Assembly: GCA_903896015.1 (NCBI GenBank)
Contig: CAITWF010000038.1
Location: forward strand, 1 to 37,230
Direction of reading: 5' to 3'
Source of the DNA: an uncultured Opitutia bacterium
Lineage (GTDB): Bacteria > Verrucomicrobiota > Verrucomicrobiia > Opitutales > Opitutaceae
Length of the DNA stretch: 37,230 nucleotides
Position numbers and translations under genes: made by a program. Below, piece by piece: positions 1-37,230 of the stretch (the first letter of the stretch is position 1; each line of letters starts with the position of its first letter). A model generated the notes under the pieces. The model ran no database searches. It worked only from the letters and a program-made list of their open reading frames with translations, and was not told the DNA's origin.

Positions 1-257
1 AAAATGATGAAATCATATTCCGAACCGTGTTTTATAAACCATCGCACAGCTCCGATTGAATTACTGAATCTTGCTGGGAAGCTCGGTTCGCAGAAAGTAA
101 TACTCGTATTGACATTCATCAGCGCCCCACTGCGTCTCAGCGTCAAGACGTGAGACTGAATGTCTTTACTTTTCCATATGTCTATAATGTTACACATTGT
201 CGCAGCCGATCCACCATATGAAACGGTCGTCGCAGGGATAATGTGCAATACTTTCAT
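1..257 (-). CDS. Glycosyltransferase family 4, N-terminal part (cut by window edge)
   Basis: Reading leftward from an ATG at 257 there are 85 open codons up to the window edge. The product starts MKVLHIIPATT and soon has a YGGSA segment, the usual opening of a GT-B fold glycosyltransferase, where the N-terminal Rossmann strand is followed by a glycine-rich acceptor-side loop. The ATG overlaps the TAA stop of the GT9 gene by one base (TAATG on the minus strand), so the two are almost certainly co-translated. The C-terminal donor-binding half lies outside the window, so donor and acceptor cannot be predicted. The GT4-type call is inferred from the first 85 residues only. Confidence 0.7.
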   Translation of the reverse strand, partial: MKVLHIIPATTVSYGGSAATMCNIIDIWKSKDIQSHVLTLRRSGALMNVNTSITFCEPSFPARFSNSIGAVRWFIKHGSEYDFII

Positions 258-1324
258 TAATTTAAATAGGGTTCTATAGCGGCTAGGGTGTCATCGACTC
301 CGATGGCTCGGATGCATTTTTTGTCATATTTGAGACAAACGTCCAAACCGCAACCAAAGCACTCTGTTCGGTGATAAAGCACGGTGTTGCGCTGCCCCCG
401 GGGATACCATTGTCCCGGCAAGTTTCTCGCCGCAAAGATCGCCACACAAGGCACACCGACCGTCGCCGCCAGATGCATGGGTCCGCTGTCATGGCCGATG
501 AACAGTCGCGCGCTGCTCAACACAGCCGCTGTGGTCCGCACGGATGCCGCTCCGCAAAGGTTAGCCGTCGGCCCCTCCCATTGCGCGAGGCAATCCGCCG
601 TGCGCGGAATATCGTCTGAAGCACCAATACCCACGAGGGCAATTCCCGGATGCCGCGCAGCCAGTGCGCGCATGAGTGCTAGCCAGTTGGGTTGAGTCCA
701 ATCTTTGACGTCGGCCTTTGTACCTAGGCTGAAAGCGATGAATCCGGAGTCTACACCGTGCGGAGCCAGCAGCGCCTTAGCCGCTATGGTCTCGTCCACG
801 CTAATCCCCAAATCCCAGGAAGACTCCCGCTGCAGTTGCGCATCTCCCAGCGGTAGCACACGCCGCGCGAGCCGCTTCGCCTCCCACTCATGACCGCCCG
901 TTTCCGCATCCGGCAGGCAGGTGATATCGCGCCGCCGCCACGGCGTTCCGATCACCTGCTCGATTCCGCAACTGCGCAGGAACAGGTGGTCACGCACACT
1001 CCGGGCAAATGACCAGCCGGCCCCCAGATTCACCGCCAAATCGAACCGCCTCACGGCAATTTTACCCCGCAGCTGGGAAAGACTCCGCCAGTCACGCAAC
1101 CCAACCGGGTAATCGATAAACTCGTCAATCAGTCCCGCGCCCTCCAACACATCCGCCAACGCCGGTGCTTTCGCTTGCACCGGCCGATTGGTCAGCACGG
1201 TTACATGAGCCGCGGGAAAGCGACGTCGAATGAGATGGAAGACCGGCAAAGCGAGCAGGGTATCCCCCAAGCTGCCGAGGCGGTACACCAATATACGACT
1301 GGCGCCTGTGTTTATCCGACCCAT
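257..1324 (-). CDS. Glycosyltransferase family 9 (heptosyltransferase-like)
   Basis: This 355-aa protein resembles ADP-heptose:LPS heptosyltransferases (GT9, GT-B fold). The N-terminus has the family opening RLGSLGDTLLALP (residues 15-27), in which the glycines line the active site. The C-terminal half carries HDSGPMHLA (278-286), the donor-phosphate-binding signature of the family. Close to the end is a four-cysteine patch (C322, C325, C330, C337), sometimes seen in this family. It acts in the cytoplasm or at the inner membrane, adding a sugar from a nucleotide donor to a lipid-linked glycan. It sits 60 bp after the CgeB-like gene and overlaps the next GT by one base, so it belongs to the polysaccharide operon. 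Whether the sugar is a heptose cannot be read from sequence. Confidence 0.9.
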   Translation of the reverse strand: MGRINTGASRILVYRLGSLGDTLLALPVFHLIRRRFPAAHVTVLTNRPVQAKAPALADVLEGAGLIDEFIDYPVGLRDWRSLSQLRGKIAVRRFDLAVNLGAGWSFARSVRDHLFLRSCGIEQVIGTPWRRRDITCLPDAETGGHEWEAKRLARRVLPLGDAQLQRESSWDLGISVDETIAAKALLAPHGVDSGFIAFSLGTKADVKDWTQPNWLALMRALAARHPGIALVGIGASDDIPRTADCLAQWEGPTANLCGAASVRTTAAVLSSARLFIGHDSGPMHLAATVGVPCVAIFAARNLPGQWYPRGQRNTVLYHRTECFGCGLDVCLKYDKKCIRAIGVDDTLAAIEPYLN

Positions 1325-1384
1325 AGCTGCCTCGCGTTTCTTGTTTTGTTGAGTACTGCAAGCCGCACAGCCGCTATACCGCTT

Positions 1385-2422
1385 TCATTTCAACGCCTCA
1401 ACCACCGCCAGCGCATCTCGCAGCCTCCTACTCAGAGAATAGTCCTCTTGCATGCAGCGCTCATATCCGCGCCTCGCAATATTGACCCGAACATCTTCAT
1501 TTTTTAGGTAAAAGCTGATTTTATCGAACAACTCTTCGGTTGAACTGAAAAAATCTGCTTCGACACCCTCTTGATAAAAACTCTGATGGGCCGGTGTGCG
1601 TTCAGCCAGAAAAAAACCCCCGCTAGCCGGTATGTCGAAACTTCGTCCGTTATATTCATCGCAATTGGAATGTGAAACAAAACCCAAGTTTATGCGGCTC
1701 TCTCTGGTAACATCAGCGTAGTGCTCCGCGGGAAGGAGATCATGAAATTGCTTGCGCTTCAGATAATAGACTAGGAACCGGTTCCACCGCCGGCCATAGA
1801 CATCCACCGACACTTTATTCTTTAGCATCATTTGCGAAATTACCGTCGCACGGTCATCGATCGCGGTGCCCACGAAACAAACATCGTGCCGGTATTTTCC
1901 CACGGCTTTCTCTGAGGCAGCAAACAAGGGTTCATAAAAACCGGTGACAAAAAGTCGACACTGCTTCGCTCCGGCACGGCAAAATCGCTCAACATCTTGC
2001 GACCGCTTTACAAAATGAAGGTCATATTCAGCAATTCCCTCGATAAAGGATCTCCAAAACGGCCGCTCAAACGTTCGCGAACCGAACGGATTGTCATCCT
2101 GATACGCAATCAACTGCAATGCCGGCCATCTCTCCTTAATTTTGCGCAAAGTGTTGGGCACGATCAACAACCCTTTGTCTACCCATAGGATATCCGGTCC
2201 CCATATTTCCACCCGCTTCAAAACCAGCGCATTTGCCTCGCGAAGATTTGTTTCAGTAAACGCCCGACCGTCAATGCGACGAAGGAAGCGGCGCTGTCCA
2301 AGATCGCCGTAAGGGCCTAGATCGACACCCTCAACCGTGTGCCCCATGCGCCGCATCACATCAAATCGCTGCCAACTTGTCTCCAACGCCGAGACCAGGT
2401 TTCCGGCAAAAAGTATTCTCAT
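1385..2422 (-). CDS. CgeB-like glycosyltransferase
   Basis: This 345-aa protein starts MRILFAGN. It shows the pattern of the CgeB / glycosyl transferases group 1-like family: a variable N-terminal half and a conserved C-terminal block that includes GRSFDIPASGGFFLAE, a stretch about the prey being 'in debt' of EELFDKISFYL, and an ending of IARRGYERCMQEDYSLSRR. These correspond to the family's donor-binding segment. A GT-B fold is expected, with a role in transferring a sugar to a surface glycan. The start lies 3 bp downstream of the Wzy-like gene's stop, which indicates tight operon packing. No signal peptide or membrane segment is apparent. The donor and linkage are unknown. Confidence 0.8.
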   Translation of the reverse strand: MRILFAGNLVSALETSWQRFDVMRRMGHTVEGVDLGPYGDLGQRRFLRRIDGRAFTETNLREANALVLKRVEIWGPDILWVDKGLLIVPNTLRKIKERWPALQLIAYQDDNPFGSRTFERPFWRSFIEGIAEYDLHFVKRSQDVERFCRAGAKQCRLFVTGFYEPLFAASEKAVGKYRHDVCFVGTAIDDRATVISQMMLKNKVSVDVYGRRWNRFLVYYLKRKQFHDLLPAEHYADVTRESRINLGFVSHSNCDEYNGRSFDIPASGGFFLAERTPAHQSFYQEGVEADFFSSTEELFDKISFYLKNEDVRVNIARRGYERCMQEDYSLSRRLRDALAVVEALK

Positions 2423-2425
2423 CCG

Positions 2426-3988
2426 TCAGACAGGTATCCGGCCTGTGAGCCAACGTGACGCCAAATAGACAACCCAAGCCAACGGCGCATACCACAACCC
2501 AGATATAATCCCGCTAATCGAAAATTCGCAAATTCCCTGATGCCACCAACCGACTACAAAAACGCACCAAAGATTAGGCCCAACCGGATTTCCAAAAAAA
2601 AGCTTGGCCACCATAAAAAAGATCAACAATAGAAAAAAACTGCCAAATAACGCTCCAAGATACCCAAACGCATTATACATTGCAGCAAAGAATCCGTATG
2701 CAAACGGCACACCCGCGCTATTAGGGTCTGCCATTCCACTGCGAATTGAAAGCTCCTGAGAAGAGTCATAGGTTGGTTTCTCTGGATATAAGACGCGTGG
2801 CGGCAACATTTTTAGACCCCATACAATTGTCAGCCAGCCGGAAAATTCATGGAGGGCCGCGGTAGGTGCTATTAAATTGTCCGCATTTCCAACCATCGCA
2901 AACCGAGCCACGATTCCAGGATCTGCACCGAGATACCCGTTCTCTTGATAGTTAGACTTTGCATCCTGTTTTAGCTCCTCACGAAAGCTATAATCAGTAA
3001 GGCTTTTCCAAAACAGTGGTAGCGTGAGACGATAGCCTGATTCAGAAAACTCACGTGCGCGGACGTAATGGATTACTGGAAAAACCGTTTCTACTAGCAG
3101 CAATACGGCTAACCCGGAGAGCATGAACAAGCGGACTTGTTTGAAGCCGCGCAATAGGAACAAGGTGAGGACACCATAAAACATCGGAGTCATCAGGAGC
3201 CCTTTGCTGTTTTGCTTAAGGCTTAGAGCGATCGCGGCAAACGCCGACAGCAAAACCAGCGGGTGTGTAATAAATTTCCTGCTTTGTTTAAAATGCGCAT
3301 AGAGCAATGCGATGCCCACTGAAATATCGCGCAATGGCTGCACATAGCGGCTAACTCCCATTAGGCCGCCCACCTGCGTTCCATCGAGCATCGTAACCGT
3401 TCCGAAGTTGGAATAGTCGATAACGAACGTGGCGGCATTCCCGATTCCAAAGCAAAGCCAATATAAAACAAGCAGGTGTTTTGGCTCAACGATGGGAGGA
3501 CAAAGCGGAGCTCGTGCGGTGAAAAAGCCTTTAGTTGCTAAGGTTGCAGCCAGAAGAGCACAGAACCCAAGACAGATAACCATTGGTGTGATTGTCGGAG
3601 CGGCTAGAAAACTATCGCTTGGCTGCCACAGCAAAATCTTCATTCCGACCGACAATAGAAGGTATTTTAGCAGTAGACTGAAGTTTAATAGCCCGATCAT
3701 CGACCGCACTCCTCCGCCCAGTATGACAGCAGCGGTCCCCATCGTTATCCCTACGGAGAAGAGTAAGCTGGTAACGAGGTCTGAACCGCAGACTAATTGT
3801 GCAACTAAGAAGATCACACCAAGCAATAAACCCATACGAAAACTTCGAAGTATCTCGTGAGGAGAACTAGGGGCCCGCAAAAGCAAATTCCTGGCCAATG
3901 ACCGCGATCTCGTTAGGGCGGAAGGAGTCCAACCGCTAGGTGAGCGGGCTCTGGCCGCGATTGCTTTCCTATCGGTGGGTGGAGTCAC
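2426..3988 (-). CDS. Polytopic membrane protein, Wzy-like polysaccharide polymerase
   Basis: This 520-aa protein has a hydrophilic N-terminus of about 50 residues followed by roughly ten to twelve hydrophobic segments. A large soluble loop lies at about residues 310-390, between later membrane spans, as in O-antigen polymerases and ligases. No strict sequence motif marks this family, so the call rests on topology, length and location between a GT4 gene and a CgeB-like gene, with a flippase in the same operon. It would join lipid-linked repeat units on the periplasmic face. The start used is a GTG at 3988; an internal ATG at residue 52 (MGLLLGV), just before the first membrane span, is an alternative. 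An O-antigen ligase or other EPS membrane protein is also possible. Confidence 0.72.
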   Translation of the reverse strand: MTPPTDRKAIAARARSPSGWTPSALTRSRSLARNLLLRAPSSPHEILRSFRMGLLLGVIFLVAQLVCGSDLVTSLLFSVGITMGTAAVILGGGVRSMIGLLNFSLLLKYLLLSVGMKILLWQPSDSFLAAPTITPMVICLGFCALLAATLATKGFFTARAPLCPPIVEPKHLLVLYWLCFGIGNAATFVIDYSNFGTVTMLDGTQVGGLMGVSRYVQPLRDISVGIALLYAHFKQSRKFITHPLVLLSAFAAIALSLKQNSKGLLMTPMFYGVLTLFLLRGFKQVRLFMLSGLAVLLLVETVFPVIHYVRAREFSESGYRLTLPLFWKSLTDYSFREELKQDAKSNYQENGYLGADPGIVARFAMVGNADNLIAPTAALHEFSGWLTIVWGLKMLPPRVLYPEKPTYDSSQELSIRSGMADPNSAGVPFAYGFFAAMYNAFGYLGALFGSFFLLLIFFMVAKLFFGNPVGPNLWCVFVVGWWHQGICEFSISGIISGLWYAPLAWVVYLASRWLTGRIPV

Positions 3989-4012
3989 AAATTGGGAGAC
4001 GATATACTTGGT

Positions 4013-5176
4013 CTAAGCGGCAGGAACGCCAACCAAATCCCGATAGCGGGCGATCATTTGATCGGCAAAGCTTGTCCATCCCTTGACTCTTTCAGCCGAG
4101 CGCAAGGCGGCATCGCTCATCTCTGCAAGGTAAGTCCTATCCTGATAAAGGGCGACTAGCCTTTCTGCGATGGAGTCCGGAGACCTGATGGGTACCACAA
4201 AGCCGTTTTGCCCCTCAACGATAATGTCCGGCCCACCCGTGTTCTCCGTGGCGATCACAGGCAGTCCGCACGCCATGGCCTCTAGGAGCACTAATCCAAA
4301 GCCGTCCTCGATCGAAGCGAGCACGAAGACGCTGCTACGCGAAAGCCAGCTGAGTACATCGGCGTGTTTCAGCGGACCGGTTAACACTACATTTTGCAGC
4401 GGCGCAGACTGCAAAAGCGCGGTCGTCTCGGAGGAATGCGTGCCAATCAGCACGAGTTCAGCGTCCGGCAACGCGGCGCGATGGAAGGCCAGCAGCAAGT
4501 CATGGATTCCTTTCCGCAATGTGAGCGAACCCAAGTATACAATCCGAAATTTTTGATTTTCCAACTTCGCGACCCGGCGCCAGCGGCTTAGATCGACTCC
4601 ATAGGGGAAGGACCATAGTTTTTCGCGCGCAATTCCCTGAGCCACAAATGTCCTGAGGGCAAACGACGACGGAACAAAAATCCGATCGCAAGCCGCATAC
4701 TCGCGTTGCTCGCGGGCAATGACCGCGGGATCGACCGGTCGGACAGGAATTCCTGTTCGTTCGCTCTCTTCGCGCATCACCCGATCCTGATACTTAATGT
4801 GCGACGAACCGCGATCACAGATATAATGTCCACCGCGGCGTTGCGTCAGCAATCCAGGCTGAAGGTTATGACAGGACAGGCCATGGAAAATATCCGCCTC
4901 CACCAAATGCCGGGCGACAAACCGCTCATAGCTGGCATAGTCGGCCCGCAGAACAACCTCTTCCGACCACGAGGATAAGAGTCCCAGCCGCCGCGCCGCC
5001 ATGTAGGGCATGTGCACCCATGGGAAGGTAAAAACCGTGGCAGAACCCAGCACTTCACGCTTTAGCATCTGTCGCGCATAGCCGCTGTAAACTGCCGCCA
5101 GACTGCCCCGCTGTTGAAGCTCGCGCGCCAGTGCATACATGTGGCCCCGACAAATCGAGGAAAGCGCGATTTTCAT
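4013..5176 (-). CDS. Glycosyltransferase family 4
   Basis: This 387-aa GT-B enzyme starts MKIALSSICRGH. The C-terminal half has RIVYLGSLTLRKGIHDLL (211-228), the usual start of the donor-binding domain, then a nucleotide-sugar binding region ending EDGFGLVLLEAMACGLPVIA. In the EX7E position of the family the first acid is an aspartate (D291) and the second is E299; E290 sits next to D291. The TENTGGPDII segment that follows contacts the donor. It is expected to transfer a hexose or related sugar with retention during repeat-unit assembly in the cytoplasm. It lies 52 bp downstream of a GT2 gene and 24 bp upstream of the Wzy-like gene, so it is part of the operon. Confidence 0.9.
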   Translation of the reverse strand: MKIALSSICRGHMYALARELQQRGSLAAVYSGYARQMLKREVLGSATVFTFPWVHMPYMAARRLGLLSSWSEEVVLRADYASYERFVARHLVEADIFHGLSCHNLQPGLLTQRRGGHYICDRGSSHIKYQDRVMREESERTGIPVRPVDPAVIAREQREYAACDRIFVPSSFALRTFVAQGIAREKLWSFPYGVDLSRWRRVAKLENQKFRIVYLGSLTLRKGIHDLLLAFHRAALPDAELVLIGTHSSETTALLQSAPLQNVVLTGPLKHADVLSWLSRSSVFVLASIEDGFGLVLLEAMACGLPVIATENTGGPDIIVEGQNGFVVPIRSPDSIAERLVALYQDRTYLAEMSDAALRSAERVKGWTSFADQMIARYRDLVGVPAA

Positions 5177-5228
5177 GCGGGAGAGAATGGGCGGACGTCT
5201 GTTTTCAGATTACGGGGTAAGCCCGACT

Positions 5229-6221
5229 TTAGCGGGTTGGCCCATTAGCCCGCTCGATTGCCACCAATAGGCGCCGGCACGTCCAGCCGGTTGATATCCG
5301 GTGATTCAGTGATGTTATGATAAACAACAGCGCCCAGACGTTGCTAAACGAGTAGGAGCGCCTGCGCCAAACTAGACCGGCGGTGCGAAATTGTCCGCGT
5401 AAAGCGGCGTTCAGACCGTGCAGCATGAAATGGGATGCATGAAACATTGTGCCATGGGCTTTGACCAGCCATCGATGCTCGGACGGAACTCGGCTGAACA
5501 GCCCCTCCAGGATAATGTCCGCCTGCCAGATGTGTGCGCAGTTTTTTGTCATTGTCTGGGAAGCGCGCCCCGCGTGCTCCCGCTCAAACGTTAGCTTCCG
5601 CCGGTTGAGACCGAAGGAATATGCAGCGCTCAACCTCGCCCATAGATCAAAGTCCCCCGCGTAGGGAAGATCCTCCCGAAATCCACCGACTGCGCTGAAG
5701 CATTCTTTGCGCAGCATCACGTTCGTCATGTCACCCGGCAGGCAGCCAAAACAGAAAAGCGAAAGCCCACCAGCCACCGGGAAAAGCACATTCGGTAGCT
5801 CGCCCTGATAGCGGCGCGGTGGTCGAGCCTGGCCGAAATCCGTTGCGGTGGTGTCACAATAAACGAAGGAGAGATCGGGATGCCGTTCAAAAACCTTAAT
5901 CTGGTTCTCCAGACAGTCCGGCAGCAGGCGATCGTCCGCGCAAACGATCTGGACGAGATCACCTTCTGCCTGACGAATCAGATTGTTTACATTTCCATAG
6001 ATTCCGAGGTTGCGGGAATTCTTGACGAAGCGGATGCGGGGATCGGCATAGCTCTCGACGATTTTTGCGGTGCAGTCGGTTGAGACATTGTCACCAATCC
6101 AAAAGGTAAACTCGGTGACGGTCTGAGCGAGGACTGATTCGATTGCCTCGCGGAGAAACTTTTCTCCATTGAAAACAGGCATCACTATGGAAATTTTCAC
6201 GGGGAGACGGGTTGAACTCAT
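5229..6221 (-). CDS. Glycosyltransferase family 2
   Basis: From the ATG at 6221 this is 330 aa. The sequence opens ISIVMPVFNGEKFLREAIESVL and continues with a GDNVSTD segment and CADDRLLP, the DxD-like metal and nucleotide-diphosphate site of GT-A fold GT2 enzymes. A variable acceptor domain follows. A longer version starting at a TTG at 6236 adds only five residues and is less likely. No clear Shine-Dalgarno site precedes either start. The product is expected to be an inverting glycosyltransferase working on the lipid-linked repeat unit. The gene is 31 bp downstream of a second GT2 gene in the same operon. The sugar specificity is unknown. Confidence 0.9.
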   Translation of the reverse strand: MSSTRLPVKISIVMPVFNGEKFLREAIESVLAQTVTEFTFWIGDNVSTDCTAKIVESYADPRIRFVKNSRNLGIYGNVNNLIRQAEGDLVQIVCADDRLLPDCLENQIKVFERHPDLSFVYCDTTATDFGQARPPRRYQGELPNVLFPVAGGLSLFCFGCLPGDMTNVMLRKECFSAVGGFREDLPYAGDFDLWARLSAAYSFGLNRRKLTFEREHAGRASQTMTKNCAHIWQADIILEGLFSRVPSEHRWLVKAHGTMFHASHFMLHGLNAALRGQFRTAGLVWRRRSYSFSNVWALLFIITSLNHRISTGWTCRRLLVAIERANGPTR

Positions 6222-6252
6222 TTGACTGCAGGGCAAAAGGAGACGAGGCAGT

Positions 6253-7173
6253 TCACCTAAAAATTGTTTTTACGGTAAGCCATGCCTTGTAGGCGCGATG
6301 GAAAGTAAGGCTGGAAAACCAAACCGGAGTTTTCCCACTCAAATCAAGGATTCGTTGCTTGCGGAGAAATTCATCAAAATCTGCGAGTTTCTCCGGCGAA
6401 TGCAGTCCAAGTTCACGTCGAGCTACGTCAACTACTGCCGCGAGCGTTGGTTGACGTAACCAAGCCGGAAGGTTTTCCAACTGCGGTTGCATTCGAACGC
6501 ACTGCTCGATAAAAAGGCTGATGCGTGCGCGGGAATTGAGGGGAAATTGGCGATACTGTCCGAGAGCCGCAGGAACAAAGGCTGCGGGACCATACTCCGT
6601 AAGTCGTTCAAAAAAATCGACGTCTTGTAAAAAAGTGAACTGCGGGGAAAAGCCCTGCGCAGCAAAAAAATGTGCGCGGGAGAAGGTCACCCCCACGACT
6701 GAGACGGCATTGCTCAATGCCTGCAATCGGCGAAACTCCCGCGCGTTTGCCGTATACCCCAGCGGCCAAGGACGGTGCTTACGATTCACCGTGCCGTCCG
6801 ACCAGAGCATGTCGCTGGCTCCATATATGAGGGATGCATCCTTCGTTCGACGCAGGGCTCGATCAGTTTGAGCAAGTGCTTGCGGATACAGCACATCGTC
6901 ACTGTGCAACATCGTGAAATACTCGGCCTCCGGGGCTTCGCGAAAGGCCCGATTCCAGTTTTCCGTCTTGCCGAGAACATCCCTGTGCATGGCTACACTC
7001 AAACGCCCATGGCGCAGACCCGAAAGGTACTCGGACGAACCGTCGGCCGAACCGTTGTCACTGACGAACACGCTGTAATCTGAAAATTCCTGGTTCAGCG
7101 CAGATTCCACGGCCGCTGGCAGCGTCGGCCGCGCGTTGTAAGTGGGAATGACAATGCAAAAGCGAGTACTCAT
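6253..7173 (-). CDS. Glycosyltransferase family 2
   Basis: This is a 306-aa GT-A enzyme from the ATG at 7173 (MSTRFCIVIPTYN). The ATG overlaps the flippase stop in an ATGA arrangement, which decides the start and implies translational coupling. A TTG 15 bp upstream would only lengthen it within the flippase gene. Motifs visible are IVIPTYNARPTLPAAVESAL, SDNGSADGS (nucleotide binding) and HSDDVLYP (DxD-type metal site). After about residue 200 the sequence is variable, as expected for the acceptor side. It probably adds one sugar of the repeat unit. It is not closely similar to the neighbouring GT2 protein outside the catalytic core, so it probably has a different role. Confidence 0.9.
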   Translation of the reverse strand: MSTRFCIVIPTYNARPTLPAAVESALNQEFSDYSVFVSDNGSADGSSEYLSGLRHGRLSVAMHRDVLGKTENWNRAFREAPEAEYFTMLHSDDVLYPQALAQTDRALRRTKDASLIYGASDMLWSDGTVNRKHRPWPLGYTANAREFRRLQALSNAVSVVGVTFSRAHFFAAQGFSPQFTFLQDVDFFERLTEYGPAAFVPAALGQYRQFPLNSRARISLFIEQCVRMQPQLENLPAWLRQPTLAAVVDVARRELGLHSPEKLADFDEFLRKQRILDLSGKTPVWFSSLTFHRAYKAWLTVKTIFR

Positions 7174-8549
7174 CGAGAGAACGCCCAAATCGCGCGCGGC
7201 GCACCCATCCAGCGCCGAAAGGTTTTGAGGGTGAGAATGTCACCCAGCGCATTCACCCGGCGATCACCAAGCAGATGGCATGATGCGCCAAAAACGTACA
7301 GCAGGACGGCGAATTCGCCGGCCGCCAGCGCCGCAGCGAGGCTCCAGACGCCGCCCCACCAGGAAAACACGACGCCGGCGGCCAGGCTACCCGCTGCCGC
7401 CATGGAATAGACCCAACCCAGTCGGGCATGATTGTTGGTTGAACTCAACACCACGGAACTGGTGCTCCAACAGCAACCCAGCACCACGGCGACGCCGAGA
7501 ATCCCCAGCAGGAGCGGATCATTTTGCACTCTTCCTCCCGTCCAGGTCGGGATGAGGATCGGACTGATGCAAAGCAATGCCACACAGTAAGCCGCGCTGA
7601 TGGCCGCACTCCCCTGCACCGCCAGACGGTGGAGTTCACGCGCCTTTTCAAATGCCTTGGTCGCAACCAAGGTGGTAAACTCGGGATAGATCGCCCCGTT
7701 GATGACCAGAATAAGTTGGACACAGAATCGTGTAGCCGTGCGCAAGACGCTATACTGCACAACCGCAATGGGACCCAGCCCATGGCTGACGGCGAGGAGA
7801 AATCCCTGCAATTGCAGGGCCCCGCCCAATGCCAACCCCAGATGGCCGGTGGCCGGCCGGCCAAGCGCACGGAGTTCCGACCAGCAAAGCTCGCGCACCC
7901 CAATGGAAAGCTGAGACCGCATCCGCGATGCATCCCAGAGCAGGACGAGCAGGCTGAGCAAGCGAGCCGCTAACATCAATCCAATCATAGCTCGAACTCC
8001 GCCGCCGGCGAATAGCACCGCCATCGTCCCCAGCACCTCCGCGAGCCGGACAGAATTGGCAATCAACATCCCGCGCGCGTTCCGCAGCTCGGCGCGATAA
8101 ATAGCCTGCACCACCCCGGAGAACATATTGGCCATCACGTAGGCCGTCAGCCCCACGAGAACAATTCGAAGATCGGTCGCGCCAAAAGCCGTGATCGATA
8201 ACCACGATTGCAGGGGCAGAAAAGTAGCCGCCACGACGGCCAGCGATACGATCACCAACGCAAGTAACACCTGCATGGTCCAAATCGTGTGCAGCGTCTT
8301 CACCGCGGCAGACTTGCCGTTTGCACCCGCGAGCAGAGCGATGCGGTTGGCGGCCACCGGGCCAAATCCAAAGTCCGAAAGTGCCAGATATGCGGGAATC
8401 GCCGAGAGCGCGAGCCATTCGCCGTAAACCTGTGTCCCCCACGTCCGCAAAAATAGCGGCACCATGGCGATTTGGCCGATTACGACTACAGTAAGCCCGT
8501 AGAGCGTTGAAGCTCCATTAGCGAAAATTCGCTGCCGTAAACCGGGCAT
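7170..8549 (-). CDS. Wzx-like polysaccharide flippase
   Basis: This 459-aa protein is hydrophobic along its whole length, with about twelve predicted membrane spans and short loops, typical of the Wzx/MOP family. The N-terminus (FANGASTLYGLTVVVIGQIAMVPLFL) resembles the first helix of polysaccharide biosynthesis exporters. It would move lipid-linked repeat units across the inner membrane. Its stop overlaps the ATG of the downstream GT2 gene by four bases, and it starts 10 bp after the nucleotidyltransferase gene. Together with the Wzy-like protein it argues for a Wzx/Wzy-dependent pathway rather than an ABC-exported polysaccharide. No ABC transporter is present in the part of the cluster seen here. 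Confidence 0.85.
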   Translation of the reverse strand: MPGLRQRIFANGASTLYGLTVVVIGQIAMVPLFLRTWGTQVYGEWLALSAIPAYLALSDFGFGPVAANRIALLAGANGKSAAVKTLHTIWTMQVLLALVIVSLAVVAATFLPLQSWLSITAFGATDLRIVLVGLTAYVMANMFSGVVQAIYRAELRNARGMLIANSVRLAEVLGTMAVLFAGGGVRAMIGLMLAARLLSLLVLLWDASRMRSQLSIGVRELCWSELRALGRPATGHLGLALGGALQLQGFLLAVSHGLGPIAVVQYSVLRTATRFCVQLILVINGAIYPEFTTLVATKAFEKARELHRLAVQGSAAISAAYCVALLCISPILIPTWTGGRVQNDPLLLGILGVAVVLGCCWSTSSVVLSSTNNHARLGWVYSMAAAGSLAAGVVFSWWGGVWSLAAALAAGEFAVLLYVFGASCHLLGDRRVNALGDILTLKTFRRWMGAPRAIWAFSR

Positions 8550-8559
8550 AGCGTAGTCT

Positions 8560-9663
8560 TTAGTAAAGGTAGGCGCGAAGCTCAGTCAGCTGGCGCCCCG
8601 ACCAGTCGATGACATCGGTGCCCTTGAGCCTTGTTTCCCCCAGCTGCAGTACAAACTCGATCACGCTGCGATCTTGGCCGGAGGTAATGGTGCGGGCGGA
8701 AAACGAGAGTTGTGGGTTCTCCTGATAGATTTTCCGTACGTAATCCAAAACTGCCGTCTTACCTTCCAGACGATTCACCGCGGGATCCTCCAGGGCGACG
8801 TTCTCCGACAGCATCGCCGAGAGTCCGGCCAGATTTCGATCGTTGAAGAACTTCGCGTAGAGCGCGGTCAGCCGCTCGATCAACGCCGGGCCGCTCAACG
8901 GGGGTTCACCGCCGCTCCACCCGCTGGAATAAGACGACGTCGTCTTGAAGAATTCCAAATCCTCCGGCACGCCAAGTCCGAACATGCCATCATATTCGCG
9001 CCCGGTCGCGGCGATCACCACCTTACCGCCTTCCTCGATCACCTGATTGTAAGCGGGCGCGACGTAGAATTCGTTGTTCACGCGCAGGTTCTTTGCGATC
9101 ATCGCTTCAGCGGCACGCGCATAATCGGCTCCGCGACGGAAATTGTAGATGCCGACCGTGGCGTCGTTACTCACAACTTTCTTCTCGACAACCTCCCGCA
9201 CGGTGCCGTCGGGATTCAGTCGGCAATAGGACCACTTCGGATGGTCGGCCCAGAAGGTCATGATCAAACCATCGGCGTCTTTCCGATCCATCTCCGCAAG
9301 ATAATCATCGATCTTCAGCTGCACAAACTGGTCGGCGTTGGCGATCATAAGCGGGTCGCCGTTATCGATGAATTCCCGCGCCAGCAGCACGGTGCACGCC
9401 GCGCCCTCGGTAACACGGTCGACCGTCACGATTTCGCAACCCGGGCAAAGCCGCCGTAGAGTAGCCGGTACCGCAGGGTAGGTCAGCAGGTGCTCCGCCA
9501 AGCACACAAAGATGAAGCGGTGTGGCTGATCCGGGCGCACGTTATCAATGACCCATTGAATCATCGGTTTCCCTCCCACAGGAATAAGCGGCTTGGGATC
9601 CTTGTAGCCTGCATTCGCAAATCGCGAACCGCGTCCGGCCATGGGAACCACGATATTGAGCAT
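8560..9663 (-). CDS. Sugar nucleotidyltransferase fused to a SnoaL/NTF2-like domain
   Basis: From the ATG at 9663 this is 367 aa. Residues 1-230 are a nucleotidyltransferase: VPMAGRGSRF with the GxGxR triphosphate loop, DPKPLIPVGGKP with its lysine, and IANADQF in the metal-site position. Residues 255-367 form a separate alpha+beta domain with an NTF2/SnoaL pattern (LYAKFFNDRNLAGLSAML, LEDPAVNRLEGKTAV, then beta strands). The reaction would be NTP plus a sugar or polyol phosphate giving an NDP-activated donor. The start is chosen because it leaves one base after the cupin stop; an ATG 30 bp upstream lies inside the cupin gene. The role of the C-terminal domain is unknown. It may be a binding or epimerase-like module. 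Confidence 0.85.
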   Translation of the reverse strand: MLNIVVPMAGRGSRFANAGYKDPKPLIPVGGKPMIQWVIDNVRPDQPHRFIFVCLAEHLLTYPAVPATLRRLCPGCEIVTVDRVTEGAACTVLLAREFIDNGDPLMIANADQFVQLKIDDYLAEMDRKDADGLIMTFWADHPKWSYCRLNPDGTVREVVEKKVVSNDATVGIYNFRRGADYARAAEAMIAKNLRVNNEFYVAPAYNQVIEEGGKVVIAATGREYDGMFGLGVPEDLEFFKTTSSYSSGWSGGEPPLSGPALIERLTALYAKFFNDRNLAGLSAMLSENVALEDPAVNRLEGKTAVLDYVRKIYQENPQLSFSARTITSGQDRSVIEFVLQLGETRLKGTDVIDWSGRQLTELRAYLY

Positions 9664-9664
9664 G

Positions 9665-9985
9665 TTACTTGAGGTATTTGTCGTTGGTCGCACCGGGCAA
9701 TTTTACCACCGTCGTGACCGTCGGCGTCAGTGCTGTGAAATCCGTTCCTTCACCCGGGGGAATAACTATGATGTCACCCTTGCAATAGCGGCGGCCGTTC
9801 ATTTCCACCTCACCGCTGACAATCACCGTAAACTCGGTGGCGATCTTGTGATAATGCCACTCCTCGCTGAAACCGGCGGGATACTCCTTGATCGCCACTT
9901 CCACGGCTTCTGTCGCACAGAGCGTCGGTGAAAAATTGCCGATGAACCATCCCTTGGTCATGGCGCTGAGGTGGGCGGTTTGCAT
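9665..9985 (-). CDS. Small cupin-domain protein
   Basis: This 106-aa single-domain cupin has a WHYHKIATEFTVIVSGEVEMNG segment, with two histidines and a glutamate in the cupin motif 1 metal positions. A second glycine-rich turn follows (CKGDIIVIPPGEGTDFTAL). The second cupin motif has no obvious histidine, so metal binding may be partial. It lies between the two nucleotidyltransferase genes, 5 bp downstream of one and 1 bp upstream of the other, so it probably acts on the same intermediate. Small cupins in such loci can be sugar isomerases or epimerases or binding proteins. The exact reaction is not clear. An internal ATG at residue 9 is an alternative start. Confidence 0.8.
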   Translation of the reverse strand: MQTAHLSAMTKGWFIGNFSPTLCATEAVEVAIKEYPAGFSEEWHYHKIATEFTVIVSGEVEMNGRRYCKGDIIVIPPGEGTDFTALTPTVTTVVKLPGATNDKYLK

Positions 9986-9990
9986 GGCGG

Positions 9991-10734
9991 CTAACTGTTG
10001 TGAGAATCGAGCTGCGCGTTGAACGCTAGCGCATCCGCGGGCGTGGCGAGCGAGCGGTAGGATTTACGTGGGATGAGATGGATACCGATCCTACGTTGCC
10101 GTAGGATGAGTTCGTTGAAGGCTGGGCAGATGTAGAAGAGCCCGTTCACCTGGGCGTCTTTCTTGACCATCTCAGTCGCGGCGAGTACGAAATCGCTCCC
10201 GCGCGCAAAATAATAGAAGCCGGCGGTCGCCAGTTTGCTGATCGGGCGCTTCTCGGCGGCCTCAATCACGAGGCCGGCCTCATTGCATTTCACAAAGGAC
10301 CAGCGGGGATGCAGATCCTCGAAGACCAAGATGCCGCCGTCGAGGGAGCGGCCTTGAAAATCGCGGATCATAGCAGGGAGGTCCGCGTCGAGCATCTGGT
10401 CGCCGTTGACGATGATCAGCGGTGTGTCGTTGTTTATGTGCTCAACCGCCAGCAACGCGCTGCACGCGGCGCCCGAGGTCTCGGCGTTCAGCTCCACGAG
10501 CACCGCCGCAGGATTGATCAGGTGGATGACGGCGCCGGTGTGGTGCTTGGCATTCTCGTCGTGCCGCAGCACGCACAGGTAACGCGCGTCAAAGGCACCT
10601 AGCGGAGCCAGATGCTCAAGCACACGCTGCACCAGCGGCACGCCACCGAGCTCGACGAGGTTTTTCGGAAACACGTAGCCGGCCTCCTTGAAAGCGTGGC
10701 TGGAACCCGACATCAGGATCAGCACATTAATCAC
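9991..10734 (-). CDS. Nucleotidyltransferase-like protein with altered GxGxR loop
   Basis: This 247-aa product starts at a GTG at 10734 that overlaps the HAD-phosphatase TGA stop (GTGA) and is preceded by GGAGG with a 7-base gap. It has the Rossmann-like nucleotidyltransferase layout: VLILMSGSSHAF in the position of the usual GxGxR loop, FPKNLVELGGVPLV with the conserved lysine, IIVNGDQMLDAD in the metal-site position, and EAAEKRPIS later. It aligns along its length with the N-terminal domain of the neighbouring 367-aa protein (shared segments include HPRWSF/HPKWSY, NGLFYICPAFN/NNEFYVAPAYN). The arginine of the GxGxR loop is missing here. It may bind rather than activate a sugar phosphate, or use a different substrate. 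Confidence 0.82.
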   Translation of the reverse strand: MINVLILMSGSSHAFKEAGYVFPKNLVELGGVPLVQRVLEHLAPLGAFDARYLCVLRHDENAKHHTGAVIHLINPAAVLVELNAETSGAACSALLAVEHINNDTPLIIVNGDQMLDADLPAMIRDFQGRSLDGGILVFEDLHPRWSFVKCNEAGLVIEAAEKRPISKLATAGFYYFARGSDFVLAATEMVKKDAQVNGLFYICPAFNELILRQRRIGIHLIPRKSYRSLATPADALAFNAQLDSHNS

Positions 10735-11363
10735 AGGGAGGCCTCCGCAAGCTTGAGGTGGCAAGTGACATTGTCCCACGTGACGTCGGTCACCTCTTCA
10801 ACAATCATCAGGTGCGTGCCGGCCGCGCGGGCCGCGGCGATGCCATGCTCGTTGTCCTCCACCACGAGGGTTTCGGCGGGCGCGACGCCCAGCAACGACA
10901 TGGCTCTTAAATAAATTTCCGGGTCGGGCTTGCCGTGCTTCACATCCTGATTGCTCACGATGGCGTCGAGGTAGCCGCTGAGATTGCTCTTTTGCATCAT
11001 GAGTTCGATACTGGCGCGAATTGAGTTGGAGGCCACCGCCAGCTTCATTCCGGCCGCGCGGAGATTGGCGAGGGCGTATTCGTGCTGAAAGAGCGGTTTG
11101 CAGCGAGCGTGCACCAGTTCGATCGTGTAGAGTTGCTTGAGATCATTGAGGAAGCAGTGCAGCGACGGCGGAAGGCCATGCTCTCGGGTCAGCATCTCGA
11201 GCTTCTTGCGGGTGGGCAGGCCGTCGAAGGTGACGAGGTGATCGTAGCGGCTAATATTGTAGCCAAAATGGTTCAGCGCGCGGTTCAACGCCTCATAGTG
11301 CCAGTCCTTCGCGTCGATCAACACGCCGTCCATGTCGAAAATAACGGCCTTAATTTTGGTCAT
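10731..11363 (-). CDS. HAD-superfamily phosphatase (beta-phosphoglucomutase-like)
   Basis: This 210-aa protein has all four HAD motifs: IFDMDGVLID with D10 (nucleophile) and D12, ASNS with S112, K145 in KHGKPDP, and VVEDNEHG with E169 and D170. The cap is helical, inserted after motif I, giving the subfamily I pattern of beta-phosphoglucomutases and sugar phosphatases. The ATG overlaps the GDPD-like gene's stop by four bases, and the TGA overlaps the next gene's GTG, so three genes are translationally coupled. In this context it probably removes a phosphate from a sugar or polyol intermediate before or after nucleotide activation. Substrate is inferred only from neighbours. Confidence 0.88.
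   Translation of the reverse strand: MTKIKAVIFDMDGVLIDAKDWHYEALNRALNHFGYNISRYDHLVTFDGLPTRKKLEMLTREHGLPPSLHCFLNDLKQLYTIELVHARCKPLFQHEYALANLRAAGMKLAVASNSIRASIELMMQKSNLSGYLDAIVSNQDVKHGKPDPEIYLRAMSLLGVAPAETLVVEDNEHGIAAARAAGTHLMIVEEVTDVTWDNVTCHLKLAEASL
10742..10746 (-). promoter_or_regulatory. Shine-Dalgarno site deciding the GTG start at 10734
   Basis: A GGAGG on the minus strand lies 7 bases before the GTG start, inside the end of the HAD-phosphatase gene. Most genes of this operon have no such site. It therefore supports the GTG over an upstream start, and points to fresh ribosome loading as well as coupling. Confidence 0.7.
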
Positions 11364-11992
11364 GTAGTAAAGAAGCCGGCCGCCTCATCGGGGAAGTCGG
11401 TGCAAAGGATCAGGCGGTCGTGGCGCGCAACGGCGCTCGCTTTCAGCGCCGTCCAAAACGCCCCATGGGGACGACGGTGCAACTCCGGTGAAACCAGACA
11501 AACCTGCTTGTCCGCACTCAAGTGGGCGAGGATGGCCGCGGGGGTGAGCCAAGACTCGTCGAAAAACGCATCCATCCAGACTCCGGCCGCTTGGGCATAG
11601 AAAGCCGGCACGGGCTCGACGTCGCTATGTCGGGTAAAGACCCGCAAGCCCTGCTTAATCGAAAATATGGCATCGGGCACCGACATATCGAACAGGAAGT
11701 AATTCTCGATTCCGTGGCGAGAAAGGGCGGACTTGAGCAGCCCCTGCAGGCCATCGGCCTTGATATTGATAGCGAGGGGCAAAGAGCGGTCTCGCCGGCT
11801 CAACAACGCAAAAAAACATTCCGCTGGGCAGGACTGTGGATTGGGAAGGTCGTGCGCGATCACCAATTCTCCCGCGCGATCCCGAAAATCTGTTTCGGTC
11901 CCGAAGCCGAGCGTGAAGGAGCGCTCAAATGCCGCAGCAGTATTCTTTTCTTCGCCCGTCTTCCAATATCCGCGATGACTGATTATTCGCAT
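11360..11992 (-). CDS. Glycerophosphodiester phosphodiesterase-like protein
   Basis: From the ATG at 11992 this is 210 aa, starting MRIISHRGYW. The HRG (6-8), E33 and D35 in FGTETDFRD, and H47-D48 in VIAHD match the GDPD catalytic and metal site, and NTAAAFERSF supplies the conserved asparagine. A 16-residue upstream extension is open but lies in AT-rich DNA and is not conserved in style. The protein is somewhat shorter than classic GDPDs (about 240-250 aa). The family hydrolyses glycerophosphodiesters on a TIM barrel. Placed ahead of a HAD phosphatase and two nucleotidyltransferases, it may supply or process a phospho-glycerol-type building block. That role is inference. Confidence 0.83.
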   Translation of the reverse strand: MRIISHRGYWKTGEEKNTAAAFERSFTLGFGTETDFRDRAGELVIAHDLPNPQSCPAECFFALLSRRDRSLPLAINIKADGLQGLLKSALSRHGIENYFLFDMSVPDAIFSIKQGLRVFTRHSDVEPVPAFYAQAAGVWMDAFFDESWLTPAAILAHLSADKQVCLVSPELHRRPHGAFWTALKASAVARHDRLILCTDFPDEAAGFFTT

Positions 11993-12010
11993 ATAAACGA
12001 ACGACAAACT

Positions 12011-12040
12011 ATAATTGAAAAATAATTTTCCAATCAGCAA
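12011..12040 (-). promoter_or_regulatory. Candidate promoter for the polysaccharide operon
   Basis: On the minus strand TTGCTG (12040-12035) and AATTAT (12016-12011) are 18 bases apart, in an AT-rich stretch just before the first operon gene. The match to the vegetative consensus is partial, but this is the only AT-rich gap before 13 closely spaced genes. Confidence 0.35.
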
Positions 12041-12122
12041 TTACCGGGCGGGCCGACTGCCATCGCTTACTCCCGCAATCAATCCACTGCCGAAGGCAAT
12101 AGCGACGAAACAATTGAGGGAG

Positions 12123-15100
12123 CTATCGCACCTCAAGGACTCGGATTTGAAACGGGGCCAGATCAAAAAAAAGCCTCCCGCCGTCGCCCACGGTCAAACC
12201 AGGATTGCGACCCGTCGTTAGCGCTTCACGCTCCACCACAGGCTCCCCGAACGAGACTAGGCCGAGCACACGTTCCAGCTTAGGAGAATTTGCGAAACGC
12301 TCTTCCCAGCCATCAAGGGAATGCAATGCAATGCGGACTACCCGCTCCATGGAAAATGGTTTTCCATTCGGCGCCGGATGTTCGTTCCCAAAGTCCGGCC
12401 CGTCTTTATTCAGATCAATCCGACAGGTAAGCCACTCACGGCCATTGATCGAAAGGGTGAGCCCTCCGGCCTTGAGATAGTAGCGATAGCCGCCGTTGCT
12501 ATCATACAACCACACACCGAAAGTAATCGGTGAACCGTTGCCACGCAGGGGAAACGAGAGGGATACGCGCTCACCAGGATGATGAACAGCGAGATTGAAT
12601 GCACCTTGAAAATCGATACCCGACTCGACCCACCGTGGAACGCTGACGACGTCACGCATTATTCCGTCGAGCAGAGCCTTTTCGTGGACAATCTCGGCAT
12701 GCGGTCGGTATGCATGCGGCCCTTGGTCTGAAAAGTTGACTAGCGGTGCGACCGGCGCAATCCTCACCCAGTGCGGCAGAACTGCGGTCGTATTCGCGTC
12801 AGCGGCAACGGACTCCACCTCGTCGGCCGCCGCCAAGTCTCTGACTTGGCGGCCATTGGCCCGGCGCCAGTCGACACTGGCCCCGGCCATTGCCCGGTCC
12901 GTCGGGTTGAAAACGATTAACCATCGTTTGCCCGTATCACTGGCGGTTGCCTCGCGGACCCATGGTGCAAACAAACCGGGACTCGAAACAAGAAGAGGAA
13001 CGCCCAATCCACTATACAGCTCGAGCAACCACGATTGCTCGTGCGCCCCAATCGAAGTGTAAATCCCTTGAAGATCCCGTGCATTGCGCCAGAATGTCGA
13101 TCCGAGCACGATGACGCGGCCGCGACCGACACGACGCTGCCCGATGGCCACGCCGCCGTCAGACCATCGCGCGATAACCTCACACTCCGAGTCGGTCTGC
13201 TTCAGACGAACACCCGTGCCGACAAAATTTTGCCCAAGAAAATCTTCGCCCACTCCACGACCATTTGTGGTGCGGCCGGAGAGAGATGGCCATAGCTTTT
13301 GACCCGTCTCAAAGCGAATTGACTCCTGCTTGTCGATAAACCCGGTCACTTCAAAGCCGGTCAAAACGTTAATCGGCCAGGTATCGGCCTCGATCAACCC
13401 ATGCCGGCCAGTCTGGTGAAGCGCAATGAACGTGCCACCCTGTCGAACCCATTTCTCAAGGTTTGCCAGAACTTGTGGTTCCATCGCAGCAGTCCCAGTG
13501 TCCATTAACACACCGATTTTCGAAGGCAGTCCCCGTGCAAGTAGCGATTCAGTGACGTAGCCAAAATCGATGCCGGCGGATTGGATCTCTCCCCGACCGG
13601 GATCCCATTCGAAAGGCACAGGATGCTGCTGCAAAATTTCGAACTGAAATTGACGGCTCGGGTAGAGAAATGCCAAGGATGGCGACTCTGGATGAGACCT
13701 AGCGAATAGACCAAGCAATCGCTTCGAACGGATAAATTCCTCGTGCGCAGGGTTGGCCGGGCTCGCATAGCTGCTCACGTCCCAAAAGAACGCCAATTCC
13801 TCGTCATTGTCGAAGAACGACCACCCAAGCATCCGTCGGAGAATAAACGGATCGGTTATCGAGTCAGAGGGCTCCGCGCTTCCAGAATATCCGGCAGCGG
13901 CGCCGGTGTGGGCATACCATGGAAAATAGAACGCTCCCGCCCCGGTATTTCGAACCCTTGCATTGTATCGGCCGGCAATCTCGCCACCAGCATCGAGCAA
14001 GCCGCCTGCGGGCGCAAAAATTGTCAACTGCGCCTGCGGTGCATTCTCTCTTGCGAGTTTATAAAGTCGCTCGTGCATGCGGGCGACTCGCGCATAAGCC
14101 CAAGTGATCCAATCCACATAACGCGCGTTGCGGTGCGCGCCCAAGAAGGGATAACGGCGCGGAGGGTCGTCGCTGATAAAAAAAGGCGTGAGAATGGAGG
14201 TCCCGACAGGCCGAAGAACGATGATGTTCTCCCCCTCCCTCAGCAGTTGCTCCACCCGAACCCCAAACGGATCGAAGGGATAGCAGTGCTCGATCGAGCC
14301 CGGCTGACCCTCCGCCAATTTCGTGCTTTTGCCGCTCAAGACACCCAAATCGGTCCCATTCAAAATAACCTGAACTTCATATTGCCCATATAACCAGCCG
14401 CCTTCACGCCGCAACGCTGCGAGCTGCGCCGCAGTCAGGATAAACGTACGCTGCATCCACGTATTTCCCAACTGAAATTGCTTCTGGTCCAGCACTGCCG
14501 GGAGCGCGACCGTCGAAATGCCGCCAAAGGCCGTCTCGCGCCAGAGAGAAGCGATCTCGGCGGGCATTGCGAGGGGGCCCGACCGCACTAAGAACTCACC
14601 TCGATCAGCCGCCGATAAATTTTTCGTCAGCGGGATGCGAATCGATCCCGCCCAACCGAAAAATTCGTGCGGCGATGGCACTTCAACGTCCTGCCATGAC
14701 CTGAAATGGTTCCGATCGCCAAACCATCGCTCCCCGAGATCCGAAAGCGACAACCGCTGTTGAGTGCGCAACCAAGCGCGAAATCCCTCCTGCTCCGAGG
14801 GCGCGTGGCCATAGCGCAATCCAGTCAGCTCCAAAGCCATTTCCACCTGTCCGACGCCAGCACCGATCAAGAATCCCTTCACGTTTGGGTTGGCTTTATA
14901 CCGGTTAATGACAAACTGCACATAGCGCTCAATTTCCTCCATCATCGAAACGCTGTCAGGATTTATAATATGCGCACCCAAAGCCTCGGGCATTGGTGAG
15001 TAGGCCGGTGCAATCGCACTCGCTTCATCCGGATGCTGCGCAAAAAACCATTCCGGCGCCTTGTCGACATGAAGCTGGATTTGCGCCTTGACCGCACTGC

Positions 15101-15467
15101 CCGCAATCGCCGCCAAATCCCACTCCACTTCGCGAAGATTATAGAGACCTCCGGGCACCGGTGAGTCAGCCGGTTCCGTGCAGGGCATCGCCCAAAAGCA
15201 CACCGGGTTGATTCCGGCGTCGAATGATTTGATGAATGCGAGCCCGTCCTCTTTGCTCAAAGGGAACCGTTGATCTTTTCCTCCGCGACTATACATATCG
15301 CCACGCCAATAGAAATTTATCGGCTGCGCACTCAGCCCGGGCGATGCCGAGGCTGCAAATACATGACCGACGACAAAAACGATCAGAAGAAGCGGATAAG
15401 TTAAACGAAGTCGCAGCCAATCAGTTGGCGACGCACGTCGCCGGGATCTCAATTGCGATAGCATCAT
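12123..15467 (-). CDS. Large secreted GH42-like glycoside hydrolase
   Basis: From the ATG at 15467 this is 1114 aa. The N-terminus has basic residues then LLLIVFVVGHVFAASA, a signal peptide or N-terminal anchor. A TIM-barrel first half follows, with beta-galactosidase-like features: YVQFVINRYKANPNVKGF, then FRAWLRTQQ and LGERWFGDRNHFRSW, as in the GH42 region after the acid/base strand. A beta-sandwich appears inserted (about 290-440), the barrel resumes, and a GATase-like trimerisation-type domain follows (about 655-800, with VLANLEKWVRQGGTFIALHQ). C-terminal beta domains end the protein. The usual Asn-Glu catalytic pair is not clear; GQVE occupies that place. It probably trims or recycles a galactose- or arabinose-containing glycan outside the cytoplasm. 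Substrate unknown. A TTG at 15524 is a less likely start. Confidence 0.7.
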   Translation of the reverse strand: MMLSQLRSRRRASPTDWLRLRLTYPLLLIVFVVGHVFAASASPGLSAQPINFYWRGDMYSRGGKDQRFPLSKEDGLAFIKSFDAGINPVCFWAMPCTEPADSPVPGGLYNLREVEWDLAAIAGSAVKAQIQLHVDKAPEWFFAQHPDEASAIAPAYSPMPEALGAHIINPDSVSMMEEIERYVQFVINRYKANPNVKGFLIGAGVGQVEMALELTGLRYGHAPSEQEGFRAWLRTQQRLSLSDLGERWFGDRNHFRSWQDVEVPSPHEFFGWAGSIRIPLTKNLSAADRGEFLVRSGPLAMPAEIASLWRETAFGGISTVALPAVLDQKQFQLGNTWMQRTFILTAAQLAALRREGGWLYGQYEVQVILNGTDLGVLSGKSTKLAEGQPGSIEHCYPFDPFGVRVEQLLREGENIIVLRPVGTSILTPFFISDDPPRRYPFLGAHRNARYVDWITWAYARVARMHERLYKLARENAPQAQLTIFAPAGGLLDAGGEIAGRYNARVRNTGAGAFYFPWYAHTGAAAGYSGSAEPSDSITDPFILRRMLGWSFFDNDEELAFFWDVSSYASPANPAHEEFIRSKRLLGLFARSHPESPSLAFLYPSRQFQFEILQQHPVPFEWDPGRGEIQSAGIDFGYVTESLLARGLPSKIGVLMDTGTAAMEPQVLANLEKWVRQGGTFIALHQTGRHGLIEADTWPINVLTGFEVTGFIDKQESIRFETGQKLWPSLSGRTTNGRGVGEDFLGQNFVGTGVRLKQTDSECEVIARWSDGGVAIGQRRVGRGRVIVLGSTFWRNARDLQGIYTSIGAHEQSWLLELYSGLGVPLLVSSPGLFAPWVREATASDTGKRWLIVFNPTDRAMAGASVDWRRANGRQVRDLAAADEVESVAADANTTAVLPHWVRIAPVAPLVNFSDQGPHAYRPHAEIVHEKALLDGIMRDVVSVPRWVESGIDFQGAFNLAVHHPGERVSLSFPLRGNGSPITFGVWLYDSNGGYRYYLKAGGLTLSINGREWLTCRIDLNKDGPDFGNEHPAPNGKPFSMERVVRIALHSLDGWEERFANSPKLERVLGLVSFGEPVVEREALTTGRNPGLTVGDGGRLFFDLAPFQIRVLEVR

Positions 15468-15562
15468 ACAGGCATAGCTTCGCCCCGTCGCAGCCAAGAC
15501 AGCAAAGCGATCACCGAAAAACAAACTGGAGAAGCAGCCATTGGGATGGCGACTGGATGTAT

Positions 15563-16105
15563 CTAACCGAGAAACTTTGCAACGAGAGGGAGCAGGGCTG
15601 CGCCCTTACGGTGCCACGAGCGAAGCTTGTCGAGGCGAGCTTGGAGCGCCCTGCCCGCGCCGTTGCGCGATCCCGCCGCGGCACGATGCCGCGACCGTAG
15701 TGCCTCTACCCGCGATGCACCCCGCTTGAGCTGCGGCTGGATCGACTCCTTCAAGAAACCGCTGATGAGCTTTCTCAACTCCGTCTCCGCGACAAAATGC
15801 TCCCGGCGCCAATCGGGGCCCTCCGCAGGGCGAATCGCTCCTACCTCGCGCAAAGCCTTGAGCCCCTGACTGACCGAACCCTTGCTTAGGTCGAGCCGCT
15901 CGACGATGTCGGTGAAGCTTAATGGCCTCGTCGAAGCGAAAAGCAGTCCGTAGATCTGGCCGTAGGAGCGCGGCTGCGCCAGCATGGCTGCCAGATCGGC
16001 GAAATGATCGACGATTTCGTTTTCAAGCTCCGCGACGCCGACGGCCTCGTTGCCGTTTAGGGCAGACGGAACAGGGCGGGATGAGACGGGGGCCAAACTG
16101 GACAC
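15563..16105 (-). CDS. GbsR/MarR-type transcriptional regulator
   Basis: The 180-aa form uses a GTG at 16105; an alternative GTG at 16144 gives 193 aa. A winged-helix domain is clear: QIYGLLFASTRPLSFTDI, then a helix-turn-helix with VERLDLSKGSVSQGLKALREVGAI, and a wing ending WRREHF. A C-terminal helix-rich segment of about 80 residues would form the dimer interface, as in GbsR-type MarR relatives. The shorter start is preferred because a palindrome (16135-16152) covers the upstream GTG and because conserved sequence begins well after it. The gene is read toward the secreted glycosidase, 95 bp upstream of it. It probably regulates itself and neighbouring surface-glycan or sorting genes. Confidence 0.82.
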   Translation of the reverse strand: MSSLAPVSSRPVPSALNGNEAVGVAELENEIVDHFADLAAMLAQPRSYGQIYGLLFASTRPLSFTDIVERLDLSKGSVSQGLKALREVGAIRPAEGPDWRREHFVAETELRKLISGFLKESIQPQLKRGASRVEALRSRHRAAAGSRNGAGRALQARLDKLRSWHRKGAALLPLVAKFLG

Positions 16106-16134
16106 GCAAAAGACCTGCACCGGCGCAGCGCCGA

Positions 16135-16152
16135 GTTCAATCACAATTAAAC
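16135..16152. promoter_or_regulatory. Palindromic operator candidate of the GbsR-like gene
   Basis: GTTCAAT, a CACA spacer, then ATTAAAC form an inverted repeat of two 7-base arms with one mismatch. It spans the upstream GTG of the GbsR-like gene. MarR-type dimers bind such AT-rich palindromes near their own promoters, so autoregulation is likely. This is inferred from form and place only. Confidence 0.45.
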
Positions 16153-16384
16153 TAGCGGTTCACGCTTTCGTGAACGGGCCGGCGTCCCGGCTTAAGCGGT
16201 CGTCCACCCCCCTTCCGCGAACTCCACGTTCCCCATCGTTCGGGGAACGCCTGTGCCGGGAATGGTTTATCGTCATTGACCACGATATACGACGGACGGA
16301 AAAGACACGCAGAGCGGCACCTTGGCTAGCAGACGGTCGCGCGCTGGCGCCAAACTGGCGGCTCACCTCTCGAATCGTGGGGAC

Positions 16385-16410
16385 AAAAAAGCGGCAACTT
16401 TCGTTGCCGC
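16385..16410 (-). terminator. Intrinsic terminator after the minus-strand VPDSG gene
   Basis: On the minus strand an 8-bp perfect stem (GCGGCAAC / GTTGCCGC) closes on a GAAA tetraloop and is followed by six T residues. It lies about 100 bp past the stop of the VPDSG-CTERM gene at 16514. It separates that gene from the GbsR-like gene, which therefore needs its own promoter between 16145 and 16385. Nothing else is recognised in 16153-16513. Confidence 0.88.
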
Positions 16411-16513
16411 TAAGACTCGATCGTGGCTCACGCTTATCACCGGCCCTAGCGCCCAATCTGCTTTACGATTCCGCGTAACGACACACCTCTGGAATGGAGT
16501 ATGAATAAGCGAC

Positions 16514-17119
16514 TCAGGCGCGAACGAACCGGCGGCGTAGCGCGGCGAGACCGACGAGCGCGGAACCGACGAGCACGAAAGTTGTGCCGGAGTCGGGAAC
16601 GTTGGATGTGTCCGATACGACCCACGAACCATTCGGCGTATTGTAGGAGGGTGGATAGAAAATATCCCTGTAATTGCCTCCAGTCACCGCTGAAGCTTCA
16701 AACTGCGAATAGCCTACCGGCCAATTGGGAGCGCCGCTCACGCCAAAGAAATATCTATCAAATTGATACCCCATTGCAAAATCGGCATCGAAAAAGGAGA
16801 AATTATTCTGAGTTCCATCAAACGATACGACGGCCGCCCCATCGACATAATTGCTGCCCACCAAGCCCTCCGCGAAAACATTTCCAGAGATCAACTGATT
16901 GTTATCCAAGTTGACCGTGACATTCGAGATTCCGGTGATGAGGTTGCCGTTAGCGGTGCCCTCGAAGGTGCCCGATACCTCATGCCCAACGCCGGAATTA
17001 TAGGGTGAAACATTTCCGACAAACGCATAACTGTAGCTGAACGAGTCGGCCAATGCGGAACCAGCGAATAGGCAAGTGCCCATCGCGAGCAAAGAAACAT
17101 AACGAGCGGCATTTTTCAT
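16514..17119 (-). CDS. VPDSG-CTERM sorting-domain protein
   Basis: This 201-aa secreted protein has a signal peptide (MKNAARYVSLLAMGTCLFAG, cleavage near ALADS). A low-complexity beta-rich body follows. The C-terminal tripartite signal is VPDSG at 174-178, then a hydrophobic span (FVLVGSALVGLAAL), then basic RRRFVR. This is the VPDSG version of the PEP-CTERM signal, read by a dedicated exosortase in Verrucomicrobia. No exosortase gene is in the window. The body is clearly paralogous to the 239-aa protein at 18551 (FSYSYAF / FDYSYTF, ITGISNVTVNLDN / VTNISNLTMVMN, NNFSFFDAD / NNFTFTDGN). It is probably anchored or released at the cell surface with the polysaccharide made by the nearby operon. 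Confidence 0.9.
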   Translation of the reverse strand: MKNAARYVSLLAMGTCLFAGSALADSFSYSYAFVGNVSPYNSGVGHEVSGTFEGTANGNLITGISNVTVNLDNNQLISGNVFAEGLVGSNYVDGAAVVSFDGTQNNFSFFDADFAMGYQFDRYFFGVSGAPNWPVGYSQFEASAVTGGNYRDIFYPPSYNTPNGSWVVSDTSNVPDSGTTFVLVGSALVGLAALRRRFVRA

Positions 17120-17133
17120 AGCGCTTTCTAGTC

Positions 17134-17150
17134 AGCAAACAAGGTGCCGC
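17134..17150 (-). promoter_or_regulatory. Sigma-54-like promoter element before the minus-strand VPDSG gene
   Basis: On the minus strand CGGCAC, 7 bases, then GCT reproduces the -24/-12 spacing (GG to GC is 12 bases), with TTGCT in the -12 box. If real, transcription would begin only about 4 bases before the ATG at 17119, which is unusually short. It may instead be a different regulatory motif. Confidence 0.4.
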
Positions 17151-17262
17151 TTCCTCGTAGCCTGATGGCTAAACCTCCCGATCAATGAGATAAGCGATTC
17201 ATCCCCGTATTAGAAAAATGCGATGTTATGAAGTGTGTAATATATTTCGACATCATTCAGCA

Positions 17263-17649
17263 TCAGTGGCGTCCGGAATTAAAATGCTTCAGGACAAAGA
17301 ATTCTGAATCTCGAGTGAGTCGTCCCTTGTATGAATATCCCGCGAGTAGTTCGCAAAAGGTTCCGGCACAAAGACTTTCTCGGAAGTATCTATACGCGGT
17401 TTTCCGCGCAGCGCCGCGCTCGGGATCCTTAAAAGCGTCCGTAAAATTATCCAACTCACGATCGCTCATGCCCAATGCTCGACCCGCATTGCTCCAGCCT
17501 ACCGCCTCGCGGACACGACTACGGCGGGAGCGCAAAATGGAAATTTGTATCTCGTCGACGCATTCAAAACCGTCGCCAAAACTTACACTTTCTAGCCCAA
17601 AACGAAAATTACCGCAGTAGGCAGCTCGCTTTAAAATACAGTAAAACAT
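17263..17649 (-). CDS. Hypothetical protein, uncertain
   Basis: An open frame of 128 codons begins with an ATG at 17649. The second half (REAVGWSNAGRALGMSDREL, then a run with FKDPERG and KTAYRYFRESL) looks protein-like and mixed helical, while the first half is rich in Cys and Arg. No family is recognised and no Shine-Dalgarno site precedes it. It lies between two divergently placed VPDSG transcription units in DNA of lower GC than the catabolic region. It could be a real small gene, a decayed remnant or chance. Without it, the 730-bp gap would hold only the two promoter-like elements. Confidence 0.3.
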   Translation of the reverse strand: MFYCILKRAAYCGNFRFGLESVSFGDGFECVDEIQISILRSRRSRVREAVGWSNAGRALGMSDRELDNFTDAFKDPERGAARKTAYRYFRESLCAGTFCELLAGYSYKGRLTRDSEFFVLKHFNSGRH

Positions 17650-17683
17650 TACAGGACAACTACTTCCGTATATTGCTTAAATA

Positions 17684-17699
17684 CGGCACAAATACAGCT
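17684..17699 (+). promoter_or_regulatory. Sigma-54-like promoter element before the plus-strand VPDSG operon
   Basis: CGGCAC, 7 bases, then GCT has the same spacing and bases as the element before the minus-strand VPDSG gene. Here the -12 box is CAGCT, a weaker match. It lies 17 bases before the GTG of a 43-codon frame and 155 bases before the next VPDSG gene. Transcription would be predicted to start near 17710. Confidence 0.4.
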
Positions 17700-17716
17700 A
17701 AGTAGTTACCGCCTCT

Positions 17717-17848
17717 GTGAAATACAAAATTGGCAAGGTTCTCTTGGGCATTATCTCCGCGAATCTCAGCCTCGCCGCCCTACTTCGCAGCATGGCCAGC
17801 GCCCAAGTTTCTCCGCTATATCCTCACAACCCGTCCAGACCAAACTAA
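17717..17848 (+). CDS. Possible 43-aa secreted peptide or leader frame
   Basis: A GTG-started frame of 43 codons ends at TAA 6 bp before the VPDSG gene at 17855. The product starts (V/M)KYKIGKVLLGIISANLSL and has AALLRSMASAQ, a convincing signal peptide with a cleavage-like ASAQ end, then about 14 residues (VSPLYPHNPSRPN). It could be a small secreted peptide, a leader that couples translation to the VPDSG gene, or the remaining front of a broken VPDSG-CTERM gene. The promoter-like element just upstream favours expression. There is no obvious Shine-Dalgarno site, as for most genes of this region. Confidence 0.38.
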   Translation: MKYKIGKVLLGIISANLSLAALLRSMASAQVSPLYPHNPSRPN

Positions 17849-17854
17849 CAAAAC

Positions 17855-18541
17855 ATGAAATTCCAATTTCCCAATCGAGAGTGCCTTTTTCGCATTTGGC
17901 CGGTATGCGTAGCCGCATTGGCAATCATCGGTCCAGCCACCGCAGCGCCCCTGATCTTCAGCAACGGCTCGGTGGACCCGAATCGGACCACGTGGAACGA
18001 CACGGACCCGACCTTCACTATCTACGACGCATTCAGCCTTTCGTCTGCTACCACGATTAGCCAGATTGATTATAGCATCTTCAAACAATCGTCGACAGTT
18101 TACGACGGAACCTACGTTTCAATTTTAAGCGGCGTGGGCCCGGGCGCGACGATTATCGTGCCGCAATTCTTCAGCGTTGGCTCGCTCGTTTCGAATGGCT
18201 TGGTGTCCTACAATGGCGCCGTACCGAATGGCTACGACGTGTCGCTCTCCGGGCTATCGCTCTCACTCGACGCGGGAACTTACTATTTAGGCGTGCGGAC
18301 GGAGATAGCAGGTGGCCTCGCCTCCATTGGCTCCGGCGCGGGCGGTGCTCAGACGATTGGCTCCGGCCTATACCAAGCCTACAGCAACACCGGCACGACC
18401 AACGTCGGTGACCACATGGCTTTCAGCATTTATGGAGATTCCGCAGATGCATCAGTGCCCGACAGCGGCGCAACGATCGCCTTGCTTGGCTCCGGGCTCA
18501 TCAGCCTCGCAGCACTGCGGCGCAAGTTGGTAAAGCCATAA
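17855..18541 (+). CDS. VPDSG-CTERM sorting-domain protein
   Basis: This 228-aa protein begins MKFQFPNREC with a signal peptide whose hydrophobic core is about residues 14-29 (VCVAALAIIGPATAAP). The body is rich in Ser, Thr, Gly and beta-type strands, with segments such as YDAFSLSSATTISQIDYSIF and LDAGTYYLGV that resemble exported surface proteins of this class. The C-terminus is VPDSG (201-205), a hydrophobic stretch and RRKLVKP, the exosortase sorting signal. It is followed 10 bp later by a second VPDSG-type gene, so the two form an operon. No enzymatic domain is evident. It is probably processed and placed at the outer surface. Confidence 0.9.
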   Translation: MKFQFPNRECLFRIWPVCVAALAIIGPATAAPLIFSNGSVDPNRTTWNDTDPTFTIYDAFSLSSATTISQIDYSIFKQSSTVYDGTYVSILSGVGPGATIIVPQFFSVGSLVSNGLVSYNGAVPNGYDVSLSGLSLSLDAGTYYLGVRTEIAGGLASIGSGAGGAQTIGSGLYQAYSNTGTTNVGDHMAFSIYGDSADASVPDSGATIALLGSGLISLAALRRKLVKP

Positions 18542-18550
18542 TTCAGACCA

Positions 18551-19270
18551 ATGAAGCTCATCCATTTTCCCTCCTGGCTTTTCTCGGCAGCCTCGAGCTT
18601 AACAACCACTTCGACTGTCGGCGCGTCTCGTCTTTGGATCTGGCGGGCGCAGAGCGAGGCACTCTCTTGTGGCTACAGGATTGTCCGCTCTGGGGCGATA
18701 CTGCTTGCCCTTCTGATAGCACCCGCGTTCGCCACAACGTTCGACTATTCCTACACATTTACGACAATGTGGGATGGGACCGCCGCACCGAACTACGTTT
18801 TCATCAACCGGGGGCCATTTACCATTTCAGGCTCGTTCGACGGTGACCAAGCAGGCGATTACGTCACTAATATATCCAACCTTACGATGGTCATGAACGG
18901 CGTGCAGGTCGCAGGTCCGATTCAAGCCGTAACCTACAACCCTCAAGCTGGCACGCTCCCGGGAGCGGTGGTTTCGTTCACGGCTTCAAATAACAATTTC
19001 ACCTTTACCGACGGAAACGTCTTCACCAACAGCCCGCCCATAAACGAAGTTTTTTCCCTCGGGTTTTACGGCTATTCCTACGCGAGCCCAGGAGTTTTTG
19101 CGCGGTCGAACATTCAAGACGTTACCACTTTTTATGTCCAAGCGATCAATGGAACGTGGAGCTTGACCGAACGTTCTGAGTCCGCGGTGCCCGACCAAGC
19201 ATCTACCGGAATATTAGTGGGAGCTGCCGTTACCGGAATTTGGGTAGCGCGTCGCCGCAAACGTAGCTGA
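18551..19270 (+). CDS. VPDSG-CTERM paralogue with decayed sorting signal
   Basis: This 239-aa protein is paralogous to the 201-aa protein at 16514 from residue 63 onward (FDYSYTF, VTNISNLTMVMNGVQ, VVSFTASNNNFTFTDG). A hydrophobic segment at about 48-61 (AILLALLIAPAFAT) acts as signal peptide, but 45 unusual residues precede it and no better start codon is available downstream. The C-terminus reads VPDQASTGILVGAAVTG, then RRRKRS. The VPD start, hydrophobic span and basic tail are kept, but SG is replaced by QA. The gene lies 10 bp after the previous VPDSG gene. Either the exosortase tolerates the change or the protein stays membrane-anchored. The long N-terminus may also signal decay. Confidence 0.8.
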   Translation: MKLIHFPSWLFSAASSLTTTSTVGASRLWIWRAQSEALSCGYRIVRSGAILLALLIAPAFATTFDYSYTFTTMWDGTAAPNYVFINRGPFTISGSFDGDQAGDYVTNISNLTMVMNGVQVAGPIQAVTYNPQAGTLPGAVVSFTASNNNFTFTDGNVFTNSPPINEVFSLGFYGYSYASPGVFARSNIQDVTTFYVQAINGTWSLTERSESAVPDQASTGILVGAAVTGIWVARRRKRS

Positions 19271-19756
19271 CCCCATTCACTTGGAATTTAGTGGTTTTGG
19301 CGGGCGTGTTGAGAAGTATCGGCCAGCCAAAGTCATCGCTCTGAATCTCGGATTTTCGGCGACCTTGGTCGACGTGCAAGCATTGCGCGCGCCTCGAGGT
19401 CGTGCCTGAAGGCCAACTCAACAAGTTGCGCCGTCATGTTCGCGAAATTGACGGCGAAAAAATAGGGCTCCCTTGTACCTCCTGCCAATAGGAGGCGAAG
19501 AAGCTCCCCTTCGAGAAGCAAACGCGCGCCCGCAACTGCGCTCGTGCGGGATTCATGCAACCAGTCCCGGAAAGGTCGGCCGAATTCGCCGCGTGAATCC
19601 GAGTGCTCGGCAAGCGCCTACGACTTCATCGTAGGTGAACTCAACCCCCTGCGCCGGCCCTCCGGCTTCGCCGTCGCCCTGGCGCAACCTGTTTCGGGCG
19701 GAGCTGAGGCGTCTTCGCGTTCGGGTTGATCGCGCCAGGCATCGTCGGCCCGCCCT
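19271..19756. other. Gene-free stretch before the sigma-factor gene
   Basis: No convincing gene is seen in these 486 bases. A 75-codon minus-strand frame (19333-19560) starts at TTG without a ribosome site and is not recognised. A hairpin with 7-bp arms (CCTACGA / TCGTAGG, 19617-19635) lies 120 bp before the sigma gene. It lacks a T-run on either strand, so it is more likely an operator or chance than a terminator. The promoter for the sigma-factor gene should lie here but no clear -35/-10 pair was found. Confidence 0.5.
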
Positions 19757-20659
19757 ATGACTAAACTGAAATTCATCTCATCATCGGAGAATGAGGCCAG
19801 CCCCTCTTCCCTCGATCCCGTTAGCGGCCCGTCTCCCGGGCAATCCTCCGGTTCATGCTTCCGTGACTCCCTGGCTATCGCGCACAGGATGCGCCGCGCG
19901 CGAAGCATGGCAGAGGCCCTTCTGCTGCGAAATGAGCTCGTGACAGCCAATCTTGGGCTCATCGCTCGAGCGCTCTGCCTGCTGGGTCTGCCGCCAAAGC
20001 CAAACACCGATGCTTGGTCCGAAGGCGCCTGCGGTCTCATCGAAGCAGCCGGTCGATTCGATCCCATGCGAGGAGTGAGCTTCGCTTCGTTCGCTTTCCC
20101 GCGCATCAGAGGGAGAATTCTGGAGTGGCTAGCGGCAGAGCGCACCGTCACCGGACAAGTCTGTGCCGGTCGCGGAATCTTCGCCGTCAGACGCGCTCTT
20201 CGGGATTTGCCCGCCGACGTCGAAGCCACCGCTCAAGCTCTGGCCCCCCTCTGCCGTATGTCGGTGCGCAAAGTGACAGACCTCTTGGCCTTCAACTCGG
20301 CACCGCTCCGGATTGACACGACAGAGTGGCAGACATCGTCAGCCAGCGCGAACAGTCCGAGCGAATCGAATATGGTAGCTGGCCATACGCCAGAAGGGCC
20401 ATGGGCAGCCGCGAATTTCGACGTGGCTCAAACGGTCGATTCCAGCCGGGAGCTTGGGGAGGAGATTCGCCATGCGCTCCTGACCCTGCCAGGGCGGAGC
20501 CGAACCATTGTGGTTCAGTGCTTCGGTCTGGACGGTGGCCATCCGCGCACGCACGGGGAAATTGCAGCCGAGTTGGGGCTCACGCGACAGCGAGTCAGCC
20601 AACTGCACAAGGAGGCCCTCCTGCACTTGCGCCGCGCGCTGGAGGCGGCGGATCAATGA
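19757..20659 (+). CDS. Alternative sigma-70-family factor (FliA/WhiG-like)
   Basis: This 300-aa protein has a region 2 at about 55-130. It contains RNELVTANLGLIARAL, a core-binding helix, and GRFDPMRGVSFASFAFPRIRGRIL, the -10 recognition segment. A weaker region 3 follows. Region 4 is at 236-295, with a helix-turn-helix in THGEIAAELGLTRQRVSQLH. Region 1.1 is absent, as in group 3 sigma factors. A 55-residue Ser-rich N-terminus and a Ser/Asn-rich linker (190-225) are extra. The usual loop between 2.1 and 2.4 is shortened and carries LLGLPPKPNTDAWSEGACGLIEAA. It would direct RNA polymerase to a special promoter set. It is coupled to a 64-aa gene and ends at a strong terminator, so it is a self-contained unit upstream of the pseudo-relaxase gene. 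Confidence 0.9.
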   Translation: MTKLKFISSSENEASPSSLDPVSGPSPGQSSGSCFRDSLAIAHRMRRARSMAEALLLRNELVTANLGLIARALCLLGLPPKPNTDAWSEGACGLIEAAGRFDPMRGVSFASFAFPRIRGRILEWLAAERTVTGQVCAGRGIFAVRRALRDLPADVEATAQALAPLCRMSVRKVTDLLAFNSAPLRIDTTEWQTSSASANSPSESNMVAGHTPEGPWAAANFDVAQTVDSSRELGEEIRHALLTLPGRSRTIVVQCFGLDGGHPRTHGEIAAELGLTRQRVSQLHKEALLHLRRALEAADQ

Positions 20660-20850
20660 GCGGTCATCAGAAAGCTCCGATTGAAACGCAGACGCCGATG
20701 CCCCGGCGCAAGGCGATCTCAAAGGCAAAAGAACGAGGCGCAGGCTCTGAGAGCGCATCCGCAGAACGTCGAACGCTGCTCCTCGAGCTAGCCTGCGTGC
20801 TACTCAAGGTGGTGGAAGCCTTGTTGTCCCTCGGGGAGCACCTTCGTTGA
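20656..20850 (+). CDS. 64-aa protein coupled to the sigma factor
   Basis: The ATG overlaps the sigma-factor TGA (ATGA), with GGAGG 10 bases upstream. The product is basic and Ser/Ala/Lys-rich for its first 38 residues, then ends in a leucine-rich segment (TLLLELACVLLKVVEALLSL) that could be an amphipathic or membrane-binding helix. It matches no family I recognise. Its position, coupling and shared terminator suggest that it works with the sigma factor, for example as a regulator or anti-sigma-like partner, but that is inference. It is real rather than chance because of the overlap, ribosome site and terminator shortly after. Confidence 0.65.
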   Translation: MSGHQKAPIETQTPMPRRKAISKAKERGAGSESASAERRTLLLELACVLLKVVEALLSLGEHLR

Positions 20851-20891
20851 TTCGGCAATCAAGGCGCTCACCTCTGCGATGACCTGAGACT

Positions 20892-20931
20892 AGCCAGCGA
20901 CGATCCTAGAAGGATCGTCGCTGGCTTTTTT
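20892..20931 (+). terminator. Strong intrinsic terminator after the sigma-factor unit
   Basis: A stem of 16 bp from 20892 to 20926 (arms GCCAGCGACGATCCT and its complement, closing on AGA) is followed by T residues to 20931. It lies 41 bases past the 64-aa gene. It closes the sigma-factor unit and separates it from the genes downstream, which need their own promoter. Confidence 0.93.
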
Positions 20932-21911
20932 ACGCTCAGGCCGAAACCCAGATTCACTCGATCAGGGGGTTGACCGGCGGCAGATTCCTTCGCGATTTCG
21001 GCCTCGTTCAAGCTAAAGTTTGGCAGCCCAAACTGTGTGGCCTAGCTGCCCGGAAGCAGATTTTCGTTCTTTGGGCCCTAGGCACGGGGCCAGTTTCCAC
21101 AGGTGCAGACGCCCAGATTCATTCTAAAACCGAATTGCCTCTGAAGTCGTCATCAGCGTCAGCGGTCAGTGCATCTCGCGACTCTGCGACGAGGCCCCGA
21201 CCGCCTTGCGCCGGGCCGGCGGGTCCTGATCCGGCCGCCGTTGCCTCGGCCTGCACCGCGTAGTGGAAAACAGCGGCAAATCGCGCGACCGAAGGTGGAA
21301 ATTCTTCGCTTCTTGGTCGCGCTCGTGTTCCCGGCCGCGTTTTTCAAAAGAAATTTTGCCGTGCAGCTTTCGGCGAACGCGCATTCCCACATAATAGACA
21401 TAAACCCGCATTATCGACGCGACGGTCGCGCACCCTGTCAGCCAAACCCTCGGACCGCTGCCCCCGAAGCTTCTTTCCCCGCCGATTCTGCGAGTAGCCG
21501 CAGCGGCTGCGCAGGTCTGAACGCAAAACGTTCCAATCAGGCCACGCGCGACCCCGGAGACAGCGATTTCGGCTGCCGACGAGGCCCGATCGGCCGTGCA
21601 AACAATATCTTTGAGGGAGAAGGCCCGTGCTTCCGCGCAAGCTGGGCCGGGTAGCCGTGGCCGCGGCAAAAGCTACCTCGATACGATGAGCCTTGCCATG
21701 CGCTGCATCGCAATCGCGGCCGAATCCGACGCTCCGCGGCCGCAATCACAGTAATCTGATGGGCCCTTGGGTCACTCTGCAACAATCGAGCCGTTGGCGG
21801 TGCAGCGCGGAGCCCAGCGACGGCTCACTACAGGTGGGCGTAAACCGAAAAACACAAAACTCCATAATAGATGTGCCGGACGGCAAACACGCCGCGCCGG
21901 AAACACCACAT
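20932..21911. other. Gene-free stretch between the sigma unit and the 155-aa gene
   Basis: About 980 bp have no convincing gene. Frames on both strands are open but have no recognisable product, start at TTG or lack ribosome sites, and overlap one another. Visible elements are an inverted repeat AGTTTGG-CAGC-CCAAACT (21017-21034), a CATAATA at 21390 and another at 21863. A small GTG-started 20-codon frame with GGGAG upstream (21627-21689) overlaps a 22-codon ATG frame ending at 21754. These may be chance. The region could hold a regulatory RNA or a remnant of mobile DNA. Confidence 0.45.
21863..21869 (+). promoter_or_regulatory. CATAATA element before the 155-aa gene
   Basis: CATAATA lies 42 bases before the ATG at 21912. 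A second copy lies at 22609-22615, 34 bases before the ATG of the 930-aa gene, preceded as here by CC. The shared sequence and distance suggest a common -10-like element. No matching -35 was found. Confidence 0.35.
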
Positions 21912-22379
21912 ATGAAAAATAAACCGGCGCTAGCCACATACCATACCTTCTCGCCCCTCGCGGAAGTCGACGAATTCCTTAATCGTCAATATCATCACGG
22001 CCTCGAGGGCAGCTGCCCCATAATGATCACGGGCCGCCACTTTTTCACGGCAGAGGGCAATTATTTCCTGTACGCGCGGCGCCTTCAGGTCGACGCTTTG
22101 GCCAGTGTTGGCCTGACTAACTACTACGCGCAGCCCGCACGCTTCCCGTACGATCTGCCCTCGATCGTGGCGTACAACAAATACGTCACGCCAAGTTGGT
22201 GTCGTTGCCCGTGGGGCGGCCGCAAGGCGAGCAACGGCCTTTTCAGGCCCGCGACGCACTACGTGCGCATGGCCGATCTGGAGGATTTGCTCGCGGCCTC
22301 CCACCCCGAGATTCGGCATCGGCTGATCCCTGCCAACCTCGAAACGATCCCGCTCAAATACGGCGACGACGTGGCGTAG
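21912..22379 (+). CDS. 155-aa protein of unknown function upstream of the pseudo-relaxase gene
   Basis: This protein starts at the ATG MKNKPALATYHTF, chosen because it is the first ATG in the frame and lies 42 bases after a CATAATA element. It has no signal peptide or membrane segment. It contains GRHFFTAEGNYFLYARRLQVDAL, a CRC motif at residues 97-99 in WCRCPWGGRK, and a C-terminal helical half (MADLEDLLAASHPEIRHRL). No family is recognised. The open frame continues upstream but without a good start. It is 270 bp from the 930-aa gene, with similar promoter-like bases in front of both, so they may be co-regulated. It may be an accessory of that gene. Confidence 0.6.
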   Translation: MKNKPALATYHTFSPLAEVDEFLNRQYHHGLEGSCPIMITGRHFFTAEGNYFLYARRLQVDALASVGLTNYYAQPARFPYDLPSIVAYNKYVTPSWCRCPWGGRKASNGLFRPATHYVRMADLEDLLAASHPEIRHRLIPANLETIPLKYGDDVA

Positions 22380-22608
22380 GTGCGTCGCTGGCCTCGGCCG
22401 GCGACTCCCGTGTTCGAGGCGCGACCATCTGACTTGGCGCAGCAACCAAGGTGAACGCCCGAACGGACGTCCAATCGGCTCCGAGCCATCGAGGAAACCC
22501 ACCCGAATGGGGCCACAAACGCACATCGCATTGAGCCTTCCCGAGCGGCCAGCACGCCGAGCCGACGCACACGCCCAAAGACGGCCAAAATCCATAAAAG
22601 CAATGTCC

Positions 22609-22615
22609 CATAATA
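22609..22615 (+). promoter_or_regulatory. CATAATA element before the 930-aa gene
   Basis: A second CATAATA, 34 bases before the ATG at 22650, matches the one before the 155-aa gene. The 270-bp gap (22380-22649) has no other recognisable signal and no gene. Confidence 0.35.
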
Positions 22616-22649
22616 ACCGGAAACCGAGTTTCAACCCACAGACAATAAC

Positions 22650-25442
22650 ATGCACCCCTCGTTCAACTACATTTCGGCGGACTACCTCGCGGACTACTTT
22701 CAGCCCACGGCAGATGACCCGACAGTCTTCCAACCCAGATATCACGGAAAACTTCGCACTGTGCTCGATCTGCCAGAGCTAGTCACCCGCGAGTCTCTTC
22801 TGCGCGTCGCGAATTTTCTGCACCCGGCGACCAGGGAGACCCTTCGCAGCCGCAAGGGAACGAATGTCGCCTTCGGTTACGTGCTCCCGGGCGGCAAGTC
22901 GACCAGCCTTGTCGCCATGGCCGACGTGCGGCTCATCGATCACTTCGCCCTGACGCACGCAAAATTCCTCGAGGAGACCATCGAGCCATTGATCGAAATC
23001 AACGAGGCGGCCTCGTGTCGCTCACCCGAACCGACCGGCGAGATGCTGGCCATTTCTCGCAATGAAATGTTCAATCGCGACGGAGAACTCTTCCTTCATA
23101 TGGATTTGGCGATCATCGCACTCACGCGTAACCCAAGTGACGTCCGGTGGCGTGCGGCATCCATCGCGCGCATCGATTCGGAAATTGTTCTGCTACGTCA
23201 GGCTTTTAACACGTTGTGGGCCCGGGAGCGGGCCAAACTGGGGTATGTCGACCTCGTCCGCCATGCCGACGGACAATGTGTTTCGCTGGATTGTGCCGAG
23301 ATTCCGCCCGCGATGCGACGCCGCCAGTGCAACCGGAGCGACGCAATTTGCACCCGCGCCGCGAACGACGTGAGTGTGAGAAGAACCGAAGTGTTCATGA
23401 CCGAGGCCCAGGCTCAAGAGGCCGCGGCCCGGCGGCGCCACGAGATCGCGTCAGAATGGGCCCGTCCGTCCAAGCACACGCGCACCGAGTTCACTCAGCG
23501 TTTCTGGAACCAACTGCTGAGCGTCGATCGCGCCGTGTTGGACCGTCTCCGCAGCGCGGCCCCCACCCGCGCGGTGTCATTCTTGGCCCCCACCGAGGTC
23601 GACGAACATGAAGTCGCGAAAGCAGCGCTGATCGCCGCCGCCGAAAAGATCGTGAACGAAGAACGATTCAATGCGACCCAAGGGAAGCAAGTCCCATGGG
23701 CCCTGACCACGTCCCAGTTGCTACTGCGCGCGTTCCATTGCGCGAGCGGCTTGCCCAGCCTCGAAGCCCTGCGCACGGTTTTGCGTCTGTCGTCCGAGGT
23801 GGCCTGTCCGCACCTTCGGCAGCTCCCGGGCGGTCTCTGGGCCACGCCGCGCGGCCAAGCTTGGCTCGATACGCTGGTCCAACTTCTATCCTTGCGCCCG
23901 TATACTCCCGGGCCCTCGGCGATTATCCGGGCCGAGCAGCCCGTCGGCTATTTCAGCGGCTTTGTCGGTTTGCGCATAAATCACCTCGACGTTAAGTCCG
24001 CCAAGACTCCGCTGCAGCACGTGCCGTGGGAGACGCTGATTAGGGCCAGCCGGGCGGAGCCTGGGCAACTCGTCGTGTGGGGTCAAAATCGGTGGATTCG
24101 CACCCAGGGTCTCACGGGCACGCACCCTGAGCTCAATGCCTCCGATGAGTGGTCGCCGCGCGCCGCGCAGGATTCCGGCCCCGCCAAGCCGGCCAAATCC
24201 AATCCGCTGGTGCTGGTCGCATTGGGGGACCCGAACCTGTTTATTCACCCGTTTCTGCGCAGGCTTAGTGAGTTCAGTCAGGACACCCGGATCATCCTTA
24301 CGGAGAAGCAGGGCGAGGTGGAGGCCCATCGGTTCGACGCGGTCCCGAGCTTGCTGGAGTATTTGGCTGAGCATCATGCACTGGTTTTGAAAACGACAGC
24401 ACGGACGAAAACGGCGGACCGGAACGTCCATCATCGGCTCTACGCGGCCCAAGTGACGGCGCCTCCCGGCACCATCGTCAACCAGTTGATCGACGCCGGC
24501 CGGGTCATCTTTCGCTCCGAGGCCTCCCCGCGCGACACGCAGCTGGCCCGCGTCGTGGCGGCGCGTCGCGCCGGGCGCACGAGCACCGTCTTGGTCGCGA
24601 GCCAAGCCGAGGCTGACCACTGCAACGCCCAGATCCACGCCGCGCTGTTGCCCGATCACACCATCGAATTCGCGACGTTGCGGTCCGCCACCCCCCACCT
24701 CGAGGCGGCCTTCGCCCGCGGCCGGCTTCCCTCCGCCGCTTATCCGCTGGCCGTGAAAGCGGCGAATCGCCTCCCCACCGGTCTTCCCTGCGGCTCCGTG
24801 TTCATCCTGCGCGAGGTCACTGGCCAACGGCTCGTCGCCACCGACAAGCATTCCCGGCTGACCCTCCTCGTGACCGATGACGTGTGGCCCAAGCTTGTTC
24901 CGCTGGAACGCCGCACGCTGCGCTTGGGCGTGGGAACGTGGGTGACGCCCACTCTCTTCGCCCGCTGCACGGCCGCCAATGGCATGGCGCTCGTCCCCGG
25001 GTATCCCTATCGCATCGTCGAGTGCACCGCCGCGGAAATTCGGTTTGAGAAAGGTCAGGTTCTGCGCGCGGCGGACTACCCCGCCGGCCTGCAGCTCGAC
25101 CTCGCTTACGCCATCCCGCTGCCCGCGAGCGAGCGCCAGTGGCCGAAGCTCAAATTGTTTGAACTCTTTCTGGCGGTTCCGCCCGAGGTCATCGCCCAGC
25201 GCGGCGGCTGGCGGTTCTACCGCGAGTGCGAGTCACATTCCTCCGTGGGCGCGATCCTCGATACCCCCGACCTGTTTACGCTGAAACAAATGCTTGGGCT
25301 CGAACGGCCCGACCCCCACCTCTCACTGACTCCGGCTGCGGTCATCGCTCCGCCAACCCCGCCTCGGCCACTACCCGCCGGCCAATCCCAACCGCGTCCG
25401 GTTTTGGACCGGGCAGTTGAAGCCCTGCGGCCCAGTTTGTAG
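22650..25442 (+). CDS. Catalytically dead MobF/TrwC-like relaxase-helicase homologue
   Basis: This 930-aa protein follows the MobF (TrwC/TraI) layout from end to end. The N-terminal part has YHGKLRTVL then GYVLPGGKSTSLVAM (76-90), matching the family's GYDFTFSAPKSVSL block. AISRN (134-138) and DGELFLHMDL (144-153) stand where relaxases have HxTSR and DPQLHTHV, so two of three metal histidines are gone; H150 remains. In the helicase half no Walker A exists. VLVALGD (521-527) and RIILTEKQGE (547-556) replace the VVDEA Walker B and the VGDxxQ motif III. Later helicase blocks persist: TVLVASQAEADHCNAQIH, QLDLAYA (815-821) and FYRECESHSSVGAILDTPD (856-874). The frame is intact, which argues for a retained non-catalytic role, perhaps DNA binding. 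The tail is Pro-rich. Confidence 0.72.
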   Translation: MHPSFNYISADYLADYFQPTADDPTVFQPRYHGKLRTVLDLPELVTRESLLRVANFLHPATRETLRSRKGTNVAFGYVLPGGKSTSLVAMADVRLIDHFALTHAKFLEETIEPLIEINEAASCRSPEPTGEMLAISRNEMFNRDGELFLHMDLAIIALTRNPSDVRWRAASIARIDSEIVLLRQAFNTLWARERAKLGYVDLVRHADGQCVSLDCAEIPPAMRRRQCNRSDAICTRAANDVSVRRTEVFMTEAQAQEAAARRRHEIASEWARPSKHTRTEFTQRFWNQLLSVDRAVLDRLRSAAPTRAVSFLAPTEVDEHEVAKAALIAAAEKIVNEERFNATQGKQVPWALTTSQLLLRAFHCASGLPSLEALRTVLRLSSEVACPHLRQLPGGLWATPRGQAWLDTLVQLLSLRPYTPGPSAIIRAEQPVGYFSGFVGLRINHLDVKSAKTPLQHVPWETLIRASRAEPGQLVVWGQNRWIRTQGLTGTHPELNASDEWSPRAAQDSGPAKPAKSNPLVLVALGDPNLFIHPFLRRLSEFSQDTRIILTEKQGEVEAHRFDAVPSLLEYLAEHHALVLKTTARTKTADRNVHHRLYAAQVTAPPGTIVNQLIDAGRVIFRSEASPRDTQLARVVAARRAGRTSTVLVASQAEADHCNAQIHAALLPDHTIEFATLRSATPHLEAAFARGRLPSAAYPLAVKAANRLPTGLPCGSVFILREVTGQRLVATDKHSRLTLLVTDDVWPKLVPLERRTLRLGVGTWVTPTLFARCTAANGMALVPGYPYRIVECTAAEIRFEKGQVLRAADYPAGLQLDLAYAIPLPASERQWPKLKLFELFLAVPPEVIAQRGGWRFYRECESHSSVGAILDTPDLFTLKQMLGLERPDPHLSLTPAAVIAPPTPPRPLPAGQSQPRPVLDRAVEALRPSL

Positions 25443-25694
25443 CGGCTACCCGGGCGAGGCCAGCTGACCCTTCCCACGCTGAGCCTCGGAACCATCGTGC
25501 CCAACCGGCGCATCCTCCCGCCTTTTCCTCGGCGTTTCGAACTCCGCGTTTGCTGTCGGAGGGAAAATGTCGTCGCACCCCACCCGACTAATGGCTCAGC
25601 GTGAGCGTAGACACCCACTCGGGATCCGGCGTTGCAGTCGAACCGCCATTTCCGCGCTTTCCATTTCCGACGGCGGCTCCGTTAATTTCTAACA

Positions 25695-27029
25695 ATGCCC
25701 ACCCCGACCAATTCGTGGTGGCGCCCACTTGATCGGCGCCACTGGTTTGTGTTCTCCGTCGCCTCGCTGGCCTGGCTGTTCGACTGCCTTGACCAACAGC
25801 TCTTCAACCTCGCACGCGACGCAGCGATGGAGGACCTGCTGCCCAATAAGCAACTGGCGACCGAATACGGTCCCTACACGACCTCGGTGTTTCTCCTCGG
25901 CTGGGCGGTCGGCGGACTGAGTCTCGGGGCCCTCGGCGATCGGTTTGGACGTGCGCGAATGCTCACGATCGCCGTGCTGATCTATTCGCTCTGCACGGGA
26001 CTGAGCGCGCTCTCCACAAGCTTCACGGATTTTTGCGCGTATCGTTTTCTGACGGGCGTCGGCGTCGGCGGGGTATTCGGTCTCGCAGTCGCGCTCGTCG
26101 CCGACTCGATTCCCGACCAAAGCCGCGCGCCTGCCCTAGGTTTGCTGCAGTCGCTTTCCGCTTTCGGCAACATCACGGCCGGGCTCATTGGGATGTTCAT
26201 TGGCTCGCTCGCCGTGATTCCATTCGGCCTGAAGGCGTGGCAGGCGATGTTCTTGTTCGGCGCGCTGCCCGCCCTGATGAGCGTGCTGATCCTTGGGCGG
26301 CTGAAAGAGCCGGAAAAATGGATCGCGGCAAAAGCGGCGGGGGCCAAGACCGGCGTAAAATTCGGCTCGTATGCTTCACTACTCGGAAATCCGCGCTGGC
26401 GCGGGCGTGCCTGGCTCGGCCTCGCCATCTGCAGCGTCGGCGTGATCGGGCTCTGGGGCATCGGCAACTTTCACCCAAAAATCGTCCGCACAATCGTCGA
26501 AGCCCACCTCGCGGGCAAAGGCCTCACGCCGTCGGCGCTGGCCGGCGAGAAGGCGTTCTGGAGTTCCGTGGCGCTCCTGCTTCAAAATGTCGGAGCCTTT
26601 TTCGGCATGACCGTGCTCGCCAATGTCGCCCAGAAAAAAGGCCGCAAACCCGCCTTCGCGATCGCGCTGTTGCTTTCCTTCGGCTCGACCGTGCTCGTGT
26701 TCAAGGGCCTGCGCGAGTTCAGCCAGATCTTCTGGATGATCCCGCTCATGGGTTTCGGCCAACTCTCGATCTTCGCGCTCTACTCGATCTACCTGCCGGA
26801 ACTGTTTCCCACGAGCCTGCGGAGCACAGGGACAAGCTTCTGCTACAACGTCGGCCGTATCGTCGCCGCCACGGCGCCCTTCACGATCGGCGTCATCACG
26901 CGGCGTCTCGGCGGTGACATCGAGGGGTTTCGCACTGCCGGGCTGTGGGTGAGCCTCGTGCTCGTCGCCGGCCTGCTGGTCGTGCCCTTTCTCCCCGAGA
27001 CGAAGGATCAGCCGCTGCCCGAAGAATGA
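25695..27029 (+). CDS. MFS transporter
   Basis: This 444-aa protein has about twelve membrane spans. Motif GALGDRFGRARM (about 77-88) is the loop 2-3 signature of the major facilitator superfamily. RFLTGVGVGGVFGLAVAL and the LPELFPTSLRSTG segment resemble those of sugar and organic-acid porters. Its stop overlaps the ATG of the cytochrome gene by four bases, so the two are translated together. In this neighbourhood it probably imports a degradation product, such as an amino sugar or organic acid. The 250-bp gap before it holds no recognised promoter. The substrate cannot be read from sequence. Confidence 0.9.
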   Translation: MPTPTNSWWRPLDRRHWFVFSVASLAWLFDCLDQQLFNLARDAAMEDLLPNKQLATEYGPYTTSVFLLGWAVGGLSLGALGDRFGRARMLTIAVLIYSLCTGLSALSTSFTDFCAYRFLTGVGVGGVFGLAVALVADSIPDQSRAPALGLLQSLSAFGNITAGLIGMFIGSLAVIPFGLKAWQAMFLFGALPALMSVLILGRLKEPEKWIAAKAAGAKTGVKFGSYASLLGNPRWRGRAWLGLAICSVGVIGLWGIGNFHPKIVRTIVEAHLAGKGLTPSALAGEKAFWSSVALLLQNVGAFFGMTVLANVAQKKGRKPAFAIALLLSFGSTVLVFKGLREFSQIFWMIPLMGFGQLSIFALYSIYLPELFPTSLRSTGTSFCYNVGRIVAATAPFTIGVITRRLGGDIEGFRTAGLWVSLVLVAGLLVVPFLPETKDQPLPEE

Positions 27030-29593
27030 AACGCTGGGTCCGCTCACGTTTGCCGGCTGGATTGTTTCTGGCGCTCGCCGTCAGCGCCGCCGCGCAAATC
27101 GGTGACAAGCTCGACAAGCCGGGCGAGGTGCAAAAGTCACTCGTGCCCGCTGAGCAAATTCCGCCGGCGCCGGTGCTTTCGCCGGAGGAGGCGTTGAAGT
27201 CGTTCCAACTCGCGCCTGGCCTCCGACTCGAACTGGTCGCGTCCGAGCCGCTCGTGCAGGACCCGGTCGCTATTCAGTTCGGGCCCGACGGACGCTGCTG
27301 GGTCGTCGAAATGCGCGGCTACATGCCCGATTTCGAGGGCAGCACGGAGGACGCGCCGGTCGGCCGGATCGTCGTGCTCACCGACACCGACGGCGACGGA
27401 CGCTACGACAAAAGCGATGTGTTTTTGGATCATCTCATTCTGCCGCGGGCGCTGTTGCTCGCCGGCGACGGCGCGCTCGTGGGCACGCCCCCGTTTCTCA
27501 AATTCTGGCGCGATACGAACGGCGACGGCGTGGCCGACACGTCGGTCCTCGTCGCAGACGACTACGGCGTTCAGGTCGATCCCAAGCGCCCCGAGCTGGC
27601 AAACCCCGAGCGTGCTCCCAACAGTCTGCTCTGGGCGCTCGACAATTGGATCTACAGCGCGGCCTACACGAAAAAATTCCGCTTCGTGCACGGCGCGTGG
27701 CAGACCGACACCACGACGTTTCGGGGGCAGTGGGGCCTGAGCCAGGACGACTTCGGCCACCTTTTTCACAACTCCAACAGCGATCAGCTTCGCGCCGACG
27801 TCCTTCCGTCGCGCTATCTCGGGCGCAATCCGGATTTTCCGCGCGCCGCCGGCTCCAACGTCCTCGTTCCCGCGAACCAGCTCGTATGGCCCGCGCGCGT
27901 CACCCCCGGCACCAACCGCGCCTACCGGCCCGAGACGATGCGCGACGGAAAGCTCAAGGAGTTCACCGCCGCGTGCGCGCCCTGGATCTATCGCGGCGAC
28001 GCGCTGCCCCCCGAATTTTTCGGCAACGCGTTTGTCTGCGAACCCGCCGCCCACCTCATCAAGCGCAACGTCGTCACCGCCGACCACGGCACGCTAAAAT
28101 CGAAGGAAGCCTACGAGCGCCAGGAATTCCTGGCATCGACCGACGAGCGTTTCCGGCCGGTCAACCTCGCCACCGGTCCCGATGGCGCGCTTTACATCGT
28201 GGATTTCCACCGCGGCGTGATCGAGCACCGCATTTCCCTCACCAGTTACCTTCGCAAGCAAGCGGAGGACCGCAACCTGATCGCACACCAACACCTCGGC
28301 CGGATTTTTCGCGTGGTCGCCGACGGCGGGGTGCCGAAAAAATTTGCCCGCCTCGATCACGCCTCATCCACCGAACTGGTCGGTGAACTCAGCCAGCCCA
28401 ACAGCTGGCGCCGTGAAACCGCGCAACGCCTCCTAATCGAGCGCGGCGATCCGGCCGTCGTGCCGGCGCTCCGCGAACTCGTGCTCCGCGGACCCGTCGC
28501 CTTCGGTCGGCTGCACGCCCTCTGTGCGCTCGATGGACTCGATGCGGCGAACGCCGCCACCGTATTCGGTGCGCTGGCCGACGCGGAGCCGTTTGTGCGC
28601 ACGGCCGCCATCCGGCTCAGCGAGCCACTGCTCGCCGGCGACGCACGCGCCGCCACGCTGAAAAACCTGCTCGCGCTTACGCGCGATCCCGCTCCCGAGG
28701 TGCAGCAGCAGTTGGTGCTCACGCTCGGCGAAGCTCGCGATCCCGCGATCGATGCGGCGGCGGCCGCGATGGTGCGCGACTCCGCCCAGACGGCCTTTCT
28801 CGCCGATGCGTTTTACTCGGGGCTCTACGGACGCGAGTTGGTGCTGCTCGAGGCGCTCGCGCGTGATCCTGCGTGGGCGGACGAGGAAGCCGGCAACAAA
28901 CTCCTCGGTGGCCTCGCCCGCGGCGTGTTCAACTCCCGGCAGCGCGACGCGGCCGAGCGCGTGCTCGCGTTGATGGCGCAGAGTTCGCCGGCGCGCACGC
29001 TTGCGTTGCTCTCCGGAGCGACCGCTTCCACCGCCGTCACTGCGGCCAAGCCACTCAAGTTTGCCGCGGAACCCGCCGCTTTGGTCACACTCCGAAAAAT
29101 TACCGGGAAAACTCCGCAGGCCGTCGTCGCTCGGCTTGAGCGGTCGCTCATCTGGCCCGGCAAACCCGGCGTCGCGCCCGAGGTGCCCGTGCCGCCGCTC
29201 AGCGCCGCCGAGCAAGAACGGTTCGAGCGCGGCCGCACGCTCTACGCCGGCGTGTGCGGAGCTTGCCATCAGGCCCACGGACGCGGCCTCGACGGTCTCG
29301 CGCCCCCGCTCGCCGACTCCGAGTGGGCGAACGGTACAGCCGCTCGCATTGTCCGCATCGCTCTCCGCGGCGTGCGCGGACCGCTCAAGGTGGACGGCCG
29401 CAGCTACAATCTCGACATGCCCCCGTTCGGAGTGCTCAGCGACGATCAGATTTCCGCCCTGGTGACATATGTTCGCCGCGAGTGGGGTAACACCGCCTCA
29501 CCCGTCACGCCGGAATTTGTGCAGGGTGTCCGCACCGCAATCACCGCGCACGGCGAACCGTGGACGCAGGAGGAACTCCTGAAAATCCCCTGA
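27026..29593 (+). CDS. Secreted PVC-type dehydrogenase/c-type cytochrome
   Basis: From the ATG at 27026 (ATGA overlap with the transporter) this is 855 aa. It has a signal peptide (MKRWVRSRLPAGLFLALAVSAAAQ), a large N-terminal beta-propeller typical of PVC membrane-bound dehydrogenases (VQDPVAIQFGPDGRCWVVEM, DTDGDGRYDKSDVF, GPDGALYIVDFHRG), a helical HEAT-like region, and a C-terminal cytochrome c domain with CGACH (C744, C747, H748) and a distal Met in MPPFGVL. The family is expanded in Planctomycetes and Verrucomicrobia. It is thought to oxidise sugars or polyols in the periplasm and pass electrons on. Its physiological substrate here is unknown. A second copy of the family lies on the opposite strand at 30758. 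Confidence 0.92.
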   Translation: MKRWVRSRLPAGLFLALAVSAAAQIGDKLDKPGEVQKSLVPAEQIPPAPVLSPEEALKSFQLAPGLRLELVASEPLVQDPVAIQFGPDGRCWVVEMRGYMPDFEGSTEDAPVGRIVVLTDTDGDGRYDKSDVFLDHLILPRALLLAGDGALVGTPPFLKFWRDTNGDGVADTSVLVADDYGVQVDPKRPELANPERAPNSLLWALDNWIYSAAYTKKFRFVHGAWQTDTTTFRGQWGLSQDDFGHLFHNSNSDQLRADVLPSRYLGRNPDFPRAAGSNVLVPANQLVWPARVTPGTNRAYRPETMRDGKLKEFTAACAPWIYRGDALPPEFFGNAFVCEPAAHLIKRNVVTADHGTLKSKEAYERQEFLASTDERFRPVNLATGPDGALYIVDFHRGVIEHRISLTSYLRKQAEDRNLIAHQHLGRIFRVVADGGVPKKFARLDHASSTELVGELSQPNSWRRETAQRLLIERGDPAVVPALRELVLRGPVAFGRLHALCALDGLDAANAATVFGALADAEPFVRTAAIRLSEPLLAGDARAATLKNLLALTRDPAPEVQQQLVLTLGEARDPAIDAAAAAMVRDSAQTAFLADAFYSGLYGRELVLLEALARDPAWADEEAGNKLLGGLARGVFNSRQRDAAERVLALMAQSSPARTLALLSGATASTAVTAAKPLKFAAEPAALVTLRKITGKTPQAVVARLERSLIWPGKPGVAPEVPVPPLSAAEQERFERGRTLYAGVCGACHQAHGRGLDGLAPPLADSEWANGTAARIVRIALRGVRGPLKVDGRSYNLDMPPFGVLSDDQISALVTYVRREWGNTASPVTPEFVQGVRTAITAHGEPWTQEELLKIP

Positions 29594-29600
29594 GCACCAT

Positions 29601-30761
29601 TTACTTCGTGGCCGGCACCGCAATGACATCCAGAGAAAACACGCGTCCCGTGCGGCCGAAGGCCTCAACGCCGATCGCCGACGCGGCCGGAGCGCGCATC
29701 GGATCAAAATATACGCCGCGGATGTCGCCGAGCAGCGCCCGCGCCTTCGCGTCGCCAAGATAATACGTCGCCTTAACAAGCGTGCGATAACTCCCGCCCG
29801 ACTCGAACAGCGCAGAGCCGACCCGCTCGAACGCCGTCTTCAGTTGCGCACGCGCATCGCCATTTTCGTCACCTCCGAGTTCGCCCACAAAGATAAGCGG
29901 GGTCCCCGCCGCAACCTCGACCACGTGGCTGTAGCGTGGCGACTTGTTAAGCCAGGGCAGCGCGGAAAACGCGAGCGTGTCCCCAGCGATCGGAGGCCTG
30001 CCGTGCGCCGACACGACCAGTTCGATTTCGGCAAACAGATCGCTCTGCCACTCGACCAACACGATCGGCGGAGCAGCGCCGCCGAAACTAGCGGAAATTT
30101 CCCGCTCCGCTACAGCGCTGTCACTCATCGGACGGACGAACGCCTTTACCTGCACCACGTCGTCCCCGGTCAGTCTGAGATGGGCAAGTGTGCGTTGCAG
30201 ACCGGCCATCGTCAGCCGCACCGCCGCGCCGAGGTCTGGTCCTTTTTCGGCCTGACCAGAAACAAAAAGTTTGGCCCCGGCCGGAAGAACCGCCGCGCCG
30301 AGCCCCGTCTTGGCCACCTTTTCGGCGGAAGCAGTCGCAACGGAAACGGCTTCAAAAGCCACCTGCGCGCCCGTTCGTGGAAGTCGCGTCCGCACCAGCG
30401 TAAACGCAACCGGCGTGGCGCCGAATCGAGCCGCCATGGCACGGAAAGCAGCCCCGCCCGCCGCTTCGTTAGTCGCGTAGGCGGTCAACCGCACTACCCG
30501 CGCGGCGTCGCTACCCGATTTTTCCAGTATGGCACTCAGAGCGTCGAGCGCTCCCGCCGCCTGTTGGTCGGCATCCCCGTCCGACCGCCCGGAAAAAATC
30601 TGCGCGGTAAAGACGAGTGGCGCGTCCCCCACGCGCACGCCGAGCGAAGTGCCGTTCGGACTCGGACCGACGCGCTGAATCAACGCTGGTGCGGGTTTCG
30701 GCGTCTGAGCGCAGAGTGGAAGTGCGCCCGCAAACAGGAGGATGGAGGCGAAGCCTTTCAT
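29601..30761 (-). CDS. Secreted protein with three RidA-like domains
   Basis: This 386-aa protein has a signal peptide (MKGFASILLFAGALPLCAQT). Three repeats follow, at about 47-143, 160-254 and 285-384, each with the RidA (YjgF/YER057c) pattern: a strand (VFTAQIF, LFVSGQA, IFVGELG), a helix with LDALSAIL / LQRTLAHL / FERVGSALF, VVRLTAY / VVQVKAF / LVKATYY, then closing strands. RidA enzymes are trimers of one domain, so this chain probably makes a trimer-like unit by itself. The arginine that holds the imine substrate in RidA is replaced in each repeat (A119, V234, A360). So imine hydrolysis is unlikely. Its ATG overlaps the cytochrome gene stop by four bases (ATGA). Confidence 0.85.
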   Translation of the reverse strand: MKGFASILLFAGALPLCAQTPKPAPALIQRVGPSPNGTSLGVRVGDAPLVFTAQIFSGRSDGDADQQAAGALDALSAILEKSGSDAARVVRLTAYATNEAAGGAAFRAMAARFGATPVAFTLVRTRLPRTGAQVAFEAVSVATASAEKVAKTGLGAAVLPAGAKLFVSGQAEKGPDLGAAVRLTMAGLQRTLAHLRLTGDDVVQVKAFVRPMSDSAVAEREISASFGGAAPPIVLVEWQSDLFAEIELVVSAHGRPPIAGDTLAFSALPWLNKSPRYSHVVEVAAGTPLIFVGELGGDENGDARAQLKTAFERVGSALFESGGSYRTLVKATYYLGDAKARALLGDIRGVYFDPMRAPAASAIGVEAFGRTGRVFSLDVIAVPATK

Positions 30762-33328
30762 TTGGCGGCCGGGTCGAGTTTCTCAAGCTCGAGATCGGTC
30801 CAGGGCGTGACGCGACTAACGGTGTCCCGCCGCACACGAGCAATATCCGCGGGCGCCACCGCCGAGGCATTATTGCCAAATGATCGGCGCACGAACGTCA
30901 GCACGCCCGCGAGTTGCTCGTCGGTCATCGTGGCCAAGGGGACCATCGGTGCGGGCAAACCCGGCGTGCCCTCCTTGCCCTTCAGCACGATTCGGATCGC
31001 CGAGTCTGGTGAGACTGCGTTGGACCAGCGGCCTTCTTTCAACGTGGGGGCGACACCCGTTTTGCCGAGGCCGTCGGGCTGGTGACACGCAGCGCACAGG
31101 CCGTAAGTGGTGCGACCGGCATCAAACAATGCCTGCTGTTCTGCCGAGAACGGCGCCACCGGCGGCCGCGCAGCTTGACGCGCACGGCGCTGGCGCAGCA
31201 CGGTGACCAGTTCTCCGGCCTTACGCTTCACCATGGCGTCGGGAGCATCACTCGCGAGCTGCGCCAGATTTTTTTCCGGCAGCGTGGCGCCCGCCGACTT
31301 AGTTGCTCCGCGCATCAGCGCGAGCCGATCCAACTGCGGCAACCGCCCATCGCAAATCGCGGCGGCAAGCGCATCGTTGCCGGCCGCACCCGCGCGCGTC
31401 AGATGGACCGCCAGCGTCTCCAGCACCGGCTGCGCTCCGAAAGCCGCGCCGCCGTGCGCCCGAATCTCACCACGCACGCGCTCGAGCACTTCCAGCTCGT
31501 GCCCGCGCAGACCGATCAGCGTGGCGTCGACCAGCGAGGGATGCTCGGCCGCGCGCGGCAGGATGCTCCATAACACTTCGAGCGACGCCGGATCGGTGGC
31601 GCCGCCGAGCGTGAGCGCAAGCTGCGCCAGCACGATTGGCTCTTCAGTGGCAATGCGCCCACGCCAGGAAGCGAGCAGCGGCGCGCCTTGGGGAGAGCGC
31701 AGCCGCGTCTCGCCTGCCTGCAACGCCGCGATGCGCACGTGCGCATCCGCGTCGGCAAATCCCGCGGCCAGGTCAGCGTCGGCGAGCGCGCCCAATCCTT
31801 CCAAGCTCCACAGCGCGATCGCCCGATCGCGCGGCTCGGGCGCGTGCTGCGCGAGCTCGCGCAACGGCACCGCCAAATCGGCGCGACCCGATTCCACGAT
31901 CAGGCGTTGCGCGGTATCGCGCGTCCACCCGTTGGCCGACGTCAGCACCTTTACGAGCGCGGCCGGCTCCGCGTGCGCGAAGTCAGGTGCTTTCGCGCGC
32001 GGTCCCGCCTCGTGCACAATCCGATAAATCCGGCCGAGGCCCCAGAGCGGCGTGTTGAGTTTTCGCGCGATAATCTGATCGCGAAGATAGGTGGTCGCGA
32101 ATTGAAAGCCCTCCAGCATGCCGCGGTAGTAATCGACGACGTAGAGCGCGCCGTCCGGTCCGTTGGCCGTGAAAACCGGGCGAAAACGCTCGTCCGTCGA
32201 CGTGAGAAAATCCGCGCCCGGAGTCGCGTTAAGCGCGGTGAGGCGCCCGTCGGTCTCGGCGATGACATTTCGCTTCACGAGGTTGCCCGCGGGCTCGGGC
32301 ACAAACGCGCTGCCATAATACGAGGCCGGGAAATTCGTACCACGATAAATCACCGGGGCCGACGCCGCCGTGAACGTCGCGAGCGTGCCGTCGTCGCGCA
32401 GCTGGCTTTTCTGGTAGCCGCGATTCACGCCGGGATTCACCCTCGCCGGCCAGGTCGATTGATCAGTGGCGATTTGAAAATTCGCCCCGTGCAGCGGAAT
32501 CCGACGGTCGAGCGTGGCAAGGTAGCGCGACGGCACAAAATCACCGCGCAACTGATCGCTGTTCGAGTTGTAGAAGAGCCGGCCGAAGTCGTCCTGCGAA
32601 ATGCCCCACTGACCCAGCGCCAGCATCGGCTCGCGCTGCCACTGTCCGGCCAGCTTCCGCCAGCGCGACTTGTAGCTCGCGTTGTAGAGCCAGTTGTCGC
32701 GCGCCCAGAGCAGCCCGTTGGGACTCGCCTCGATGTTTTCCGGTGTGCCGTAGTCGTCAGCGAGCAGAACTTTTTCGTCCATCACACCATCGCCGTTGGT
32801 GTCTCGCGTGCGCCACAGATTCGGCGGATCGCCGATGATTACCTCGTCGCCGGCAAACGCGATTGAGCGCGGGACGTTCATTTTATCCCAGTAGACCGTG
32901 CGCTTGTCCATCCGCCCGTCGCCGTCGGTGTCCTCGAGGACAACAATGCGTCCAACCGGGCGCGGCGGCACGGGCTTTCCCTTTTCCAAATAAATCGGCA
33001 GCTCGGTCAGAATTTCCGCGTTGTAGGCCGAAAGCTCCGCGACCCACAGCCGGCCGCGCGCGTCAAACGCCATCGCCACTGGATCGCGCACAAGCGGTTC
33101 GGCAGCGACGACCTCGATCCGGAAACCCGGTGGCAGCACAAAAGATTTGAGCGCCTCCTCGACCGTCAGCACCGGCGCGGCCGGGATCTGGAGCTCGGCA
33201 CTCGGGGGCCTTTGCGGTTCATCGTTCGCGTGATCGCCGAGCTGGGCGAAGCCGCGGAGAGCGAAAAAAAGAGATAGACCGGCGGCAAAAAACGTGAGCC
33301 GGCATTGGGCAGTGGTCGGGGCAAGCAT
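30758..33328 (-). CDS. Secreted PVC-type dehydrogenase/c-type cytochrome
   Basis: From the ATG at 33328 this is 856 aa with a signal peptide (TFFAAGLSLFFALRGFAQ). The N-terminal propeller shares blocks with the plus-strand copy at 27026: DPVAMAFDARGRLWVAEL, DTDGDGRMDKRTVY, GPDGALYVVDYYRG. A helical region and a cytochrome c domain with CAACH (745-749) follow. The two proteins are the same length and architecture but diverged. The stop overlaps the RidA-like gene start, forming a two-gene operon. A TTG at 33367 would lengthen the N-terminus by 13 residues and spoil the signal peptide. It probably oxidises a periplasmic substrate related to the neighbouring amino-sugar pathway. This pairing is inference. 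Confidence 0.92.
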   Translation of the reverse strand: MLAPTTAQCRLTFFAAGLSLFFALRGFAQLGDHANDEPQRPPSAELQIPAAPVLTVEEALKSFVLPPGFRIEVVAAEPLVRDPVAMAFDARGRLWVAELSAYNAEILTELPIYLEKGKPVPPRPVGRIVVLEDTDGDGRMDKRTVYWDKMNVPRSIAFAGDEVIIGDPPNLWRTRDTNGDGVMDEKVLLADDYGTPENIEASPNGLLWARDNWLYNASYKSRWRKLAGQWQREPMLALGQWGISQDDFGRLFYNSNSDQLRGDFVPSRYLATLDRRIPLHGANFQIATDQSTWPARVNPGVNRGYQKSQLRDDGTLATFTAASAPVIYRGTNFPASYYGSAFVPEPAGNLVKRNVIAETDGRLTALNATPGADFLTSTDERFRPVFTANGPDGALYVVDYYRGMLEGFQFATTYLRDQIIARKLNTPLWGLGRIYRIVHEAGPRAKAPDFAHAEPAALVKVLTSANGWTRDTAQRLIVESGRADLAVPLRELAQHAPEPRDRAIALWSLEGLGALADADLAAGFADADAHVRIAALQAGETRLRSPQGAPLLASWRGRIATEEPIVLAQLALTLGGATDPASLEVLWSILPRAAEHPSLVDATLIGLRGHELEVLERVRGEIRAHGGAAFGAQPVLETLAVHLTRAGAAGNDALAAAICDGRLPQLDRLALMRGATKSAGATLPEKNLAQLASDAPDAMVKRKAGELVTVLRQRRARQAARPPVAPFSAEQQALFDAGRTTYGLCAACHQPDGLGKTGVAPTLKEGRWSNAVSPDSAIRIVLKGKEGTPGLPAPMVPLATMTDEQLAGVLTFVRRSFGNNASAVAPADIARVRRDTVSRVTPWTDLELEKLDPAAK

Positions 33329-33449
33329 GGACGGATTTAGCGCATCGGTTCTCGCCGCAAAATTCAATCTATTCGCCTCTGAAAATCACTGATTTTAAAA
33401 AGGGAAACAGGTTGATTCCGCTCCCGTAGGAAAGCACCTTTTCCAGCTC

Positions 33450-34358
33450 GTGAGCGGACTCTTCGATCTTCAGGTCAACGGCTTCGCCGGTGTCGATTTT
33501 CAACGCCCCCTCGGCCGCTCCGATCTGCGCGGCGCGTGCGAGGCGCTGCACGCCCATGGGACGACGCGAATTCTCGCCACGTTCATCACGGATCGCACTG
33601 ACGCGCTCGCGCAAAAGCTCGCCGCGTTCGAGGCGATGCGCCGCGACGACGATCTGATCCGCGACACGATCGTCGGCTATCACCTCGAAGGGCCTTACCT
33701 CAGCGGCGAACCGGGTTACCGCGGCGCGCATCCCGGCGAGCTCATGAAGGAGCCCGATCTCGCGGAGTTTTCGCGCTGGCAAGACGCCGCCGGCGGCGCG
33801 ATTCGGCTCGTCACGCTGGCGCCGGAACGAAACGGCAGCGCCGAGTTCATCGCGGCCGTCACGGCGCGGGGGGTGCGCGTGTCGCTCGGCCACACCGCCG
33901 CCGACGATCGCGAGATTGACGCCGCAATCCGCGCAGGCGCGACGCTCTGCACGCATCTCGGCAACGGCTGCCCCGGCGATTTGCCGCGCCACGACAACAT
34001 CATCCATCGCCTGCTCGCCCGCGACGAGCTGATCGCCTGCTTTATTCCGGACGGCGTGCATCTGCCGCCTTTCGTCCTGCGGAATCTGTTTCGGGCGAAG
34101 CCGCCGGACAAAGTCTTGCTCACCACCGATGCGATGGCGGCCGCTGCCGCTCCGCCCGGACGATACACGCTCGGCGCGCTTGAAATGGACGTGGGCTCGG
34201 ATCGCATCGTGCGGATGCCTGGGGCCAAGAATTTCGCCGGCAGCGCGCTCACGCTCGACACGGGTGTAGCCAACGCCGCCGCATGGCTCGACCTCCCGGC
34301 CGAACGAGCGCACGAACTTGCCTCGCTCGCGCCAACCCGCGCGCTCGGGTTCGACTGA
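33450..34358 (+). CDS. nagA: N-acetylglucosamine-6-phosphate deacetylase, short form
   Basis: This 302-aa amidohydrolase begins at a GTG (MSGLFDLQVNGFAGVDF). Motifs are HLEGPYLS (a metal-ligand glutamate), SLGHTAAD (histidine), THLGNGCPGDLP (histidine), FIPDGVHL (histidine) and LLTTDAMAAAAAP, whose Asp is the catalytic residue of NagA. It lacks the roughly 50-residue N-terminal beta-domain of classic NagA, so it is about 80 aa shorter. No upstream start could restore it, since a stop lies 54 bp before. It removes acetate from GlcNAc-6-P in the cytoplasm. nagB lies two genes downstream, so the pair feeds fructose-6-phosphate. A GTG start with no clear ribosome site is noted. Confidence 0.88.
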   Translation: MSGLFDLQVNGFAGVDFQRPLGRSDLRGACEALHAHGTTRILATFITDRTDALAQKLAAFEAMRRDDDLIRDTIVGYHLEGPYLSGEPGYRGAHPGELMKEPDLAEFSRWQDAAGGAIRLVTLAPERNGSAEFIAAVTARGVRVSLGHTAADDREIDAAIRAGATLCTHLGNGCPGDLPRHDNIIHRLLARDELIACFIPDGVHLPPFVLRNLFRAKPPDKVLLTTDAMAAAAAPPGRYTLGALEMDVGSDRIVRMPGAKNFAGSALTLDTGVANAAAWLDLPAERAHELASLAPTRALGFD

Positions 34359-34365
34359 TTTCCTC

Positions 34366-35349
34366 ATGCACCCAAAATTCCTCGCCCTTCTGTTGGCATG
34401 CGCGCCGGCGTTCCTGCGTGCCGAACCCGATCTGAAAATCGGGATCATCGGCCTCGACACGTCGCACGCGCCGCAGTTTGCCAGCATCCTCAATAACCCC
34501 GCCGACAAGGCGCACCTAACCGGCGCGCGCGTGGTGTGCGCATTTCCAGGCGGCAGTGCCGATGTCGAGGCCAGCGCCTCGCGCGTGAAGGGCTTCACGG
34601 CCGATGTGCAGAAAAAATACGGCGTCGAGATCGTCGGCTCAATCGCCGAGGTCGTGGCGCGCAGCGACGCCATCATGATCCTGAGTGTCGATGGCCGCGC
34701 GCACCTGCCGCAGGCGCGCGAGGTGTTTTCCTCAGGCAAGCCCGTGTTTATCGACAAACCATTTGGCGGCAACCTGCGCGAGGTGCTCGAGCTCGCGGCG
34801 CTCGCGCGCGCGACCGGCGCGCCGGTGTTCAGTGCGTCGTCACTCCGCTACAGCCCCGGCGTCCAAAAGCTCCGCACGGAAAAGATCGGCCGCATGCTCG
34901 GCGCAATTTCCTACGGTCCCGCGCACCTTGAGCCTCACCACACCGATCTCTTTTGGTATGGGGTGCATGCGACGGAGGCGCTATTCACCGTCATGGGCAC
35001 CGGCTGCGACACCGTCAGCCGCACGCATACGACCGACACCGATGTCGCGACCGGCATATGGCACGACGGACGGACCGGCGTCGTCTACGGATTTCGCGAG
35101 GGCAAGGCGCTCTACCGCGTGACCGTGATCGGCACCGAGGCCATCCGCGATCAGCCGGACGGCCGTGAATATGCGGATTTGCTGAAAGAAATCCTCACGT
35201 TTTTCCGCACGCGAAAATCCCCCGTCCCGCTTGAAGAGACGATCGAGATCATGGCCTTCATGGAAGCGGCGGATGAGAGCAAGCGCGCCAATGGAGCGGC
35301 GGTCGCGCTCAAGGATGTCATCGCCAAGAATTCCCCTTTGCATCCCTGA
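34366..35349 (+). CDS. Secreted-looking Gfo/Idh/MocA-type oxidoreductase
   Basis: This 327-aa protein has a signal-peptide-like N-terminus (MHPKFLALLLACAPAFLRAE), then a Rossmann start LKIGIIGLDTSH, a second-strand segment, and DKPFGGN in the place of the family's EKP motif. It ends in a C-terminal alpha/beta domain with HHTDLFWYGVHATEAL, where a histidine often acts in catalysis. Members of this family use NAD(P) to oxidise sugars. A secreted member would need to carry its cofactor, usually through Tat export, but no twin-arginine is visible. The gene is 7 bp after nagA and 3 bp before nagB. It is likely to handle an amino-sugar or related derivative, but the substrate is not known. Confidence 0.82.
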   Translation: MHPKFLALLLACAPAFLRAEPDLKIGIIGLDTSHAPQFASILNNPADKAHLTGARVVCAFPGGSADVEASASRVKGFTADVQKKYGVEIVGSIAEVVARSDAIMILSVDGRAHLPQAREVFSSGKPVFIDKPFGGNLREVLELAALARATGAPVFSASSLRYSPGVQKLRTEKIGRMLGAISYGPAHLEPHHTDLFWYGVHATEALFTVMGTGCDTVSRTHTTDTDVATGIWHDGRTGVVYGFREGKALYRVTVIGTEAIRDQPDGREYADLLKEILTFFRTRKSPVPLEETIEIMAFMEAADESKRANGAAVALKDVIAKNSPLHP

Positions 35350-35352
35350 ATC

Positions 35353-36102
35353 ATGAGCCAGCTCAACGTCATCACCTCCCCCGATCGCGCGACCATGGGC
35401 CGCGCCGCCGCGACCCATGCCCGCGGCCTGCTGGAGAAAATTCTCGCTGCCCAGCCGCGCGCGCGGGTGATCTTTGCCTGCGCGCCCTCGCAGGATGAAT
35501 TTTTGGAGAATTTCGTGGCGCAGGCCCGGAACCTCGACTGGTCGCGCGTCACCGTCTTCCACATGGACGAATACGTCGGGCTCGCCGCGACGCATCCGGC
35601 CAGCTTCCGCAATTACCTTCGGGCCCATCTGCTCCAGCATCTCACCCCGGGCGAGTTTCACTCCATCGGCGGCGATGCGGCCGACGCGGCCGCGGAGTGC
35701 CGGCGTTACGCCGCTTTGCTCGACGCCGCGCCCATCGATCTCATCTGCCTCGGGATCGGCGAAAATGGCCACATCGCCTTCAACGATCCGCCGGTCGCGA
35801 ATTTCGATGACCCGGTCTCGGCCAAGATTGTCGAACTCGATCACACGTGCCGTCAGCAGCAGGTAAACGACGGGTGCTATCCCACACTGGCCGCCGTGCC
35901 CACGCACGCGATCTCGCTCACGATTCCGGTGTTTCGCCGGGCGAAAAATCTCAGCGTCGTCGTGCCGGGCCCACGCAAAGCCGCCGCGGCCCGCGCCACG
36001 CTGCGGGATCCGATCGCGACCGCCTGCCCCGCGACGATCCTGCGTCAGCACCCCGCGGCAACGCTGTTTCTCGATCGCGACTCCGCGGCACTGCTTACCT
36101 AA
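35353..36102 (+). CDS. nagB: Glucosamine-6-phosphate deaminase
   Basis: This 249-aa protein has the NagB signatures FHMDEYVGL (with the catalytic aspartate), GIGENGHIAFNDP and VPTHAISLTIP. The length matches the family. It converts glucosamine-6-phosphate to fructose-6-phosphate and ammonia in the cytoplasm, the step after NagA. Start at the ATG 3 bp after the oxidoreductase stop, so it is in the same operon. The C-terminus lacks a long extension, as in the NagB forms without allosteric tails. It pairs with the MFS transporter and the short NagA to point to GlcNAc or chitin-derived sugar use. Confidence 0.93.
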   Translation: MSQLNVITSPDRATMGRAAATHARGLLEKILAAQPRARVIFACAPSQDEFLENFVAQARNLDWSRVTVFHMDEYVGLAATHPASFRNYLRAHLLQHLTPGEFHSIGGDAADAAAECRRYAALLDAAPIDLICLGIGENGHIAFNDPPVANFDDPVSAKIVELDHTCRQQQVNDGCYPTLAAVPTHAISLTIPVFRRAKNLSVVVPGPRKAAAARATLRDPIATACPATILRQHPAATLFLDRDSAALLT

Positions 36103-36147
36103 ATCGTGAAAGGGCCATGCATTGCGCACACTTGACCGTCCCCTTCC

Positions 36148-37032
36148 TTAAATCGAAAGCTGCGCACGGAGCGCGGCGACCATCGAGGTGAATGCGCGTC
36201 CGTAGCGCACGTAGGACCCGCGCCTCACCTCCGGCGTTGCCTGCGGGGCACCCGCGTGGATGATGCTCGCGACGTGCGGCTCGATCGCGATCGCGCCGCG
36301 GTAACCCGATCGCAGCAGGTCCGCCAGGATGCGCCGCACCTCGGCGTCCCCTTCGCCCGGCATCGTGAAGACAGAACTTTTTCCACCGGCCGGGTTACGC
36401 TTCGCGTCCTTCACGTGGACGTGCTGAATGAACGGTTTTACCGCCGTGTAGAATTCCCACGCATCGAGCCCGTAAGCCACCGTGTTGCCGATGTCGAAGA
36501 GCACGCCGACGCCGGGGTGGTTGATGCGTTCGTGAAACTCAACCGCATGAGCCGGGCTGAGCCCGCCCCACCCTTCGCAGTTTTCATGCACGACGACCAC
36601 GCCGCCATCCGCGGCGATCGCGCCGAGTTCGCGGTAGCGGCGCACCGCCTCGTCGCGCCACGCGTCGGCTGCGACGCCGGCGCCCACCCAGCTCATGCCA
36701 CGGATAAATTTCGCCCCTACGCGCTGCATGCGCGGAATCGCCGCACGCAGCTCCGACACATCCACCGCGAAGTCGCCCGTGATCGGCCGGCTCCAGTTGC
36801 CGAGCGCTGACGCAAACGCCGTCACCCGCAACCCAGCCGCCGCCAGCGTGTCGGCGGCCCCCGCGAACTCGTCGTCCGTTAGCTGCCACGACGCCTGTTT
36901 ACCCGCGATCAGCCGCAGTTCGATCGCGCTCCAACCGAGTTCGCGTTGCGCCGCGATCTGGCCAGCGAGATCATCGGCGGCTTCATCGGCGAGTCCGGAA
37001 AGCGTGAGCGGGGGCAACGCGGGAAGTGACAT
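36148..37032 (-). CDS. TIM-barrel sugar-phosphate isomerase/epimerase
   Basis: From the ATG at 37032 this is 294 aa. The barrel shows the four metal-binding positions of the xylose-isomerase-like family: VVVHENCEGW (Glu), VLFDIGNTVAYG (Asp), HVHVKDAKR (His) and IAIEPH (Glu). The N-terminal segment ELGWSAIELRL is the usual first strand. It is expected to isomerise or epimerise a sugar or sugar phosphate using a divalent metal. An upstream extension to 37212 is open but passes into different DNA with its own ribosome site on the other strand, so it is rejected. It converges on nagB with 45 bp between stops and shares the amino-sugar neighbourhood. Confidence 0.9.
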   Translation of the reverse strand: MSLPALPPLTLSGLADEAADDLAGQIAAQRELGWSAIELRLIAGKQASWQLTDDEFAGAADTLAAAGLRVTAFASALGNWSRPITGDFAVDVSELRAAIPRMQRVGAKFIRGMSWVGAGVAADAWRDEAVRRYRELGAIAADGGVVVVHENCEGWGGLSPAHAVEFHERINHPGVGVLFDIGNTVAYGLDAWEFYTAVKPFIQHVHVKDAKRNPAGGKSSVFTMPGEGDAEVRRILADLLRSGYRGAIAIEPHVASIIHAGAPQATPEVRRGSYVRYGRAFTSMVAALRAQLSI

Positions 37033-37177
37033 GCCACGATCCAACACTTCGGCAGGACCTGCCCGCAAGTCGCATTGCTCAGCGTATTGCGGGGTAGTGT
37101 CCGGAGAGTTCAGCAAAAAGGCGGAACATGGTAAGTGGTTTGGTGCTAAAGCCAAAAACCACCAACAAAGGAAAACC
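37033..37177. other. Possible insertion-element end near the right edge
   Basis: The DNA upstream of the isomerase start changes character: it is less GC-rich and has short A-rich blocks. A GTAAGTGG at about 37131 resembles the GTAAGCG termini of some IS66-type elements, but the partner end is outside the window. This is a guess based on a few bases. Confidence 0.2.
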
Positions 37178-37230
37178 ATGAACCGCCCGAAGCGAAACGA
37201 TGCAGTGATCAACGTAACGAAACAAGATCT
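37178..37230 (+). CDS. N-terminal fragment of a gene cut by the window edge
   Basis: An ATG at 37178 with AAAGGAAAA just upstream opens a frame (MNRPKRNDAVINVTKQD) that continues past the window. Only 17 full codons are visible, so no family can be named. The clear ribosome site and basic start resemble small DNA-binding or transposase-related proteins. Confidence 0.45.
   Translation, partial: MNRPKRNDAVINVTKQD

Follow-up and report, generated by a model that had tools for sequence, protein, structure and literature searches.

RidA proteins, such as E. coli RidA/TdcF and B. subtilis YabJ, are cytoplasmic. Chains built of several YjgF-like units also occur in the so-called Toblerone enzymes, namely in cyanuric acid hydrolase and chorismatase. 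The active site of TdcF is composed of Tyr17, Ser30, Asn88, Arg105 and Glu120, as described in the available passages of PMC5979572. Here the arginine is the residue that binds the substrate carboxylate (PMC4433059, in the passages available). In the same 2015 paper by Niehaus et al., the 3x-RidA proteins (e.g. EF_0115 from Enterococcus faecalis V583), with three tandem Rid units in one chain, are presented as presumed covalent trimers. The passages further describe the subfamilies Rid4-Rid7, which lack the catalytic arginine, are thought not to hydrolyse imines and have unknown functions. These subfamilies keep the glutamate, with a Trp in Rid4 and Rid7 and variable residues in Rid5 and Rid6. 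A last relevant member is OngD, a Rid protein essential for growth on GlcNAc1A, for which the available passages of PMC9537276 state that the role is unknown.

The window analysed here, a DNA stretch of 37,230 nucleotides from an uncultured Opitutia bacterium, encodes a Rid protein that resembles several of these systems in part. Its gene can be subdivided as follows:

29601-30761, minus strand: triple-Rid open reading frame including the stop (P0001), 386 amino acids, assigned by Pfam and AlphaFold2
30687-30761, minus strand: signal-peptide-like N terminus (residues 1-25), with the hydrophobic stretch ILLFAGALPLCA after MKGFAS; pLDDT under 50
30324-30686, minus strand: Rid unit 1 (residues 26-146), the least conserved unit; Arg105 slot Ala119, Glu120 slot Ala135
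29994-30323, minus strand: Rid unit 2 (residues 147-256); Arg105 slot Ile233, with Ser168 (Ser30), Glu245 (Glu120) and Glu247 (Glu122) kept
29604-29993, minus strand: Rid unit 3 (residues 257-386); Arg105 slot Ala360, Tyr277 tentatively equivalent to Tyr17

The part coding for the 386 amino acids occupies positions 29604-30761 of the minus strand. Three fused RidA-like domains had been proposed for it in the first-pass annotation, and this is borne out by PF01042, by shuffle z-scores and by three-unit AlphaFold2 models. PF01042 was the only family returned by the Pfam scan (77.5 bits against a cut-off of 27.3, E 1.1e-21), which places the protein in the Rid superfamily. Three stretches were matched at a limit of E 1 and two at 0.001, unit 2 being the weakest, and the same family was matched at E 0.001 in all nine members of set A2. 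When compared to E. coli RidA, units 1, 2 and 3 reached z-scores of 10.2, 5.7 and 5.9, respectively, each beating all 300 shuffles. Between the units, similarity was detected for units 1 and 3 (z 6.0) and for units 1 and 2 (z 4.1); the shuffle test revealed no direct similarity of units 2 and 3 (z -0.2). The family profile also matches the solved structure of YjgH (1pf5) at positions 156-252, corresponding to the region of unit 2 (E 2.8e-4). With TIGR00004, a model for the RidA subfamily, the protein scored 49.5 bits, below the curated cut-off of 106.25.

The whole chain was modelled with AlphaFold2. A run with six sequences gave a mean pLDDT of 82.7 and a pTM of 0.86, with the Rid secondary structure appearing three times, and in a second run, headed by a homologue of 46% identity, the two values were 81.3 and 0.85. 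Of the five models per run, the weakest was poor both times (51.0 and 53.3). Both runs predict a Rid fold with an internal repeat, as the first reading had anticipated. In VIA-align, the model matched Rid chains at Z values reaching 16.7 (115 residues, 2.9 A), and AtRidA at Z 15.6 (101 residues, 1.4 A). The matches of single RidA chains cover model residues 26 to 384. From this span it appears that the N-terminal strand of the model may complete unit 3, thereby closing the ring. Overall, the internal repeat and the Rid fold are well supported.

For the comparison of individual residues, the units were aligned to E. coli RidA (L081) and 32 family members were aligned, leaving out two partial sequences (L076 and L079); the 31-row conservation analysis and the tree also exclude L078 (26% identical). 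The positions equivalent to Lys73 are Arg91 (30 of 32), Gln204 in unit 2 and Lys330 (31 of 32), and those equivalent to Glu122 are Glu137, Glu247 and Asp378, position 137 being acidic in 31 of 32 members and position 378 in all 32. According to the available passages of PMC4960622, the trimer of AtRidA is held together by the corresponding Lys-Glu bridge. A built-in trimer, as first suggested, is supported by the two confident models and by these partly kept interface charges.

The protein, which starts with MKGFASILLFAGALPLCAQ, is predicted to be exported, with the periplasm, the outer membrane or the outside all being possible final places. The description as a secreted chain agrees with the signal-like N terminus and with a hydrophobic 12-mer (mean Kyte-Doolittle of at least 1.9) in the 45 residues ahead of the first strand, which was found in 28 of the 32 family members (the others being L055, L066, L016 and L078). 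In the homologue L012, a lipobox-like ITIGCS can be recognised by eye. The accompanying generalisation that RidA acts in the cytoplasm has to be qualified, as the genome of the window also encodes a single RidA whose N terminus looks signal-like by eye and which keeps the arginine (KTARSTVG). Export alone is therefore not peculiar to the triple-Rid protein. This single-unit protein (L018:1279-1788, plus strand, on contig C86 of genome G000) is a natural control for the triple-Rid protein; its gene begins about 30 bases past a flavin amine oxidase gene (PF01593, L018:3-1244).

Matches to the triple-Rid protein at E 1e-15 were found in 35 of 252 genomes from the taxonomic family of the window (Opitutae), the window included and some being fragmentary. 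A draw from the order yielded 6 of 372 genomes, all from this same taxonomic family, and a draw from the phylum yielded 1 of 387 at E 1e-12 (1 of 288 with a single-sequence query), namely the genome of the window. An architecture widespread among PVC bacteria was not found, this sample of the phylum matching the window's own genome only. The genome G624, from the same genus, gave no triple-Rid match, and the five relatives that carry a name are metagenome-assembled genomes from Verrucomicrobia/Opitutae. As far as genomes were drawn, the family is patchy and confined to this lineage. A chance or artefactual reading frame is ruled out by the Pfam match and by over 30 conserved family members. 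A plasmid search with the triple-Rid query gave two records, with RidA-type matches covering just 22-28% of the query. A second multi-unit Rid-like protein of about 400 amino acids is encoded in the window's genome (L080:8741-9940, minus strand, contig C16 of G000). It has no evident signal peptide and carries LPASTGIGA at the RidA arginine position (by eye); two of its stretches match in one search and one passes in another.

In the window, the Rid gene is surrounded by the following genes:

30758-33367, minus strand: DUF7133 / PVC-type heme-binding CxxCH protein, 869 amino acids, immediately upstream, with its stop codon overlapping the start of Rid (ATGA)
27026-29593, plus strand: second DUF7133 cytochrome, its gene converging on Rid; ATG 27026 is the likely start (26945 in the ORF listing)
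25695-27029, plus strand: MFS transporter, by profile matches
33450-34358, plus strand: NagA-like deacetylase, divergent from the cytochrome-Rid pair; TIGR00221 at 187.2 bits, cut-off 225.65
34318-35349, plus strand: Gfo/Idh/MocA-like oxidoreductase, weak profile match, orthologue cluster C4; signal-like N terminus by eye
35353-36102, plus strand: NagB-like sugar-phosphate deaminase, best match 128.5 bits, all below cut-off

The ATG at 27026 of the second DUF7133 gene overlaps the stop of the MFS gene (ATGA). Among the 25 NCBIfam models listed for the transporter, those for aromatic-acid and sialate symporters score best, with none reaching its cut-off. A TrwC-type relaxase reading frame (PF08751, window 22650-25442, plus strand) lies on the same strand as the MFS gene, some 250 bases upstream of it, and is a possible border of a mobile element. 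A promoter scan of 29400-33700 found none (0.6 expected), and the eight terminator-like sites in this region (5.1 expected) are uninformative.

The first-pass annotation had coupled the Rid protein to a PVC-type cytochrome and called for a search for the same architecture next to such cytochromes. The coupling stands for the window and for L012 (46% identical), which has the gene order of the window without NagB and the same ATGA overlap of Rid and DUF7133. A DUF7133 gene also lies upstream of Rid in L066 and downstream of it in L013, where the Rid gene is near the contig end, with the far side unseen. As a general partner, however, DUF7133 was ruled out: it is found near the Rid gene in only 4 of the 34 loci, and the stretches fetched around three further DUF7133 homologues (53-57% identity) contain no triple-Rid gene. 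A DUF7133 orthologue with at least 66% identity was found in 3 of the 252 family genomes, including that of the window, and the Rid gene adjoins it in each. Chance adjacency is unlikely: assuming 30 DUF7133 copies per 5,500 genes, about 0.36 cases are expected among 33 loci and P(>=4) is about 5e-4, a rough estimate that ignores kinship and fragments. On the tree, the DUF7133 label requires at least two changes, and neither of the two context labels is more clustered than expected at random (values as low arose in 139 and 147 of 500 shuffles). In a search of solved structures, the DUF7133 cytochrome was matched at its cytochrome c end only, for which reason a substrate could not be taken from them. 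One unrelated paper was found on DUF7133. For the planctomycete-specific cytochromes (PSCyt domains) of Verrucomicrobia, an action on carbohydrates is suspected, with no known function, in the passages available of PMC5615132.

To describe the wider context, the 41 match places in the 35 genomes were reduced to 34 places in 31 genomes, the other seven being fragments or partial. Neighbours were counted with tblastn (E 1e-20) over the whole length of the fetched stretches, which run up to 20 kb (37 kb for the window); names were derived from domain matches (TetR by eye), and many loci are cut by contig ends. Counted in this way, TonB receptors occur in 15 loci, Ceramidase_alk in 12, DegT in 8, TetR, Gfo/Idh and sulfatase in 6 each, NagA-like and NagB-like in 5 each and DUF7133 in 4, and no neighbour family is universal among the 34. 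The Ceramidase_alk association (L014, L016, L053, L054, L055, L058, L059, L060, L063, L067, L072 and L076) is thus broader than that of the cytochrome. Part of the association could be due to chance, because both families are multi-copy in these genomes, with 2 to 21 Ceramidase_alk matches per genome (ten genomes) and 6 to 52 DUF7133 matches (four genomes). The loci L016, L067 and L072 form a divergent branch with genes for DegT, Ceramidase_alk, heparinase II/III and a DAO-type FAD oxidoreductase nearby. Overall, the wider context is the use of carbohydrates and amino sugars. Since the substrates of NagA and NagB are phosphorylated sugars of the cytoplasm, the connection of these two enzymes with an exported Rid protein is indirect.

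The active-site positions set the protein apart from RidA. The slot of Arg105 is occupied at position 119 by Ala in 31 members and Val in one, at position 233 by Ile (12), Leu (11), Val (7), Ala (1) or Cys (1), and at position 360 by Ala (31) or Ser (1). The arginine that marks the RidA subfamily is thus absent from all three slots in all 32 aligned members, the window included. In an alternative alignment of unit 1, residue 120 fills the slot (14 Val, 9 Phe, 4 Leu, 3 Tyr, 2 Ala), likewise without Arg. A replacement by Ala, Val and Ala had originally been read; the loss and both alanines were correct, but the slot of unit 2 holds Ile233, and the Val corresponds to the next residue (Val234) or to the family variant. 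The Glu120 typical of RidA is retained solely in unit 2 (Glu245, 32 of 32), units 1 and 3 having no Glu there in any of the 32, and Glu247 is conserved in all members. Ser30 is represented by Ser168 in unit 2 (31 of 32) and by Thr52 in unit 1. Asn88 is absent in the protein of the window; within the family, Asn occurs in unit 3 of six members and in unit 2 of one. The candidate equivalent of Tyr17 is Tyr277 in unit 3 (21 Tyr, 11 Phe), which needs a two-residue shift relative to the aligner's column. Furthermore, Glu237, Trp238, Arg348, Arg356 and Ser361 are each found in 31 of 32 members, and Arg326, Lys330, Arg348 and Arg356 are near-invariant in unit 3.

Conservation is distributed unevenly over the chain. 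Positions with one residue in at least 90% of the 31 rows number 14 of 107 in unit 1, 25 of 105 in unit 2 and 32 of 123 in unit 3, the near-invariant share in units 2 and 3 being about twice that of unit 1. This favours one constrained region in units 2 and 3 over the three different sites that had initially been imagined. In AtRidA, the glutamate near the ligand is supplied by the subunit adjoining that of the arginine (PMC4960622, in the passages available), so a site formed by Glu245 and unit 3 is possible.

Compared to the described systems, the protein shares fold and sequence family with RidA, and the Lys73- and Glu122-type interface positions are largely kept. It differs from the single-unit RidA with its Arg105/Glu120/Asn88 site in having no Arg and Glu120 in unit 2 only. 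Three tandem units in one chain are common to the protein and 3x-RidA. The latter, however, is described as a subset of RidA, whereas the units of the window fail to show the RidA arginine; moreover, 'periplasm' and 'signal peptide' are absent from the text of PMC4433059, and the window's protein has a signal-like N terminus. The lack of the catalytic arginine is shared with Rid4-Rid7. Judged by the passages on these subfamilies, however, Ala/Ile/Ala and a glutamate in one of three units differ from them, and only unit 2 (Ile233, Glu245) fits. OngD is similar in being a Rid protein that is needed to use an oxidised amino sugar and whose cluster includes TonB-dependent receptors, and it differs as a single unit of 127 amino acids for which the passages of PMC9537276 mention no export signal. 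By analogy, OngD may be taken as a precedent for a Rid protein in the use of oxidised amino sugars.

The early remark that known imine chemistry is improbable appears consistent with the role of the arginine in the available passages of PMC4433059. In RidA, the arginine that is missing here binds amino-acid imines by their carboxylate, which makes an uncharged substrate probable. Our preferred reading, tentative at a probability of roughly 0.36, is that of an exported built-in Rid pseudo-trimer with one altered site, which would act in the cell envelope on an uncharged intermediate derived from sugars. The three units would close into the usual Rid barrel, with unit 1 being chiefly structural and the cleft between units 2 and 3 serving as the working site. 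Glu245 of unit 2 would act as general acid/base, as Glu120 does in RidA, together with polar residues of unit 3. The substrate might be a reactive intermediate, for example a sugar imine, enamine, enol or lactone, that is produced by one of the cluster's exported enzymes (an oxidase, deacylase or dehydrogenase) and that the Rid protein would hydrolyse or tautomerise before it causes damage. In the window, this intermediate would come from the DUF7133 cytochrome, and in other genomes from other enzymes.

Nearly as likely, the protein could be a non-catalytic exported pseudo-trimer that binds ligands or proteins, with all three RidA sites dead, for instance a holdase or an assembly partner for exported oxidoreductases. 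The missing Arg105 in every unit, the missing Glu120 in units 1 and 3 (32 of 32), the Asn88 that is not kept and the partners differing between genomes all fit this explanation, and the available passages of PMC4284807 report chaperone activity for chlorinated E. coli RidA. Against it, Glu245 and Glu247 (32 of 32) and Ser168, Glu237, Trp238, Arg348, Arg356 and Ser361 (31 of 32 each) are kept, which is a hint and no proof. More doubtful is a reading as a new exported Rid branch, in which fusion would have let two of the three sites decay and left one arginine-less composite site. This site would act on an uncharged intermediate that derives from sugars and is set free by oxidoreductases of the envelope, PVC-type cytochromes among them. 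It is rather unlikely that the protein is an imine/enamine deaminase for charged substrates, in which Arg276, Arg326, Arg348 or Arg356 would have replaced Arg105: Arg356 (31 of 32) does precede the former slot by four residues, and Arg348 (31 of 32), Arg326 (30 of 32) and Arg276 (24 of 32) are frequent, but the model has Arg326 in a turn that leads from helix 303-320 into strand 328-335, and Arg276 is missing in 8 of 32 members. Finally, other hydrolase chemistry on the Toblerone plan is very improbable, for although chorismatase and cyclic-amide hydrolases are the best Foldseek hits by E-value (4e-10 and up), whole-chain superposition is poor (TM-score only 0.2-0.3, rmsd 16-21 A), no sequence match was found, the 53 PDB sequences hit by the family profile including no protein of this kind, and single Rid chains align well instead (Z values given above). 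Toblerone chains are also not seen among the 50 VIA-align matches listed, which does not argue against them.

The tandem 3x-RidA proteins and the arginine-less Rid subfamilies have both been known since 2015, as the passages of PMC4433059 show. In a limited literature search, the passages found described no exported, arginine-less or verrucomicrobial triple Rid protein, and tandem fusions appeared only in that paper. What is new is the combination, the export and the uneven decay of the units. The triple-Rid family is genuine, conserved and exported, and it is new in combination and not in kind.

Once three subunits are fused, sites related by symmetry can evolve independently, and the triple-Rid family displays retention (units 2 and 3, with one glutamate) against loss (the arginine of every slot). 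It also ties an arginine-less Rid protein to envelope carbohydrate-use clusters and, in a few genomes, to a PVC-type cytochrome. Its substrate would inform on the functions of both the arginine-less Rid proteins and the PVC-type cytochromes. If the reading as an exported branch were true, there would be a Rid activity dedicated to carbohydrate oxidation in the envelope, providing a handle on the products of these cytochromes.
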